From: an uncultured SAR86 cluster bacterium
GTDB taxonomy: Bacteria; Pseudomonadota; Gammaproteobacteria; Magnimaribacterales; D2472
Assembly: GCA_902596165.1 (NCBI GenBank)
Contig: CACJSU010000001.1
Span: 129,718-193,717 of the forward strand
DNA length: 64,000 nucleotides
Direction of reading: 5' to 3'
Of the stretch, positions 1-64,000 are shown one piece after another (the stretch's first letter is position 1; each line of letters starts with the position of its first letter). A model generated the notes under the pieces. It did no database searches. It was not told the origin of the DNA and saw nothing but the letters and a program-made list of their open reading frames with translations. A program made the position numbers and the translations under genes.

Positions 1-1
1 T

Positions 2-1933
2 ATCTTTCTAGTCTTAAGCATCTTATGGAGCTCAGTTCTTCTAGCCAATCCAGTAGAGACTGGTCATGCAAAGGCAAGTTTGATAACCAATCTGCAAAGC
101 TCATCTCAAGAATCTTTTTATGTGGGTATCCGTTTGCAAATGCAAGATGGATGGCACACTTATTGGGAAAATCCAGGTGATTCAGGCAGCCCTTTTGAAG
201 CAACATGGACGACTGATGCTGGCGTCATCATTGAAAACGTAAGCTGGCCTACCCCTCAAACCATTCCATACCCACCTCTCATGACCTTTGGATATGAAGG
301 TGATGTTGTTTTTCCTTTTCAAGTTTTTCGTTCACTCGATACAGAGCTAACTGAAATAAGTCTAGATTTTGATTTCTTAATTTGTGCAGACATTTGCATT
401 CCTGAACAAGCAACATTAACCCTAGATCTAACATCAGTATCTTCAAGTGATCTTTTAGATCAAGCGATAGATAATTTACCAACCAAGCTTGTGAAAACCA
501 AAAGCACTGTTAGCGGAGATGAGCTTAAGGTGGTTTTTCAGTCGCCCAAAGAATTTTCTACAGCATATATATTCCCTCGAGAAGGCAATTTATTTGCCTA
601 CACTCCCAATCAAGTCATTACAGCAATTGATGAGAATACTTTTGAAATAACTCTGCCCTTAGTTCAAGATGGAGTTGAATCATTTTCTGGAATTATCAGC
701 TTGGATGGCCAAGGATTTCAATTTGAAGAGCAAATAGCCTCTTCAGGCGGCATGTCACTTTGGCAAGCGATTCTATTTGCATTGATTGGTGGCTTGATCT
801 TGAATCTTATGCCATGTGTTTTCCCAGTGATTTCTTTAAAAGTTCTGAGCTTTGTTTCTATGGGTGGCGATGACCACGTAAAAATAAGAAATCATGCCCT
901 AGCATTTGTTGGTGGGGTCATGTCTACTTTTCTGTCAATTGCAACCGCGCTTATGATCATAAGGTCGACCGGATCAATGATTGGATGGGGTTATCAACTG
1001 CAATCACCGGTTGTTGTAGGGATCTTAACGTTGATTATGTTAGGCATTGGCATGATTCTCTTAACGAATATTAATGTTGCCACAGGACTCACCAATATAG
1101 GTTCAAGCGTTCAAAATAGAAATGATTTTTCAGGTTCATTTTTTACAGGTGTTTTAGCAGTTGTTGTGGCCTCACCTTGTACAGCTCCGTTTATGGGAGC
1201 GGCTTTGGGCTACGCTCTCCTCCAACCATCCTTTGCAACTTTGCCTATCTTTTTGTCTTTGGGTCTGGGATTCGCTGGTCCTTATCTTATTCTGGCAATT
1301 AAGCCGCAATGGATTAGCTCTCTGCCAAAACCAGGGCCTTGGATGGAAACATTAAAGCAATTTTTTGCATTTCCAATGATTGCAACGGCTTTGTGGTTAA
1401 TGTGGGTATTTATGGTACAAACCTCCGGAGATGCGCTCATCCAACTCTTAATTTTAGGTTTATTACTAGGTCTGGCTATCTGGATGATTGCCGCATTTGA
1501 AGGTCGTTGGAAGTGGGTCGGGTTATTTCTTACATTCATCGCATCAATTCAGATTTTTAATAATTTACCAAATAATACGAATGAAATTACACAATCAGCT
1601 GATGCGGATAGTTGGAACCTGTCGGTTGAATCTGATTTGCAAGCAAAGAATCAAGCCTACCTGATTAACTTTACCGCAGCTTGGTGTATAACATGCCAGA
1701 CAAATGAGAAAGCTGCACTTGCAAGAACATCAGTTCAAGATTACTTGGCTGAACAAAATATTAAATACATTAAAGCAGATTGGACAAACAGGAACGAGGA
1801 TATTGCAATCGGACTAGCTAAGTATGAACGCTCAGGAATTCCACTTTATATTTTTTGGAAACCTGGCATGAGAAATTCTAAAATTTTACCAGCTGTTTTA
1901 ACCGAAGACTTATTAATCAGGAGTATTCAATGA
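2..1933 (+). CDS. DsbD/ScsB-type thiol:disulfide interchange protein (5' end outside window)
   Basis: Carries electrons from the cytoplasm across the inner membrane to periplasmic thiol proteins. The frame is open to the left edge and the first visible codons encode a hydrophobic stretch ending in an alanine-type cleavage site (around SSVLLAN), so the signal peptide is partly visible and the true start lies before the window. A TTG at 80 is only an internal codon. Next come a periplasmic DsbD-alpha-like domain (GWHTYWENPGDSG, then a CADIC pair), a multi-helix membrane domain with the two redox cysteines in LMPCVFPV and ASPCTAPF, and a C-terminal thioredoxin domain with WCITC. All expected redox cysteine motifs are present. 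The stop overlaps the next start as ATGA, so the pair is translationally coupled. The N-domain style is nearer to ScsB-like proteins than to E. coli DsbD. Confidence 0.9.
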   Translation: MFLVLSILWSSVLLANPVETGHAKASLITNLQSSSQESFYVGIRLQMQDGWHTYWENPGDSGSPFEATWTTDAGVIIENVSWPTPQTIPYPPLMTFGYEGDVVFPFQVFRSLDTELTEISLDFDFLICADICIPEQATLTLDLTSVSSSDLLDQAIDNLPTKLVKTKSTVSGDELKVVFQSPKEFSTAYIFPREGNLFAYTPNQVITAIDENTFEITLPLVQDGVESFSGIISLDGQGFQFEEQIASSGGMSLWQAILFALIGGLILNLMPCVFPVISLKVLSFVSMGGDDHVKIRNHALAFVGGVMSTFLSIATALMIIRSTGSMIGWGYQLQSPVVVGILTLIMLGIGMILLTNINVATGLTNIGSSVQNRNDFSGSFFTGVLAVVVASPCTAPFMGAALGYALLQPSFATLPIFLSLGLGFAGPYLILAIKPQWISSLPKPGPWMETLKQFFAFPMIATALWLMWVFMVQTSGDALIQLLILGLLLGLAIWMIAAFEGRWKWVGLFLTFIASIQIFNNLPNNTNEITQSADADSWNLSVESDLQAKNQAYLINFTAAWCITCQTNEKAALARTSVQDYLAEQNIKYIKADWTNRNEDIAIGLAKYERSGIPLYIFWKPGMRNSKILPAVLTEDLLIRSIQ

Positions 1934-2562
1934 AATCAATCTTAAGCTCATTTATCCTCATACTTTTTACAGCGCATACTTTTAGCGCTGAAATTATTTT
2001 ACAGAATCCAAATGTAAACGAACAAGCACCGCTATTTTCTGCAGTTAATTCATATGGAGAAAAAATTAATTTAATTGATTTTCAAGATCAACCAGTCATT
2101 CTGGAGTGGTCCAATCATGAATGTCCTTACGTGGCTAGACATTATGATGAGAACAACATGCAAGCAATACAAAAAATGGCTCAGGATGAGGGTTTTATAT
2201 GGCTGACTATTATTTCTTCAACCCCAGGAGAACAAGGCCATGTCAGCCCATCTCTAGCTAATGAATTAACCAAGTCAAGAAATGCATATCCAAGCCATGT
2301 GCTGATTGATGAGTCAGGTGAAATTGGGATGCAATACGGAGCTAAAACGACTCCTCACATGTACATGATCGACCGCAAAGGTGTTCTTCGTTATAAAGGA
2401 GCGATTGATGACATTGGCAAAGGTATGAAATTTTTTTCCGCATCGTTTGCCGATGCAACAAACTATGTTGCAACTCAGCTTTCAGATGTGAAGGAAAATA
2501 AGAAATTAGCAACAAATACTACTGTGGCTTATGGGTGCAGCGTAAAGTATAACTACGACTGA
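1930..2562 (+). CDS. Secreted thioredoxin-fold (redoxin) protein
   Basis: A 210-residue AhpC/TSA- or thioredoxin-like protein with an N-terminal signal peptide (hydrophobic core, cut near FSAE), so it is probably periplasmic. The active-site region reads WSNHECPYVARHY: one cysteine followed by P-Y-V, as in the redoxin family that has CPYVKxHY instead of CxxC. Downstream are the cis-proline-type segment TTPHMYMID and the GAIDD turn common in that family. It overlaps the DsbD-type gene by 4 bp (ATGA), so it is a likely redox partner or substrate of that reductase. With a single active-site cysteine it may act as a peroxidase-like or mixed-disulfide protein; the substrate cannot be told. It ends 10 bp inside the convergent HNH gene. 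Confidence 0.8.
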   Translation: MKSILSSFILILFTAHTFSAEIILQNPNVNEQAPLFSAVNSYGEKINLIDFQDQPVILEWSNHECPYVARHYDENNMQAIQKMAQDEGFIWLTIISSTPGEQGHVSPSLANELTKSRNAYPSHVLIDESGEIGMQYGAKTTPHMYMIDRKGVLRYKGAIDDIGKGMKFFSASFADATNYVATQLSDVKENKKLATNTTVAYGCSVKYNYD

Positions 2563-3071
2563 AAGATATACTTATCCCACTCCCTGTCAGGAAAGTTTAT
2601 TTTATTAATTTTATGGCCCCGAATTAAATGACTAAGTGATGGCTTGCTGGGCTCTACCTTTGGACGCATATCTTTGTCTCCCTTTTGCAAATTACAAGTC
2701 TTACATGCAGTTACCACATTATCCCAAGTTGATCCCCCTTTTCTGCACCTTGGGACTACATGATCCATGGTAAGATCTTTTTTCTCAAAAACATCAAAGC
2801 AATACTGGCATGTATACAAATCTCTTAGAAATACATTTGATCTGGAGAATTTAACGTAGCTATGAAATGGATGATAGCTTTGCAACATTAAGATGCTTGG
2901 AACTTTCATTTCAACACTTGGAGACCTTACCACCCAATCCTTGTGCTCTTTGATGACAATGACGCTTCTGGTGATAGTCAGTTTGATAGCTGTCTTCCAA
3001 GTGATTACTGATAATGGTAGGTAGCTAATCGGTCGCCCATTTCCATTTAACAATAAACAATCTTGTGACAT
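2553..3071 (-). CDS. HNH endonuclease family protein
   Basis: About 172 residues from the ATG at 3071. The open frame continues upstream with an AT-rich hydrophobic extension that is probably not translated; the chosen start gives MSQDCLLLN, the usual beginning of this family. The HNH fold is complete: a zinc-type CQYC pair, the catalytic DHVVPR segment, then TWDNVVTACKTCNLQKGD with the second cysteine pair. Such stand-alone HNH proteins are widespread single-copy genes in marine and other proteobacteria and their role is not established; nothing nearby suggests a restriction or phage module. A TAAAAT hexamer lies 7 nt before the start and there is no Shine-Dalgarno, so the mRNA may be leaderless. 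The 3' end overlaps the convergent redoxin gene by 10 bp. Confidence 0.85.
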   Translation of the reverse strand: MSQDCLLLNGNGRPISYLPLSVITWKTAIKLTITRSVIVIKEHKDWVVRSPSVEMKVPSILMLQSYHPFHSYVKFSRSNVFLRDLYTCQYCFDVFEKKDLTMDHVVPRCRKGGSTWDNVVTACKTCNLQKGDKDMRPKVEPSKPSLSHLIRGHKINKINFPDREWDKYIFQS

Positions 3072-3215
3072 AGAATTAATTTTATTCTTTGGTAAAAATA
3101 ATACATAAATTTTTATAAAAAATATCGATAAGAGCATATTTATGTAACAAATTTTTACAAAGATATATTTTTAGAAAAGTCTGATATAACATGGGTCAAA
3201 AAATTAGATTTATAA

Positions 3216-3932
3216 ATGGATTATCCAGCCTTTGAAGTCTTTGGAACACAGCATCTCATTACGCTGATGATATGTGCGGCTGTAATCTATGGGTATCCTA
3301 AATTTTTTCAGAATCAAAGCGAAACAAAAAAAATATTAGGTGGAAAGATAATTGCTGGAGTAATAATTTTACATATGTTAACTCAGCCTTTTTACGATAT
3401 TTTCCTGTTTGACCTTCCATGGCAAGGCGAATTCCCTATGCATATGTGTGATTTCTCTCAGCTGGCAATGATTTACTACCTACTAAACCAAAAGGCACCA
3501 AAAATTCTTTTTCATTGTGCTTATTTTTGGGGCATCTGCGGTGCAACTATGGCTTTGGCAACCCCTGACCTTGAGTATGGATTTCCACACGGTGAGTATT
3601 CACCTTTCTTCTGGGGTCATAGCTTTATCTTGTTGGCAGTGTTTTACGTCTTAATGGTGAGAAATGAGCGTCCTATTCTTGGTGATATTCCTAAAGTCAT
3701 TGGAGTGACCTTGGTTCTTCTGATTTTTGTTTATTGTGTGAATTTACTCATAGGACCGCCAGCAAATTACTGGTATTTGGTTGCAAGACCTGTTGAAGGA
3801 ACTCTGATGGATTATTTCCCAGATCCACCTCTGCACTTAATTGGCACCATACCGTTAGCAATTCTACTTTTTTATATTGCTTATCTACCTCTTCAAATTA
3901 AAGATCTTTTGCGAGGTAAGGCGGCCAAATGA
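3216..3932 (+). CDS. YwaF/TIGR02206-like integral membrane protein
   Basis: A 238-residue protein with about six or seven predicted membrane helices. It matches the YwaF (TIGR02206) family through the opening FGTQHLITL, the HMCDFSQLA segment, and the charged loop around DLEYGFPHGEYSPFFWGH. Function of the family is unknown. The stop overlaps the start of the PLP enzyme by 4 bp (ATGA), so the two are co-translated. A TATAAC hexamer at 3185-3190 could be the -10 element for this pair, leaving a leader of about 20 nt; the -35 is not clear. Confidence 0.75.
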   Translation: MDYPAFEVFGTQHLITLMICAAVIYGYPKFFQNQSETKKILGGKIIAGVIILHMLTQPFYDIFLFDLPWQGEFPMHMCDFSQLAMIYYLLNQKAPKILFHCAYFWGICGATMALATPDLEYGFPHGEYSPFFWGHSFILLAVFYVLMVRNERPILGDIPKVIGVTLVLLIFVYCVNLLIGPPANYWYLVARPVEGTLMDYFPDPPLHLIGTIPLAILLFYIAYLPLQIKDLLRGKAAK

Positions 3933-4915
3933 AACTCGAACCAATTGTTTGGTTTGAAGAAGTAGTTAAAACCCATCAAACCATTGCCCCATTCATTAAT
4001 CACACTCAAGTGGTCACTTGTCCTGATTTAAATGAAGAACTTGCAGGTAAATATATTTTTAAACCTGAGTCGTTGCAAATTACTGGCTCTTTTAAAATAA
4101 GAGGCGCCCTCTCTGCTATTTCAAGGCTTTCAAAAGAGCAACTTAAACATGGTGTGATTGCCTACTCTTCAGGCAATCATGCGCAAGGTGTTGCTCATGC
4201 TGCTAAATTATTTAATACCCCAGCCATAGTGGTGATGCCTAAAGATGCGCCAGTGAAAAAGATTGAAAATACTAAGGCTTTTGGAGCTGATGTTGTTTTT
4301 TATGACAGAACCAAAGACAGCAGAGAGGAAATGGCTGCAGAGATTGCGAAAGAAAAAAACCTTGCATTAATAAAACCCTATGACTCACTTGCAACAATTT
4401 TCGGTCAAGCAACAGCAGCGTACGAAGTCATTCATGATGTGAACAATCCAAAGATTGATAATGCGATAATTTGTGCCGGTGGTGGCGGATTGACTGCTGG
4501 CTCATGCATTCCCTTGAAGCACGTTAATCCAGAGTGCAATATCTTTACCGCAGAACCTAAGGAGTGGAATGATCATGAGCAATCATTCAATGCAGCTAAA
4601 CGCATTGCAGTCGATACCAATAGGTATGGCTTGTGCGATGGCATTCTAACACCAACCCCTGGAGAGGTACCATTTGCAATCAATCAACATTATGGTGTAA
4701 CAGGCCTTTCTGCCTCAGATGAGATGATCTGCGAAGCCATGAGTTTTGCCTTCAATCGATTAAACTTAAAACTTGAACCCAGTGGCGCAGTGGCATTGGC
4801 ATGCCTGCTCGATAACAAAGAGAAATTTAAAGGCTCTAGAACCTTGATAATGCTATCTGGCGGAAATGTTGATGAAAAAACTTTTGCTGATTGTCTAGCA
4901 AGAGCTGCTAAGTAG
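3929..4915 (+). CDS. PLP-dependent threonine/serine dehydratase family enzyme
   Basis: A 328-residue fold-type II PLP enzyme. The Schiff-base lysine sits in ITGSFKIRGA, the substrate loop is SSGNHAQG, and the phosphate-binding glycine loop is CAGGGGLTAG, all in the order seen in biosynthetic and catabolic threonine dehydratases. It lacks the C-terminal ACT regulatory domains of long IlvA (about 500 residues), so it belongs with short threonine/serine dehydratases, serine racemases or 3-hydroxyaspartate dehydratases. The sequence does not let me choose among these. Translationally coupled to the upstream membrane-protein gene. Its end overlaps the convergent channel gene by 8 bp. Confidence 0.85.
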   Translation: MKLEPIVWFEEVVKTHQTIAPFINHTQVVTCPDLNEELAGKYIFKPESLQITGSFKIRGALSAISRLSKEQLKHGVIAYSSGNHAQGVAHAAKLFNTPAIVVMPKDAPVKKIENTKAFGADVVFYDRTKDSREEMAAEIAKEKNLALIKPYDSLATIFGQATAAYEVIHDVNNPKIDNAIICAGGGGLTAGSCIPLKHVNPECNIFTAEPKEWNDHEQSFNAAKRIAVDTNRYGLCDGILTPTPGEVPFAINQHYGVTGLSASDEMICEAMSFAFNRLNLKLEPSGAVALACLLDNKEKFKGSRTLIMLSGGNVDEKTFADCLARAAK

Positions 4916-5642
4916 ATTCAGATTCGTCCTTGTTTAATAGATCATCAATCCCAGCTCCACCAGTCATCACATCCACAATGACACCAATGACCATGTTTAA
5001 CAAAATTACTGCGTTGATAATGATAAAAGAAACAAAGAAAATCCAAGCATATGGATAGACTTCAATAACATTACCCATGATGGCAGCCCAGTCATCGTAG
5101 GTAGCAACTTGAACCAAGGTTATCAAAGCCAGACCTATGTTGCCCCAATGCTCTGGGTCTACTGATCCAAAGAACATGGTGCCAATGGCGCCCCAGACAT
5201 ACATAAAAATAAACATGAGCAAGGCAATGAAACCCACTCTGGGAATGGTTTTAACCAAAGAATCAATAATATGTCGGAATGCAGGAACCACGGTGATGAT
5301 TCGCAGCACTCGAATAATTCTTAGTAACCTGGCAACAAAAACGCTCTCAACATTGCTGATGGGTACCAAGGAAATTGTGACAATAAGAAAATCAAATATA
5401 TTCCAGCCATCTTTAAAAAATTTGACCAAAGATCTCTCAGAAATCATTCGAATAATTATCTCGATAACAAAGAATAAGGTGATGGCATAGTCAAATAGAT
5501 CTAAGTAAATAGTGTATTCAGGTGGTATGTTATAGGAGCTTACCCCTGCGTAAATAGCTGATGCCACTATGACAGCAATGACTATCCCGCTAAAGATTTT
5601 ACTGTTTCTTATTTTTAGAAAAAAGTTTACAAAACTATTCAT
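4908..5642 (-). CDS. Voltage-gated cation channel, single-domain BacNav/BacCav type
   Basis: A 244-residue single-domain channel: four voltage-sensor helices, a pore loop and S6, then a short acidic tail. S4 carries arginines at every third position (R105, R108, R111, R114 in ARLLRIIRVLR). S6 includes the NxVILLNMVIGVIVD stretch typical of bacterial sodium channels. The pore loop reads TYDDWAA at residues 181-187, where NavAb has TLESWSM, so the ring glutamate is replaced by aspartate and a second aspartate follows. The engineered Ca-selective CavAb has TLDDWSD. Calcium or mixed divalent permeability is therefore plausible but inferred. Forty-four bases separate it from the giant FecR gene; they hold no obvious terminator. 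Confidence 0.88.
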   Translation of the reverse strand: MNSFVNFFLKIRNSKIFSGIVIAVIVASAIYAGVSSYNIPPEYTIYLDLFDYAITLFFVIEIIIRMISERSLVKFFKDGWNIFDFLIVTISLVPISNVESVFVARLLRIIRVLRIITVVPAFRHIIDSLVKTIPRVGFIALLMFIFMYVWGAIGTMFFGSVDPEHWGNIGLALITLVQVATYDDWAAIMGNVIEVYPYAWIFFVSFIIINAVILLNMVIGVIVDVMTGGAGIDDLLNKDESEST

Positions 5643-5686
5643 AAGTTGTTCATCATAATGATAGAAAGCATTTTTACAACCCTTAA

Positions 5687-8600
5687 TTAATCGACTAGAT
5701 AGATCCCTTCAGCGAAATAAAAATCATTGGCTCCAGCCGTGCCAGTATCGCCTGATTTATATAAATTGACATTCACTCTACCACCACTCTCATCGGGTGA
5801 TGAATCACCATATAAAGCTCCAGCCACAGACGCACCACCCAACCAAGAATTATCTAAGCTGTCGGTTGAATTGCCCGTGTAAGTATTATCGGTGCCAGAA
5901 ATAGCAACTGAGAAGGAAGCAAAGCCTGCATTATCAACAATGGGGTTCTTGTCATCAAAATTGGTGAAGGCTAGAGTACCAGAATAACCACTGGATCCCC
6001 AATTAAAGGTTGCTGCCACATCGGCCGTGGTGGTGTATTTGTGCACGTCGTAGTTGGTGCCGGTTTGATTGTAACGATAAGCCACATTCATCACCGCTGC
6101 CCCACTCATCGAAGCAGAGCCTGAAGTTGGTATTTCGCTTTGATCAACCACTTCACCGCCCACCCAAGTGCCTAAGTGCACCGAAGCATTCTGGGTACCA
6201 GCATTAGGTGAGACATCAACCGCACTCATGGCCCAAAAACCCCAAGTTGAATAAGCAGTATCGGGCATTGAATCATTACCGCCGGTGTGGAATAAATCAG
6301 CGTCCTCTTTATCTAACGTGTTATAAGAGACCATGACTCCAGCCAAGTTATTGGAACCCCCCGAAGTCCCATCAATTTGCGCGCCATCGTCTTGAATCTC
6401 AGCACCAAAGACTTCACTTGAAATGTAAGCTGATTTTGCCTCATCGTTGGTGGCATCCCCAAACTTCAAGGTCATAGAGCCGGTATCCACCGTACTCCAA
6501 TTAGACGTATAGTTATTTGAGGGTGCGGCGCTGATGGTCATGGGTGCGACCACTTGCACATCATCGTTGGTCGTATCAAACGTAAAGGTTGCAAGCGTGC
6601 TGCTTGAGCGAATCGAAGAAAGCTGAGAGTTACCTGTGCCACTGACATCAAATTCTAAAATACCACTGAAAAATCCGCTGTAACCCGTGGCACTTGAGGA
6701 GTAAAAATCCGAATGCCTAAACTCACTAAGAGTTTGTGATTGTTCTGCAGTGTTATTATCACTGATGAACTGAAAAGTTATTGCTTGATTGAATGAACCA
6801 GTTGAAAAAGAATCATTGTTGCTGTCGTAATTAACTCCTAAAGTCATGCTGCCAGATTTGTATGGGTCAGAGGAGGTCAGCATGAGTCCTTTAGGATAGG
6901 AGCTTGAATAACCAAAGAAACATCCACTGTCATGGGAAGTGGCACATTCGACGGGAGAAGTACCATAGACAAGTCCTAAACCATTATTGTCTGCATTGGT
7001 GGCGCCTTGATAAGACCAATAGTGATAACCATCCATACCATGACCAGTATCCCCTGCTGAGTATCGGGTGGTGTCGTTCTTACGGTAGTCAATATTAGAA
7101 ATCACGACGTTGAGTAAACTTTGTTGATCATCTCGAGTGGTGCTACCGGATGCACCATCGTATGAATCTTTGATAGAAATTTGAGCCCATAACCCAACAC
7201 CTACACCACTTGGATTGAGAACTTGCCACCAAAGAGACATCCCCTCTGGCACTCGTTGGTAAGAATTATCAAATCGATCAGAATATAAGTAACCCCCATT
7301 AAGGCTCTGAGTGTGGAAATCATAATTATTATCATAAGTTTGACACGCCGTTGAATTATTTCCCTGGGATGCACAGTAATCTAATCCAACATCCCCATAG
7401 GACCATGCAGAGCGATTAATAAAGTTAGGATAAAAATAATCATTGGTGGTACCAGTGGGAGCAAAATTTTCACGCGGTTGAACTGCAAATGCATAAACTT
7501 TTTTAGATGTGTTTATAGAAGTAAAATTAGAGTCTGTCTGAATTTCTCCAGCAATGGTGACCTGATCTTCATAGAGGTTGTAAGTGCTTGTTGTATTAGA
7601 CCCACCAGTTTGATTAGGCAAATCAGCTAAGGCATTAAGTAATTGTTGATTTTCTTCTTGAACATTATTAGTCTGCCACTCTATATCTGTAGACATAAAT
7701 ATATTGCCGTTGTATCCACTACCTAATTCACTTCCTGACCAAAATGAAAGAGAATGAGTAAGATTCACACCTGAGCCTGAAACCTGCGTTATTTTCGGTC
7801 CACAACCAGCACAATACCATTGATCTCCGCTTAAAGTTGAGAAAAGCGACGAGACAACCGAGCTAGAAATATCAAAGTTTTCAGTATCCACAGAACCATC
7901 CCTTGTAGCTGAACCAACTTCACCTCCGCCAACTGCATCCAATAAAAGATTGCCATAAGCTAGCATTTGAGCAGCTTGACAACACTGCTCGCCAGCTAAT
8001 AAGACAAGAGTGCTGGCGGGTGTTTCCAGCCAGGTTGCCAAATCACTTATTTCAGACGTATAGCTTGTTTTATTAGAATAACTAAGCCTGTAATCAACAA
8101 TAAGAGAATAACCACTAATATCATCAGGTAAATTGGTAGAGAGCGTTGCGCTATCTAACCCAGCAGCACTAATCGCAGAATTCCAACCAGCTCTACTGTA
8201 ACCAGTAGCGCTACCATAAATTATTAAGGTGCCACTCGCTCTGGCAAGGGCAGAAGTATAATCAATTTCAGCTGCAGACTTATCAGTGGTCATGAACCAA
8301 AATTCACCGCCGTGGGATCTTCCTGCAGTGATAAATTCTGAGTTGCTGATGGTGGTGGTAACAGCAGTACCTAGAGGACTATAGTACTTTCCATCCACTG
8401 AAGCACTGTTGGGTGCAAAGGCATACTGTCCATTGCCTGCAGTATCAATGGGGAAATAATAGCGCCAATTGAGATTAGTTCCAGAATTGATTTCTACTGG
8501 TACATAGTTGTTTGTGGTGTCATCTACGTTGGTAATAAGAATTGTATTCGTTGTTCCAACTTGCTCTAAAGTGTAGGCAGGCAAACTTGAGCCTGAAGGT

Positions 8601-11600
8601 CCGCGCGTAGCCGTGGCGCTAAAGCCACTTCTTGAAGCTGAGTTATAGGCTGCTGAGTAACGTAAAACCCCTGAACGAAGCTCTTCAACATTCCCTACAT
8701 TGACGGTAAAGGTATCGGTGGTGGTGTTGCCTCCTGCGGTGGCAGTCAAAGTTAAGCTATAACTTTTGGCCGTTTCAAAATCCAAGGTTGCATTGGTGGT
8801 GATATTACCCGAGCTGTCAACGGCAAAATTGCTGCTGCCGGTTCCACTGAGTGCGTAAGAGACGGTTTCGCTTTCTGGGTTGGTGATGCTTGAGCTGCCA
8901 ACAGTGGTGCCTGAACTGGAAGATTCTGCTAAAGCTGCGCCGCTGTTGGCCAGGGTTACGGCTAAGGTATTAATTTTTAAATCTGAAACGCTTAAAGTAA
9001 AAGTTTCAGAAGTTGTGGTCACCCCATCGGTCGCAGTAATCGTAAATTCATGCGAGGTCTTGGTTTCATAATCTAGTGCATTGGCCAGAGTGACTGCACC
9101 GGTTGAACTGTCAATCGTAAACTTATTGTCAGCATCGGTTAAAGAGTAAGTCACGGTACCTTCAGCATTGGAGGTAGAAGAAGTTGCAATGGAGGTGCCC
9201 GTTGAAATACCCTCACTTTGAGCAGCGGATGCCAAGCTAGCGCTTAGAGATAAGTCTACATCTGTAATATTAATCGTTAGGCTGTCAGTAACTGTATTAG
9301 TACCATCGCTTGCGGTTAGAGTTAATGAGTAAGAGGTGGTTGTTTCATAATCCAGGCTTGCTGCTGTGGTGATGGTGCCATCTGAAGAGACTGCAAATTT
9401 ATCACTGCCGGTGCCTGAAAGAGAATAAGTCACGCTGCCGCTGCCATCGGTGGTGGTTGTGGTGGTGGTTACGCTTGTCCCAGATGTCGCAGTCTCACTG
9501 AGACTGATTGATGAGCTGGCCAAGGCAATCGATAGCTCAATAACATCATCCACGCTAACATTAATGGTGTTTGACGTGCTGTTTGTGCCATCACTGGCAG
9601 TCAGTGTTAGGGAATAGGAAGTGGTGGTCTCATAATCCAATGCACTGGATAAAGTAATGTTACCTGCAGAATCTACGGCAAACTTATCGCTGCCAGTTCC
9701 ACTCAAGGAGTAAGTAATGGTTTGCGCTTCAGGATCTGAAGCTGAAGCTGATGCGATGGTGGTTCCAGTTGCAATATTTTCCGCAAAGGAAGATGCGGCC
9801 AATGAATTAGTCAGACTTGGGGCTTCATTAACATCATCAATTGTAATAGTAAGAGTATTGTTGGTTGTGTTTACTCCATCCGAAGCACTTAAAGTTAAAC
9901 TGTAGGAAGTTGCTGTTTCATAATCTAAACCAGCTGCAACTGTAATATTTCCAGCAGAATCAACTGCAAAATTGCCACTGCCAGTCCCGCTCAACGAATA
10001 AGTGATGGCTTGTGATTCTGGGTCTGAGGCTGAGGCTGTTGCGATGGTGGTTCCGGTGGAGACATTCTCCGCAAAGGAAGATGCAGCTAAAGAGTTAGAG
10101 AGAATTGGTGCCTCATTAACATCATCAACCGTAATGATTAATTCTGATGTGGTGGTATTCACTCCATCGGATGCATTTAAAGCTAGGGTATAACTTGTTG
10201 CAGTTTCATAATCTAGTGAATTAACCAATGAGATATTGCCTGAGCTATCGACACTGAAGTTTTCACTCCCTGTACCTGAAAGACTAAAAGTAACAGTTTG
10301 ACCTTCTGGATCTGTTGCTGAGGCAGTACCTATGTTGATGCCAGTGAGACTGTCTTCAGCAAAACTAGTCGCGGAGGTACTGGCAGTTAAAATGGCAGGT
10401 TCATCAATATCAATAACGCTGAAACTAATTTCAAAGACGGTGTCATTCACTCCATCGCTGGCAGTGAGTGTTAGGTCGTAACTGGTGGTGGTCTCATAAT
10501 CTAATTCAGTCTGTAATGAAATATTTCCATTTGCATCCACGCTAAAATTTTCGCTGCCCTCTCCCGAGAGAGTAAATGAAATGTCTCCCCCTTCAGGGTC
10601 TATGGCTGTACTTTCTAAAATAGCTGACTGTAAATCAATGTTTTCTGCAAACGAATCAGCCAGCAAGTTTGAAGTTAATTCAATGGGTTCATCGATGTTG
10701 GTTACATCTAAAAGCACTTCTATTTCTGAAATATCGGCATTCTCAGATTCAATGGTCACAGTGAAGGAAAGCTTGGTTTGAGTTTCATAATCAAGTTCAC
10801 TGATTAGATTAATCGACTGGGTTTCGGTATCAAATTCAACCAGTTCAGCATCATCACCAGAAATGGTGACCGAATATGATAGTTCGCCTGGATTGATAAA
10901 AACTAGAGGGGTAAGTGTTTCATTGGCCACGTTTTCACTGATGGATTCAATGGACTCACCCGCATCGACTTGGAAGATGGGTGCAACCTCAACGGTGGTT
11001 TCTTGCGTTGTTTCAGCTACCTCCTCGGCCACATCCTCGGTTGGGTTCTCGTTGGCATCATCGGCCTCTACAGTTTCAAGCTCAATGGCCACCTCAAATT
11101 CTTCCGCCGTGCCAAGCTCTTCAGGTGCAACATCCGAAGACACATCGGACACACCAGAGGAATCCAATAAACCTTCATCGACTTCTATGTCGGTTGAATC
11201 GCCGGCATCATCGCTTGCCACTTCGGTTTCAGTTTCAATTTCTGTTGTTGCTGCAGTTTCAGTTTCGTTTGATTCAGGAGCAGTCTCTTCAACTGGAGTT
11301 TCTTCAGCTGGCGTCTCTTCGCTTGAAGTTTCTTCACTAGAAGCTGACTCCTCTTCTTGAGTCTCCTCGGCTGGAGTTTCCTCAGCTGGTGTTTCTTCAG
11401 CAGCAGCTTCTTCTTCTGGGGCTTCTTCGGGTGCTTCTAATTCTTCTTGTATGGCTTCCAAACTTTCTTCGGTGACCTCAACTGGTTCGCTGGGTTCAGA
11501 ATCTTCATCTTCGACTGAGACGGAAAACCCTGGTTCGGTCACGGTCGTGGCAAAATCAGCAGAGCATTGATCGCCAAAAGTATCGAGATCAACACAATTA

Positions 11601-12091
11601 GGGGTCACGGTCATCTCAGTTCCATAAAGGAAAGTTGCATTGGTTTGCGGGCCATTGGTTTGCACTATCCCAATACCGCCTCTGATTCCAACCGTGGCTG
11701 AATTGGTTCGAATTAAGGCAGGTTGTTTTTTGGTAACCTTGCCGCCAACAATTCTCAGCAGACCTCTAGCTGTAACCTCGAGCGAGCCTTCAGCCGTCTC
11801 AGGGTTATAAATAAACTTATCTAAAACAACGCTTGAATTAGGTCCAACCGAAAAAGCTGTGCCATCGAGCAACAACATTTGCGCCCTACCAATGCCATCG
11901 GTTTCGATGGTGTGGTTTTGAATGATTTCATAGCCTGCATCGATAAGCTTGCGTTCTTGCTCCAGCGTCAAATCGGTAGTGTTTTTATTAACGGCAGATG
12001 CAACACCAATTTGCTCTTGCGCCATGGCCTCCTCATTAGCTAGCAAGGCCATTAACAACATTGATAAATATAATTTATTAAATGATTTCAA
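5687..12091 (-). CDS. Giant exported FecR-cadherin protein with TbpB-like C-terminal barrel; candidate T11SS cargo
   Basis: 2134 residues. Order: signal peptide (cleavage near AMA-Q, residue 24); FecR-like domain about residues 45-150, including the RTNSATVGIRGG segment; acidic Glu/Thr/Pro-rich linker about 190-355; about eight cadherin-like repeats about 400-1135, each with an LDYET...SYxLTLxASDG core; a central alpha/beta-looking region about 1265-1500 with cysteine pairs GEQCC and YCAGC; a beta-rich region; and a C-terminal segment about 1890-2134 whose Gly/Ser/Asn-rich alternating strands (WGFWAM, HLGTWVGGE, FYFAEGIYL) resemble TbpB-type 8-strand barrels. The start is TTG, two bases after the stop of the upstream barrel gene, preceded by AGAGAG; the encoded n-region has lysines as expected. 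Cadherin/Ca-binding adhesion is family knowledge. The barrel assignment is my reading of pattern, not a search. Confidence 0.8.
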   Translation of the reverse strand: MKSFNKLYLSMLLMALLANEEAMAQEQIGVASAVNKNTTDLTLEQERKLIDAGYEIIQNHTIETDGIGRAQMLLLDGTAFSVGPNSSVVLDKFIYNPETAEGSLEVTARGLLRIVGGKVTKKQPALIRTNSATVGIRGGIGIVQTNGPQTNATFLYGTEMTVTPNCVDLDTFGDQCSADFATTVTEPGFSVSVEDEDSEPSEPVEVTEESLEAIQEELEAPEEAPEEEAAAEETPAEETPAEETQEEESASSEETSSEETPAEETPVEETAPESNETETAATTEIETETEVASDDAGDSTDIEVDEGLLDSSGVSDVSSDVAPEELGTAEEFEVAIELETVEADDANENPTEDVAEEVAETTQETTVEVAPIFQVDAGESIESISENVANETLTPLVFINPGELSYSVTISGDDAELVEFDTETQSINLISELDYETQTKLSFTVTIESENADISEIEVLLDVTNIDEPIELTSNLLADSFAENIDLQSAILESTAIDPEGGDISFTLSGEGSENFSVDANGNISLQTELDYETTTSYDLTLTASDGVNDTVFEISFSVIDIDEPAILTASTSATSFAEDSLTGINIGTASATDPEGQTVTFSLSGTGSENFSVDSSGNISLVNSLDYETATSYTLALNASDGVNTTTSELIITVDDVNEAPILSNSLAASSFAENVSTGTTIATASASDPESQAITYSLSGTGSGNFAVDSAGNITVAAGLDYETATSYSLTLSASDGVNTTNNTLTITIDDVNEAPSLTNSLAASSFAENIATGTTIASASASDPEAQTITYSLSGTGSDKFAVDSAGNITLSSALDYETTTSYSLTLTASDGTNSTSNTINVSVDDVIELSIALASSSISLSETATSGTSVTTTTTTTDGSGSVTYSLSGTGSDKFAVSSDGTITTAASLDYETTTSYSLTLTASDGTNTVTDSLTINITDVDLSLSASLASAAQSEGISTGTSIATSSTSNAEGTVTYSLTDADNKFTIDSSTGAVTLANALDYETKTSHEFTITATDGVTTTSETFTLSVSDLKINTLAVTLANSGAALAESSSSGTTVGSSSITNPESETVSYALSGTGSSNFAVDSSGNITTNATLDFETAKSYSLTLTATAGGNTTTDTFTVNVGNVEELRSGVLRYSAAYNSASRSGFSATATRGPSGSSLPAYTLEQVGTTNTILITNVDDTTNNYVPVEINSGTNLNWRYYFPIDTAGNGQYAFAPNSASVDGKYYSPLGTAVTTTISNSEFITAGRSHGGEFWFMTTDKSAAEIDYTSALARASGTLIIYGSATGYSRAGWNSAISAAGLDSATLSTNLPDDISGYSLIVDYRLSYSNKTSYTSEISDLATWLETPASTLVLLAGEQCCQAAQMLAYGNLLLDAVGGGEVGSATRDGSVDTENFDISSSVVSSLFSTLSGDQWYCAGCGPKITQVSGSGVNLTHSLSFWSGSELGSGYNGNIFMSTDIEWQTNNVQEENQQLLNALADLPNQTGGSNTTSTYNLYEDQVTIAGEIQTDSNFTSINTSKKVYAFAVQPRENFAPTGTTNDYFYPNFINRSAWSYGDVGLDYCASQGNNSTACQTYDNNYDFHTQSLNGGYLYSDRFDNSYQRVPEGMSLWWQVLNPSGVGVGLWAQISIKDSYDGASGSTTRDDQQSLLNVVISNIDYRKNDTTRYSAGDTGHGMDGYHYWSYQGATNADNNGLGLVYGTSPVECATSHDSGCFFGYSSSYPKGLMLTSSDPYKSGSMTLGVNYDSNNDSFSTGSFNQAITFQFISDNNTAEQSQTLSEFRHSDFYSSSATGYSGFFSGILEFDVSGTGNSQLSSIRSSSTLATFTFDTTNDDVQVVAPMTISAAPSNNYTSNWSTVDTGSMTLKFGDATNDEAKSAYISSEVFGAEIQDDGAQIDGTSGGSNNLAGVMVSYNTLDKEDADLFHTGGNDSMPDTAYSTWGFWAMSAVDVSPNAGTQNASVHLGTWVGGEVVDQSEIPTSGSASMSGAAVMNVAYRYNQTGTNYDVHKYTTTADVAATFNWGSSGYSGTLAFTNFDDKNPIVDNAGFASFSVAISGTDNTYTGNSTDSLDNSWLGGASVAGALYGDSSPDESGGRVNVNLYKSGDTGTAGANDFYFAEGIYLVD
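8690..10880 (-). repeat. Tandem array of about eight cadherin-like repeats (period about 280-298 bp)
   Basis: On the plus strand the complement of the LDYET core (xTTTCATAATCxA) recurs near 8785, 9064, 9343, 9628, 9926, 10204, 10490 and 10781, giving a unit of about 93-99 codons. Copies around 9.6-10.2 kb are the most alike at DNA level; the first and last copies are more diverged. The regularity explains the many antisense open frames in this stretch. Confidence 0.85.
11025..11520 (-). repeat. Low-complexity acidic linker (Glu/Thr/Pro repeats)
   Basis: Encodes short repeats of the type EETPAEETP, EESASSEE and EVTEES between the FecR and cadherin parts of the giant protein. Such linkers are usually extended and flexible. 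The repeated GAA/ACT/GCT codons make this stretch prone to slippage and length change between strains. Confidence 0.75.
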
Positions 12092-12093
12092 TG

Positions 12094-13443
12094 TTACTCT
12101 CTGGATCTGGCAATGGGGCCCTTAAAGCATTGATAGTTCACTTGAGCAGACAAATTGCTTCCACTACGTTTATAAATATTGATGGTGCTGTGAGTACCGG
12201 TCAGCACCCATCCAAAGTTCAAAGACCAACAAGCGCCGATGGGTTTGAGAAAATTAAATCTTAAAGTTTCCATCTGGTCATGTCGGTCGCCAAAAAGAGG
12301 GTAATCTTCGTCATGCGATTTATCTTGGTAGCTATACTTGGATGAAAATTGCCAATTTTCTTTTAAAGGCTGTGAATAGCTAAATTCAATTCCATAATTT
12401 TCATAAAACTCATAGCCTGCATTTGCTCGATAGTTTTCAAGTATGATCTTATAGCCATACAAAGCTTGTGAACCTGGCCAAACATAGCTTTGGCCAAAAC
12501 TAATTCCATTAATACGGCCATTTTTTTGTCTACCTGATTTAAAAGTCTTCTCATCGCGATAATATGAAAAAAGCATGGAGGACCCATCATCCAATTGCCC
12601 GCTATAATCAAGTGAAATTCGGCTACTGCGTAATATTTCTTCTCGATTCAGAAAAATCCTTAAAAGATTTATGTTGGGGCTAAAAACAGGGTCTTCTAAA
12701 TTAAAAAAAGAAAAATAATTTTCATCTAAATTAAAGTTTCTTCTGGCTGACAAGACATTGCTTTGTATATCGAATTGAGTATAAGTATTGAATCGATCAG
12801 CGCCATAACTAAAAAAGTATTGAATATTATCCCCACGAGGATGATTTAAGTCCTGATCAATGCTTAAAGAATAATTGTATAAGGTTGACTGATCTCCCTC
12901 TCTCTTGCTTTCAGGGTCAACATCTAACAAAAAATCACCAATTTCAATAAAATCAGCATTAATGCCTGAATTACCATTGGTTGTGTGCTTCCATCCAAGG
13001 CTTAAGTTTTGCCGCCATTTAAACGGCTCTTCTGCAGATACTATGGCCTCTAGAAATTGATCAACCCTAGCTTCTACCTCAGGCGGTGGATTAAACTCTT
13101 TGACACTCTTAAGATAATTATTGGCCAAAGCATAAGCTCCCAGACGGAAATACAAAACACCGAGCTCTAATCTGATTCTTGGAAGCTCTGAATCATAGAT
13201 AAGCATTTGCTCAAAAACACCTATGGCACCCTCTAGATCCCCAACCAAAATAGATAAGTTGGCATATTTAAACAACATAGATAGATTTGTTGGATCTTTA
13301 AATAATTGTTTAAAAACTTCTTCTTTTTGCTGCTGCGCTGCTGCAAGTTCTTCAGGATCAGTTAGGGTGGGTTGAACGTTTTGCGCAGATAGGTCTAAGC
13401 ACAATAAAGTGCCTAAAACTAACAAAAAAGCCCTGTATTTCAT
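12094..13443 (-). CDS. TPR plus outer-membrane beta-barrel protein, Slam/DUF560-like
   Basis: 449 residues: signal peptide (cut near LSAQ), a periplasmic helical region about 33-140 with TPR-like spacing (FKYANLSILVGDLEGAIGVFEQML, split here only as a description; LRLELGVLYFRLGAYALANNYL-type helices), then a strand-rich domain from about residue 145 to near the end. The barrel begins with FKWRQNLSLGWKHTTNGNSGIN, close to the G-x-DSNIN opening of surface lipoprotein assembly modifiers (Slam, DUF560), which move TbpB-like cargo through the outer membrane (type 11 secretion). Size fits the family. The next gene, two bases downstream, encodes a giant protein with a barrel-like C-terminus, which is what a cargo should look like. 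The last strand is followed by a basic tail KGPIARSRE, unusual for a barrel. No Shine-Dalgarno is seen. Confidence 0.65.
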   Translation of the reverse strand: MKYRAFLLVLGTLLCLDLSAQNVQPTLTDPEELAAAQQQKEEVFKQLFKDPTNLSMLFKYANLSILVGDLEGAIGVFEQMLIYDSELPRIRLELGVLYFRLGAYALANNYLKSVKEFNPPPEVEARVDQFLEAIVSAEEPFKWRQNLSLGWKHTTNGNSGINADFIEIGDFLLDVDPESKREGDQSTLYNYSLSIDQDLNHPRGDNIQYFFSYGADRFNTYTQFDIQSNVLSARRNFNLDENYFSFFNLEDPVFSPNINLLRIFLNREEILRSSRISLDYSGQLDDGSSMLFSYYRDEKTFKSGRQKNGRINGISFGQSYVWPGSQALYGYKIILENYRANAGYEFYENYGIEFSYSQPLKENWQFSSKYSYQDKSHDEDYPLFGDRHDQMETLRFNFLKPIGACWSLNFGWVLTGTHSTINIYKRSGSNLSAQVNYQCFKGPIARSRE

Positions 13444-13516
13444 GGTAGTGTTGGGAAGGTATATTTCAATCCACTAAATATCAAACCCTAATATGGTGCT
13501 TATTTAACCATAAATG

Positions 13517-13533
13517 TGACAATTTATCATTTA
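13517..13533 (+). promoter_or_regulatory. 17-nt element shared with the promoter of the small HTH gene
   Basis: TGACAATTTATCATTTA here recurs exactly on the minus strand at 22495-22511. Both copies point towards a regulator gene and begin 63-65 nt before its start codon. The core TGAYAAWTTRTCA is a near-palindrome, so it could be an operator, or just a -35 region (GTGACA/ATGACA) with a similar spacer. Confidence 0.35.
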
Positions 13534-13569
13534 AAAAAGATATAAAAGAAACTATTGTATTTCAAAGGT

Positions 13570-13575
13570 TATAAT
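13570..13575 (+). promoter_or_regulatory. -10 hexamer TATAAT, 6 nt before the TetR-type start
   Basis: A consensus TATAAT ends 6 nt before the ATG at 13582, so transcription would begin at or next to the start codon. No Shine-Dalgarno stands at a useful distance. No convincing -35 is seen at 16-18 nt. Confidence 0.5.
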
Positions 13576-13581
13576 GCTCTC

Positions 13582-14187
13582 ATGAAAAAGTCTGAGCTCA
13601 CAAAAGCTAAGCTGGTAAAAGCGGTTGTTGATCTAATAAATAGTGGTCAAAAAATTTCTGTTGGCAGCATTTCAAAACAAGCAAAAACTGCTTATGGAAG
13701 CTTTTATAGATATTTTAATAATCTTGATGAGATACATGAGGCTGCAATCATTCAAGTAGTTCTTGAAAGGGCCGATAGTCTCGAAAAAGAGCTAGAAAGT
13801 GAAAAATCAAACCTATTCAAAGTTTACTATGGCTGGTTTGTAGCTATCGACTTATATAAAGATACCTACACTGCTAACTGGTTAATTGAAAATCCAAATA
13901 GCATCAATCAAGCATGGGCTTTGACGACTCCGCTGACTCAGTCATGGTTAAAAGAAGCCATCAAATCAAAAGAAGAGCCGGGCTTAACTGATGAAAATTT
14001 AAGACATTTTAAATTGGCTTCATCATATATCTATTGGACTTATCAACATGCATTAAGAGAATTGCTTAGAGGTAGAAAAACCATTCATGTTTTTGCAGAT
14101 TTAATGAATTCAGTAAACCTCCTGGATCTACCCAGAAAAACTCATAAAAAATATCTTCAAAAAGTTGCTGATTTTGTTAAGGGTTAA
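13582..14187 (+). CDS. TetR-family transcriptional regulator
   Basis: About 201 residues from the ATG at 13582; a TTG at 13555 in the same frame would place the likely -10 box inside the coding region, so I prefer the ATG. The N-terminal helix-turn-helix reads SVGSISKQAKTAYGSFYRYFNNLDEI, with the GSFYRYF turn that marks TetR proteins. The C-terminal ligand domain is helical and not recognisable by substrate. It is transcribed away from the Slam-like/giant-protein operon and is followed, 11 bp later, by the adenylate cyclase gene, so it may control both directions from the 110-bp divergent gap. That control is inferred from position only. Confidence 0.85.
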   Translation: MKKSELTKAKLVKAVVDLINSGQKISVGSISKQAKTAYGSFYRYFNNLDEIHEAAIIQVVLERADSLEKELESEKSNLFKVYYGWFVAIDLYKDTYTANWLIENPNSINQAWALTTPLTQSWLKEAIKSKEEPGLTDENLRHFKLASSYIYWTYQHALRELLRGRKTIHVFADLMNSVNLLDLPRKTHKKYLQKVADFVKG

Positions 14188-14198
14188 AAAAACTTAAC

Positions 14199-16382
14199 AT
14201 GAAAAAAGACTACAAAAAATTTTCTAGATATGGTCTTATCGGTTTCGCTATTTTTGTAAGTTTTTTACCCATTTTTAATCCTCTGCAAATTTTTACCAGT
14301 CTTCAAAATTATTCTTTTGATACCTTTCAAAGAATTTTACCTAGGGAGGTATATTCTGAAGATCCTGTTGTTATCATTGATATTGATGATCGTTCGCTTG
14401 CAGAAATTGGACAATGGCCCTGGTCAAGAAATCAATTAGCGAAACTAACCAATCAAGCATATGCAGCAGCTGCCTTAGGCTTTGATATTGTGTTCGCAGA
14501 ACCAGATAGAACCAATCCACAAAATTTAATTGCCAATTATTCTTTTGATGAAGCGATAAACAAGGAACTAGCCGCCCTTCCAAGCAATGATGAGCTCTTT
14601 GCTGATGCTATTTCAAAACATGGAACTGTGGTCCTTGGTCAGGCATTAAATAATAAAGATAATACCAAACCCTCCAAAAATAAATTTGGGTTAGTGACTC
14701 AAGGCGATGACCCTAAGCAATTCATTGCAAATTATCTGGGTACACAAAATAACATTAAAATTCTTGATGATTCGGCCAGTGGAGTTGGCTCAATGAGCAT
14801 TGGAAATAATGATGTAATTGTTCGTCAATTACCTACGTTTGAGAGAATTGATGAGCAGTTAGTGCCAAGTCTTGCCCTCGAGATGACAAGGGTTGCAGTC
14901 GGCGCCTCAACTTTTCAAATTAAATCATCCAATGCATCAAGCGAAGAGGCCTATGGTGCTCAAACTGGTATCAATAACATCAAATTAGGCCCTCTCACCA
15001 TCCCAACAACACCAGAAGGAAATGCGTGGATTTACTTCGCACCAACTAAAGATATTCTGTCAGTCTCAGCCATTGATGTAATATCAGGAACAATACCGCC
15101 TGAATTTTTTGAGGGCAAGGTAGCGCTTGTAGGAACTTCAGCTGCTGGATTGCTAGATCTCAGATCTACGCCCACAGAAAAAAATGTTCCGGGAGTAACA
15201 ATCATTGCACAGTTTATGCAGCAAATTTTTGCCAATGAATTTTTACAAAGGCCTGACTGGCTTTTTGGAGCTGAATTTATTGCCGGGCTTTTCTTGGCTG
15301 TATTGATTACTCTGGGTATTCAGGCTTTAGGACCCATTGGTGGATTAAGCATATTTCTTGTCGGGTCCGGTGGAATCATGGGTTCAAGTTATTATTTTTT
15401 TAAATCTAAACTCTTTTTGGTTGATCCGATATCTCCTTTGATAATTTCATTGAGTGTTTATGTGGCAGTCACTTTTTTTAATTTTCTATTTACTGAACTT
15501 GAACGCAGCAGAGTAAGAGGAGCTTTTGCACAATATCTTTCTCCTGAAATGGTCAATCGTTTGGCTGAATCGAGCGAATCATTGGTTCTTGGCGGAGAGA
15601 GAAAAGAAATGACTTTTTTGTTCTCAGATATTAGAGGGTTTACTAAAATATCTGAACAATATAAGGACGACCCAGAGGGTTTGACGCAATTAATCAATGA
15701 ATTGCTTACCGTTTTGTCTAATGCAATTCTAGATCATGGTGGAACCATAGATAAATACATGGGTGATTGCATCATGGCTTTTTGGAATGCACCTACCGAT
15801 CAAGCAGACCATCGTCAACTAGCAATTCAGGCAGCGCACTCAATGAATGAAGCTTTAGATCAATTCAATGATGAAACAGATGGAAATATAGATTTCAAGC
15901 TTGAAATAGGTATTGGAATCAATTCTGGAAACTGTATTGTTGGCAACATGGGTTCGGATAAGCGCTTTGATTATACCGTCCTTGGTGATGCGGTTAACTT
16001 AGCCTCCAGACTTGAAAGTCAATCCTCTAATTATGGCCTACACATGATAATTGGCGAAAATACTTACATTGATGATTCAACTTTTACGATTATTGAAATT
16101 GACAAAATTGCCGTTAAAGGCAAATCTTCTGCCGAGACAATTTATACCTGCTTTAAACCAGAGGCTAAATTTACAAAAGGATTTATTGAAAAACACAAAG
16201 CTTTTTTACAAGAATATAGAATGCAAAACTGGGAAGTGGCTATTTCATTAATTGATGAATTAATACCTTCCTCAAATGACCTTGAACTATACTACCAACA
16301 CATGAAAGAAAGAATTCAAGAATATCTTACTAATCCACCATCTGCTGATTGGGAAGGAGTCTATGTTGCTAAAAATAAATAA
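14199..16382 (+). CDS. CHASE2-domain class III adenylate cyclase
   Basis: 727 residues: N-terminal membrane helix (about 12-28), a large extracytoplasmic CHASE2 domain (about 35-335, opening DPVVIIDIDDRSLAEIGQWPWSR), three membrane helices (about 355-430), then a class III cyclase domain (about 465-640). Catalytic residues are complete: metal aspartates D477 (FSDIRGFT) and D523 (KYMGDCIM), base-selecting K519 and T593, and transition-state N600 and R604 (DAVNLASRLE). The Lys/Thr pair is that of class IIIb adenylate cyclases, so cAMP is the expected product. CHASE2 is a sensor domain of unknown ligand. Downstream genes encode an outer-membrane-like protein, an MscS channel and a cyclic-nucleotide-binding K+ channel, the last being a natural cAMP target. 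The 3' end overlaps the next gene by 20 bp. Confidence 0.92.
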   Translation: MKKDYKKFSRYGLIGFAIFVSFLPIFNPLQIFTSLQNYSFDTFQRILPREVYSEDPVVIIDIDDRSLAEIGQWPWSRNQLAKLTNQAYAAAALGFDIVFAEPDRTNPQNLIANYSFDEAINKELAALPSNDELFADAISKHGTVVLGQALNNKDNTKPSKNKFGLVTQGDDPKQFIANYLGTQNNIKILDDSASGVGSMSIGNNDVIVRQLPTFERIDEQLVPSLALEMTRVAVGASTFQIKSSNASSEEAYGAQTGINNIKLGPLTIPTTPEGNAWIYFAPTKDILSVSAIDVISGTIPPEFFEGKVALVGTSAAGLLDLRSTPTEKNVPGVTIIAQFMQQIFANEFLQRPDWLFGAEFIAGLFLAVLITLGIQALGPIGGLSIFLVGSGGIMGSSYYFFKSKLFLVDPISPLIISLSVYVAVTFFNFLFTELERSRVRGAFAQYLSPEMVNRLAESSESLVLGGERKEMTFLFSDIRGFTKISEQYKDDPEGLTQLINELLTVLSNAILDHGGTIDKYMGDCIMAFWNAPTDQADHRQLAIQAAHSMNEALDQFNDETDGNIDFKLEIGIGINSGNCIVGNMGSDKRFDYTVLGDAVNLASRLESQSSNYGLHMIIGENTYIDDSTFTIIEIDKIAVKGKSSAETIYTCFKPEAKFTKGFIEKHKAFLQEYRMQNWEVAISLIDELIPSSNDLELYYQHMKERIQEYLTNPPSADWEGVYVAKNK

Positions 16383-17121
16383 GTTTAAATACATGATAAT
16401 CTTTGCAATGTGCTTAAGCTCATTAAATGTTTTGGCTCAAGCCATTGTTAATATTGAAGATTTGAGGCGTGAAGGCGAGGTTGGATTTTTTACAAGCATT
16501 AGCGCTAATCTCTATGCAGCTCGCGGTAATAGAGACAGAGATTATTACTCAGCGCAACTAAGGTTTGATAATAATTCCGAAAAAGCAGAGTCTTTTCTAA
16601 TTCTTCAGCAAAGCGAAAGAAAGTCTAACGATAAACTGATGGACAAATCAACCTTCATGCATGGGAGATATATTTGGGTTGGTGATGAGGCTATTAACTG
16701 GGAGGTTTTTGCACAATACAGTGAAAACCCCTTCAGAAATTATAAAAAAAGATCCGTCCTTGGAGGCGGCCTAAGATATGAACTTTCCAAATCAGCCCGT
16801 CTTGGTACTGGTCTGCTCAATGAAGAAGAGACAGATCTTGCTGGACAATCTAAAATAACAGATCGCTTAGGTTTTTACCTTCATAATTCTTTCGAGGTAG
16901 CAGAAAATATTTTCTTCAAACCTACTGTATATTTCCAACCAAGCTTAGATGATTTTGAGAATGACTACAAAGCAAGTATGATTTTAGCCTTAGATTTTAA
17001 AGTAAATGAAAATTTTAAGATAACGATGCAGTATTCATCTTTTCATGACTCAGATCCGCCTTTGTTGGCTGAGAAAAACGATGAATCAATCTCTACTATG
17101 TTTTCATATAACCTAAATTAA
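16363..17121 (+). CDS. Exported strand-rich protein, DUF481-like outer-membrane candidate
   Basis: 252 residues with an N-terminal signal peptide (MIIFAMCLSSLNVLAQA; a second ATG at 16393 is possible). The mature part alternates charged and aromatic residues in short strands (SANLYAARG, YYSAQLRFDNN, WEVFAQYSENPF, LGGGLRYEL) and ends in FSYNLN, which fits a small beta-barrel of the DUF481/YdiY kind. I cannot assign it firmly. A GGAAGGAG at 16352-16359 inside the cyclase gene precedes the start, and the genes overlap by 20 bp, so it is coupled to the cyclase. An outer-membrane partner for the cyclase-channel operon is possible but unproven. Confidence 0.6.
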   Translation: MLLKINKFKYMIIFAMCLSSLNVLAQAIVNIEDLRREGEVGFFTSISANLYAARGNRDRDYYSAQLRFDNNSEKAESFLILQQSERKSNDKLMDKSTFMHGRYIWVGDEAINWEVFAQYSENPFRNYKKRSVLGGGLRYELSKSARLGTGLLNEEETDLAGQSKITDRLGFYLHNSFEVAENIFFKPTVYFQPSLDDFENDYKASMILALDFKVNENFKITMQYSSFHDSDPPLLAEKNDESISTMFSYNLN

Positions 17122-17123
17122 TT

Positions 17124-18290
17124 ATGGAAGGATTTTTACAAATTTTTACAAACGTCTGGGAAGAAGGCCTCTTAGGTATTGGTATAACCGAGATAATCGT
17201 ATCAATGCTCATATTTATAGCTGGAGCCATAAGCAGAGCTTTTTTTGTTGGCAGAGTGCTTAAATGGTTGGAACAACTTACTGCCCATACTGAATCTGAG
17301 GTAGATGATGTTCTACTGGAATCTTTAAAAAAACCTCTAGGATATATTCCTATGACGGTTGCCCTTTACTTTATTACTGTCTATCTTCCTCTTTCAGGCA
17401 TGGCTGATACTTTTGCTACAAATCTAGTAAAAGCAATGATAGCTTTTACCATTTTTAGTGCTCTAGCCAACAGCATTGCTCCAATTTTTCAAGCTTTTAC
17501 TTCAAGCGCTGTTCTCACCAGATCCATGACCATGTGGCTTGAAAGAGCTGCAAGAATAATAATTTGGATTATTGGGCTTGGAATCATACTGGATATCTTT
17601 GGTATTCAAATTGGTCCATTGGTTGCTGGTCTTGGATTATTTTCCGTAGCTGTTGCCCTCGGGGCACAAGATCTATTTAAAAATCTTATCTCAGGGTTAT
17701 TAATTATCGGAGAAAACAGATTTCAACCAGGCGATCGAATCGAAGTTCCTGGCTCTTTACATGGCATGGTTGAAGACATAGGTTTTAGATCAACCCTCGT
17801 CAGAATGTTTGATACGGCTCCAATGCTAGTACCAAACAAGGATCTTTCAGACGTAAAAGTGATCAATCATGGCAACATGGAGTACAGAAGAATTAGCTGG
17901 ACCCTAAATCTTATCTACTCAACCACTCAAGAGCAATTAGCTAAAATTTGTGGAGAAATTACAAACTTTATTAATACCTCTAGTGAATTTGTGATTAATC
18001 CCAATCAAGAATCGTTTGCTAGAACCGATGAGCTAGCTTCAAGCTCAATTGATGTAAGAGTTCTCTGCTACACAGATCCAGTTGGCTTAACTGATTTTTC
18101 TAAGATTAAACAAAATCTAATTTTTGAAATTATTAAAATTGTTCGAAGTAATGGTTCTGAGTTTGCATATCCTTCAACTTCTGTTTATGTCGAAAATACA
18201 GATCCTTTGGATGTTGCAAATTACTCTACAGAAGGTTTAAAAGCTAAAGATATATCTCATGAAGCTGCTCCTGATAAAGGAGACGATTAA
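17124..18290 (+). CDS. MscS-family mechanosensitive channel
   Basis: 388 residues. Several N-terminal membrane helices precede the pore helix GPLVAGLGLFSVAVALGAQDLFKNLISG, which has the Gly/Ala packing pattern of MscS TM3, followed by the cytoplasmic beta domain (FQPGDRIEVPG, MVEDIGFRST, LVPNKDLSDVKVINHG). It releases ions and solutes when the membrane is stretched. It starts 2 bp after the outer-membrane-like gene, so it belongs to the cyclase operon. The tail overlaps the end of the convergent cyclic-nucleotide channel gene by 4 bp. No extra nucleotide-binding domain is visible in this one. Confidence 0.9.
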   Translation: MEGFLQIFTNVWEEGLLGIGITEIIVSMLIFIAGAISRAFFVGRVLKWLEQLTAHTESEVDDVLLESLKKPLGYIPMTVALYFITVYLPLSGMADTFATNLVKAMIAFTIFSALANSIAPIFQAFTSSAVLTRSMTMWLERAARIIIWIIGLGIILDIFGIQIGPLVAGLGLFSVAVALGAQDLFKNLISGLLIIGENRFQPGDRIEVPGSLHGMVEDIGFRSTLVRMFDTAPMLVPNKDLSDVKVINHGNMEYRRISWTLNLIYSTTQEQLAKICGEITNFINTSSEFVINPNQESFARTDELASSSIDVRVLCYTDPVGLTDFSKIKQNLIFEIIKIVRSNGSEFAYPSTSVYVENTDPLDVANYSTEGLKAKDISHEAAPDKGDD

Positions 18291-19315
18291 TCCGCTGTTC
18301 TGTTTGAAGCGCTGAGTTCTAATTCCTGAAAGAGTTTAGGATGCTCCTCAGATAGTTCAGCTAAATCCGATTTAGTAAGCTCAAGTAATTTTGTATCATC
18401 GGCCGCAGTAATGGTTGCATTACGTGGTACATTTCCAAGTAAACCCATTTCTCCAAAGTAATCGCCAGCAACAAGAAAAACTGGCTGCTCAATTTCAACT
18501 TTGACCTTTCCATACTCAATGATAAACATCGAATCAGCTTCATCTCCTTTAGAGAAAATAGTCTCATGCTCACTCACCAAAACCACTTGGAGTTTTTCAT
18601 TGATTTTACCAACAGCTCCAATAGGAAGCTCTTGAAATAGTGGCACAGATGCGATGGCTTCAAAGCTAACTAAGAAATTCTTCTTTTGAATCTCTTCATA
18701 ATATGCAGAAGCAAGAATAGCCGCAGGCAAAGCAAACATTCCTATCCCAACTAACATGGTAAAACTTGCTAGTAACTTACCGAGATCAGTCATAGGAACA
18801 ACATCACCATAACCCACCGTAGTTAAGGTCGCTATGCCCCACCACATCGTAGATGGAATACTCCCAAAGACATCAGGTTGTACTGAAGATTCCAAAAAAT
18901 GTATAAATGTTGATACAACTAACAAGATCGAAATCACCATAATTTGCGATCCAAGCAAGGCATTTCTCTGCTTGATGATTGTTTTAACTAACGTGTTTGT
19001 GGGTAATAAAAATCTGGACTGACTAAAAATATCAAACAATCTAAATAATCGAAGAATTCTTAAATCATAAATAGAAAAAAATACTTGGTTAACTAAGACC
19101 AGTCCATCAATTGATAGCAAAAATGATAATCTCTTTTCTACTAGAGCTCTTAAAAGCAACTCAATTGCAAAAATGATAATAGAAGTTAAGTACAAGCCCC
19201 TAAAGATGGGCGCATCAACAGTCAGATAGCCAGCACTTGATACAATTTGATGAAAGATATTAATAGCAATCACAGCTCCAAAAAATTTATTTAATTTATC
19301 GAGTGCATTTTTCAT
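18287..19315 (-). CDS. K+ channel with C-terminal cyclic-nucleotide-binding domain
   Basis: 342 residues: four voltage-sensor-like helices with a short basic S4 (LRILRLFRL), pore with the K+ filter TTVGYGD, S6, a linker, and a CNBD (about residues 220-335). The phosphate-binding cassette reads FGEMGLLGNVPRNATI, with the glycine-glutamate pair and the phosphate-contacting arginine in place; RNAT matches cNMP binders. It is the same architecture as MloK1 and SthK channels. It lies tail to tail with the cyclase operon, so cAMP made by the CHASE2 cyclase could gate it; this coupling is inferred. TATAAT lies 6 nt before the ATG with no Shine-Dalgarno, suggesting a leaderless mRNA. Confidence 0.92.
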   Translation of the reverse strand: MKNALDKLNKFFGAVIAINIFHQIVSSAGYLTVDAPIFRGLYLTSIIIFAIELLLRALVEKRLSFLLSIDGLVLVNQVFFSIYDLRILRLFRLFDIFSQSRFLLPTNTLVKTIIKQRNALLGSQIMVISILLVVSTFIHFLESSVQPDVFGSIPSTMWWGIATLTTVGYGDVVPMTDLGKLLASFTMLVGIGMFALPAAILASAYYEEIQKKNFLVSFEAIASVPLFQELPIGAVGKINEKLQVVLVSEHETIFSKGDEADSMFIIEYGKVKVEIEQPVFLVAGDYFGEMGLLGNVPRNATITAADDTKLLELTKSDLAELSEEHPKLFQELELSASNRTAD

Positions 19316-19321
19316 AATGTG

Positions 19322-19327
19322 ATTATA
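19322..19327 (-). promoter_or_regulatory. -10 hexamer TATAAT, 6 nt before the K+ channel start
   Basis: On the minus strand the sequence is TATAAT-CACATT-ATG. The geometry predicts a transcript starting at the start codon. The -35 is unclear. Confidence 0.5.
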
Positions 19328-19342
19328 ACTTGAGTCTGTGAT

Positions 19343-19370
19343 TTGAAAAAACCAGGCCTTAAAATAATAA
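19343..19370 (+). promoter_or_regulatory. Candidate promoter for the SLC13-type permease
   Basis: TTGAAA at 19343-19348 and TAATAA at 19365-19370 are separated by 16 nt, leaving a leader of about 60 nt before the ATG. The region is AT-rich, so the -10 is weakly determined. Confidence 0.35.
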
Positions 19371-19437
19371 TAATTAAATAAGGCATTTATTTGATAGTAT
19401 GGGTTTTTGATGAAATCAAATTAGGGGAAAAGTGGGC

Positions 19438-21204
19438 ATGACTGATCAAACTATTCTTGCTATAGCACTGGCTGTGCTGATGGGCCTTCTTGTATGGGGT
19501 AAATGGCGTTATGACGGAGTGACGCTAGTATGCTTGGCTTCATTAGTATTATTTGGTGTAGTGCCTGCAGAAAGTGCCTTTTCAGGGTTCGGACATCCTG
19601 CCGTTATAACAGTTGCACTTGTTCTATTGATCAGCAGAGGTTTGCAAGAAGCAGGAATGGTAAGTTTGGCAGGAAACTTAATATCTCGACTGACTCTTTC
19701 AGAAAATCAATACATGATAATGATCATGATTGTTGCAGCATTTTTATCTTCATTTATGAATAATATTGGAGCCATGGCTTTATTGCTGCCAATAACATTA
19801 TCGTTATGTCAAAAAATGGAATGGAATCCCTCAAAATTCTTAATGCCATTGGCTTTTGCTAGTATTCTTGGCGGCATGAACACGGTGATAGGAACGCCAC
19901 CAAATATTATTATTGCTCAATACAGACAAGAATATACTGGCGTTGCCTTTAACTTTTTTGACTATTCATTTGTTGGGCTTGCTGTTAGCATCTTAGGTGT
20001 TTTGTTTATAGCACTTATAGGATTCAGGTTTGTAATGGTTCGCGAGAATGCAAATGATGCAACCAGATTGATAGATCTAAAAAACTATCTTTTTGAAGTA
20101 ACCGTTAAAAATGATAGTAAGGCGATTGGAATGAGACTATCAGAAATTAAAAAGATTTCAGGCCCTGAAACTGAAGTCTTAGGCGTAGTCAATGAAACTG
20201 GAGGTGTCTCAAGAGTCTCAATGAGTAAAAAGATTCAGCCTGGACAAATTTTGGTTATTAAAACTTCGCCCGATGATATTTCCACTATTCAAGAAGCCCT
20301 TGGATTTGAGATTGCCGATGATTTGGTCACGGTCCAAGAGTCAGACTTGGCTGAAATTGAGGTTATGGTCACAGCTGGATCTAGACTTGTTGGTAGAAAG
20401 CATGACTTCCTCAAAAGACTTGCTTCAGATGATCTTGCATTGCTTGGATTATGGCGCCAGGGTGCAAAATTTAGAACGAGGCTTGCGAGAGAAGCATTCA
20501 AAGTTGGAGATGTATTGCTTCTTGGCGTGAGAACAATTGATGATGAAGGGGTTAAAGAAAGAATAAAACATTTAGGCTTGATGCCACTGATGGAAAGAGA
20601 TCTGCAAACTATTCCAAGCAGAAGTAGATTGCTAAAAAGCTTAATCTTTTTTGGATTAGCAATTGGGCTCACTGCATTCAATGTAGTTGACATAGTGGTT
20701 GCATTTTTATTATGCGTAATAGCTTTTATATCAATCAAAGTTTTAAATGGAAATTTGTATAGAAATATTGAATGGCCAGTTGTGGTCATGCTTGCAGCGA
20801 TGATTCCAGTTGGACAAGCACTAGAAACATCTGGAATTTCTTTAAACATTGCAAACTTCATTTCTGCTAGCACGGAAGGCATGAAATTACCTTGGTTAAT
20901 CTTAATGATTCTAGTTATTACGATGTTTGTTTCAGATATTGTGAATAATGCAGCAACTGCTGTGATTATGGCGCCTATTGCAGCGAATCTTGCCATTCAA
21001 GTTGGGCAGCCAGTTGAACCCTTTCTGATGGCAGTTGCGGTTGGAGCCAGCTGCGCATTTCTTTCTCCAATAGGGCACCAATGTAATACCTTGGTAATGG
21101 CTCCAGGGAATTATAAATTTGGAGACTATTGGCGCCTTGGCCTTCCGCTTGAATTTGTGATTGTGGCTATCTCAATTCCAATGATCTTATTTGTTTGGAC
21201 TTAA
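19438..21204 (+). CDS. SLC13-family anion permease with TrkA-C domains
   Basis: 588 residues from the ATG at 19438, chosen because AGGGGA at 19423-19428 sits at the right distance; a GTG six bases upstream is too close to it. Two membrane halves carry the paired family signatures (SSFMNNIGAMALLLP with GGMNTVIGTPPN; SDIVNNAATAVIMAPI with SPIGHQCN). Between them is a cytoplasmic insert of about 200 residues with two TrkA-C/RCK_C-like units. This is the layout of the bacterial SLC13/Cit+/sulfate-type transporters. The substrate (sulfate, dicarboxylate or another anion) cannot be read from sequence. Convergent with the hydrolase gene, 4 bp apart. Confidence 0.87.
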   Translation: MTDQTILAIALAVLMGLLVWGKWRYDGVTLVCLASLVLFGVVPAESAFSGFGHPAVITVALVLLISRGLQEAGMVSLAGNLISRLTLSENQYMIMIMIVAAFLSSFMNNIGAMALLLPITLSLCQKMEWNPSKFLMPLAFASILGGMNTVIGTPPNIIIAQYRQEYTGVAFNFFDYSFVGLAVSILGVLFIALIGFRFVMVRENANDATRLIDLKNYLFEVTVKNDSKAIGMRLSEIKKISGPETEVLGVVNETGGVSRVSMSKKIQPGQILVIKTSPDDISTIQEALGFEIADDLVTVQESDLAEIEVMVTAGSRLVGRKHDFLKRLASDDLALLGLWRQGAKFRTRLAREAFKVGDVLLLGVRTIDDEGVKERIKHLGLMPLMERDLQTIPSRSRLLKSLIFFGLAIGLTAFNVVDIVVAFLLCVIAFISIKVLNGNLYRNIEWPVVVMLAAMIPVGQALETSGISLNIANFISASTEGMKLPWLILMILVITMFVSDIVNNAATAVIMAPIAANLAIQVGQPVEPFLMAVAVGASCAFLSPIGHQCNTLVMAPGNYKFGDYWRLGLPLEFVIVAISIPMILFVWT

Positions 21205-21208
21205 GTTC

Positions 21209-21937
21209 TTATACAATCTGAGAAATTAATTTGCTTAACTCAGCCGGATCTTCAAAAAAAGAGAAGTGCCCTACCTCATTCATTGTAAAAGTTTTACTCG
21301 GAACCATATTAATAAAATTTTCTACAGCCTTAAGATCTACCAGCCTATCTTTATCGCCTAAAATTATTGAAATAGAAGTGCCTAGGTTTTTTAAATCATT
21401 TAAATCTAATTGATAATTATTGCATGCTTCTAGATCATTGAGCATCACTGGATCATTAGAGTCAGAAAAAGCATTTTTTAATCCAAGAAGTCTTCTATGA
21501 AGACCATACTTAATTATAAAGTCAGCGGCATGACCATTCCCTGCTTTAGCTTTAGCAAGCAAAGCATCAGCAACCCTTGTTGGATAAATGCTATTAACTA
21601 GAATCAGCTCTTTGACGGCAAGTTCATGTTTAAGTGCGATATCCAAGGTAACTAATCCGCCCATGCTATGTCCACATAAAGATAGATCTTTTAGGTTATA
21701 GTCCTTTAAAGCATTCACTAAAAACTGGCTGTAAGATTCAATGCTGTTGCTTGAGGATCCCTTTGAGTCACCATGACCAGGGAGATCAATGATTAAAGGC
21801 TTGTTATATTCAGCGTCAGTCAACTTGATGGCTCGAACCAATCGATGGTCCATGCCAGCCCCTGCAATAAAAAGAATAGATTTTTTAGTCTTATCAATTG
21901 ATTCAAAGTTATGGAAATATATATCAGATTTTTTCAT
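21209..21937 (-). CDS. Alpha/beta hydrolase
   Basis: 242 residues with the complete alpha/beta hydrolase outline: oxyanion-loop start FIAGAGMDHR, DLPGHGDS, nucleophile elbow CGHSMGGL, acid in the LGDKDRLVD strand, and the histidine in EVGHFSFFEDP. It is of the small esterase/lactonase kind; the substrate is unknown. No signal peptide, so cytoplasmic. TAGATT ends 6 nt before the ATG and no Shine-Dalgarno is seen. The gene stands alone, with tRNA-Val behind it on the same strand. Confidence 0.85.
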   Translation of the reverse strand: MKKSDIYFHNFESIDKTKKSILFIAGAGMDHRLVRAIKLTDAEYNKPLIIDLPGHGDSKGSSSNSIESYSQFLVNALKDYNLKDLSLCGHSMGGLVTLDIALKHELAVKELILVNSIYPTRVADALLAKAKAGNGHAADFIIKYGLHRRLLGLKNAFSDSNDPVMLNDLEACNNYQLDLNDLKNLGTSISIILGDKDRLVDLKAVENFINMVPSKTFTMNEVGHFSFFEDPAELSKLISQIV

Positions 21938-21997
21938 TAGCTAAATCTATTTTAATTCATAGCAATGATCAAGAGACACTTAGCAAAACTTTTAAAG

Positions 21998-22076
21998 TGG
22001 TAGACCCGAATGGACTCGAACCATCGACCTTCGCAATGTCAATGCGACGCTCTAACCAAAACTGAGCTACGGGTCT
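21998..22076 (-). tRNA. tRNA-Val (anticodon GAC)
   Basis: Cloverleaf read on the minus strand: acceptor AGACCCG/CGGGTCT, D-stem GCTC/GAGC, anticodon stem TCGCA/TGCGA with loop TTGACAT, T-loop TTCGAGT, discriminator A and an encoded CCA at 21998-22000. The length is 79 nt because of an 11-nt D loop. The anticodon GAC reads GUC and GUU valine codons. Confidence 0.95.
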
Positions 22077-22088
22077 AAATTGTAAAAT

Positions 22089-22094
22089 ATTATA
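22089..22094 (-). promoter_or_regulatory. -10 box TATAAT of tRNA-Val
   Basis: A consensus TATAAT stands 12 nt before the mature 5' end, which would start transcription about 6 nt ahead of the tRNA. The -35 (TTATGT at 17 nt) is weak. Confidence 0.5.
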
Positions 22095-22175
22095 CAGCTA
22101 GACAATTAATAACATAAGTCTCAAATCTGCTAGATAAAAAGAATTTTTAATTTGGTAAGAGAGTAATTTTAGCTT

Positions 22176-22448
22176 TTATTGAGAATTATATATGTCAAAA
22201 AAATCTAATTTTAGATTAAGAAAATTAGCATATTTTTTAAAATACTGAAGTGCAAAAACTCTTGCTGGAAAAATTGAATAATCTCCATGCTCTATACCCT
22301 TGATGTAATTTACATTTACATGTATTTCAGAGGCAACTTCAAATTCTGATAAAGAAAGCAATTGTCTTCGCTCTTTAAATGCTTTCCCGATCTTGCAGGT
22401 TTGTGCAGATTTCAAGCTTATTTTTGTATCTATTTCACTTATTTGCAT
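22176..22448 (-). CDS. Small RodZ-like helix-turn-helix protein
   Basis: 90 residues, nearly all one HTH_25/RodZ-type domain: IGKAFKERRQLLSLSEFEVA, then HVNVNYIKGIEHGDYSIFPARVFALQYFKKYANFL, matching the RodZ N-domain pattern IE-x-GDY-x-x-(F/L)PA-x-x-(Y/F)A-x-x-x-x-x-x-YA. It has no membrane helix or periplasmic part, so it is not a RodZ homologue in function as far as can be seen. It could be a DNA-binding regulator or a protein-interaction module. A promoter with ATGACA and TATACT lies 37-64 nt upstream. About 100 bp of AT-rich DNA without features separates it from tRNA-Val. Confidence 0.75.
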   Translation of the reverse strand: MQISEIDTKISLKSAQTCKIGKAFKERRQLLSLSEFEVASEIHVNVNYIKGIEHGDYSIFPARVFALQYFKKYANFLNLKLDFFDIYNSQ

Positions 22449-22484
22449 TTCTTTAAACTTTAACTTTTACAGAGCGAACTTACT

Positions 22485-22512
22485 AGTATACATATAAATG
22501 ATAAATTGTCAT
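22485..22512 (-). promoter_or_regulatory. Promoter of the small HTH gene, containing the shared 17-nt element
   Basis: On the minus strand: ATGACA (-35) at 22512-22507, a 16-nt spacer, and TATACT (-10) at 22490-22485, giving a leader of about 30 nt. The first part is identical over 17 nt with the sequence upstream of the TetR-type gene at 13517-13533. Confidence 0.5.
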
Positions 22513-22567
22513 TTTTATAGTCAAAAAATTTCAAAACTGTTCTGAAAGAAATTAAAATTTTAGAAAT

Positions 22568-23971
22568 TTAGTCTATTGCAATAGATCTCTGAGTTAAAAA
22601 TTCTTTTGTTTCCTCAAGAATTGCTTGGGTTTCTGCAGAATTATCTTTATCCAAAAGTGCTTCAAGATCTGTCATCACTTTACTCATTGAGCCCCAAGGG
22701 CCTTCTTCATTAAGACGCTGAGTTATAAGCGCTTGATATCGGCTCATCATATCCTCTGGTGCTGCCTGCGGATAAAACTGACAAATTAATCTTTCTGCAA
22801 ATAGCCTATGGCGCTCATCGTTAATATTACGGCAAATTTTTATCCTTTCTTCTGCTGAATCGATACGATGAAAGTCTGCCATGAGATCTTTATCTTCTTT
22901 AGATGGAAAGCCTCCCGAGTAAATCATTTGCTCGATATGATCATATTCATTGCTCCAGTTATTGATTTTGTCCTCCATGGCTTGACTGACAAGTGACTGA
23001 AAATCTACATTATCTCTAACTTGCTTCGCCCTATCCTCTAAGACAGAAAAATCTATATCAAAGGCATTTTTATCGTCAATCATAGAACTGGGACATATGG
23101 GTATTGTTTTATTAATTCCATATTTTTTAAAAGGGCCTGATTTACCAGGCTTTTGAACCATGGAGTAGATTTCTTGGGTATCAAGATCAAAGATTTCTTC
23201 AGGTTCAAAGCTAAGATCAAAAAACATTAAATCATTAGGCGCTTTACTGCCACAAGGAACAACAGGATATCTAAAAACTTCGCGCCTAAAGACCTCTCCC
23301 AGACCTAAAAAGCCTGGCTTTTGAATAGCTTCTTGAACACCTGCTTTAGAGGAAATATTAAGAAAGTAATCTAGTAACTCAGGTTTTTTTTCATTGATGA
23401 TTTTTAGCAATGAGATCATCAATTTGCAATCAGCAATCGCATCATGAGCATCGCCAATTTCAATACCATTAGCTTCAGCCAAGTCTGCCTGCTTCAAACT
23501 AATTGCAGGACCGCCATCATAAAATGGAATATTTAATAAAGCAGGAGAAAAGGCAGCAATATTATTCATCATCAACAAAAGATCTAACCGACTATTTCCA
23601 TTGGTATTGGTAAGGTACGATTCAAATAAATTCCAATAAAATTGCCGTCGCACTAGCTCCTCATCATAAGCCATACCATTAAAGGTGATAAAAACCCCAG
23701 GCTCATCAATGGTCCACTGACGCCATTGACGATTAAGATCTCGCATCATCTCATAATGCGACACATTGGAATTAAAAAGATGAGTTTTTTTGTTTGTCAC
23801 CATTGCCATTGGATGAGGAATCGCCCATGGCAGAGGAGCGCATCCTAAATTTTGCTCATCTTGGATTTCTAAATTACGGTTTGCTTGAATTGATCCGCAC
23901 TGAAGAATTTGGGCAAAATCTTTGATTAAGCCGGTTGTCTCGGTATCGTAAAAAATTAAGTTGTTGCTCAA
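22568..23971 (-). CDS. sbcB: Exodeoxyribonuclease I
   Basis: 467 residues, the usual length of ExoI. It degrades single-stranded DNA 3' to 5' in recombination and mismatch repair. The DEDDh nuclease motifs are visible: FYDTETTGL (Exo I), FNGMAYDEELVRR (Exo II), and GDAHDAIADC (Exo III, with histidine and aspartate). The SH3-like and C-terminal helical domains follow, with the family segment ERLICQFYP. The start codon lies 264 codons into no other gene, and the frame is intact. It sits 7 bp after the acyl-CoA dehydrogenase gene on the same strand, which looks like chance neighbours in one transcript. Confidence 0.93.
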   Translation of the reverse strand: MSNNLIFYDTETTGLIKDFAQILQCGSIQANRNLEIQDEQNLGCAPLPWAIPHPMAMVTNKKTHLFNSNVSHYEMMRDLNRQWRQWTIDEPGVFITFNGMAYDEELVRRQFYWNLFESYLTNTNGNSRLDLLLMMNNIAAFSPALLNIPFYDGGPAISLKQADLAEANGIEIGDAHDAIADCKLMISLLKIINEKKPELLDYFLNISSKAGVQEAIQKPGFLGLGEVFRREVFRYPVVPCGSKAPNDLMFFDLSFEPEEIFDLDTQEIYSMVQKPGKSGPFKKYGINKTIPICPSSMIDDKNAFDIDFSVLEDRAKQVRDNVDFQSLVSQAMEDKINNWSNEYDHIEQMIYSGGFPSKEDKDLMADFHRIDSAEERIKICRNINDERHRLFAERLICQFYPQAAPEDMMSRYQALITQRLNEEGPWGSMSKVMTDLEALLDKDNSAETQAILEETKEFLTQRSIAID

Positions 23972-23978
23972 CTCTCTA

Positions 23979-25235
23979 CTAAGATCTGCTGATATTGGAT
24001 GACTCTACCTTTGATTTATTGTATTCAGCATATTTTCCAAGCTCGTATCTGGCTACTGACCTTCTATGCACTTCATCCGGCCCATCGGCTAGTCGTAAAG
24101 TTCGCATTCCAGCATACATTCTTGCCAGTGGAAAAACTTGAGATACCCCTGCACCACCATGCATTTGAATAGCTCGATCAATTACATCACAAACTATATT
24201 TGGAACAATCACTTTAATTTGAGCAATCTCACTGGCAGCAACTTTATTTCCAACAGTATCCATCATGTGCGCTGCTTGCAAAGTAAGAAGTCTTGCCATG
24301 TTTAATTCAATTCTTGAATTGGCAATGATATCCATGTTACCGCCTAACTGAGATAAAGGCTTACCAAAAGCAACTCTACTTTGAGATCTTTCACACATCA
24401 TTTGTAAGGCTCTTTCGCCCAAGCCAACAGCTCTCATGCAATGATGAATCCTACCTGGTCCAAGACGGCCCTGAGCAATTTCAAAACCTCTACCCTCACC
24501 AAGAATCATATTGCTTTTAGGAACTCTTACATTTGTAAATTTGAGATGAGCATGGCCATGCGGAGCATCATCCCATCCGAAAACTTCCATCATTTTTCTT
24601 ACTTCTATGCCCTCGGAATCCATAGGTACAAGGATTTGAGAGTGCCTTTTATGTCTTGGAGAATCTGGATCTTGATCAGTAACACACATAAAAATAATAA
24701 TCTTGCATCGGGGATCTCCAGCACCAGATGTCCACCATTTTTCTCCGTTAATAACATATTCATCACCATCAAGAACTGCTGTCGCAGCCATGTTAGTAGC
24801 ATCTGAAGATGCTACTCCAGGCTCTGTCATGCCAAAAGCAGATCTAATTTCTCCAGCTAAAAGAGGTTTAAGCCAAGTCTCTTGTTGTTCTTCAGAACCA
24901 TATCTTTCGAGCACTTCCATGTTGCCAGTATCTGGAGCTGAACAATTAAATACCTCAGATGCAATTCCTACTGCTCCCATTTTTTCTGCAAGATGTGAAT
25001 ATTCAAAATTACTTAAGCCTGTACCAAACTCACCCTCATAACCAGGTAGAAAAAAATTCCATAATCCTTCAGCTTTTGCTTTAGCTTTCATCTCCTCCAT
25101 TATTGGTGGAACACACCAACGTCCGCCCTCCTCAACTTGTTGCGCATATTTTGCTTCATTAGGTCTTATTTCAGCATCTATAAATGCTGAAACCCTATCA
25201 AGAAAAGCTTGAACCTCTGGTCTTAAATCTCTCAT
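23979..25235 (-). CDS. Acyl-CoA dehydrogenase, ACAD10/11-like
   Basis: 418 residues; FAD-dependent alpha,beta-dehydrogenation of an acyl-CoA thioester. Family signatures are [15 protein letters not shown] (FAD contact), WWTSGAGD, and [33 protein letters not shown] near the C-terminus. The DGPDEVH ending is typical of the ACAD10/11-like group often found in marine heterotrophs. The substrate chain is unknown. AGAGG precedes the ATG. It is transcribed divergently from a LysR regulator 137 bp away, which may control it. Confidence 0.9.
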
Positions 25236-25371
25236 TATTGCCTCTTATTAATGGTTGTTATTTATAATATAAGTATTGTGAATGTTATAAAATAACTTTA
25301 TTATTATTAATCAATCTGCCAACAACCATAATAACTGCAAGCAAGATGCAAAGCTATAGGATGAAACAAAA

Positions 25372-26283
25372 ATGAAAATAAGTTCTTTTGATTTAAACCT
25401 GTTTGTCATTATGAACTCCATTTATACCGAAGGCTCTCTTACAAAAGCAGCGGAAGTGGTTGGCATTACTCAGCCTGCTGTCTCCAATGCCCTGTCTAGG
25501 TTAAGAGAAAAATTTGACGATGAGCTCTTCGTTAGGACTGGAAGTGGCATGGTGCCGACTCAAAAAACAGAAAATATTATTAAAGACATTCAAAATGCTT
25601 TACAACTGATGCAAAAAAGTGTCAATGAGCCTGATGAGTTTGACCCAGCAACCAGCCAAAAAACTTTCAGAATATCCCTTGGCGATATAAATGAAGGGCG
25701 AATCCTGGCAATCCTTATGGGCAAAATGGAAAAACAAGCTCCGAATATAAAACTCGAATGTTATTATTCTGCAAGAGATCAGGTACCCCATGCCTTGGCA
25801 ACAAATGAGCTTAGCTTTGCTGTAGATCCTTTTATACCTAACTCAAAAGATACTAATTCAATGAAGGTATTTACCGACCAATTTGTGGTAGCTCATCGCG
25901 CCAATCACCCTATCTCTAAAGAATCAGACATCACGCTTGATGAATTACTCAAATTAAAATATATCAACATTTCTAATAGAAAAAGAGGTGCTTCTGTTGT
26001 GGAGATGGAAATGCAAAAAATGCAGCTACAACCAGAAATTGCTCTTAGATCTCAGCATTATCAGGTGACTCCAGAAATTGTTAGATCAACAGATCTCTGT
26101 TTGCTTTGTTCAGAGACTTTTGCAAAAAAACATGGGTTGAGTTACCTAGAACTTCCATTTAATGTTCCTGCTCTTGAACAATACTTAATTTGGCATTCTA
26201 GCGACGATAATGATGGCTCTCATATTTGGATGAGAAATCTCATAATTGAATCCTTTGAAGAAGTTAGCGCGCTTAAGTCTTAG
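25372..26283 (+). CDS. LysR-type transcriptional regulator
   Basis: 303 residues. The N-terminal winged HTH reads SLTKAAEVVGITQPAVSNAL, then FVRTGSGMVPT, in the NodD/DntR-like style. The C-terminal periplasmic-binding-protein-like effector domain follows. It diverges from the acyl-CoA dehydrogenase gene, the classic layout for a LysR regulator and its target, so control of that gene is likely but inferred. AGGA lies 10 nt before the start. The end overlaps the convergent methyltransferase gene by 11 bp. Confidence 0.9.
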   Translation: MKISSFDLNLFVIMNSIYTEGSLTKAAEVVGITQPAVSNALSRLREKFDDELFVRTGSGMVPTQKTENIIKDIQNALQLMQKSVNEPDEFDPATSQKTFRISLGDINEGRILAILMGKMEKQAPNIKLECYYSARDQVPHALATNELSFAVDPFIPNSKDTNSMKVFTDQFVVAHRANHPISKESDITLDELLKLKYINISNRKRGASVVEMEMQKMQLQPEIALRSQHYQVTPEIVRSTDLCLLCSETFAKKHGLSYLELPFNVPALEQYLIWHSSDDNDGSHIWMRNLIIESFEEVSALKS

Positions 26284-26890
26284 GAGCTTCACCATAATAT
26301 AAAAAAGAAGCTATTTTTGGGCCTTTTATATATTTCTTTTTTAAATCTTTAAATTTAAAGCCTCCAGCAAGAATGAGCTCTTCAATATTTCTATTCAGAT
26401 TACAGCCACCGGCAATTTTTTTCCAAATAGGTGTAATTCTATGTTGCCATTTTTGAACATTAGGTTCAGACGATAGACCGTGCTCCATAAAAAATAATGA
26501 ACCTCCAGGTTTAAGCAATCGGTGAGTTTCTGCGAGAGCTTGCATGGGATCAGGAATAGTACAAAGACTAAAGCCAATAACCGCACTATCAAATGTAGAA
26601 GATTCCAAATTAATTGACTCAGCAGTTGTCTCAATGAAAGAAATTTTCGAGTCAAAATTTGAAGCCCTAGATTTTGCAATTGCCACCGAGCTAACAGCCG
26701 GATCAACTCCAACAACCTCAGTTACATTCTCAAAATTATAAAAGTCAAAATTTAAACCTGATCCAATACCAATTTCTAGAACTCTTCCGTGGGCTCTAGG
26801 AATAATCTGGGCTCTCTTTTTTTGAAAGCCCTCCATGCCACAACAACAATCTAATAATTTTGGTAAGAAATATTTCTCATACAAAGTCAT
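26273..26890 (-). CDS. Class I SAM-dependent methyltransferase
   Basis: 205 residues of the UbiE/Coq5-like small methyltransferase group. SAM-binding motif I is VLEIGIGSGLNF, followed by VVGVDPA, then SFIETTAE and a Methyltransf_11-type core (FDSAVIGFSLCTIPDP, HRLLKPGGSLFFMEHG). The EHG ending and the CNLNR segment resemble proteins annotated as phosphatidylethanolamine N-methyltransferase or thiol methyltransferase relatives. The substrate is uncertain. The gene starts 2 bp after the SDR gene on the same strand. Confidence 0.8.
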   Translation of the reverse strand: MTLYEKYFLPKLLDCCCGMEGFQKKRAQIIPRAHGRVLEIGIGSGLNFDFYNFENVTEVVGVDPAVSSVAIAKSRASNFDSKISFIETTAESINLESSTFDSAVIGFSLCTIPDPMQALAETHRLLKPGGSLFFMEHGLSSEPNVQKWQHRITPIWKKIAGGCNLNRNIEELILAGGFKFKDLKKKYIKGPKIASFLYYGEAPKT

Positions 26891-26892
26891 AA

Positions 26893-27690
26893 TTAACTCA
26901 AATCATGGCCTGCTGTTCCGACCAAACCACCATCAGAAGGAATAGTGGCACCAACTGTGTATGCACCAGCTCTTGAGCAAAGAAATATTGCTAATCCAGC
27001 TATGTCCTCAGGAGAGCCAATTCTTTTTCGTGGATTCCTTGATTCTATAAATGAATAGTCATGATTGACAGCAGCTCCTAACATCATAGATTCATATGGG
27101 CCTGGTGCTATTGCATTAACTAAAATATTGTCACCAACAAGTCTTTTAGCCAAAATCCTTGTTAAGTGATGAACTGCAGCCTTAGAGGTACCATAAGCAT
27201 AAGCTTCTATTACAGGAACATTCATTCCATCTACAGAACCAATGTTGATCACTCTAGATGGATCTTCTAATGATGAATTTACACTAAGCAATGGGGTAAG
27301 TTTTTGAGTTAGATAAAAGATACTTTTTACATTCAAGTCCATTACCTTGTCCCATCCTTTTTCCGAATACTCAGCATAAGGCTCTCCCCATGAAGCGCCA
27401 GCATTATTTATGAGAAAATCAATATGCTCTTCTTTAGATTGAATAAATTCAACAAAGTCACTCATTCCATCCATAGTGCTCAAGTCACAGGGCACAGGAA
27501 TGCACTCGCCCGAAAACTTATCTGATAATTCTTTAGCTTTTTCAAGTAGAGCAGCTTCTTTTCTGGCTGTAATATATACCTTGACGCCATTAGCCAAAAA
27601 GCCTGCAGCTATCATCTCGCCTATTCCTCTTGAGCCACCGGTGACTATTGCTACCTTTCCTGAAACATTAAACAGTTCTGCGATTTTCAT
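26893..27690 (-). CDS. Short-chain dehydrogenase/reductase
   Basis: 265 residues from the ATG at 27690; a second ATG at 27696 lies directly against the AAGG Shine-Dalgarno, so the inner one has better spacing. A classical SDR: TGGSRGIG cofactor loop, NNAGASW, catalytic serine in IGSVDGMN, YAYGTSK tetrad (Tyr and Lys), and IAPGPYESMM. It likely reduces or oxidises a hydroxy- or keto-acyl substrate with NAD(P). Co-transcribed with the methyltransferase gene. It diverges from the Ca/Na exchanger gene over about 80 bp. Confidence 0.88.
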   Translation of the reverse strand: MKIAELFNVSGKVAIVTGGSRGIGEMIAAGFLANGVKVYITARKEAALLEKAKELSDKFSGECIPVPCDLSTMDGMSDFVEFIQSKEEHIDFLINNAGASWGEPYAEYSEKGWDKVMDLNVKSIFYLTQKLTPLLSVNSSLEDPSRVINIGSVDGMNVPVIEAYAYGTSKAAVHHLTRILAKRLVGDNILVNAIAPGPYESMMLGAAVNHDYSFIESRNPRKRIGSPEDIAGLAIFLCSRAGAYTVGATIPSDGGLVGTAGHDLS

Positions 27691-27761
27691 ACTCATCCTT
27701 ACTTAATTTAATAAATGCTTATGTTCTCTTGAAATCATTATGAATTCAATAGCATTGCCTT

Positions 27762-27767
27762 TAGAAT
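27762..27767 (+). promoter_or_regulatory. -10-like hexamer TAGAAT, 6 nt before the exchanger start
   Basis: TAGAAT-ACTCTC-ATG here is almost the same string as TATAAT-GCTCTC-ATG before the TetR-type gene. It suggests a leaderless start. No Shine-Dalgarno is seen. Confidence 0.4.
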
Positions 27768-27773
27768 ACTCTC

Positions 27774-28715
27774 ATGGAATTAACTATAAATCTTATTCTG
27801 CTACTAGCAGGAATAACAATTCTTGTTTGGGGAGCAAATAAATTTGTTGACCATGCATCTATCATAGCCAAACATTTAGGTGTTGGAGATCTGGTAATTG
27901 GGCTTACGCTCATTGCAGCTGGGACCTCTGCTCCGGAGGTATTTGTTGGAATATCTGCAGTATTAAATGGGAATGAAGATATTGCTCTTGGAACAGCTAT
28001 TGGTTCGAATATTTCAAATATTGCTCTAATTTTTGGCGTCTCTTGTCTTTACTTTAATGCGGCCTCTAAAACTCATTTATGGAATTTAATGCCATTTGCT
28101 TTAACGGTTTTCTTGCTTGGATTAACTTTGGCAGATGGAACCATCTCTTTTAGCGAGAGCATGGGTTTTGTTGGTTTGTTTATGTTATTTATGTACATCC
28201 TCATGAAAACGGATGGTGTTCCAGATGATGAAAGCTCGGAAGCCTCTCAATTTACACAAAGCTTATTTTTGTCAATGATTGGTCTGGTTAGTTTAATAGC
28301 AGGGGCCAATATCTCCATTATCTATGCTGAAAGCACAGCTTTATTGTTGGGTATATCTGAGCTAATTATTGGTCTAACAATCATTGCTTTAGGAACAAGC
28401 TTACCTGAGTTAGCAGCTACAGTTGCAGCCCTTAAAAAAGGCAAACATCAAATGGTTGTTGGTAACATAATTGGGTCCAATGTTCTGAATTTAGTATTTG
28501 TTATCCCAATTATTGGATTTTTTGGGTCTGTTCAACTCAGCTCAATTGTCATGGAAAGAGATTTCAGCATCCTTGCAATTTTAAGCTTAGCTTTTATTTT
28601 ATTGGCCATTTCATTGACCAAATTAAAATTTAAAAGAAGTTTGTATATAGGCGCTGGGGTAATCTTAGTCAGTAGCTACCTTCTCTACATCGCTGCTCTT
28701 TCTAGGATTGTATAG
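27774..28715 (+). CDS. Calcium/sodium antiporter, YrbG-type
   Basis: 313 residues, about ten membrane helices in two inverted halves. Each half carries the alpha-repeat: AAGTSAPEVFVGISA with GTAIGSNISNIALI, and ALGTSLPELAATVAAL with GNIIGSNVLNLVFVI. The conserved GTSxPE and GSNxxN residues bind the cations. It expels Ca2+ in exchange for Na+ at the inner membrane. The last 51 bp overlap the convergent DUF4345-like gene. Confidence 0.92.
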   Translation: MELTINLILLLAGITILVWGANKFVDHASIIAKHLGVGDLVIGLTLIAAGTSAPEVFVGISAVLNGNEDIALGTAIGSNISNIALIFGVSCLYFNAASKTHLWNLMPFALTVFLLGLTLADGTISFSESMGFVGLFMLFMYILMKTDGVPDDESSEASQFTQSLFLSMIGLVSLIAGANISIIYAESTALLLGISELIIGLTIIALGTSLPELAATVAALKKGKHQMVVGNIIGSNVLNLVFVIPIIGFFGSVQLSSIVMERDFSILAILSLAFILLAISLTKLKFKRSLYIGAGVILVSSYLLYIAALSRIV

Positions 28716-29126
28716 ATATTTCATATACAAGAAAAAAAATAGTGAGAGTACAAAAGTAACCACTTCAAAAATAAAGAAGGTGTTATAAAAAGTAGGCGTT
28801 GATGGAATTAATGCAAAAAGATATCTGCCAAGAGCAATGCTAAAAGTTAAAAATGCAAGCAGTGATAATACATATGTTGCTATGCCTCTGCTGAAAAGGC
28901 CCAGCAGACATAACAGGCCAATAATCATATTGATGCCGCCATACAAACCTGCCACCTCTGAATAACCTATCTCCCCTGAAACCTTTAAGCCCACAGCATC
29001 CATAAAAGAAGGAATTTCATAACTAAGCTCAAGCGCATCTTTCACAGGATCAATGATCGCCCATGCGCCTATGCCAAAATATAAAACTGCATATGCCATC
29101 AGAAAAAGTCTAATAATCCAAATCAT
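28665..29126 (-). CDS. Small four-helix membrane protein, DUF4345-like
   Basis: 153 residues with four likely membrane helices. The pattern of a first helix with YFGIGAWAIIDP, then EVAGLYGGINMIIGLL, GRYLFAL and a final helix resembles DUF4345 proteins, which have no known function. AGGAAA precedes the ATG. It follows a second small membrane-protein gene by 8 bp on the same strand. It overlaps the exchanger gene by 51 bp in the convergent direction, an unusually long overlap for this window. Confidence 0.65.
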   Translation of the reverse strand: MIWIIRLFLMAYAVLYFGIGAWAIIDPVKDALELSYEIPSFMDAVGLKVSGEIGYSEVAGLYGGINMIIGLLCLLGLFSRGIATYVLSLLAFLTFSIALGRYLFALIPSTPTFYNTFFIFEVVTFVLSLFFFLYMKYLYNPRKSSDVEKVATD

Positions 29127-29134
29127 TATATTTC

Positions 29135-29530
29135 CTAAAAAATTTCGTTTTTTCTTTTGTTATGCCCAATTCTAGCGACTAGGCAAATAAATAAAGTAAT
29201 CAAAAACATTATAATTGTATCCTTAGTAAAAGGTAGGAATACTAAAAATCCAATGACGTGAGTAATAACCAAGGAAATAGTTGAAACATATATTGGCCAC
29301 ATAACTGATGTTGGGTTTTTGCCAGAAAAAAATCTAAAGATAAAATAAATTAATGTAATAAAGAAGCCTGGAAGAAGTACCCGAGCTCGATATTCATTTA
29401 TCTGATCTAAATCAAATTCTGTGACAATAAATGGAATAGGCAATTGGTCATAAAAAAACATAGCAACTATTGCTCTGGCTGCTAAATATATTGCAACTAT
29501 AACTAAAAGAACATTGATTGATTTACCCAT
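29135..29530 (-). CDS. Small membrane protein of unknown function
   Basis: About 131 residues from the ATG at 29530; a GTG at 29548 in the same frame is the alternative. Four likely membrane helices. It ends in a basic tail HNKRKNEIF that resembles the tail HRKRKNEIPYF of the small membrane protein at 34.1-34.5 kb. I do not recognise the family. It forms a pair with the downstream DUF4345-like gene. Confidence 0.6.
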   Translation of the reverse strand: MGKSINVLLVIVAIYLAARAIVAMFFYDQLPIPFIVTEFDLDQINEYRARVLLPGFFITLIYFIFRFFSGKNPTSVMWPIYVSTISLVITHVIGFLVFLPFTKDTIIMFLITLFICLVARIGHNKRKNEIF

Positions 29531-29590
29531 CAAATGAATAGGATACACTTAAAATATTCAAAATTTAAATATTTTTAAGGAATGAAAAGC

Positions 29591-30031
29591 ATGAATTTAA
29601 TTTTAGACTCAAAGGAATGTCCAAACCTTCCTCACCCTGAGCCATACTCGGGTGCAGTGGTTACAGAACATGATTTAAAGAAATTTATTGAAATTACAAT
29701 CCATGAAGATAAACAACCTATTGTTATTTTTGGAGCTAATTGGTGTCCAGATGCTAAATTACTAGAAGGAGTGATGCAACTCCCTACTGTAAAAACTTTC
29801 CTTGAGACTCGCTCAAAAATTCTTCATATAGATGTTGGTAGCTATGAAATTAATACTGAGCTATTTGATCTTTATGATAAGGGTATTCAAGATGGCGTTC
29901 CAAGAATATTTATCATGGATAAAGCGGGCAGAAATATCAATTTACAAGTAAATGATGCCATGCGAAAGGCAAGAGAACTCTCAAGTCAAGATATATTTAA
30001 TTACTTTCAAGAATTTATTATTGAAAACTAA
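29591..30031 (+). CDS. Thioredoxin-fold protein with a single active-site cysteine
   Basis: About 146 residues. The ATG at 29591 has AAGGA nine bases upstream; an earlier ATG at 29582 directly abuts that motif. The fold is thioredoxin-like (VIFGANWCPDAKLLEG, then HIDVGSYEIN, then cis-proline segment GVPRIFIMD). The active site is CPDA, so the resolving cysteine of CxxC is missing. It has no signal peptide and is probably cytoplasmic. A disulfide reductase role is unlikely; a monothiol or structural role is possible. It ends 1 bp from the convergent AMP nucleosidase gene. Confidence 0.7.
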   Translation: MNLILDSKECPNLPHPEPYSGAVVTEHDLKKFIEITIHEDKQPIVIFGANWCPDAKLLEGVMQLPTVKTFLETRSKILHIDVGSYEINTELFDLYDKGIQDGVPRIFIMDKAGRNINLQVNDAMRKARELSSQDIFNYFQEFIIEN

Positions 30032-30805
30032 TTAATAGCGAAAATGTTTAATCTTATCCCTGCTATTTTTTAGATCTGTCATCGCATGAATTCCAATCTC
30101 TAGATGTTGCTTAGCCCATTTTGATGTAACAGCTTTGTCAGATTTTTCTGTTTTTACACCGTCAGGGGTTACGGGAACATCCGACACTAAAAGTAAGGCC
30201 CCTCGAGGGATTTCATTGTAGTGACCAACAATAAAAATAGTGGCAACTTCCATATCAATACCAATGGCAGTTGTCTTTTTGAGTTTTTTTAGGAAAGCTT
30301 TGTCATGCTCCCATACTCTTCTATTGGTTGTATAAATGACCCCTGTTCGATAGTCTGTTCCGGCATCTAATATTTTATCAGAGACAAATTTATGCAGTTT
30401 AAATGAAGGCAAGGCGGGCACTTCAGGAGGAAAATAATCATTAGATGTTCCATCTCCTCTAATGGCGGCTATTGGCAAAATAAGGTTTCCAATTTCAGAC
30501 GAATCTTTTAATCCTCCACATTTCCCAAGAAACAATACCCCTTTTGGTTTTCTTGAAACTAATAGATCCATAATCGTTGCTGCATTAGGTGAACCTATGC
30601 CAAAATTAATGATGCTTAGACCTGCATCATTTGTGCTTGAAGACATAGGCCTATTTTCACCCTGAATATTACATTGGAACCTATCAGCAAACTGCTCAAC
30701 ATAGTCTTGAAAATTAGTAAGAAGAATGTAATCCCCAAAGTCATCTACAGGCATACCTGTGTATCTTGGAAGCCAGTCTTTGGCTATATCATATTTATTA
30801 TCCAT
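30032..30805 (-). CDS. AMP nucleosidase, short form
   Basis: 257 residues of the PNP/UDP phosphorylase fold, matching the short AMN-like group, not the 484-residue E. coli Amn: it starts directly with the catalytic domain (ILLTNFQDYVEQFA, INFGIGSPNAAT, LFLGKCGGL) and has the substrate segment IGIDMEVATIFIVGHY. Expected reaction: AMP to adenine plus ribose 5-phosphate, in purine salvage. The N-terminal regulatory domain of Amn is absent. TATAAT ends 5 nt before the ATG, again without a Shine-Dalgarno. Confidence 0.82.
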   Translation of the reverse strand: MDNKYDIAKDWLPRYTGMPVDDFGDYILLTNFQDYVEQFADRFQCNIQGENRPMSSSTNDAGLSIINFGIGSPNAATIMDLLVSRKPKGVLFLGKCGGLKDSSEIGNLILPIAAIRGDGTSNDYFPPEVPALPSFKLHKFVSDKILDAGTDYRTGVIYTTNRRVWEHDKAFLKKLKKTTAIGIDMEVATIFIVGHYNEIPRGALLLVSDVPVTPDGVKTEKSDKAVTSKWAKQHLEIGIHAMTDLKNSRDKIKHFRY

Positions 30806-30810
30806 GAACC

Positions 30811-30816
30811 ATTATA
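30811..30816 (-). promoter_or_regulatory. -10 hexamer TATAAT, 5 nt before the AMP nucleosidase start
   Basis: The minus strand reads TATAAT-GGTTC-ATG. It fits leaderless initiation. The -35 is not evident. Confidence 0.45.
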
Positions 30817-30860
30817 GACCATCTGGGAAAACCGGCTAAATTAAAAGGTTTTAGAAAATT

Positions 30861-32555
30861 TTAAGCGGATTTAAGTATGTTCCAATCCTCAATAATCATA
30901 TCAGATGCTTTTTCTCCAATCATAATAGTTGGAGCATTAGTGTTACCACCTACCAAAGTAGGCATAATAGAGGCATCTACAACCCTTAGCCCTTTCATAG
31001 TATGGACTTTCAACCTGCTATCAACTACTGACATGGGATCATTTCCCATCTTACAGGTTCCCACAGGGTGATAAACTGTATCTGCTCCCTCGCGCATAGC
31101 TTGCTCTATGTCTGCATCATCATTAATATCTATTGGTCTTTGTGTATGTTCGGATATGTACTTACTAAATGGCTCAGCACCAAGAACTTTCATCATAATC
31201 TTATATCCATCAATCATGTCTTTCATATCATCAGGATGACTAAGGAATTTTGGGTCAATTAAGGGATCAGCAAATGGATCTGCAGATGCTAAAGTTACCT
31301 CACCTCTAGATTTCGGTCTTAACAAGCAAGAATGACAACTCATACCTGTTCCCCAAAGCAGTGTTCTGCCGTGATCAACTATCATTGCTGGAGCATAGTG
31401 AAATTGAATATTCGGAATATCTAATTCGTCTTTGGTTTTTACAAAAGCACCAGCCTCTGCCACGGTGGAGGTAAACAGGCCAGTTTTAGTGAAAAGATAT
31501 TTTAAAATCTCATACGGATATTTAAGAAAAATATTTTTTAAGCTAAATCCAATCAATTTCATGGAGTTGTACTTATGGACCGTAATGTAGTCAATATGAT
31601 CTTGAAGATTTTTTCCTACGCCAGGAAGGTCAACATGATGATCAATGCCATGTTTACTAATCTCATTAGCTGGCCCCACTCCTGATCGTAATAGTATTTG
31701 CGGAGACCCAAATGCCCCAGAAGACAGAATGACTTCTTTTGAAGCATTGATTGTGAAAGAATTGTTATCGCTATCAATACATTCAACGCCTTTTGCTTGA
31801 TTGTCATCGATTAAAATTTTATTGACTTGGGTGTCAGTCATGACTGTAAGATTGTCTCTATCGAGTACTGGTACCAGATACGCTTTAGCTGCACTGCATC
31901 TCTTGCCGTTAATTTGGGTTGTTTGATAATAACCAAAGCCTTCTTGCTCTTCTCCATTGAAATCTTCATTGTAGTTATATAACTTTGATCCAGCCTCAAC
32001 AAAAGACTTGCATGACTCCGGTTGATGACGAATATCACAAACATTTAATGGTCCATTTTGGCCATGATATTCATTATTATGAACTTCATTGTGCTCAGCT
32101 TTTTTAAAATAAGGTAGCACTTCATCATACGACCAACCATCATTTCCAAGCTCTGACCAATGATCATAATCCCATCGATGACCTCGAACATATAACATTG
32201 CATTAATAGAGCTCGAACCACCTAATGTTTTCCCTCTGGGTTGAAATCCTTTTCTATGTTCTTGACTCTCACTTGCCATTTTATGAGTACCGCCAGCAGA
32301 ATCTACAACCACTGACTCTGGCTCGGTGATTGTTACTTTTTCAAATTCCTTTTGTGGAACAGTATCATAAGACCAACTGTATTTACTTTGGGTCATCCCA
32401 AAAGCAAAGCCAATAGGTACATGCAATCTTGGATCGCTATCCTTTGAACCAGCTTCTATCAAACAAACTGATGTATTTGGATCTTTACTTAACCTATTAG
32501 CTAAAACACATCCAGCAGAACCAGCACCTAAAATAACAAAATCAAAATTTTTCAT
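30861..32555 (-). CDS. GMC-family FAD oxidoreductase, choline dehydrogenase-like
   Basis: 564 residues. It has the FAD dinucleotide motif GAGSAGCVLANRL, the GMC signature GKTLGGSSSINAMLYVRG, and the C-terminal active-site pair: histidine in YHPVGTCKMG and asparagine in GGNTNAPTIM. It oxidises an alcohol to an aldehyde. BetA-like sequence does not prove choline as substrate; marine relatives act on many alcohols. A short insertion (about residues 70-95) precedes the GKTLGGSS signature. No signal peptide. TATCAT ends 6 nt before the ATG. Confidence 0.9.
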   Translation of the reverse strand: MKNFDFVILGAGSAGCVLANRLSKDPNTSVCLIEAGSKDSDPRLHVPIGFAFGMTQSKYSWSYDTVPQKEFEKVTITEPESVVVDSAGGTHKMASESQEHRKGFQPRGKTLGGSSSINAMLYVRGHRWDYDHWSELGNDGWSYDEVLPYFKKAEHNEVHNNEYHGQNGPLNVCDIRHQPESCKSFVEAGSKLYNYNEDFNGEEQEGFGYYQTTQINGKRCSAAKAYLVPVLDRDNLTVMTDTQVNKILIDDNQAKGVECIDSDNNSFTINASKEVILSSGAFGSPQILLRSGVGPANEISKHGIDHHVDLPGVGKNLQDHIDYITVHKYNSMKLIGFSLKNIFLKYPYEILKYLFTKTGLFTSTVAEAGAFVKTKDELDIPNIQFHYAPAMIVDHGRTLLWGTGMSCHSCLLRPKSRGEVTLASADPFADPLIDPKFLSHPDDMKDMIDGYKIMMKVLGAEPFSKYISEHTQRPIDINDDADIEQAMREGADTVYHPVGTCKMGNDPMSVVDSRLKVHTMKGLRVVDASIMPTLVGGNTNAPTIMIGEKASDMIIEDWNILKSA

Positions 32556-32618
32556 AATCTAATGATATTTGAATTAAAAAAAATTAGTAGCCTTATTTTG
32601 AATCAAAATATAAAGAAC

Positions 32619-33929
32619 TTATATTCCTGAAAAAGCAAATCCTGGAGCCAAAAATACCCCAAAGGAACCAGGCCATGGTGATGCTGGAAGCGGTTGATTT
32701 TGTGACATGATTACACCGACTAGACCTGTTTTAGGGCTTACAAAAAAGTTAGTGCCATAAAAACCACTCCAGAAAAAATCATTATCTCTGTCAAAAAGGA
32801 TAGTTTTTTTAGCATTTATCACAACGCCCACACCTAAACCAAAACCCAAGCCATCAACTTGACTTGATAGAACTCCTGACTGTATATGGGGATATGACAT
32901 TAAAGAAATTGATTCGGATGACAAAATTCTTTTTCCATCGTAAATGCCACCATTCCAAAGCATTAAAGCAAATTTAATATAATCTTCTGCATTTGAAACA
33001 AGGCCACTACTTCCTGGTGTCCAATCTAATGGATTGCTCCTTGGAGTTTCAATAAGTGTTAAATTGAAGGTACCATTTCGAGAATAAACTTCAGCTATTT
33101 TATTGTCTTTATTTTCTTGGCTTAAGAAATTAGTTTGAGTCATGTCTAAGGGCTTAAAGATTCTTTCTTCAAGAAATTGATCAAATGATTTTTGAGATGC
33201 TATTTCAATTATTCTGGCTAAAATATCTGTTGACCATCCATAGCGCCAAATCTCTCCAGGTTGCTCAAAAAAAGGTAGTTGTAATATTTTGTTAACCCTA
33301 TCTTCAAGACTACCTAGCCCCTTATAAATATCATTTTGTGCCCACAGTTTTGCAAGCTCCGATTGATCTTTGTTATCTACAGAGTCGTTATAGCCAGCTC
33401 CAGAACTAAAGGTAAGTAAATCTAAAATGGTTATTGATCTTTTTAGAGGTTCTGTAACAAATTCATTATCCAGCATCTGATTATCAGGAAGGGCTACTCT
33501 AATTTTATTTGCTAGGGGTAAGTATTGCTCTATAGGATCATCAAGTTTTAGTTTACCCTCCTCAATTAAAATTAGTGTTGCGACTGCAGTTATAGGCTTA
33601 GTCATAGAGGCAATCCTAAATCTTGTATTAGTTTGCATGGGAATACGATTATCAATATCAGCCATACCTTTAGCTGTTGCATGAATTATTCGCCCATTCT
33701 TTGCAAAAATAGCCACGTAGCCTGCATCTGCCTTTCGAAGAATGTTTATATCAAAATAAAAATCAAGAGCTGCACGAGAAAACCACGAAAGGTTCTCTTG
33801 CTCTTTAATTTCAGCATTAGCGGAAGGTAATATTGGTAAGCTAACTCCGGGATTTAAATATGAGATTATAAAAATAAAAGAGGATAAGCTGATAAAAATA
33901 AAAAATCCAAAAACAAACTTTTTCATCAT
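32619..33929 (-). CDS. Serine hydrolase of the beta-lactamase/penicillin-binding fold
   Basis: About 436 residues from the ATG at 33929 (or 33926). The longer open frame runs into tRNA-Leu and cannot be the real start. An N-terminal hydrophobic anchor or signal is followed by the class C-like domain: SMTK (nucleophile serine and lysine) and YGWS where YxN is usual, with a C-terminal stretch SGFYGTNFFVSPKTGLVGVIMSQN. Likely a periplasmic esterase or peptidase, not a true beta-lactamase. The start codon is only 10-13 nt after the tRNA CCA. TATAAT fills that gap, so it may be leaderless, or it may be processed from the tRNA transcript. Confidence 0.85.
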   Translation of the reverse strand: MMKKFVFGFFIFISLSSFIFIISYLNPGVSLPILPSANAEIKEQENLSWFSRAALDFYFDINILRKADAGYVAIFAKNGRIIHATAKGMADIDNRIPMQTNTRFRIASMTKPITAVATLILIEEGKLKLDDPIEQYLPLANKIRVALPDNQMLDNEFVTEPLKRSITILDLLTFSSGAGYNDSVDNKDQSELAKLWAQNDIYKGLGSLEDRVNKILQLPFFEQPGEIWRYGWSTDILARIIEIASQKSFDQFLEERIFKPLDMTQTNFLSQENKDNKIAEVYSRNGTFNLTLIETPRSNPLDWTPGSSGLVSNAEDYIKFALMLWNGGIYDGKRILSSESISLMSYPHIQSGVLSSQVDGLGFGLGVGVVINAKKTILFDRDNDFFWSGFYGTNFFVSPKTGLVGVIMSQNQPLPASPWPGSFGVFLAPGFAFSGI

Positions 33930-33932
33930 TTT

Positions 33933-33938
33933 ATTATA
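33933..33938 (-). promoter_or_regulatory. -10-like TATAAT between tRNA-Leu and the hydrolase gene
   Basis: The hexamer sits 3 nt before the first and 6 nt before the second of two consecutive ATG codons. A -35 would have to lie inside the tRNA gene. Confidence 0.35.
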
Positions 33939-33939
33939 T

Positions 33940-34024
33940 TGGTAGGGATGGAGGGAGTCGAACCCCCACACCTTTCGGCACTTGGTTCTAAGCCAAGCGT
34001 GTCTACCAGTTCCACCACATCCCC
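33940..34024 (-). tRNA. tRNA-Leu (anticodon TAG)
   Basis: 85 nt on the minus strand: acceptor GGGGATG/CATCCCT (first pair G-U), anticodon stem CTTGG/CCAAG with loop CTTAGAA, a long class II variable arm (TGCCGAAAGGTGT region), T-loop TTCGACT, and CCA encoded at 33940-33942. The anticodon TAG reads CUN leucine codons. Confidence 0.95.
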
Positions 34025-34037
34025 AGAAAGAAAAAGA

Positions 34038-34065
34038 ATTATATTACAGAATTGTTAAATGTTAA
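34038..34065 (-). promoter_or_regulatory. Promoter of tRNA-Leu
   Basis: TTAACA (-35) at 34065-34060, a 16-nt spacer and TATAAT (-10) at 34043-34038. Transcription would start about 7 nt before the mature 5' end. It is the best-formed promoter in the window. Confidence 0.65.
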
Positions 34066-34089
34066 GAAGTTTTCAATAAACAATAAAAA

Positions 34090-34476
34090 CTAAAAATAAG
34101 GGATTTCATTTTTTCTTTTTCGATGTGCCATTATTAGGACAATCACTAAAAATACTTCTCCACAAAATACAAATAAACCAAATGAATTCAACCCTTCGTA
34201 AAAGAAACTCACAAGTCTTCCAAATGCAATAAGGCTCATTATATATGCAATGGTTTGCGCAATAGAAATTGTATTAAAAGAAAAAGCATAACGAACCAAG
34301 AGATAAGCATAGGCAATAAATGAACCTGCAAACAAAGACCTAAATTCAGAGGCAGTTTCCGCATTAGTTGCAACAACAGGAATAAAACCTAAATCACTTA
34401 AGTCAGGCTTAAACATTACATAACAACCGATTGCAAACAAGCAAGCTGCCGAAAAAAGAATGCATGCTTTTAACAC
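34090..34476 (-). CDS. Small membrane protein, DUF4345-like
   Basis: 128 residues with four likely membrane helices, GTG start with GGGAG eight bases upstream. The pattern ETASEFRSLFAGSFIAYAYLL, then AFGRLVSFFYEG and a final helix, fits DUF4345. The tail HRKRKNEIPYF resembles that of the protein at 29.1-29.5 kb. Function unknown. It directly follows the stop of the next upstream small gene, so the two form a two-gene unit. Confidence 0.65.
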   Translation of the reverse strand: MLKACILFSAACLFAIGCYVMFKPDLSDLGFIPVVATNAETASEFRSLFAGSFIAYAYLLVRYAFSFNTISIAQTIAYIMSLIAFGRLVSFFYEGLNSFGLFVFCGEVFLVIVLIMAHRKRKNEIPYF

Positions 34477-34689
34477 TTATAAAACTCCCAAGACAAATAA
34501 TGCCAAGAAAAAAGCCACTACACCCATTGCTAACCAAAAATACAACTCTTTAGTATTACCAAAACGATATGCATTAATTGCAAGACCCCAACAATATAGT
34601 GGAGCTAATGTGATAATTATTGAACTTATCAATATAGCTATAGGAATAAAAGCTAAAACTAAAAATAATTGAAGCGCTAATTTATTCAT
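34477..34689 (-). CDS. Two-helix small membrane protein
   Basis: 70 residues, two hydrophobic helices separated by the loop AYRFGNTKELYF. It ends one base before the start of the DUF4345-like gene, which supports that it is real. I do not recognise it. Confidence 0.55.
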   Translation of the reverse strand: MNKLALQLFLVLAFIPIAILISSIIITLAPLYCWGLAINAYRFGNTKELYFWLAMGVVAFFLALFVLGVL

Positions 34690-34720
34690 AACCTAATGGA
34701 ACATAAATCTTTAGCCTATG

Positions 34721-36532
34721 TCAAATATCCAAGGAGTTTTCAAGCCATATGGGTGATGTCCAAGCCCTTTCTTGGATAAACTTTGGAATATTTGAATTAT
34801 TATCTTCGCAGTGCTCTGGATTTTTTATACAGAGATCATGTGACCAGCGACAAGATTTATTTGCGACAACTCGAACATAATAATAGGCTTCATCACCTTG
34901 AATAAAATTAGGATCATCCCAAACAGTGCACATTGAACGAACTCCAATACCGGTTACTTCACAAGAATTTAAATCCAGACCAACAGTTTCATGAGTCATA
35001 ACATCATGAACTGAAGTGGTAACCTCACCGTCAACAATTGTACCTTTCACCACTTGTAATTTTTCGATGTATTGGTCTTTCAATGATGAGTCTGCTGAAG
35101 CAGAGATAAATAATCGAGCTTTAGTCATAAGATCAGCTTGAGATGTACCGCCCATGGGAACGCCAGTTTCATAAGCTCGCGAAATTGCGTCTGGTTGACG
35201 GCATAGATCAACATCTAAACTGTCGCCCAAAAAAAATCTAACTAAAAATCTTGGCCCTGAGGTTCCGTATACCTCCTTTCGCTTAAGTGCATTAAAAATA
35301 GAGGTTCGACTATTTTCTTCAGCCCAAACAACCGCTAAACCACCTGGGTTAAATTCAATATCATCTGGAAGGCCTTCTGGAATAGAGGCTCGAAAAGATT
35401 TGCCTGCTCCACCATGTCCAGGAAAAACATCTTCATCAACTAATCCAGGTGTACCTAAATGGGTATCTGTGCTACCAATAAAACCAAACTTGAAGGGATT
35501 AATATTTTCTTGTGTTTGAATAAGCAATCCTTGATTTAATGCATCGCGAACAAAGCTAGATTTTGGAGGGGATGAAAAATCCTTGCTAAATTTTGCTTTA
35601 AAATCTTTATAGGGTAATTGCTCAAAACTGCATAAAGGATCATTTGAATTAATTGCACACTCAGAACTTCCCTTGTGTTGAAAAATTTCAACCAAAGGTT
35701 CTCTGATATTCTGAAGGTAGATTTCATCTTGGCTTGGTTTTTCAAACATAAATCCATTGCTAAGGTTTGAGTTATGGGGAATCACCATATAATTACAATC
35801 TTGTGAACACTCTAGATCAAGCTGCTCCCATAACTCATCTCGAGTGGGCGCTTCATAAAAACTTATTGGCTGATAGGGGACATTTGAAGTTTCAAATATA
35901 ATATTTCTATGAAGATTATTTCCTGAATATGCTGCACCAGTCCACTCATAACCCACAAAGGTTGTAAAAGCACAAGATTCGGTCCTGTCATAATGCTCTT
36001 CTGCTGCCTGAATAATCTCTTGCCATGGTTTCTCAGCGGCATCTATGCATATTTCTCTTGAATCCCCACACATCCCTAAAGGCTTTCCCATGCTAGCTTT
36101 TGCATTCATAAAAAAATATGACAATTTTGGAAAGCCTCTATAAGCTCTGCATTGAAGACTATTGTACTTAACGCTTTGAGAATCCAAACACAATCTAACC
36201 TCTCCAAGAAGTTCTGCATGATCTGTTACAGCGGCAAAATCTAATGCTTGATTTAATTTAGTTCTTCTTGAGCTTGTTCTATCTTCATCATAGGGCTGCA
36301 AATAAAGTGGTTGGCCTTTTGCGTATCTATATGCATCGTCTGGGGTATTTAATGTTCCCTGAGTATTAGCATCAAGTGATAAAGCGGTGTGAACATGTAA
36401 ATCACCAAATAATGGTATTTTGTTTGGGACATAAACACCACAAGGCTCTCGATCTTCATTCGGATAGACTTGGTCTTGATTTGCGTATAACAAATTAGAA
36501 GTAAATACGAGTAATAAAAATATTTTTTGCAT
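34721..36532 (-). CDS. DUF3604 protein, exported
   Basis: About 603 residues from the ATG at 36532, which gives a proper signal peptide (MQKIFLLLVFTSNLLYANQ); the longer frame only adds residues in front of it. DUF3604 features include LFGDLHVHTALSLDANT, reminiscent of PHP metal-binding HxH, DHAELLGEVRLC, and GSTDTHLGTPG. The function is unproven; a PHP-like metal hydrolase in the periplasm is a fair inference from HxH and DTH motifs. It lies just behind the terminator of the TonB-dependent receptor gene on the same strand, so read-through could still join them. Such pairs recur in marine gammaproteobacteria. Confidence 0.88.
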   Translation of the reverse strand: MQKIFLLLVFTSNLLYANQDQVYPNEDREPCGVYVPNKIPLFGDLHVHTALSLDANTQGTLNTPDDAYRYAKGQPLYLQPYDEDRTSSRRTKLNQALDFAAVTDHAELLGEVRLCLDSQSVKYNSLQCRAYRGFPKLSYFFMNAKASMGKPLGMCGDSREICIDAAEKPWQEIIQAAEEHYDRTESCAFTTFVGYEWTGAAYSGNNLHRNIIFETSNVPYQPISFYEAPTRDELWEQLDLECSQDCNYMVIPHNSNLSNGFMFEKPSQDEIYLQNIREPLVEIFQHKGSSECAINSNDPLCSFEQLPYKDFKAKFSKDFSSPPKSSFVRDALNQGLLIQTQENINPFKFGFIGSTDTHLGTPGLVDEDVFPGHGGAGKSFRASIPEGLPDDIEFNPGGLAVVWAEENSRTSIFNALKRKEVYGTSGPRFLVRFFLGDSLDVDLCRQPDAISRAYETGVPMGGTSQADLMTKARLFISASADSSLKDQYIEKLQVVKGTIVDGEVTTSVHDVMTHETVGLDLNSCEVTGIGVRSMCTVWDDPNFIQGDEAYYYVRVVANKSCRWSHDLCIKNPEHCEDNNSNIPKFIQERAWTSPIWLENSLDI

Positions 36533-36545
36533 AAAAATTATTTCT

Positions 36546-36578
36546 AAAAAAAACGGCAACCTAAGTTGCCGTTTTAAA
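36546..36578 (-). terminator. Rho-independent terminator of the TonB-dependent receptor gene
   Basis: A perfect 10-bp stem AAACGGCAAC/GTTGCCGTTT with a 4-nt loop, followed on the minus strand by a run of eight T. It starts about 20 bp after the receptor stop codon. It ends just before the DUF3604 start, so it separates or attenuates the two genes. It is the clearest intrinsic terminator in the window. Confidence 0.9.
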
Positions 36579-36598
36579 AGTCATATTAGACCAACTTG

Positions 36599-39130
36599 TT
36601 AGAAGTTATATACGAGCTGAGCTCCTAACTGTCTTCCCATATTGGTATTAGCCGCATAAAACTTAGATGGTAAACTACCTCCACCGGGTAGGTGATAGTC
36701 TGAGTAGTAGGCTTGAATATGAGATAAATCAACATCATCTGTGATGTTCTTCACAAATAAACTTGCATCCCATACACCATCAGAAGACCTCCATCCAACA
36801 ATAATGTTTGCAAGATAAAGAGCTTTAATTTTTAGCTCTGGATTGATAGCGCTAGTACGCTCGTCTCTCCAGCTAACATTATATCTTGTGTATCTCTCGC
36901 CACCCCAGTATGCAGGCACAGTGTGATCTAAGTAGAAAGTAAAAGATGATTCGGCATCGTCATTTACACGCTGACCACTGACATCTCTTGTTGCGGCACT
37001 CATACCAGTATATGAAGGATCATTAGCATAACCAATAGAGCCTGAATCATATTCACTATCGGTAGAAGTAAAACTTCCACCTAAAGTAAGATCAGAATTA
37101 ACTACATAAGCATACTCAAGATCAACACCTGAGATAGTGGCATCATTATTATTAAAAATACCTCCTTGAACTTGTTGGACAAGCCCTGGACCAGCAGCAC
37201 TGTATACTCTTGCAGAAACGTTATCCCACTTTGTTTGATATCCCTCAAATGCGTAGTCATAGTAGGCAACATTCAATCTTAATCTGCCATCCATGAAAGT
37301 ACCCTTCATACCAATCTCTGTCATGTCACTCTCTTCTTCTTCAAAAGTAATTAATGAAGGATTGATTGCAACTGGAGAAATGGTTGCCCCAGGACTTCTG
37401 TAACCACTCTCAGTTGAGATATATATCATTACATCATCATTGAGATAATGGCCTATCTTAAAACTTCCAGTTGTTGAATTGTTGTCAGAGTTCTGAAGGT
37501 TGATTGGAATTCTAGGAATTGTCAATCCACCACCTGTTGCTGCGGTTACAAGAGCAGTAACTGGCAAGTATAAGTTTTGAGCTCTATACCCAATCATTTC
37601 TTGGTCTCTTAAGCCAAATTGAAGGAAAGTATTTTCAGTCATATTGTACTTAAAGTTTGCAAAGTAAGCTTCGGTTTTATTATCAAGCGGAATTCCCATG
37701 CAGGTAATAACATTTGGCTTAGCGGCAAATAATCCTGGACTTGCTCTCTCAGCAACACATGCTTGATTAGGAGTCTTATATTCAAACCCAACAAGAGGTT
37801 TAAAGATATGAGGAGCAACTTCATAGTTGTCCATTGAGACATCTAAGTCTGCATCGGTATATGTTTGAGAATCTCTTGAAAAGAAGCCAATGGTATACTC
37901 GAGCTTGTCGTTATCTTGATTTGAGATCCTCATCTCAATGGTTTCAATTCCAGTATTAGTTCTAACTTCTTGTGGATACCCATATGTATAGGCTCCCGCA
38001 TAGTCTCTATCAATCAGACCCATGGAATCACTTTGTGAATCAGACCACCTAATAGCTAGTGCATGGCTACCCATATCATAATCAATCATTAGATTGTGGA
38101 CTTCAGCACTGGTATTTTGTCTTGGGTTTTGATAATGCAAAGCAACCCCGTCTTCAGGTTTTAATCCATCAGCTGGAATGTCTGCATAACTGGGTCTGTG
38201 AAGGAATGCTAGCTGACCTGCAGCAGCAGATCCAGCCAATGCTCCAATAGTTGATACCCATGCATTAGCTGCGCCAGCGTAATCAACTGTGACAGGAGGA
38301 AAAAATGGATTTGAAGCCCCTGCAACAAATGCAAATGCATCAAAAGGAAAAGTTCCATTACTTCCAGCAACTGGTTGAGGATATATGGAGTTTACTTCCA
38401 TATTTTGATATTTAAATCTTACAGAGAGTTCATCAGAAGGCTCCCAACTTAAACTTATTCTGCCAGAATCATAACTGTGAGATTCATTAACTCTAGTTCT
38501 AATATTTCTTACTTCCTTGCCATCGTTATTATTCATAACTCCTGCAACTCTCATAGATAAAGTATCGGACAAATGGAGGTCACTGGCAGCTTCAAGTATT
38601 GAGGTCATATTGTCTGCCCAAGTAGTTTTGACATATCCATTTCGCTCATCACTGCCCACTTGAGCTGATCGAGTATATATTTGAAGCGCACCACCTGTAC
38701 TAACAACTCCTTGCAGAGTGCCCTGAGCACCTTTAAGAATTTCTACGCGTTCAGTATCGTACATTTGAAGAAACATCTCTCCAGCACGAAGAGGCACTTC
38801 ATCAATATAGCCCTGAATTGGTTGATCGTTTCCACCATCAGGATCCATTTTTTGGCCCCGCATAATAATAGTCGACCTTCTAGGATCAATCTGAGTAAAT
38901 TCAACACCAGATACAACTTGAGCCAATTCGTTTAAATCTCTTATTTGATAATCATCCAATGTTGTGCCTGAAACCGCATTAACGGTTTGTGCAATGTCCT
39001 GAACATTCTCTTCTTTCTTTGTTGCAGTTACGACAACTTCTTCAAGAACAAGCTCAGAATCTTGAGCCATCGAGATGTTTGGTGCAGCTATGAAAGCAGC
39101 AACAGTTAATATGCTTAATAGTCTCTTCAT
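36599..39130 (-). CDS. TonB-dependent outer-membrane receptor
   Basis: About 843 residues from the ATG at 39130. A strong GGAGGGGG stands five bases before it; a TTG start upstream would include that motif. A signal peptide (cut near MAQDS) is followed by the TonB box region EEVVVTATKKEENVQD, the plug domain with the RGQ and GYIDEVPLRAGE segments, and the 22-strand barrel ending in GAQLVYNF with terminal phenylalanine. It imports a ligand too large for porins, using TonB energy. The ligand is unknown; neither a siderophore nor a vitamin can be read from sequence. It is followed by a terminator and the DUF3604 gene. Confidence 0.92.
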   Translation of the reverse strand: MKRLLSILTVAAFIAAPNISMAQDSELVLEEVVVTATKKEENVQDIAQTVNAVSGTTLDDYQIRDLNELAQVVSGVEFTQIDPRRSTIIMRGQKMDPDGGNDQPIQGYIDEVPLRAGEMFLQMYDTERVEILKGAQGTLQGVVSTGGALQIYTRSAQVGSDERNGYVKTTWADNMTSILEAASDLHLSDTLSMRVAGVMNNNDGKEVRNIRTRVNESHSYDSGRISLSWEPSDELSVRFKYQNMEVNSIYPQPVAGSNGTFPFDAFAFVAGASNPFFPPVTVDYAGAANAWVSTIGALAGSAAAGQLAFLHRPSYADIPADGLKPEDGVALHYQNPRQNTSAEVHNLMIDYDMGSHALAIRWSDSQSDSMGLIDRDYAGAYTYGYPQEVRTNTGIETIEMRISNQDNDKLEYTIGFFSRDSQTYTDADLDVSMDNYEVAPHIFKPLVGFEYKTPNQACVAERASPGLFAAKPNVITCMGIPLDNKTEAYFANFKYNMTENTFLQFGLRDQEMIGYRAQNLYLPVTALVTAATGGGLTIPRIPINLQNSDNNSTTGSFKIGHYLNDDVMIYISTESGYRSPGATISPVAINPSLITFEEEESDMTEIGMKGTFMDGRLRLNVAYYDYAFEGYQTKWDNVSARVYSAAGPGLVQQVQGGIFNNNDATISGVDLEYAYVVNSDLTLGGSFTSTDSEYDSGSIGYANDPSYTGMSAATRDVSGQRVNDDAESSFTFYLDHTVPAYWGGERYTRYNVSWRDERTSAINPELKIKALYLANIIVGWRSSDGVWDASLFVKNITDDVDLSHIQAYYSDYHLPGGGSLPSKFYAANTNMGRQLGAQLVYNF

Positions 39131-39220
39131 GGTTTCCCCCTCCAATGTGAAGAATGTATTTTAAAAATATACCTGTTTTTTAGTAAAATCCCAAACTTTT
39201 TACGTGAAAGTAAAATAATT

Positions 39221-39847
39221 TTAAGGCGAAGTTAGGGTTTCGATACTAGAAATTTTCAATTGCATCTCTTGAAGCATTTCATTGTTTTGCCTTCTATACG
39301 AATCAAATGCCTGAACAGTTTCTTCAAGAAGTAAAATGCTCTTATTCAACTCAGCAATTTTATTCTGTGCGATGAGGTTATCTTTATTTGCTTGAGAGAG
39401 TTCATTGACTAAAGCTTTCAATTTAAGAGACTCATTTTTAATAGCATTTATATTAGTTTGGTCATTTGTTTGGGTCACTGCTATTTCTTTTAGAGCAGTG
39501 GAGTGTTTGGCAACATCTTGCGTTAGTTTTGCAATATTAACTTTGTTACGTTTATTACTTAAATCCCATAATTTCCTAATTTCCTTGTCAAGAAATTGAA
39601 GTTGAGAATTAATATCAGACAAAAATTCAGTGGAAGTTGAATCAGCCAATTGAAGTTGCTCTTCTAATATTGAAAGTCTAGATTCTACTTTAGAGTTTAT
39701 ATTGCTAGAAGCTTTAGAAAGCTCGCTAACCCATAAAGATAGAACAAGAATTCCAATTAATAATAAAACAAACACAACCCCAAGAAACAAGCCACTGGAG
39801 CTTTTATCGACGTATGAGTTACCATCTTTAGTAGCAGAGATTTTCAT
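39221..39847 (-). CDS. Membrane-anchored coiled-coil protein, unknown function
   Basis: 208 residues: a short charged N-terminus, one membrane helix (about residues 20-43, GLFLGVVFVLLLIGILVLSLW split at its charged ends), then a long run of heptad-like Leu/Ile/Gln/Lys residues that predicts a coiled coil almost to the C-terminus. The topology suggests the coiled coil is periplasmic. I do not recognise a family. It lies upstream of the TonB-dependent receptor gene, 91 bp away on the same strand, so it could share a transcript. Confidence 0.6.
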   Translation of the reverse strand: MKISATKDGNSYVDKSSSGLFLGVVFVLLLIGILVLSLWVSELSKASSNINSKVESRLSILEEQLQLADSTSTEFLSDINSQLQFLDKEIRKLWDLSNKRNKVNIAKLTQDVAKHSTALKEIAVTQTNDQTNINAIKNESLKLKALVNELSQANKDNLIAQNKIAELNKSILLLEETVQAFDSYRRQNNEMLQEMQLKISSIETLTSP

Positions 39848-39936
39848 GTTTATTAGTAATAAGAATCAGTTTGTTAAATTGTATTAAATTATATGTTCTA
39901 ATATGGCTTTGAATTATAAGCCTTAACTTAAAACTA

Positions 39937-39942
39937 TATAAC
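39937..39942 (+). promoter_or_regulatory. -10-like TATAAC, 6 nt before the acyl-CoA dehydrogenase start
   Basis: The sequence is TATAAC-AATAAT-ATG. It repeats the spacing seen before several other genes of the window that lack a Shine-Dalgarno. Confidence 0.35.
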
Positions 39943-39948
39943 AATAAT

Positions 39949-41070
39949 ATGAATTTAGATTTTTCAGACGACCAAAAATTTTTACAAGATGAAGCCAAAA
40001 AATTCTTTGATAAAGAGGGAGGTCTTTCAAATGCGCGAAGCGTCATGGACAATTCCCTTGAGGGTGATAAAGAACTTTGGCAAAAAATTGTTGAGCTTGG
40101 TTGGACTGGAATTAGGATTCCTGAAGCATATCAAGGTCTTGGATTAGGCCATTTAGAGCTTTGTGTTATTGCTGAAGAGCTTGGCAGATCACTTGCGCCG
40201 GTCCCCTTTTCTTCTTCCGTTTATTTTTTTACTGAGGCCCTGATTAAGTATGGCAGTGAAGAGATTAAATCTGAATTATTACCAAACTTAGTTTCAGGAC
40301 AAGTTGTGGGCACCTATGGCATAGCCGAGGATATGCACCAAGCAACAGAATCTAATCTTTCTGTATCACTAGCATCTGACAAAATTAATGGCATCAAAAT
40401 CGCTGTTCCAGATGCTGGAATGGCCTCACATATGATTGTAGTTGTTAAATCAAGCGCTGGCACCGATTTGAGATTGGTTGATCTTGATGACGCTTCAGTC
40501 ACAGTAACTCAACAAAAAAACCTTGATACTTCAAGAGCCTTTTTCAAAGTTGAATTTAAAGATACCCCATCTAAGTTAATTGGAGAATCTGGTAATGGTT
40601 GGACTTATATTCAACATCTGCTTGATCAAGCAGCAGTTTTATTTGCATTTGAGCAAGTTGGTGGCTCGCAAGCTGCACTTGATATGGCTAAAGCATATTC
40701 CTTGGAAAGATTTGCATTTGGTAGGCAAATTGGTTCTTATCAAGCGATAAAGCATAAACTTGCCGATATGTACATTGCCGTCACGCTTGCAAAATCAAAT
40801 TGTTATTATGGTGCTTGGGCATTATCTTCAGAGTCTGCAGAGCTACCGCTTGCCGCAGCAACTGCAAGGGTAAGTGCCACTAAAGCTTTCCAATTATGCT
40901 CTAAAGAAAATATTCAAACTCATGGTGGCAATGGATTTACATGGGAATACGACTGTCATTTATTTTATAAACGATCTAAGGTTCTATCAGTTTTACTTGG
41001 ATCCGAGGCAGCTTGGAAAGAAAAATTAGTTACAAACTTAGAAAAAACTAACACTTTGGCAAAGGGGTAA
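39949..41070 (+). CDS. Acyl-CoA dehydrogenase, short subunit type
   Basis: 373 residues. The opening MNLDFSDDQKFLQDEAKKFFDKEG, LGRSLAPVPF, and FERFAFGRQIGSYQAIKH-type C-terminal signature (SLERFAFGRQIGSYQAIK) identify the family. The catalytic base position near LFYKRSK is of the FadE-like group whose substrates are not simple fatty acids. It is 3 bp upstream of a second acyl-CoA dehydrogenase gene. Such pairs can form heteromeric dehydrogenases (as in steroid side-chain ACADs), so the two may be one enzyme. That pairing is inference. Confidence 0.88.
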   Translation: MNLDFSDDQKFLQDEAKKFFDKEGGLSNARSVMDNSLEGDKELWQKIVELGWTGIRIPEAYQGLGLGHLELCVIAEELGRSLAPVPFSSSVYFFTEALIKYGSEEIKSELLPNLVSGQVVGTYGIAEDMHQATESNLSVSLASDKINGIKIAVPDAGMASHMIVVVKSSAGTDLRLVDLDDASVTVTQQKNLDTSRAFFKVEFKDTPSKLIGESGNGWTYIQHLLDQAAVLFAFEQVGGSQAALDMAKAYSLERFAFGRQIGSYQAIKHKLADMYIAVTLAKSNCYYGAWALSSESAELPLAAATARVSATKAFQLCSKENIQTHGGNGFTWEYDCHLFYKRSKVLSVLLGSEAAWKEKLVTNLEKTNTLAKG

Positions 41071-41073
41071 ATT

Positions 41074-42306
41074 ATGGATTTTAACGACACACCAGATCAA
41101 GCTAAATTTAGAGCTAAATGCAGAGAATGGTTAGAAGCCAATGCTGAGCTTAAAGAGAGTAAAGGCAGTGGGCATGCTGACTCATCACTAGAAGATCACC
41201 TTAAAGTTGCAAAGGCCTGGCAACAAAAAAAATATGAAGCTGGATGGGCAATGCTGCATTGGCCAAAAGAATATGGAGGCATTGAAGCCTCGCCGATTGA
41301 AAGAATTATATGGGGGCAAGAGGAAGCGAAATTTAATGTACCTGGAGGTATATTTGAGATTGGTCTGGGCATGTGTGGTCCTGTGATGATGCAGTATGCA
41401 TCTGAAGAGCAAAAAGATAGATACCTCGCGCCTATGGCTGAAGGAAAAGAAATCTGGTGTCAGCTTTTTTCTGAACCAGCTGCTGGGTCTGATGTCGCTG
41501 GATTAAGAAGCAAGGCTGAAAAAGATGGTGACGATTGGATAATTAATGGCCAAAAAGTTTGGACTTCTGGCGCCCATTACTCTGATTTCGGTATCTTGGT
41601 TGTACGTCATGATCCTGATGTTGCAAAACATAAAGGACTGACATTCTTTTTTGTGGATATGAAATCTCCTGGAATCACTGTAAAACCCATAAAACAAATC
41701 ACTGGACAAGCAGGAACTGGGGCTGGGTTTAATGAAGTTTACTTTGATAATGTTCGAATCCCTGATTCGCAGCGTCTCGGTGAAATTGGAGATGGATGGA
41801 AAGTTGCTATAACTACACTCATGAATGAAAGATTGGCTGTTGGTGATGCAAGAGGTTCCGATATTGAGGAAGCGTTAATTCTCTCTAAGACTAAGGATGA
41901 TGCTGGAGAGGCCTTGATTAAAAATGATTCAGTAAGAGAAAGACTGGCTGACTGGTTTTGCCAAGCCAATGGTCTTAAATACACTAAATTTCGAACAATT
42001 TCTGCACTATCTAAAGGTGAGGCACCTGGGCCAGAGGCGTCAATTACAAAAATAGTCAGTGCAAATAAACTGCAAGAAATAGGTAACTTTGGGATAGATT
42101 CTGGCGATATGGCTGGCATGCTGATAGATGAAAATGAAGGAGTCAGCTCATTTCAAGGCGCTTGGTTGGGAGCTCCTGGCTTAAGAATTGCCGGTGGAAC
42201 AGATGAGATTCTAAGAAATGTAATCGCCGAAAGAGTGCTTGGTCTGCCTCAGGACCCAAGGGCTGATAAAGGTTTGGCCTTTAAAGATATACCAACTAAG
42301 GCCTAA
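41074..42306 (+). CDS. Acyl-CoA dehydrogenase, partner of the preceding gene
   Basis: 410 residues. Signatures: WPKEYGGIEASPIE, CQLFSEPAAGSDVAG, WIINGQKVWTSGAHYSDF, and APGLRIAGGTDEILRNVIAERVLGLP near the C-terminus, with GGTDEI typical of the FAD site. The paired architecture with the 373-residue neighbour suggests an alpha2beta2 dehydrogenase for a bulky acyl-CoA. The stop overlaps the end of the convergent alkylsulfatase-like gene by 11 bp. Substrate unknown. Confidence 0.9.
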   Translation: MDFNDTPDQAKFRAKCREWLEANAELKESKGSGHADSSLEDHLKVAKAWQQKKYEAGWAMLHWPKEYGGIEASPIERIIWGQEEAKFNVPGGIFEIGLGMCGPVMMQYASEEQKDRYLAPMAEGKEIWCQLFSEPAAGSDVAGLRSKAEKDGDDWIINGQKVWTSGAHYSDFGILVVRHDPDVAKHKGLTFFFVDMKSPGITVKPIKQITGQAGTGAGFNEVYFDNVRIPDSQRLGEIGDGWKVAITTLMNERLAVGDARGSDIEEALILSKTKDDAGEALIKNDSVRERLADWFCQANGLKYTKFRTISALSKGEAPGPEASITKIVSANKLQEIGNFGIDSGDMAGMLIDENEGVSSFQGAWLGAPGLRIAGGTDEILRNVIAERVLGLPQDPRADKGLAFKDIPTKA

Positions 42307-44014
42307 ACACTGTTAAGAGCTTTAGGAACTGAATATCCTTATCTACAATAAGATTGCCACTAGCAATTTCTGTAATTGGATTTTTAATTCCTGCTAAAAC
42401 TTGTTTTAAAACTTGCTCATCAGTTTGAATATTTAGCGTGCAATCAATTGGCAGAACACCTTTAATTTGAGCAACCTGATTTCTTAAAATCATTGCTTTG
42501 GTCAACCCAGACGAAAATTCAAAACAAGCAGTGATAATTTCATTTGGATCAACCTTATCTGGATTAAGATTAACCCTCAAAACATCAAAAAACATATCCA
42601 TTGGAATTTGATCAAGCATTGAAGCTTCGGGTGGAATAATATTATCTGGCTCCTGATCTCCGATCAGTCTTTGAGCTTCACTTAAAAAATAATTCCTTTT
42701 ATTGGGATTGGAGGCCATGGTTCCCAGATAAAAAGCGGCTTCAGCCCGATATCTGGTAACTTCTGAGGCACGATAATCCATTGCCAGCAAAAGATCTGAT
42801 AACTCCAATGCCCATTGCATTTCCTCATTGGTAATAGCCTTTTCAAGTTCAGCAAATAAAGCATCAGGACCGCCAATCATATTAGAAACAAATTTTGCTC
42901 TTTTAAAAGTTGAAATGGGGTCAAGTTCTGAAATATTTCCAGAGAACCAGCCCAGATAACCGTTAAATATGCTTTTAACAGACCATCGCACTGTGCCATA
43001 AAACTCTTGCAAGTATGGAGAAGCAGCAACTGCTGCAGGTAATTCTATATTTTCAATAATTTCTTCTGGATGCATACCCTGGTTCATCAACCTGATTGTT
43101 TGATCATGGATAAATTGAATTCCGTCTCGATAAATCATTAATGTCTCAATGGCAGAATCGCCTGAAAAGGGTAATGTATGACTTGGAAAAATATTCTTTG
43201 GCTCAAGAGCTATCATCCTATCAAGACTATTTACCCAAGCATTAACATCTCTATGCGAGGTTCCTCTAATGGTATAGAGGTTTGGAAATGTTTTATAAAT
43301 ATTATCTCCTGGGAATAAAGCTTGATATTCTGGCAACCAAACAAAAATTTGGTCATCGGTTTCTCCTGGCGCATGAAAAAATTCAAATGCAATGCCTGCA
43401 ATATTGATTTTCAATTCATTATCAAAAGTTACATTTGGCTTAATGTACCCTGGGGCACTCCTGCCTACACTTAAATAAGGACCAATACCAACATTGACAA
43501 CATCCTCCTCAGGAAGAGCAGTGCCAAACATTTTGGAGGAGCGTGATGAAATAATAGGGTTAAGAATTCCGAAAATTTTTTCAACAGATTTTGCAGTTGA
43601 TTCGTGAGCTATGACTAAGGGAGCCTCATCCTGTTGATCAAGAAAATATTTTGCTCCTAAGGTATGGTCTCCGTGATTGTGGGTATAAACAATTGCTGCT
43701 ATGGGATTAGCGTTAATTGCATTAAACTCTTTGAAAACTTTTTCGGCCTGAAAAACACTATCTGTAGCATCAATAATGATATTAAACCCATCGCCCTCAA
43801 TTAAATAAGAGTTTGCGATTCCATAGCCAACCGCAGCATGAATACCATTCTCATAGGAATAAACTTTTTGAGTAAATTCTTTTGAATGCTCAAAAAGCTT
43901 TTCTACCTCTGAGGTTTTTTCAATCAAAGGCATTGATACTGGATCAGTTTTAGAGCAACCCAATAAAAGAATGCTTATAATAAATAGTTGTAGGAAAGTA
44001 CTAATTTTTTTCAT
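42296..44014 (-). CDS. Alkylsulfatase-like metallo-beta-lactamase lipoprotein
   Basis: 572 residues. A lipobox (LLLGCS) ends the signal peptide, so it is likely membrane-anchored in the periplasm. The metallo-beta-lactamase core has THNHGDHTLG, and the second metal histidine segment ...AHEST and APGETDDQ follow. The C-terminal half carries a helical dimerisation domain (GYLGWFSGNISEL) and an SCP2-like tail, as in SdsA/BDS1 alkylsulfatases. The true substrate is unknown but a sulfate ester is the family expectation. AGGAG stands upstream of the ATG. The gene diverges from mnmC with only 13 bp between starts. Confidence 0.85.
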   Translation of the reverse strand: MKKISTFLQLFIISILLLGCSKTDPVSMPLIEKTSEVEKLFEHSKEFTQKVYSYENGIHAAVGYGIANSYLIEGDGFNIIIDATDSVFQAEKVFKEFNAINANPIAAIVYTHNHGDHTLGAKYFLDQQDEAPLVIAHESTAKSVEKIFGILNPIISSRSSKMFGTALPEEDVVNVGIGPYLSVGRSAPGYIKPNVTFDNELKINIAGIAFEFFHAPGETDDQIFVWLPEYQALFPGDNIYKTFPNLYTIRGTSHRDVNAWVNSLDRMIALEPKNIFPSHTLPFSGDSAIETLMIYRDGIQFIHDQTIRLMNQGMHPEEIIENIELPAAVAASPYLQEFYGTVRWSVKSIFNGYLGWFSGNISELDPISTFKRAKFVSNMIGGPDALFAELEKAITNEEMQWALELSDLLLAMDYRASEVTRYRAEAAFYLGTMASNPNKRNYFLSEAQRLIGDQEPDNIIPPEASMLDQIPMDMFFDVLRVNLNPDKVDPNEIITACFEFSSGLTKAMILRNQVAQIKGVLPIDCTLNIQTDEQVLKQVLAGIKNPITEIASGNLIVDKDIQFLKLLTVFRP

Positions 44015-44027
44015 AAGCTCCTGTTAA

Positions 44028-45851
44028 ATGTCAATTCATCATAGCTGTTTTAAAAATCCATTTGAAGAGAGGCACCAAGAAGTTGTTTGGAAAGATAACC
44101 TTCCCTACTCCAGTGCATATCAAGATAGATTTTTTCAGGATGATGCAATCTCAGAAATTACAAATATCTTTATTGAGCCCAATCAACTGCTTGAAAGAAT
44201 TAAAAATGGCTCTAGGGTCCATATCGGCGAACTTGGATTTGGATTTGGAATAAATTTTTTAGTCACGGCAAAATTTTGGCTTGAAAATAATAAAAACTCT
44301 GATTCTCTTAATCTTGAATATCTTGCAATTGATGAGGCGCTACCAACCAAAGCACAGATACTAAAGATCATTAATAATTTCCCTGAACTGAAAGAGGTAA
44401 GCAATATTTTTTTAAATAGTTATGATCCTTCCCATAACGATTCGCAGAGAATCTACTTCCCCTCTCTTAAAATTCGACTAACGCTTATTCAAAATGATAT
44501 TGAGCCAGGGCTAAAGAATCTTCTAGGGCTAGCAAACAATCAAATTGATGCGTGGTATCTTGACGGATTTGATCCCAGCAAAAATAAATCAATGTGGAGC
44601 AATTCTATTTTTCAATATATAAAATTTTTATCTGCAAACAATGCGACTTTTGGAACTTTTACTTCCGCAGGTTTTGTTAAAAGAGGGTTAAAAAAATTTG
44701 GTTTTAAAGTTAATAAGGTCAAAGGCTTTGGAAGGAAGCGTCATAAGCTCACCGGAATAAGATCTCCAAATCCTTCAGTAAATATCGAACGAAATAAAAA
44801 GAAAAAAATAGGTATTATCGGAAGCGGTATTGCAGCCAGTTCTGCAGCTTATGCAGCTGTTCAAAATGGAGCTGATGTAGAAATATTCGAGCTTTCAGAT
44901 GATATTGCAGCTGGTGCATCAGGCAATCCAATTGCTGCAATGTATCCAAGATTTTCAGCAAATGATTCGCCCTATTCATTTTTAACTGCTCAAAGTTATT
45001 TTTTTGCTGAAAAAATATACTCTCAACTGCCCAATGCTTATAAAAAAACAGGTCTTTTATTCTCCCATTCAAATGATTATCAAAAGCAATGGATGACAGA
45101 CATGAAGAATTTAAATCGAGAAGATCTCTTCGAAACTATAGATAAGCAAAAAATGAAGAAATTGTATGGATTTGAGTCCAATGGATTATTAGTTAAAAAA
45201 GGTGGTTATTTATTTCCAAAATTAATTTGCCAAGAATTGACTAGCCATCCAAATATAAAAATTTCTTATAATTATTGTTTTAATAGCTGGTTTAAGAATA
45301 AGTCTAAAATAGACATTCATTTTTCAAATCAAGAAAAAAAATCAGGCTTTGATGATTTAATTATCGCTAATGGCTCAAGTTTGGAGAGATACGTATCAGG
45401 CCTGAAAATTTCAAAAGGTCAGTTAGTTGGCTTGAAGGGTGACCAGCAAATTGATTTAGATCTTCCGATCAATTCCGCCGGTTATATCCTACCCAAGGTA
45501 GATGGGATCACTTGGATTGGCTCTACACATGAAAGAGAATTTGAAAATATTGAAATTTGTTATGCAGCTGGACGTGAGCTGATCAAGAGAACAAACAAAA
45601 ACTTTAATGTTTCTTTGCAAGGTTCAGATGACATGCAGATGACAGCTAATTTAAGAGTGAGCAGCAAGGATAGGTTGCCTCTAGCAGGAAAAATTGAAAA
45701 AAATATTTATGCTATTGGCGGCCTTGGTTCAAGAGGCTTTAGTTTGGGGCCTATACTGGGAGAACATGTCGCATCTCTAATTAACAACTCTCCAAGCCCA
45801 ATATCCTCTGGGATAGCCTTGGCTATTGAGCCACTTAGATTTAAAGATTAA
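44028..45851 (+). CDS. mnmC: tRNA 5-methylaminomethyl-2-thiouridine biosynthesis bifunctional protein
   Basis: 607 residues. The N-terminal methyltransferase domain (MnmC2: HIGELGFGFGINF, YLDGFDPSKNKSMWS) is followed by an FAD oxidase domain (MnmC1: IGIIGSGIAASSAAYAA, GASGNPIAAMYPRFS, and the end GGLGSRGFSLGPILGEH). It finishes wobble-uridine modification in tRNAs for Lys, Glu and Gln: the oxidase removes the carboxymethyl group and the methyltransferase adds the methyl. Both domains look intact. No Shine-Dalgarno. The promoter must lie within the divergent lipoprotein gene or the 13-bp gap. The stop overlaps the convergent small lipoprotein gene by 11 bp. Confidence 0.93.
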   Translation: MSIHHSCFKNPFEERHQEVVWKDNLPYSSAYQDRFFQDDAISEITNIFIEPNQLLERIKNGSRVHIGELGFGFGINFLVTAKFWLENNKNSDSLNLEYLAIDEALPTKAQILKIINNFPELKEVSNIFLNSYDPSHNDSQRIYFPSLKIRLTLIQNDIEPGLKNLLGLANNQIDAWYLDGFDPSKNKSMWSNSIFQYIKFLSANNATFGTFTSAGFVKRGLKKFGFKVNKVKGFGRKRHKLTGIRSPNPSVNIERNKKKKIGIIGSGIAASSAAYAAVQNGADVEIFELSDDIAAGASGNPIAAMYPRFSANDSPYSFLTAQSYFFAEKIYSQLPNAYKKTGLLFSHSNDYQKQWMTDMKNLNREDLFETIDKQKMKKLYGFESNGLLVKKGGYLFPKLICQELTSHPNIKISYNYCFNSWFKNKSKIDIHFSNQEKKSGFDDLIIANGSSLERYVSGLKISKGQLVGLKGDQQIDLDLPINSAGYILPKVDGITWIGSTHEREFENIEICYAAGRELIKRTNKNFNVSLQGSDDMQMTANLRVSSKDRLPLAGKIEKNIYAIGGLGSRGFSLGPILGEHVASLINNSPSPISSGIALAIEPLRFKD

Positions 45852-46356
45852 CTAATAGATTTTCTACCAACATTTCTGCAGAAGGTATATCGATTGGAGC
45901 ATAGCTTGAGCCTTTTCGCCATTTGGTAAGCCCAGTCCAAAGAGTTTTATCTAACTGCTCATTTCTTACAGATATTCGTAGAAAAAATTCTGGGACAGAA
46001 TTAATTCTGTCTGGTTCATAAAGATAACTTCTATACATCGGATAGCCATAAAAACGGAAATCATCATATTTAATTTTTTCCTTTGTTGTGACACTAACAT
46101 CTATTGAAATTACAGCATCTTCAGAAAATTGATGCCCTACTCCTTCGAGATAATCCTTTGCTGCATCTCCAAGATTTTCAATTAAAATTGGATCCATCTC
46201 AACAGGCAACAAGTCTTTATTCAATTGAATTTTAAAACTTGTTTCTTCTTCCAATTGAAAATTATCTCGACTGTTTAGCTCCGTGAATGGTGAAGAGGTA
46301 CAGGCTGCGAAAATGCTAATAACAGAAAAAATTAAAAAGTTTCTTTTAAGTGTCAT
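45841..46356 (-). CDS. Small lipoprotein, DUF4136-like
   Basis: About 171 residues from the ATG at 46356, which puts the lipobox (FAACTS) at residues 16-20; the longer frame has an upstream AT-rich extension. The mature part resembles DUF4136 lipoproteins (segments RFYGYPMYRSYLYEP, FFLRISVRNEQ, KTLWTGLTKW). Function unknown, with an outer-membrane lipoprotein role likely. It overlaps the mnmC 3' end by 11 bp and diverges from the peptidase gene. Confidence 0.6.
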   Translation of the reverse strand: MTLKRNFLIFSVISIFAACTSSPFTELNSRDNFQLEEETSFKIQLNKDLLPVEMDPILIENLGDAAKDYLEGVGHQFSEDAVISIDVSVTTKEKIKYDDFRFYGYPMYRSYLYEPDRINSVPEFFLRISVRNEQLDKTLWTGLTKWRKGSSYAPIDIPSAEMLVENLLVNL

Positions 46357-46416
46357 AGGTAATAGTAATCTCTCAATAATATGACTAATATAATGCATTT
46401 ATTTAATTTATAAAGC

Positions 46417-49257
46417 ATGTTTGAATTAAAAAAATCGAAAAAAATTGAATTACTGGATGTAAATGCGCAAATTTATAAGCATTCAAAATTTAACACTCAA
46501 CATATTCATCTAGATGCGGATAATGATGAAAAAGTTTTTATGGTTGCCTTTCGAACTATCCCTGAGGATTCTACAGGTGTAGCTCACATCTTAGAGCACA
46601 CATCTTTATGCGGTTCAAAGAAATACCCAGTTCGGGATCCGTTTTTTATGATGATCAGACGATCCCTTAATTCATTTATGAATGCATTTACATCAAGTGA
46701 CTGGACTGCCTATCCCTTTGCAACTCAAAATAGTAAAGACTTTAATAATTTATTAGATGTTTATGTTGACTCGGCTTTCTTTCCAAGATTAGATCCACTT
46801 GATTTTTCTCAAGAAGGCCATCGACTGGAAATCAATGATGATAATAAATTAGAAATCAAAGGGGTTGTGTTTAATGAAATGAAGGGAGCGATGAGCTCTC
46901 CAACAGATCAACTATGGCATGGAATGTCTAAATATCTTTTTGAAGAAACTACATATCATCACAATAGTGGCGGGGATCCTGAAAAAATTATTGATTTAAC
47001 GCATGCAGATTTAGTTGCCTTCCATCAAAAACACTACCATCCTAGCAATGCAACCTTTTTCACATTTGGTAATGTTGCTATAGATGAGGTCCATAATCAT
47101 TTAGAAGAAAATGTTTTTCAAAAATTTACGCCTGCCTCTGAGCAACTAATAATCAAGCCCGCAAAAATATTTACAAGTCCAGTTCAAGCCAGCGGCACCT
47201 ATCAACCACTTCCAGGCGATGAATCAAATCATCACGTGGTTATTAGCTGGCTGCTTGGCGATAGTCATGATCCGCTAAATTTATTAGAAAAATATTTTTT
47301 ATCGAATATATTGCTTGATAATTCTGCGTCTCCTCTTAGGAAAGCTTTGGAACTATCAAAATTAGGAAAATCTCCCTCTCCATTCTTAGGGATTGAGCCA
47401 AGTAATAAAGAAATTGTATTTATGGCTGGTCTTGAGGGAGTTGGACAAAATAAAGCTGACGATGTTGAAGCATTGATTTTAAGAACTCTTGAGAAACTTA
47501 TCATAGATGGTGTGCCCGAGGACTTAATCAATTCCTCTCTTCATCAGTTAGAGATTGGTCAAAGAGAAGTATCGGGTGGAGGAATGCCTTATGGGCTGCA
47601 ATTAATGCTTGGATGTATGAATGCATGTATACATCATGATGATCCTATTTCAATGTTGGATTTAGATGCAAACTTCACCAAACTAAAAACTTTAATATCT
47701 AAAAAAGGTTACTTAGAAGAATTAATATCAGCCAATTTAATAAAAAATCAACATAGGCTGAACTATGAATTGAAGCCAGATCCTAAATTTAATGAGAACT
47801 TAGAAAATTTCTTCTCATCAACACTACGAAGTAAAGAGGAAGCTTTAACTGATAAGGATGTTGGAGAACTTAATGATCTTGCCAAAGCATTGAAAGATCG
47901 TCAGGAGGCTGTTGATGATGTTGAAATTTTGCCAAAAGTTACCAAGCAGGATATACCTTTAAAGCGTGAGTATACCCATGTCTCCTTTCTAAAAAATAAT
48001 AGATCGGTCTACGAGGTCGGAACAAATGGTCTAATGTATTCTGATTTTTTATTCCCATGCAAAAACCTTTCATCTCAAGAGTTATTATTCTCTTCTTTAT
48101 ATACCTTTATTCTCACTGAAGTGGGTCTAAAGGAAAGTTCCTATGAAGAAATTCAAGCTCTTCAATCAAGCATCACCGGCGGCATCAATGCTTCCTTTAA
48201 GCTACATACAGATGGTCAGGACTCGCCAGGAAAACTTTTCCTGTGTATTTCTTCAAAATCTCTAGAAGAAAATTTCGATGCAATGGAAAAACTCATATTA
48301 AGAACTATAGAAAATGTTAGGTTTGATGAAGAAAGTAGAATATTAGATTTATTTAATATTTTTATTGCACGAAATGAGGAATCATTAAATCAAAATGGTC
48401 ATATTTTAGCCATGAATTCAGCTGCTAGCAGCTTAAATGCATTCTCTGCTACAGCATTTCAAATGTCTGGACTGCAAATGCTAAATCATTCCAAAGCAGC
48501 TATCTCAAAAATTAAAGAAATTGCTGATGCTATTGAGTTAATTGGTATTTTAAAAAGCATCCATTCAAAAGTTTTAAGGGCTCCGTTCAAGATTTTTACA
48601 GCATGTTCTCCAAAAGCTCTTAATGATAAATCTATGGAATTTAATGATATTCAGTATGAAGCTGAACAATCCTTGACCAAACCAATAAATGATCAGATTG
48701 GATGGATCACAGGATCACAAGTATGCTATTGTGCTGAAGCATTTCAAGGCGTGCCAAGAGAACACCCTGATGCACCTGCCCTTTCTGTTTTGGCAACTGT
48801 ATTAAGGAATGGCTTTCTGCATACAGCAATTCGTGAAAAAGGAGGAGCATATGGAGCGGGCGCTACAAATGATACTTCAACCAATACCTTTAAATTCTTT
48901 TCATACAGAGATCCAAAATGTACAGAGACCTTTGCCGCATTTAAGGATGCTATCGAATGGTCAAAAACATCAATTACTGATCAACATCTTGAAGAGGCAA
49001 TCTTAGGTGTTGTTTCATCTATTGATAAACCACTGTCACCAGTAGGTGAAGCAAAAAATGATTTTAATTTTAATTTAGAGAACATCACAACCAAAGAACG
49101 GCTAGAAATGAGACAGCAAGTAATTAACTGCTCAATTGAAGATTTAATAAGAGTAAGTAAAAAATATCTTACTCAGAATTCTAAAAAATCTATTCTTGCT
49201 GGTGAGGCTTACAGAGAAGAAGCAGCTTTACTGGGCTTAACTCTCAGAGAAGTGTAA
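46417..49257 (+). CDS. M16C peptidase, presequence protease-like
   Basis: 946 residues, the size of PreP/CYM1. Inverted zinc motif HILEH (HxxEH), followed by the PreP-type TSLCGSKKYPVRDPFF, NSFMNAFTSSDWTAYPF, and the distal glutamate segment FNEMKGAMSSP. It degrades short unfolded peptides in a closed chamber, intracellularly. The second half lacks the zinc motif but keeps the M16 fold, and the C-terminal GGAYGAGAT pair with a nearby arginine is present. No signal peptide. The downstream gene is convergent, 2 bp away. Confidence 0.9.
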   Translation: MFELKKSKKIELLDVNAQIYKHSKFNTQHIHLDADNDEKVFMVAFRTIPEDSTGVAHILEHTSLCGSKKYPVRDPFFMMIRRSLNSFMNAFTSSDWTAYPFATQNSKDFNNLLDVYVDSAFFPRLDPLDFSQEGHRLEINDDNKLEIKGVVFNEMKGAMSSPTDQLWHGMSKYLFEETTYHHNSGGDPEKIIDLTHADLVAFHQKHYHPSNATFFTFGNVAIDEVHNHLEENVFQKFTPASEQLIIKPAKIFTSPVQASGTYQPLPGDESNHHVVISWLLGDSHDPLNLLEKYFLSNILLDNSASPLRKALELSKLGKSPSPFLGIEPSNKEIVFMAGLEGVGQNKADDVEALILRTLEKLIIDGVPEDLINSSLHQLEIGQREVSGGGMPYGLQLMLGCMNACIHHDDPISMLDLDANFTKLKTLISKKGYLEELISANLIKNQHRLNYELKPDPKFNENLENFFSSTLRSKEEALTDKDVGELNDLAKALKDRQEAVDDVEILPKVTKQDIPLKREYTHVSFLKNNRSVYEVGTNGLMYSDFLFPCKNLSSQELLFSSLYTFILTEVGLKESSYEEIQALQSSITGGINASFKLHTDGQDSPGKLFLCISSKSLEENFDAMEKLILRTIENVRFDEESRILDLFNIFIARNEESLNQNGHILAMNSAASSLNAFSATAFQMSGLQMLNHSKAAISKIKEIADAIELIGILKSIHSKVLRAPFKIFTACSPKALNDKSMEFNDIQYEAEQSLTKPINDQIGWITGSQVCYCAEAFQGVPREHPDAPALSVLATVLRNGFLHTAIREKGGAYGAGATNDTSTNTFKFFSYRDPKCTETFAAFKDAIEWSKTSITDQHLEEAILGVVSSIDKPLSPVGEAKNDFNFNLENITTKERLEMRQQVINCSIEDLIRVSKKYLTQNSKKSILAGEAYREEAALLGLTLREV

Positions 49258-49259
49258 TC

Positions 49260-52613
<3,354 letters not shown>

Positions 52614-52614
52614 T

Positions 52615-54813
52615 CTATGAAGCAGCTAATTTAAGTGCTTCTTTTACATCTACCGATACCACACGAGAAACTCCAGCCTCCTGCATGGTGACCCCCATTA
52701 AATGATCGCTTTTCTCCATGGAGATTTTATTATGTGTAATAAATATAAACTGAACTCTGTCAGACATCTCCTCAACCATAGCTACAAACCTTGTTGCATT
52801 TATATCATCTAATGGCGCATCAACCTCATCAAGCATGCAAAATGGCGCTGGGTTTAGTTCAAATAATGCAAACACCAATGAAAGCGCTGTCATTGCTTTT
52901 TCTCCACCAGAAAGCTGAGAGATAGTTGCATTTTTCTTGCCAGGAGGTTGAGCAGCAAGCGTAATTCCTGAATTGAATGAATCTCCATCTATTAATTGCA
53001 AAGCAGCTTTACCTCCACCAAAAAGTTTTGGAAAGATTTCCTGTATTTTTGAATTTACAGCATTAAAGCTTTCATCAAACTTCATCTTTGACTCAACATC
53101 TATTTTTTTAATTGCGCTTTGGAGCTTGTTCAATGCTTCATGGAGGTCTTCAAGCTGAGAATCAAGCTCCTCAATTCGCTTTGATTCCTCAGCAATCTCA
53201 TCTGGAGCTGCTAAATTAATTGCACCCAAAGAAATAATAGAAGACTGGATTGATGCAAGAGATGACTCTAAATCTGAAAGTTCCATTGACTCAAAATCTC
53301 CAGGATTAAGATCAGAGATTGATATCCCAGCTTTTTTTAATGTCTGTGACGCATTATCTAGATTTACCTCAAATGTTCTTAAGTCAAGCTTTAAATTATT
53401 AAGCTTTTCTTCTAATGAGCGCAGATCTAAGGAAGCGATAGATTTTTTATTTTCTACATCTTGAATAGATGCGTCTACAACAGACTGTTTTTGACGAATT
53501 AAATTTAACTCTGATTCTGCAGAAGAACTTTTTTCAACAAGCAGAGCTAAATCAGCCTCTACTTTAAATTTATTTTCTTTTGCTTGATCAAGTTGTTCAG
53601 AAATTTCATTCTGCCTATGTAAATATTCATTAGTTATATTTTTAGATTGAGCTGAAGTAATTTTAAGAATGCTTGTAAGTAAATCTTTAAGCTCAGATGC
53701 TTTGTTGCGAAGACCATCAGCGCTGGGACCAAAATCTTTTAGACCCTCTGAAATAGCATCTAGCAGCTTCATTGCTTTTTCTTTTGGGCTTAGATTTTCT
53801 ATACTAGATTCATTATCTAATGCTTCGGCATATCGATCTTTTGCTCTAGTTAAGCCTTCTTCATGCCCAAGAATGGCCTTGTTGATGTTTTGAAGATTTG
53901 TTTCATGCCGAGCTATTTCTGAGCCAATGGTATAAAAATTCTTTTGTGCGATCTCAAAAGCAGATAGCACAGATGCATGCTCTGTCTTGATTTGATCAAT
54001 GGATGCTTGATGCGTATTCACTTCTGCAGATTTCACAGTAACCTGATTGCTAAGTTGAGATATCTTTGAACTTAAAGAATCTTTTTTGGCTTTAGCACTT
54101 AATGTATTCAAAATTGAAATATTTAATTTAAGCTCTTTTTCCTCAATCTGGAGTTTTTTATACTTTTTTGCAGCCTTGGCTTGGTTTTCAAGTCTATTAA
54201 TTAATCTTTGAATTTCATCTCTGATGTCTTTTACTCTAGAGAGGTTTTCTTTAGTTTTTTTAATTCTTTGCTCTGTTTCTTTTCTCCGTTCTTTATATTT
54301 AGAAATTCCAGCCGCCTCTTCTATAAAGACTCTCATCTCCTCTGGTTTGGCGCTAACTATTTTTGAGACCATGCCTTGCTCAATAATGGCGTAGCTTCTT
54401 GGCCCAAGACCTGTACCTAGAAAAATATCTTGGACGTCTTTTCGCCTGCATCTAGTATTATTTATAGAATAATGAGATTGGCCGTCCCTTGTCATCATTC
54501 TCTTGATTGAAATTTCATTGTATTTAGAATATTCGCCTCCTAGCTTGCCCAATGAATTATCAAACAAAAGTTCAATACTGCATTGACCAGATGGCTTTCT
54601 TAAATCTGAACCATTAAAGATAACATCTGACATGGATTCGCCGCGTAAGTTTTTTGCAGATAACTCTCCGAGAACCCATCGAACAGCATCGATAACATTG
54701 GATTTGCCACACCCATTGGGCCCAACTACAGCAACCATATTTGTAGGAAAAGATATCCTCGTGGGATCCACGAAACTCTTGAATCCAGCCAGTTTGATGT
54801 GTTTAAGCTGCAT
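52615..54813 (-). CDS. smc: Short SMC-like ATPase lacking a recognisable hinge
   Basis: 732 residues against about 1150-1180 in ordinary bacterial SMC. The N-head has Walker A GPNGCGKS (31-38) and the FIEEAAGISKYKERR segment; the C-head has LGAINLAAPDE (about 529-539), signature LSGGEKA (634-640) and Walker B MLDEVDAPLDD (660-670), then the H-loop THNK. Everything from about 175 to 525 is helical and coil-like, with no glycine-rich hinge (the usual GVxGxVxDL core). A helix-breaking stretch (residues 335-400, LSPKEK, DFGPSADG) sits at the middle. The frame is intact, so this is not a sequencing artefact by frameshift. The smc-zipA-ligA order is that of ordinary gammaproteobacterial smc. No scpA or scpB lies in the window. 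Confidence 0.85.
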   Translation of the reverse strand: MQLKHIKLAGFKSFVDPTRISFPTNMVAVVGPNGCGKSNVIDAVRWVLGELSAKNLRGESMSDVIFNGSDLRKPSGQCSIELLFDNSLGKLGGEYSKYNEISIKRMMTRDGQSHYSINNTRCRRKDVQDIFLGTGLGPRSYAIIEQGMVSKIVSAKPEEMRVFIEEAAGISKYKERRKETEQRIKKTKENLSRVKDIRDEIQRLINRLENQAKAAKKYKKLQIEEKELKLNISILNTLSAKAKKDSLSSKISQLSNQVTVKSAEVNTHQASIDQIKTEHASVLSAFEIAQKNFYTIGSEIARHETNLQNINKAILGHEEGLTRAKDRYAEALDNESSIENLSPKEKAMKLLDAISEGLKDFGPSADGLRNKASELKDLLTSILKITSAQSKNITNEYLHRQNEISEQLDQAKENKFKVEADLALLVEKSSSAESELNLIRQKQSVVDASIQDVENKKSIASLDLRSLEEKLNNLKLDLRTFEVNLDNASQTLKKAGISISDLNPGDFESMELSDLESSLASIQSSIISLGAINLAAPDEIAEESKRIEELDSQLEDLHEALNKLQSAIKKIDVESKMKFDESFNAVNSKIQEIFPKLFGGGKAALQLIDGDSFNSGITLAAQPPGKKNATISQLSGGEKAMTALSLVFALFELNPAPFCMLDEVDAPLDDINATRFVAMVEEMSDRVQFIFITHNKISMEKSDHLMGVTMQEAGVSRVVSVDVKEALKLAAS

Positions 54814-54839
54814 TAAATTTATCCTTCACTCATTTTAAA

Positions 54840-55628
54840 CTATTGTTGCTTTTTTAACCATTCGTTAGTATAAAAAAATAGCTCCTCTTGGTTGCTTTTT
54901 GAGTACTTTAAATCTAGGGTTTTAAAAGCGCTAAAAACTATATTCTTGCAATTGGCTTGAGCCTCAATCTTAATGATTTCTTGCTGTAAAAAAGCCGAAG
55001 TAATATCAAATCCTCTTACCAAAGAATGAGATTTATCTAATTTAAAAGGTTTATCAATTTCAGGGGAAGTAATTTCTCTAGAAGCAATATTTACTGAAGG
55101 TCCATTAGGAATGGAAACAAAGAAACTCAATGATTCCAAATTACAAGTAGGTGGATTTTCAATGTTCAGCAAAAGATTTGAGCTTGCTAGATCTGGATAC
55201 TTTAAGTCTCGCAAATCAGCTAAGAGATTAAAGATAGGCACTTGAAAATTCTCTGATGTAAATTGTGAGCTTAGAGTTTTTAGAATGCTCTCTGCAGACT
55301 TAAATGATCTTAATTCTAAAGCCTTGTAAAAAACCTCAACTCCAAGCATAAAAGACTCTTCTTCTAATGATTGATTTTGAAAATATTTATTAATTAGAAG
55401 ATCATCAAATTCTTTATTATCTGAGATAGTTCTGTAAATTGATTCTGATTGCGTTACTTGAACCCATGAGCCTAATAAAGGGTTGGGTGAAATGAAATTA
55501 ATAAAAAATCCACCAAAAATAAAAAAAGAAAACAAAAATATTAAAGACTTCTGGCTTGATAGAGGTTGAAGTAAATAGGAGATTACAGGCAAAAGCAAAA
55601 TAGATAAAATGACTATGATTATTAGCAT
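54840..55628 (-). CDS. ccmI: Cytochrome c maturation protein CcmI, divergent
   Basis: About 262 residues from the ATG at 55628, which overlaps the ccmH stop as TGATG; a longer frame merely extends upstream into ccmH. Two N-terminal membrane helices (MLIIIVILSILLLPV; LIFLFSFFIFGGFF) are followed by a helical, TPR-like periplasmic part and a C-terminal beta region. The position at the end of a full ccm cluster and the topology identify it as CcmI/CycH, the apocytochrome-holding part of the heme ligation complex. Sequence similarity alone is weak. Confidence 0.7.
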   Translation of the reverse strand: MLIIIVILSILLLPVISYLLQPLSSQKSLIFLFSFFIFGGFFINFISPNPLLGSWVQVTQSESIYRTISDNKEFDDLLINKYFQNQSLEEESFMLGVEVFYKALELRSFKSAESILKTLSSQFTSENFQVPIFNLLADLRDLKYPDLASSNLLLNIENPPTCNLESLSFFVSIPNGPSVNIASREITSPEIDKPFKLDKSHSLVRGFDITSAFLQQEIIKIEAQANCKNIVFSAFKTLDLKYSKSNQEELFFYTNEWLKKQQ

Positions 55629-56011
55629 CAAATTCTGCGCTTTACAAAAAAGATTACTAACACTAAAGCAAGAAAAATAAATGGTCCGAACCATAGAAAA
55701 TAATTAGAGCCTCTAAGTGGAGGTCTGTAGTCTGAAAAATCACCAAATCTTTCTGACACATAGTGCTTAATTTCTTCATCGGTTGAGCCATCAAGAACTA
55801 ACTGATAAACCTTTTTCTTTAAGTCTCGTGAAATGGGTGCATCAGAACTAGCGATGCTTCCGCTAGTACATTTTGGGCATCTTATCTCTGATATTAATTC
55901 GTAAAATCTTTTTTCCTGAACTGAATCCTCGAACTCATATACCATCTGATTAAATACAGAGGTAGATAGGGAAAAGCAATAAATCACTACAAGGAGTTTC
56001 TTGATATTCAT
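55628..56011 (-). CDS. ccmH: Cytochrome c maturation protein CcmH
   Basis: About 127 residues from the ATG at 56011, which overlaps the ccmG stop (ATGA). Signal peptide, then EIRCPKCTSGSIASSDAPIS, the CcmH signature with redox CxxC, LVLDGSTDEEIKHYVSERFGDF, and a C-terminal membrane helix. It reduces the apocytochrome cysteines before heme attachment. The N-terminal thioredoxin-like part is a three-helix CcmH domain only. Coupled on both sides. Confidence 0.9.
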   Translation of the reverse strand: MNIKKLLVVIYCFSLSTSVFNQMVYEFEDSVQEKRFYELISEIRCPKCTSGSIASSDAPISRDLKKKVYQLVLDGSTDEEIKHYVSERFGDFSDYRPPLRGSNYFLWFGPFIFLALVLVIFFVKRRI

Positions 56012-56529
56012 GAGCTTCGCTTGGCTTTTTGTATTAATGGTAAAAAAATTGTTTCCCATTTTGATTGATTCATTTCGCCTTGAATATGACCAACAACCTG
56101 ATTATTAATTAGCAAATATGATTCAGGTGCTCCAGTAACTCCAAGATCAAAAGCCAAGTCACCTCTTGGATCATACATGGAGAACAAATAAGGATTACCA
56201 TGTTTTTCAAGCCAAGCATTTGCCTTGGAATCGGTATCCTTGTAGTTCAAGCCAATAATCTCAATGTCATTATTTGAAAGTTTTGTTAGAAATGGATGTT
56301 CAATAAGGCATGTAATACACCAACTCGCCCAAACATTGACAAGCTTAATCCCATTCAAAGACTCAGCTTCAACAGGATTTCCACTTAAATCATTTAATTG
56401 AAATTCTGGAAAATTTTTTGCTTCAAAATTAGCAAAATTAATCTCTTCCTCGACCAAAAGCACTTTTGCAAAAAAAATTAGGATAAGAATTGGAAGAATG
56501 ACAATCAAAAACCTGAGGAGCTGATTCAT
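56008..56529 (-). CDS. ccmG: Thiol:disulfide protein CcmG/DsbE
   Basis: 173 residues. N-terminal membrane anchor, then the thioredoxin fold with WASWCITCLIEHP, GLNYKDTDSKANAWL, and the YDPRGDLAFDLGVTGAPESYLI segment with GAPE, both CcmG signatures. It keeps the apocytochrome c and CcmH thiols reduced, fed by a DsbD-type reductase such as the one at the left edge of this window. Overlaps ccmF by 4 bp. Confidence 0.93.
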   Translation of the reverse strand: MNQLLRFLIVILPILILIFFAKVLLVEEEINFANFEAKNFPEFQLNDLSGNPVEAESLNGIKLVNVWASWCITCLIEHPFLTKLSNNDIEIIGLNYKDTDSKANAWLEKHGNPYLFSMYDPRGDLAFDLGVTGAPESYLLINNQVVGHIQGEMNQSKWETIFLPLIQKAKRSS

Positions 56530-58424
56530 AAAACTTTCTTTTTAAAAATTGTTAGCAACATCCCAAGCACCATTAACGCTGCTGAAAACCAAATCCACTT
56601 TATGAAATAGTTTATTTTAAGTGAAAAGGTCCAACTACCATTCTCGAGCTTATCACCAATAGTTAAGTATGTATCTTTTAATACAGATGCATGAATGGCT
56701 GATTCTGAAGTAATCTGGCCTCTTGTAGCATATTGTCTTTTTTGAGGATTTAGAAATATCTCTCTATCATCATGCATTAATGAAATCTCAGCAGAAATAA
56801 CATCATGATTTGAAGCTTTTAAAACTCGAATATCATCAAAAGAAAATTCTTGCACTGATTCATTCACCGAAATAGATTGACCGGGAGCAAGATTTAAGTT
56901 TTTTTCATAACTGAGAATGCTATTCATAGACACGGCAAAAAACAATAAGCCAAGGCCAACATGAGCGACTGCACTGCCTTTATTAATATATTTTTTATTG
57001 AAAACATTATTAATGGTTCTAAAAAGGTAGCTAAAAAGAATCAGCAATCCAGAAAAAATTCCTATGTATGCAAGAATGGAAAAAACTGCGGTGGCCCTCC
57101 ATATAAGATACATAGAAAGCAAAGATAATAATGTTGGAGCAGTCACAGTAACAAATAAGGCCCTCAGAGACATTGAACGTTGCCATAAAGCATCAACCGA
57201 AATCATAATAAATACGGCAGCTATTAAGATTAATGGGGAAAAAATTGTATTGTAATATGGTGGGCCTATACTGACCTTTTCTCCGCTTATAGATTCAATA
57301 ATAAGAGGGTAAGTAACGCCAAGAAATATAGAAAATATACTAGTAACCATCAGTATATTGTTCATTGATAAAAATGATTCCTTGGAGCCAGTAACAACCA
57401 ATTTTGAGGAATTCAAGGCTGGAAGTCGATATGCAAAAATTGACAGAGCAAGGAGCGTAATCAACCCTGAAAAACCTAAAAGATACAACCCTCTTTTAGG
57501 ATCATTTGCGAATGAATGCACACTATCAATAATTCCAGATCTTACAATAAACGCACCAAAGAGACTTAATGCAAAAATTAAGATGCCTAAAAACATGGTC
57601 CAAGTTTTAAGGACATTTGATTTTGAGGATGCAAATAATGAGTGCATAAATGCTGTGGCTGCAAGCCATGGCATAAGAGCAACATTTTCAACAGGATCCC
57701 AGAACCAATACCCTCCCCAGCCTAATTCATAATACGCCCACCAACTTCCAAGAGCGATCCCGATGGTAAGAAAAATCCAAGCAACAAAAGACCAATTTTT
57801 TATATCCTTTTCCCATAGCAATTCAAAATCGCCATTTAGCAAGTAGGCTGTAATAAAACTGAAGGAAATTACAAATCCAACATACCCTAAATAGAGCATC
57901 GGAGGATGAATGGCTAAAGCGGGATCTTGTAAAACAGGGTTTATATCTGCTCCCTCAATAACCCCAAATGGCAAAATTCTTTCAAAAGGATTGGATGTTA
58001 AGAGTAAGAATAACAAAAAACCTAAAATGACAAGACTCAACATTAATAAAGTTAATTTTTTTAAAGGGTGATCTTTGTCAAGCGAGTTTATAAACAAAAT
58101 ACTCCATGCTGTTAAAAATACTATCCATAAAAACATTGATCCTTCGTGGGCACTCCATATAGAGGTCACCTTATAAAAAATTGGCAATTGAGAGTTTGAA
58201 TGACTGGCTATGTATGCTATTGAAAAATCATCGCTTATCGCAAGATAAACATACATACCAAATGAAATAAATACCAACCAACAAGCTTGATTAAAAAGTC
58301 TCATTGAAAGGATTAATTGATTTGGATGAAATTTATTAAGAGAGAAGAAAAGATTAAAAATTAATACTAGACTCAACAAAACAACTGCTGATAGGGATAG
58401 AAAGTGTGAAATCTCACCAATCAT
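56526..58424 (-). CDS. ccmF: Heme lyase subunit CcmF
   Basis: 632 residues, many membrane helices. The heme-handling WWD-type motif WGGYWFWDPVENVALMPW, the HP-bearing loops (SAHEGSMFLW; IHPPMLYLGY) and the C-terminal periplasmic domain are present. It joins heme from CcmE to the CxxCH of apocytochromes. Start overlaps the ccmE stop by 4 bp. Confidence 0.95.
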   Translation of the reverse strand: MIGEISHFLSLSAVVLLSLVLIFNLFFSLNKFHPNQLILSMRLFNQACWLVFISFGMYVYLAISDDFSIAYIASHSNSQLPIFYKVTSIWSAHEGSMFLWIVFLTAWSILFINSLDKDHPLKKLTLLMLSLVILGFLLFLLLTSNPFERILPFGVIEGADINPVLQDPALAIHPPMLYLGYVGFVISFSFITAYLLNGDFELLWEKDIKNWSFVAWIFLTIGIALGSWWAYYELGWGGYWFWDPVENVALMPWLAATAFMHSLFASSKSNVLKTWTMFLGILIFALSLFGAFIVRSGIIDSVHSFANDPKRGLYLLGFSGLITLLALSIFAYRLPALNSSKLVVTGSKESFLSMNNILMVTSIFSIFLGVTYPLIIESISGEKVSIGPPYYNTIFSPLILIAAVFIMISVDALWQRSMSLRALFVTVTAPTLLSLLSMYLIWRATAVFSILAYIGIFSGLLILFSYLFRTINNVFNKKYINKGSAVAHVGLGLLFFAVSMNSILSYEKNLNLAPGQSISVNESVQEFSFDDIRVLKASNHDVISAEISLMHDDREIFLNPQKRQYATRGQITSESAIHASVLKDTYLTIGDKLENGSWTFSLKINYFIKWIWFSAALMVLGMLLTIFKKKVL

Positions 58425-58834
58425 ACTTTGTCTTCTTCCATGTATAACTCTGGAGGCATATAATTTTCATCATGTTTAGCAAAAATCTCTTCTGCCTCAA
58501 ACATACCATTTATAAAATACCCTAAGGCAACAATCCCACTATCCTCTTTAAATAGATCAGGCGGGATTCCGTCAAAGGTTACTGGAACTTCTTTTACAAA
58601 ATCAGTAACTTGAAATTTAATAATGGTTCCATCTCTCTTGATAGAGCCATTCTTTACCATCCCACCAAGTTTAATCCTGTAACCAGATTTTAACTCCGCC
58701 TGAAGCATCTCAGAAGGTGTGTAAAAAAGATCTAACTTTGAATTCAAAGAAAAAAGAATTAATGCAATTCCGCCTGCAGACAAAAAAAGAATAACGATTA
58801 ATTTCCAAAGACGGTTTTTTCTAGCTTGAAGCAT
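58421..58834 (-). CDS. ccmE: Heme chaperone CcmE
   Basis: 137 residues. Membrane anchor, then the OB-like domain with KLGGMVKNGSIKRDG-like region, and the heme-binding histidine in AKHDENYMPPE. It carries heme covalently from CcmC to CcmF. Its start overlaps the ccmD 3' end by 14 bp. Confidence 0.95.
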   Translation of the reverse strand: MLQARKNRLWKLIVILFLSAGGIALILFSLNSKLDLFYTPSEMLQAELKSGYRIKLGGMVKNGSIKRDGTIIKFQVTDFVKEVPVTFDGIPPDLFKEDSGIVALGYFINGMFEAEEIFAKHDENYMPPELYMEEDKV

Positions 58835-58997
58835 TTTTTGTGTTTATTTTTTTTTGTATATCTACAATCCTTTTTTTTGCAATCAGAAAGCTTAAAAAAA
58901 TAATAGATATGCCAATTAAATACACTGACCAAACATAAATACCATGACCATCCATATACAAAATTTCATTAAAATTATCAAAAGCTAAATTAAACAT
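58821..58997 (-). CDS. ccmD: Small heme-export protein CcmD
   Basis: 58 residues, found by translating the gap between ccmC and ccmE by hand. It reads MFNLAFDNFNEILYMDGHGIY and continues into one membrane helix (VWSVYLIGISIIFLSFLIA) and a basic tail (KKRIVDIQKKI). DGHGxYVW is the CcmD signature. It overlaps ccmC by 8 bp and ccmE by 14 bp. It helps release holo-CcmE from CcmABC. Confidence 0.9.
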   Translation of the reverse strand: MFNLAFDNFNEILYMDGHGIYVWSVYLIGISIIFLSFLIAKKRIVDIQKKINTKNASS

Positions 58998-59721
58998 GTT
59001 CTAAAATCCATTTTTTATTTTTTTCTCTGGTAAATATATAAGAGCGGCTACTTAAAATACCAAGGGCAATAAGCGTAAAACCCAAGCCAATTACCGAGAT
59101 AAGTAATGGATATAACATTGATGGATCAATTGAACTGCCTCCTGAGACTGAAATTGATGCTGGTTGATGGAGTGTTGACCACCAATCAACAGACTTTTTG
59201 ATAATAGGGATATTCACCACCCCAATAACAACCAAAATTGACATAAGCCGGTCAGCCTTTTCTAAATTAGAGAAAGACCCATGCAAGGTTAAAATTCCAA
59301 GATACATAATGAATAGTATTAATGTTGATGTAATTCTTGCATCCCATTGCCACCAGGTTCCCCAGGTAGGAATTCCCCATATTGACCCTGATAATAAACC
59401 TATGAATGTGATCATTGCGCCTATTGGTGCTGCAGATTTAATTAAATACGCTGCTAACTTTACTCGCCACACAAGGTGCATTAGTGCACAAACAGCCATA
59501 AAAAAGTAAATTAACTCGGCAAAAATTACAGATGGTACATGAAGAAATATAATTCTATAGGAGTTTCCTTGAACTGCATCTTGAGGAGCAAATAACAAGC
59601 CCCATGTCCATCCAAGTATTAACATTGAAACCCCTACTATTAAAAAAAATGGATATAGTTTTTCTGTAATATTTACAAAACTTTTTGCAGAGGAAAATTG
59701 ATGAATAAATGCTGTAATCAC
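58990..59721 (-). CDS. ccmC: Heme exporter CcmC
   Basis: 243 residues, six membrane helices, with the WWD-type heme motif WGTWWQWDAR and the conserved loop FLHVPS plus LHQPAS histidines. It loads heme onto CcmE. The end overlaps ccmD by 8 bp. Confidence 0.95.
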   Translation of the reverse strand: MITAFIHQFSSAKSFVNITEKLYPFFLIVGVSMLILGWTWGLLFAPQDAVQGNSYRIIFLHVPSVIFAELIYFFMAVCALMHLVWRVKLAAYLIKSAAPIGAMITFIGLLSGSIWGIPTWGTWWQWDARITSTLILFIMYLGILTLHGSFSNLEKADRLMSILVVIGVVNIPIIKKSVDWWSTLHQPASISVSGGSSIDPSMLYPLLISVIGLGFTLIALGILSSRSYIFTREKNKKWILEHV

Positions 59722-59746
59722 AACCAGTATTATAAACCTAAGTTGG

Positions 59747-60400
59747 TTAATCTATATGTGTTTTTAGGGCCGCAGAGATAATTAATGGCATGATGGCTGA
59801 CATCAACAACCCTATACCTGTCATTAAGGTAATAATTGCTTCAAAATCATCTCCAAATTGAATGCTTCTTACTGCGGTTCCAAGCAAAATGATAACAGGC
59901 AATGCAAGTGGTAAAGAAGAAAGAACTCCTAACATTGCGCCCTTGTTAATTGATAAAGCATTACCGAAAGCAAATAAATTGAATAGCAAAAGATTTGATA
60001 GGCTGAGCAATAAAAATACGCTGGCAAAACTACCAATGGCAACTCCATTAGCAAATGAAAACAATGCACCTATAAATGCAATGGGAATTCCAATCAAACA
60101 CACATAAACAAATATCTTTGAAAGAACAAGTTTGTAGAAGTCCTTTTCAATCAGAAATTCTTGCTCAAGCGATCCATCTTCAAAATCCTCTTCAAACATG
60201 CCCTCTGTTGCTACAAAAGAAGTCATTAACAAAGAGACAACAATAATCGAGAAATAAAATTTATCTAAATCAAATTGAGAGATATCTATGCTCAAAGGAA
60301 ATGCAATAAGAACAAGAACCATAATTAATAAAGGCCCTAGCCAAGATTTTAACTTTTTTGAAAGCTTGAAAGATTCTGCTTTGACTAATCTAAGCACCAT
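59747..60400 (-). CDS. ccmB: Heme exporter CcmB
   Basis: 217 residues, six membrane helices, with the CcmB-type DGSLEQEFLI segment of the first cytoplasmic loop. It is the membrane subunit paired with the CcmA ATPase. Overlaps ccmA by 11 bp. A gap of 25 bp precedes ccmC. Confidence 0.92.
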   Translation of the reverse strand: MVLRLVKAESFKLSKKLKSWLGPLLIMVLVLIAFPLSIDISQFDLDKFYFSIIVVSLLMTSFVATEGMFEEDFEDGSLEQEFLIEKDFYKLVLSKIFVYVCLIGIPIAFIGALFSFANGVAIGSFASVFLLLSLSNLLLFNLFAFGNALSINKGAMLGVLSSLPLALPVIILLGTAVRSIQFGDDFEAIITLMTGIGLLMSAIMPLIISAALKTHID

Positions 60401-60974
60401 TTGCTCCTATATCTAGTACTCTGCAGTCAATCATTGGGTTGATATGTGAAGTAAGGATCAGACTAACTCCCTCTGATAATTTGTGAATAAGGAAACTGGT
60501 TAGTTGGTCAGCTGTTGCTTGATCCAAGCCAACTAAGGGCTCATCAAGGATAATCAAATCTGAAGATCTGGCCAAAACTCTTATCAAGGCTAACTTTTTT
60601 TGCTGCCCATAGGATAAACTAGCTGTAAGCTCATCCTGCAGATCAAATAAACCAAATTTTCTTAGCCATTCAAATGCAATTTTTAACTCAGCATCATTGA
60701 ATAACAATTCTAAGTTCTCAAGTGGTGTAAGATAATTTTTTATTGCATTTTTATGACCAAGATAAGACATATTTAAATCTTGAGCATGTGTCTTAACAAA
60801 ACCTTTAGATGGTGATGTTATTCCCAAAATGATTCTTAGCAATGTGCTTTTTCCAGACCCATTACCACCTTTAATATGCAATCCCTCTCCGGAATTGATA
60901 TCAAAAGAAAGGTTATGAAAAAGCTTATTTTCATTTATGGAATAAGTAATATTTTGAGCTGATAAAAGCTTCAT
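60390..60974 (-). CDS. ccmA: Cytochrome c maturation ATPase CcmA
   Basis: 194 residues of ABC ATPase: Walker A GGNGSGKST, signature LSYGQQKKLAL (the S-Y-G-Q-Q form is usual in CcmA), Walker B LIILDEPLVGLD and the switch histidine TSH. Drives release of holo-CcmE. It is the first ccm gene and lies 6 bp after an unknown gene. Confidence 0.94.
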   Translation of the reverse strand: MKLLSAQNITYSINENKLFHNLSFDINSGEGLHIKGGNGSGKSTLLRIILGITSPSKGFVKTHAQDLNMSYLGHKNAIKNYLTPLENLELLFNDAELKIAFEWLRKFGLFDLQDELTASLSYGQQKKLALIRVLARSSDLIILDEPLVGLDQATADQLTSFLIHKLSEGVSLILTSHINPMIDCRVLDIGANGA

Positions 60975-60980
60975 GCAGTC

Positions 60981-61496
60981 CTAATATAAAAGTGATTTTG
61001 CCCTTATTGTAAGGGAAGGAAGTGGTTTTTGTGGATCTAATCTCAGATAAAATCTTTTAGCTAATTCAGCAAATGGGTTATCACCACTATCTCCAAGCCC
61101 TCCTACTGAAAAATATAATAATTTTGAAAAAAATATACCTTGTTCTAATTGAGGCACTTTATTCAAGAAGGTATTTAACTTTCTAATCCTTTGAGATGCT
61201 CCTTTAAACTTATTCCCAAAATGATACCAACCCCAAAACTGATACGCGCTTCTAGAAAAATGAATAAGCTGCTCTCTAGCAGCCTTTCTAGGGAAAGCTC
61301 CAGCAGGGATTAAAGATATAACCGATGAATCTAGATCAGCAATTTTTGAATCTAATATTGACGGAAGCTCCTGTAAGGACTGAAAAGGGCAAAGCAAACA
61401 CTCTGTCCCTTTTTCTATTTGATAAGATTTAACTCTTGAGAGCCTCTCTCTGGAACCAATGATTACATAGCTAACATTAAGGAAATTCTGTGACAA
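60981..61496 (-). CDS. Uncharacterised protein between metY and ccmA
   Basis: 171 residues, no signal peptide and no membrane helix. It has a CLLC pair (residues about 33-36), a hydrophobic strand VSYVIIGSRERLSRV and a basic helical middle (KFKGASQRIRKLNTFLN). I do not recognise the family. It is 6 bp from metY and 6 bp from ccmA on the same strand, so it belongs to this transcript. It may be a small enzyme or a partner in the sulfur/cytochrome context, but nothing in the sequence decides. Confidence 0.6.
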   Translation of the reverse strand: MSQNFLNVSYVIIGSRERLSRVKSYQIEKGTECLLCPFQSLQELPSILDSKIADLDSSVISLIPAGAFPRKAAREQLIHFSRSAYQFWGWYHFGNKFKGASQRIRKLNTFLNKVPQLEQGIFFSKLLYFSVGGLGDSGDNPFAELAKRFYLRLDPQKPLPSLTIRAKSLLY

Positions 61497-61502
61497 ACGA
61501 AC

Positions 61503-62801
61503 TTAATCTGCTTTAGCTAAAGCTTGGTCAATGTCAGCTAAAATGTCATCGATATGCTCAAGCCCAATTGATAATCTAATATAACCTGAACTAATTCCGC
61601 CTGAAGCTAACTCCTCTTCATTTAATTGAGAATGAGTAGTGCTCGCTGGATGAATAGCCAAACTTCTTGAGTCACCAATATTAGCAACGTGATAAAGCAT
61701 CTCTAGTGAGTTGATAAACTTTTTACCTGCTTCATGGCCGCCTTTTATTTCAAAGCCTAGCAGCCCACCACAGCCATTGGACAGATATTTATCTGCTCTT
61801 TCCTTAGGTAAACCAGAAGATGTTCCAGGATAAGCAACTCTTTCAACCATTGAGTGTTTGCTGAGGTGCTCTGCAACCTTTTGTCCATTTGATGAGTGCT
61901 CCTTCATTCTTAAATGTAATGTTTCTAAACCTTGAATGAACATGAAAGCATTAAAGGGACTCATTGCAGCTCCCATATCTCTTAACAATGTGGTTCTTGC
62001 TTTTAAAATATAAGCTATTGGCCCCAATGCCTTAACTGCTTCAGTCCAAACTACTCCATTGTAATTAGGATCAGGCTGATTAAGCTTGGGCTGTCTTTCA
62101 GGATGAGCCTCCCAATCAAAATTACCGCCATCAATCAATACTCCTCCAATAGAAGTTCCATGACCACCAATATATTTTGTTGCAGAATGAAGGATAATTG
62201 CTGCTCCATGATCAAACGGACGGCAGATCAAAGGTGCTGCTGTGTTGTCAACAATCAATGGAATGCCTAATGGTCTACCTAGGTCTGCAACCTCTTGCAA
62301 TGGAAAGACTTGGAAGCTTGGGTTCGGAAGTACTTCACCATAATAAGCTCGAGTTTTATCATCTGTTGCATCAAGAAAGTTTTGTGGATCACTTGGATCA
62401 ACAAATCTAACCTCAATCCCCATGTCGGAGAATGGATTTTTGAACTGATTATAGGTTCCGCCATACAGATGAGATGATGCAACGAAATTGTCGCCATGAC
62501 TGCATAAATTTTGGATAGCATAGGCTGAAGCTCCTTGTCCTGAAGCTAGACCCAGAGCTGCTACACCTCCCTCTAGTTCAGCAACTCTTTCCTCGAAAAC
62601 TGCATTAGTAGGATTCATAATCCTTGAATAAATATTTCCTAGCTCACTTAAAGCAAATAAGTTTGCAGCATGATCAGTATCATCAAATTGATAACTAGAT
62701 GTCATGTGTATTGGAACAGCTACTGAATTAGTATTTTCATCTTTTCTCCAGCCAGCGTGTAATGCAATAGTTGCAGGATTTGTATATTTTTTATCGCTCA
62801 T
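61503..62801 (-). CDS. metY: O-acetylhomoserine sulfhydrylase (MetY type)
   Basis: 432 residues of the Cys/Met metabolism PLP family. It has the MetY-style opening (TIALHAGW), the tyrosine pair of YSRIMNPTNAVFEERVAELEGG, the PLP lysine in HSATKYIGGHG, and the C-terminal arginine segment YIRLSIGLEHIDDI. It makes homocysteine from O-acetylhomoserine and sulfide. GGAG stands seven bases before the ATG. The SAM-II-like aptamer upstream suggests repression when SAM is high. Confidence 0.93.
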   Translation of the reverse strand: MSDKKYTNPATIALHAGWRKDENTNSVAVPIHMTSSYQFDDTDHAANLFALSELGNIYSRIMNPTNAVFEERVAELEGGVAALGLASGQGASAYAIQNLCSHGDNFVASSHLYGGTYNQFKNPFSDMGIEVRFVDPSDPQNFLDATDDKTRAYYGEVLPNPSFQVFPLQEVADLGRPLGIPLIVDNTAAPLICRPFDHGAAIILHSATKYIGGHGTSIGGVLIDGGNFDWEAHPERQPKLNQPDPNYNGVVWTEAVKALGPIAYILKARTTLLRDMGAAMSPFNAFMFIQGLETLHLRMKEHSSNGQKVAEHLSKHSMVERVAYPGTSSGLPKERADKYLSNGCGGLLGFEIKGGHEAGKKFINSLEMLYHVANIGDSRSLAIHPASTTHSQLNEEELASGGISSGYIRLSIGLEHIDDILADIDQALAKAD

Positions 62802-62859
62802 TATTTCTCCAATTAAATTTTAAAAAGAAGGCCAAGCTAAATAAGATACTCAGACTAGA

Positions 62860-62914
62860 ATCTATTTTTAGCAACATTTATATAGCGCCTAAAAGCCAAA
62901 CAAAACCGCGCTGA
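62860..62914 (-). ncRNA. SAM-II-like riboswitch of metY (could be SAM-V)
   Basis: On the minus strand a P1 stem AGCGC (62912-62908) pairs with GCGCT (62888-62884) around a U-rich loop, and is followed by AAATGTTGCTAAAAA, very close to the conserved tail of the SAM-II (metA motif) pseudoknot (AAAUG/CAAGU then GCUAAAAAG). Pairing of the loop with the tail is only partial by hand, with one U-U mismatch. The -10 at 62919-62924 starts transcription at the first base of P1. It lies just before a methionine biosynthesis gene, the normal place for this class. Confidence 0.72.
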
Positions 62915-62918
62915 TGTA

Positions 62919-62924
62919 ATTATA
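62919..62924 (-). promoter_or_regulatory. -10 box TATAAT of metY
   Basis: Consensus TATAAT ends 6 nt before the first base of the riboswitch stem, so the leader of about 110 nt begins with the aptamer. No clear -35 is seen at 16-18 nt. Confidence 0.5.
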
Positions 62925-63022
62925 AACATATTTGTAAATTTATCTTTAAAAAATAATTTATGTAGTAAAACTACTTAAAAAATCATTAATTTTTCTGATA
63001 AATAAAGGTTTTTAAAATTTTA

Positions 63023-63051
63023 TTGACAATTTATACGAAATAAATTCAAAT
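63023..63051 (+). promoter_or_regulatory. Promoter of the cupin gene
   Basis: A perfect TTGACA (-35) at 63023-63028, 17 nt, then TCAAAT (-10) at 63046-63051, leaving a leader of about 23 nt. The gap of 280 bp between metY and this gene holds only the two promoters and the riboswitch, otherwise AT-rich DNA. Confidence 0.45.
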
Positions 63052-63080
63052 TCACTACAACTTTAATAACTAAAAAATAT

Positions 63081-63479
63081 ATGGCAAAGAAATATGTAAA
63101 TTTTAGAGTCGGTGGCTCCCCTTATAAAGTTACCGATGATTATTCGGTTTGGACAAACGACTTGCTAGGTAAAATTATAGCGAGTAAAACCGTAATCCAA
63201 CCAGGAAAATCTACAGTGGGTCATAGATTAAGCGATTCAGATGTTGTTTACATTATAGTAAATGGCAGAGGAATGATGGAGGTTGTTGAATATATGAATT
63301 CCATGGAAGGACATGGAACCGATCCAAGTGAAGGTATCGAACACCAAGATTCATTTTCATTAACGGCAGGCGATGTGATTCTTGTTCAATCAGGCGATTT
63401 TGTCAAAGTAGTCAATGAATCTGAGCATGACCAACTGACATATCTTAGAGTTTTTGATAGAGAGGGTTGGAGAATTTAA
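63081..63479 (+). CDS. Cupin-domain protein
   Basis: 132 residues with a single cupin barrel: first motif PGKSTVGHRLSDSDVVYIIVNGRGMM, second motif AGDVILVQSGDFVKVVNESEHDQLTYLRVFD. The first-motif histidine-rich pattern (G-x-H...E) is incomplete: it has H but the usual second histidine and glutamate are replaced by aspartate and tyrosine, so a metal site is not assured. Function unknown. Convergent with thrS, 4 bp away. Confidence 0.7.
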   Translation: MAKKYVNFRVGGSPYKVTDDYSVWTNDLLGKIIASKTVIQPGKSTVGHRLSDSDVVYIIVNGRGMMEVVEYMNSMEGHGTDPSEGIEHQDSFSLTAGDVILVQSGDFVKVVNESEHDQLTYLRVFDREGWRI

Positions 63480-63483
63480 TTTA

Positions 63484-64000
63484 CTAAGGCGAGTGAGATT
63501 CTGTCTCTAATAGCTTGATAGCTTCATCAATAGTATAAGTATTAGTTTTGTTTTCACGCAAATTCCTAATAGAAACAGTTTTAGCAGACATTTCTTCTTT
63601 GCCAATCACAGCCATAAGCGGGACTTTGGCATTGCTATGTTCTCTTATCTTATAACCAATTTTTTCGTTTCTATTGTCAAGCTCAACTCGTAAATTAATT
63701 GCATCAAATTTTTCTTTCAAACTCATAGCATATTCATTCACTTCTTCGGTGATAGTTAAAATTGACAATTGAGTTGGAGCCAACCATATGGGCAATTTAC
63801 CTGAATAATTTTCGATTAAGATGCCAATAAACCTCTCAAAAGAGCCAAGAATTGCTCTATGCATCATGACAGGTTGATGCTTGGCGCCATCTTCCCCAAT
63901 ATACTCAGCATCCAGTCTATCAGGCAGGTTAAAATCAGCCTGAAAAGTACCACATTGCCATTCACGCCCTATTGCATCAGTTAAAACAAAATCTAGTTTA
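63484..64000 (-). CDS. thrS: Threonyl-tRNA synthetase, C-terminal part (5' end outside window)
   Basis: The visible frame continues to the right edge. The region beyond the short annotated start reads [21 protein letters not shown] and then [24 protein letters not shown], the class II motif 3 of ThrRS, followed by the anticodon-binding domain ([20 protein letters not shown]). It charges tRNA-Thr. An ATG-based start at 63867 would remove motif 3, so the gene is certainly longer than the window shows. Confidence 0.95.

What the first reader, a model, noticed from the sequence alone, without database searches (positions are those of the whole stretch)
5687..13443. Slam-like translocator next to a 2134-residue FecR-cadherin protein: candidate type 11 secretion pair
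Seen: a TPR plus barrel protein is followed two bases later by a giant exported protein whose last 240 residues look like a TbpB-type barrel. Known: Slam/DUF560 proteins move TbpB-like cargo to the surface. Inference: the giant protein is a T11SS cargo with a FecR sensor head and cadherin stalk, a layout I do not recall for described cargoes. The FecR domain would then lie outside its usual inner-membrane setting.
Basis: partly seen in the sequence, partly recalled or inferred. Interest (0 to 1): 0.78.

Follow-up and report, generated by a model that had tools for sequence, protein, structure and literature searches.

The report
Marine giant surface protein and exporter
A tiny-genomed ocean bacterium (SAR86) carries a very large protein that, judged by family and fold, is exported to the cell surface by its gene neighbour; it carries a swappable domain that differs even between otherwise near-identical copies, and belongs to a widespread exporter/partner pairing that I could not find described.

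Summary
Observation confirmed. The 449-aa protein (13443..12094, -) has an N-terminal TPR domain and a modelled 14-strand barrel. Profile comparison places it in the Slam/DUF560 (type 11 secretion, T11SS) superfamily: directly 98.2%; on the barrel alone only through an intermediate gammaproteobacterial group. Two bases later starts the 2134-aa protein (12091..5687, -): signal peptide, FecR, acidic linker, eight cadherin repeats, a variable cassette, then a handle plus eight-strand barrel. That C-terminus folds like known Slam cargo: all 36 PDB matches at E<=0.001 are TbpB, LbpB, HpuA, fHbp or NHBA. The genome is SAR86; the two genes co-occur in relatives (22 both, 2 and 3 alone, 33 neither).

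Two additions. The exporter's relatives across Pseudomonadota have a FecR gene directly downstream in 20 of the 30 best loci (0 of 23 classical Slam loci); I found no paper joining FecR with DUF560. And giant residues ~1285-1495 are hypervariable between flanks over 80% identical (median 16%).

Best model: the C-terminal barrel leads export while the FecR end stays in the periplasm as anchor (inferred). New variant of a known kind.

The parts
12094..13443 (-). Slam-like (DUF560/T11SS superfamily) outer-membrane protein, 449 aa
13033..13365 (-). N-terminal TPR domain of the exporter (about residues 27-137)
   Evidence: Pfam TPR_19 3.3e-5, TPR_Slam in 7 of 27 homologues, helices in the model
12121..13023 (-). 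14-strand beta-barrel of the exporter (residues 141-441)
   Evidence: AlphaFold2, pLDDT mostly 85-98; best matches CymA (Z 21.9) and the 14-strand porin OmpG (Z 20.3)
5687..12091 (-). giant predicted T11SS cargo, 2134 aa, 224 kDa, pI 4.05; signal peptide type I by inspection, no lipobox cysteine
11621..11911 (-). FecR domain (residues 61-157); 88-100% identical among relatives in residues 61-180
10907..11506 (-). acidic low-complexity linker (residues 196-395; 60 of 200 residues Glu)
8612..10906 (-). eight cadherin repeats, one LDYE/LDFE motif each about every 96 residues (residues ~396-1160)
   Evidence: Pfam Cadherin 3e-79, 8 stretches; motifs
8240..8554 (-). conserved flank before the cassette (residues 1180-1284)
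7607..8239 (-). hypervariable cassette (residues ~1285-1495)
   Evidence: 61 pairs with flank >=80% identical: cassette median 16%, <=45% in 55
6725..7579 (-). beta-rich region with partly conserved sequence (residues 1505-1789), low-confidence fold
6332..6724 (-). handle/pedestal before the barrel (residues 1790-1920)
   Evidence: model residues 225-355, aligned with TbpB C-lobe and fHbp
5690..6331 (-). C-terminal eight-strand TbpB-type barrel (residues 1921-2134), the presumed export signal
14199..16382 (+). CHASE2-guanylate/adenylate cyclase, divergent neighbour kept at nearly all related loci
   Evidence: also at FecR/Slam-like loci L119, L122
13555..14187 (+). TetR-like regulator between exporter and CHASE2 gene
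   Evidence: (weak, E 0.004)
4908..5642 (-). ion channel gene after the giant; lies directly after the exporter in SAR86 loci that lack the giant there

Best explanation
A two-gene surface-display module of the type 11 secretion kind. (1) Both proteins enter the periplasm by Sec signal peptides (sequence). (2) The giant is held unfolded; its C-terminal eight-strand barrel is recognised by the Slam-like exporter and passes through the 14-strand pore C-terminus first (inferred from Slam/TbpB). (3) Outside, the handle-barrel, the variable cassette and the eight-cadherin stalk fold, probably with calcium, and display the cassette (inferred). (4) The N-terminal FecR domain, which has no lipid anchor, stays in the periplasm and holds the fibre, perhaps at the exporter's TPR domain (inferred, about 0.45). 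Membership of exporter and cargo in the T11SS kind is supported here; surface location and anchoring are not shown. The likely role is recognition or adhesion at the cell surface; the cassette varies as expected of a ligand, prey, host or phage contact site. The confidence given is for the T11SS pairing, not for step 4.
For: Exporter: profile match to 19 Moraxellaceae Slams (98.2%, E 2.9e-14, 352 columns) and to 13 gammaproteobacterial Slam-like proteins (99.7%, E 5.7e-27), which match the Slams at 99.9%; barrel alone 98.7% to the latter, pooled barrels 98.7% to Slams, reversed controls 0.8-12.6%, DUF481 and TonB-receptor controls at most 12%; 14 strands plus helical N-terminus. Cargo: all 36 PDB matches at E<=0.001 are TbpB, LbpB, HpuA, fHbp or NHBA; Z 13.1 to TbpB C-lobe (196 residues, 4.1 A), Z 11.4 to NHBA (142 residues, 2.4 A). 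Pairing: 22 of 60 SAR86 genomes with both, 5 with one. One exporter followed by two tandem giants in one genome fits an exporter serving several cargoes. Variable cassette between conserved flanks. FecR partner: 20 of 30 exporter loci against 0 of 23 classical Slam loci; weak LysM matches before FecR in two partners. Skp, the holdase needed for TbpB export (PMC9090332), is found in 18 of 21 SAR86 genomes (17 over the Pfam cut-off). The 'specificity motif at the C-terminus' model is from PMC9090332.
Against: The window exporter alone is below Pfam's SlipAM cut-off (18.4 against 22 bits), and its barrel alone matches classical Slams at only 24% without the intermediate group. The barrel is not seen by sequence in Pfam or the PDB. 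Many non-gammaproteobacterial FecR partners end in Pro/Gly-rich tails with no evident barrel, so the FecR pairing may have another logic. In one SAR86 family the giants lie elsewhere in the genome. Skp was not found in this incomplete genome. No experiment exists; the anchoring step rests on LysM/FecR position only.
Confidence: 0.75

Rival explanations
1. The giant is exported whole: FecR leaves the cell too, as a surface or released domain, as for soluble T11SS cargo.
For: Soluble, non-lipidated T11SS cargo is known (PMC12282271); no lipobox in the giant.
Against: FecR is the part common to the exporter's downstream partners and among the most conserved parts of the giant, unlike the variable cassette; LysM precedes FecR in two partners (weak matches), which suggests peptidoglycan contact.
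Confidence: 0.3
2. The FecR protein is periplasmic altogether and works with the exporter as an envelope sensor or scaffold that signals to the neighbouring CHASE2 cyclase; the giant is not exported.
For: CHASE2 cyclase adjacent in nearly all SAR86 loci and at related FecR/Slam-like loci; many partners lack an evident barrel; LysM-FecR and CHASE2-kinase genes share an operon in Burkholderia biofilm regulation (PMC5192318).
Against: A 224-kDa protein with eight cadherins, a TbpB-type C-terminus and a hypervariable cassette fits surface exposure better.
Confidence: 0.15
3. The 449-aa protein is a TPR-barrel polysaccharide exporter of the BcsC/PgaA sort and the giant is an unrelated neighbour.
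For: BcsC ranks first by Foldseek.
Against: 14 strands in the model; strong profile match to Slam-like proteins and Slams; close co-occurrence with a protein bearing a Slam-cargo barrel.
Confidence: 0.04

Closest known systems
Slam1/Slam2 with TbpB, LbpB, HpuA, fHbp (Neisseria, Moraxella; T11SS cluster 1)
   Same: TPR plus 14-strand barrel exporter; cargo with handle and C-terminal eight-strand barrel
   Different: Known cargo are far smaller lipoproteins; this cargo is 2134 aa, non-lipidated, with FecR, cadherins and a variable cassette; the exporter is remote (98.2% over the full length, weak on the barrel alone)
Soluble T11SS cargo (haemophilin, HrpC) and the Pls-like cargo of Haemophilus parahaemolyticus (PMC8406197, PMC12282271)
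   Same: Signal peptide I possible; long N-terminal regions before the barrel are known
   Different: Neither FecR nor cadherin occurs in the main text of the two papers that list cargo architectures
Marine T11SS cluster 3 (Rhodobacteraceae, PMC12282271)
   Same: Marine T11SS exporters with uncertain cargo
   Different: Those pair with DUF1194 proteins or 282-375-aa lipoproteins; here the partner is a FecR giant
FecR-LysM proteins (COG4254) beside CHASE2 proteins, e.g. Burkholderia BiofilmReg operon (PMC5192318)
   Same: Secreted FecR protein next to a CHASE2 gene
   Different: No outer-membrane exporter described there; no cadherins or barrel described

Membership tests
Slam/DUF560 (SlipAM, T11SS) exporter | N-terminal TPR domain | tested here: met
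   Pfam TPR_19 in all 27 homologues, TPR_Slam in 7; helices in model
Slam/DUF560 (SlipAM, T11SS) exporter | 14-strand outer-membrane barrel | tested here: met
   AlphaFold2 model with 14 strands; CymA and OmpG top VIA matches
Slam/DUF560 (SlipAM, T11SS) exporter | Sequence match to Pfam SlipAM (PF04575) | tested here: inconclusive
   18.4 bits against 22; 3 of 27 homologues match weakly; profile-profile 98.2% to Slams, barrel alone only via the intermediate group
Slam/DUF560 (SlipAM, T11SS) exporter | Moves cargo across the outer membrane | not testable with these tools
   needs an expression experiment
T11SS cargo (TbpB-type) | C-terminal eight-strand barrel preceded by a handle | tested here: met
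T11SS cargo (TbpB-type) | Detectable TbpBBD or lipoprotein C domain by sequence (usual, not universal) | tested here: not met
   no Pfam match, none in the PDB sequences; the known cargo with solved structures share the fold but no sequence similarity (PMC5449769)
T11SS cargo (TbpB-type) | Gene linked to an exporter gene | tested here: met
   adjacent in one SAR86 family and part of another; co-occurrence
T11SS cargo (TbpB-type) | Lipobox cysteine (surface lipoproteins only) | tested here: not met
   first Cys is residue 166; soluble cargo exist (PMC12282271)
FecR anti-sigma/signal-transfer regulators | FecR domain together with an inner-membrane helix and neighbouring FecI sigma factor and TonB receptor | tested here: not met
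   FecR domain present, but the neighbours scanned are TetR-like, CHASE2 cyclase, DUF481, MscS and ion channel genes, no sigma factor or TonB receptor among them; the membrane helix was judged by eye only

The most novel reading that the evidence does not exclude
A distinct class of type 11 secretion, spread across Pseudomonadota, in which a Slam-like exporter is paired with a FecR protein that stays anchored in the periplasm by its FecR (or LysM-FecR) end while its C-terminal part is pushed to the surface; in SAR86 the displayed part is a cadherin fibre with a recombining, hypervariable recognition domain.
Probability: 0.35. Interest if true: 0.78.

Novelty: new variant of a known kind. Interest (0 to 1): 0.62.

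Why it matters
Of the ten T11SS exporter clusters only cluster 1 has experimentally proven cargo, and cargo for marine exporters is an open question (PMC12282271). A FecR partner downstream of the exporter gives a simple, testable rule for finding partners in many environmental genomes. A giant, variable surface protein in a streamlined open-ocean bacterium is unexpected and points to contact with phages, prey or particles. It may also help to explain secreted FecR proteins that have no sigma factor beside them.

Tried and rejected
BcsC/PgaA-type exporter: considered because BcsC ranks first by Foldseek; rejected on strand number and profile matches. No Slam structure was among the PDB rows shown; this says nothing against membership. 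Direct sequence tests for the TbpB barrel failed; only the fold shows it. I asked whether FecR partners in other bacteria also end in a TbpB-type barrel: profile comparison with the SAR86 C-terminus was weak (6.9% local, 14.7% global, against 0.0-0.6% for shuffled or reversed controls; earlier alignments gave 1-4%), with shared W-G-x-W and barrel-end motifs; suggestive only. In the second set of loci most partners have Pro/Gly-rich tails instead. A search for the holdase Skp in this genome was negative, but relatives have it, so the gap is probably missing sequence. A motif search for cargo beside Moraxellaceae Slams found one protein only.

Full report
What is there. The window lies in a SAR86 genome (nearest named relatives; 1.45 Mb, 86.6% complete). 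On the minus strand a 449-aa protein (13443..12094) is followed two bases later by a 2134-aa protein (12091..5687). In close relatives of the same genus the two genes overlap or nearly touch, and the giant's TTG start here aligns with their ATG.

The exporter. Pfam finds TPR repeats and a sub-threshold SlipAM match (18.4 of 22 bits). An alignment of 27 relatives gave an AlphaFold2 model (mean pLDDT 84.7) with an N-terminal helical domain and a 14-strand barrel, whose closest solved folds are CymA and the 14-strand porin OmpG. This is the published Slam layout, a TPR domain plus a predicted 14-strand barrel (PMC5449769). Profile comparison: 99.7% to gammaproteobacterial Slam-like proteins, 98.2% to Moraxellaceae Slams, and 99.9% between those two groups. 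To exclude that the TPR part alone drives this, I compared barrels only: 98.7% to the gammaproteobacterial group, 24% directly to Slams, 99.3% between those two, and 98.7% for the pooled barrels against Slams. Reversed alignments gave 0.8-12.6% and two other barrel families at most 12%. Membership in the superfamily is therefore supported, at the level of a remote branch.

The giant. Signal peptide, FecR (residues 61-157), acidic linker, eight cadherin repeats, a region without Pfam match, and a C-terminal module. The model of residues 1566-2134 has mean pLDDT 71.5 and pTM 0.83, and 10-residue means mostly of 85-95 over the last 190 residues. All 36 PDB chains matched at E<=0.001 are TbpB, NHBA, HpuA, LbpB or fHbp; VIA-align gives Z 13.1 to the TbpB C-lobe and Z 11.4 to NHBA, and all 50 entries listed belong to this group. 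TbpB, LbpB, HpuA and fHbp are Slam-dependent (PMC5449769).

Pairing. In 60 SAR86 genomes 22 have both genes, 2 only the exporter, 3 only the giant, 33 neither. Many of these genomes are incomplete. The genes are adjacent in the window's family and part of another; in a third family the giants lie elsewhere, and in five genomes of it (L077, L079, L081, L083, L084) the exporter is followed directly by the ion channel gene that in the window follows the giant. The CHASE2 cyclase gene is beside the exporter in nearly all loci.

A wider pairing. A Pfam SlipAM search in 185 Gammaproteobacteria showed many Slam-like genes followed by a FecR gene; nine of nine such partners scanned pass the Pfam FecR cut-off, two of them with a weak LysM match before FecR, and further ones pass too. 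In a second, wider search over the phylum, 20 of the 30 best loci have FecR directly downstream on the same strand and 24 of 30 have one within the fetched flank, against none in 23 classical Slam loci. One of the 30 loci (L153) also contributed to the FecR model used. Full-text searches found no paper holding FecR with DUF560 or with 'surface lipoprotein assembly modifier', and the two main T11SS papers do not mention FecR or cadherin. The library holds only open-licence papers, so this is no proof of absence. In the second set most partners end in Pro/Gly-rich tails, so the barrel rule does not cover all of them.

The variable cassette. Aligning full-length giants showed 88-100% identity in FecR and mostly 80-100% in the C-terminal handle-barrel but 10-43% in residues 1261-1500 for nine of ten relatives. 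Over 61 pairs with the preceding flank at least 80% identical, the cassette's median identity is 16%; 55 pairs are at or below 45% and four at or above 70%. L067 and L062 have flanks at 98 and 100% and a cassette at 26%. This pattern suggests replacement by recombination and exposure to a changing partner; both are inferences.

Mechanism. Slam moves unfolded TbpB, needs the holdase Skp, and is thought to read a motif at the cargo's C-terminus (PMC9090332). SAR86 relatives have Skp. By analogy the giant's barrel leads export. I place the FecR end in the periplasm because it is the part common to the partners of this exporter group, because LysM precedes it in two of them, and because the giant has no lipid anchor; this step is inference, at about 0.45.

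Verdict. New relative to it: the SAR86 identity, the phylum-wide FecR pairing, the hypervariable cassette, and the argument that FecR is the periplasmic end. It is a new variant of a known kind.

Noticed in passing
window 7607-8239 (-), giant residues ~1285-1495: Hypervariable cassette between flanks over 80% identical; no Pfam or PDB sequence match.
   Followed up: partly
L063 (10328-16774 and 16895-19342), the same genome as G020:C9: Two giants in tandem after one exporter gene.
   Followed up: no
L077, L079, L081, L083, L084: CHASE2 - exporter - ion channel with no giant between: an empty site compared with the window.
   Followed up: partly
L188-L199: Many FecR partners of Slam-like exporters in the phylum-wide set end in Pro/Gly-rich tails instead of a barrel.
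   Followed up: partly
window 12094-12120: The exporter has eight extra C-terminal residues (GPIARSRE) shared with L003 but absent in most relatives.
   Followed up: no
L056 65-1684: A related C-terminal module attached to long Ser-rich repeats with no cadherins in view: the module is shared between architectures.
   Followed up: no
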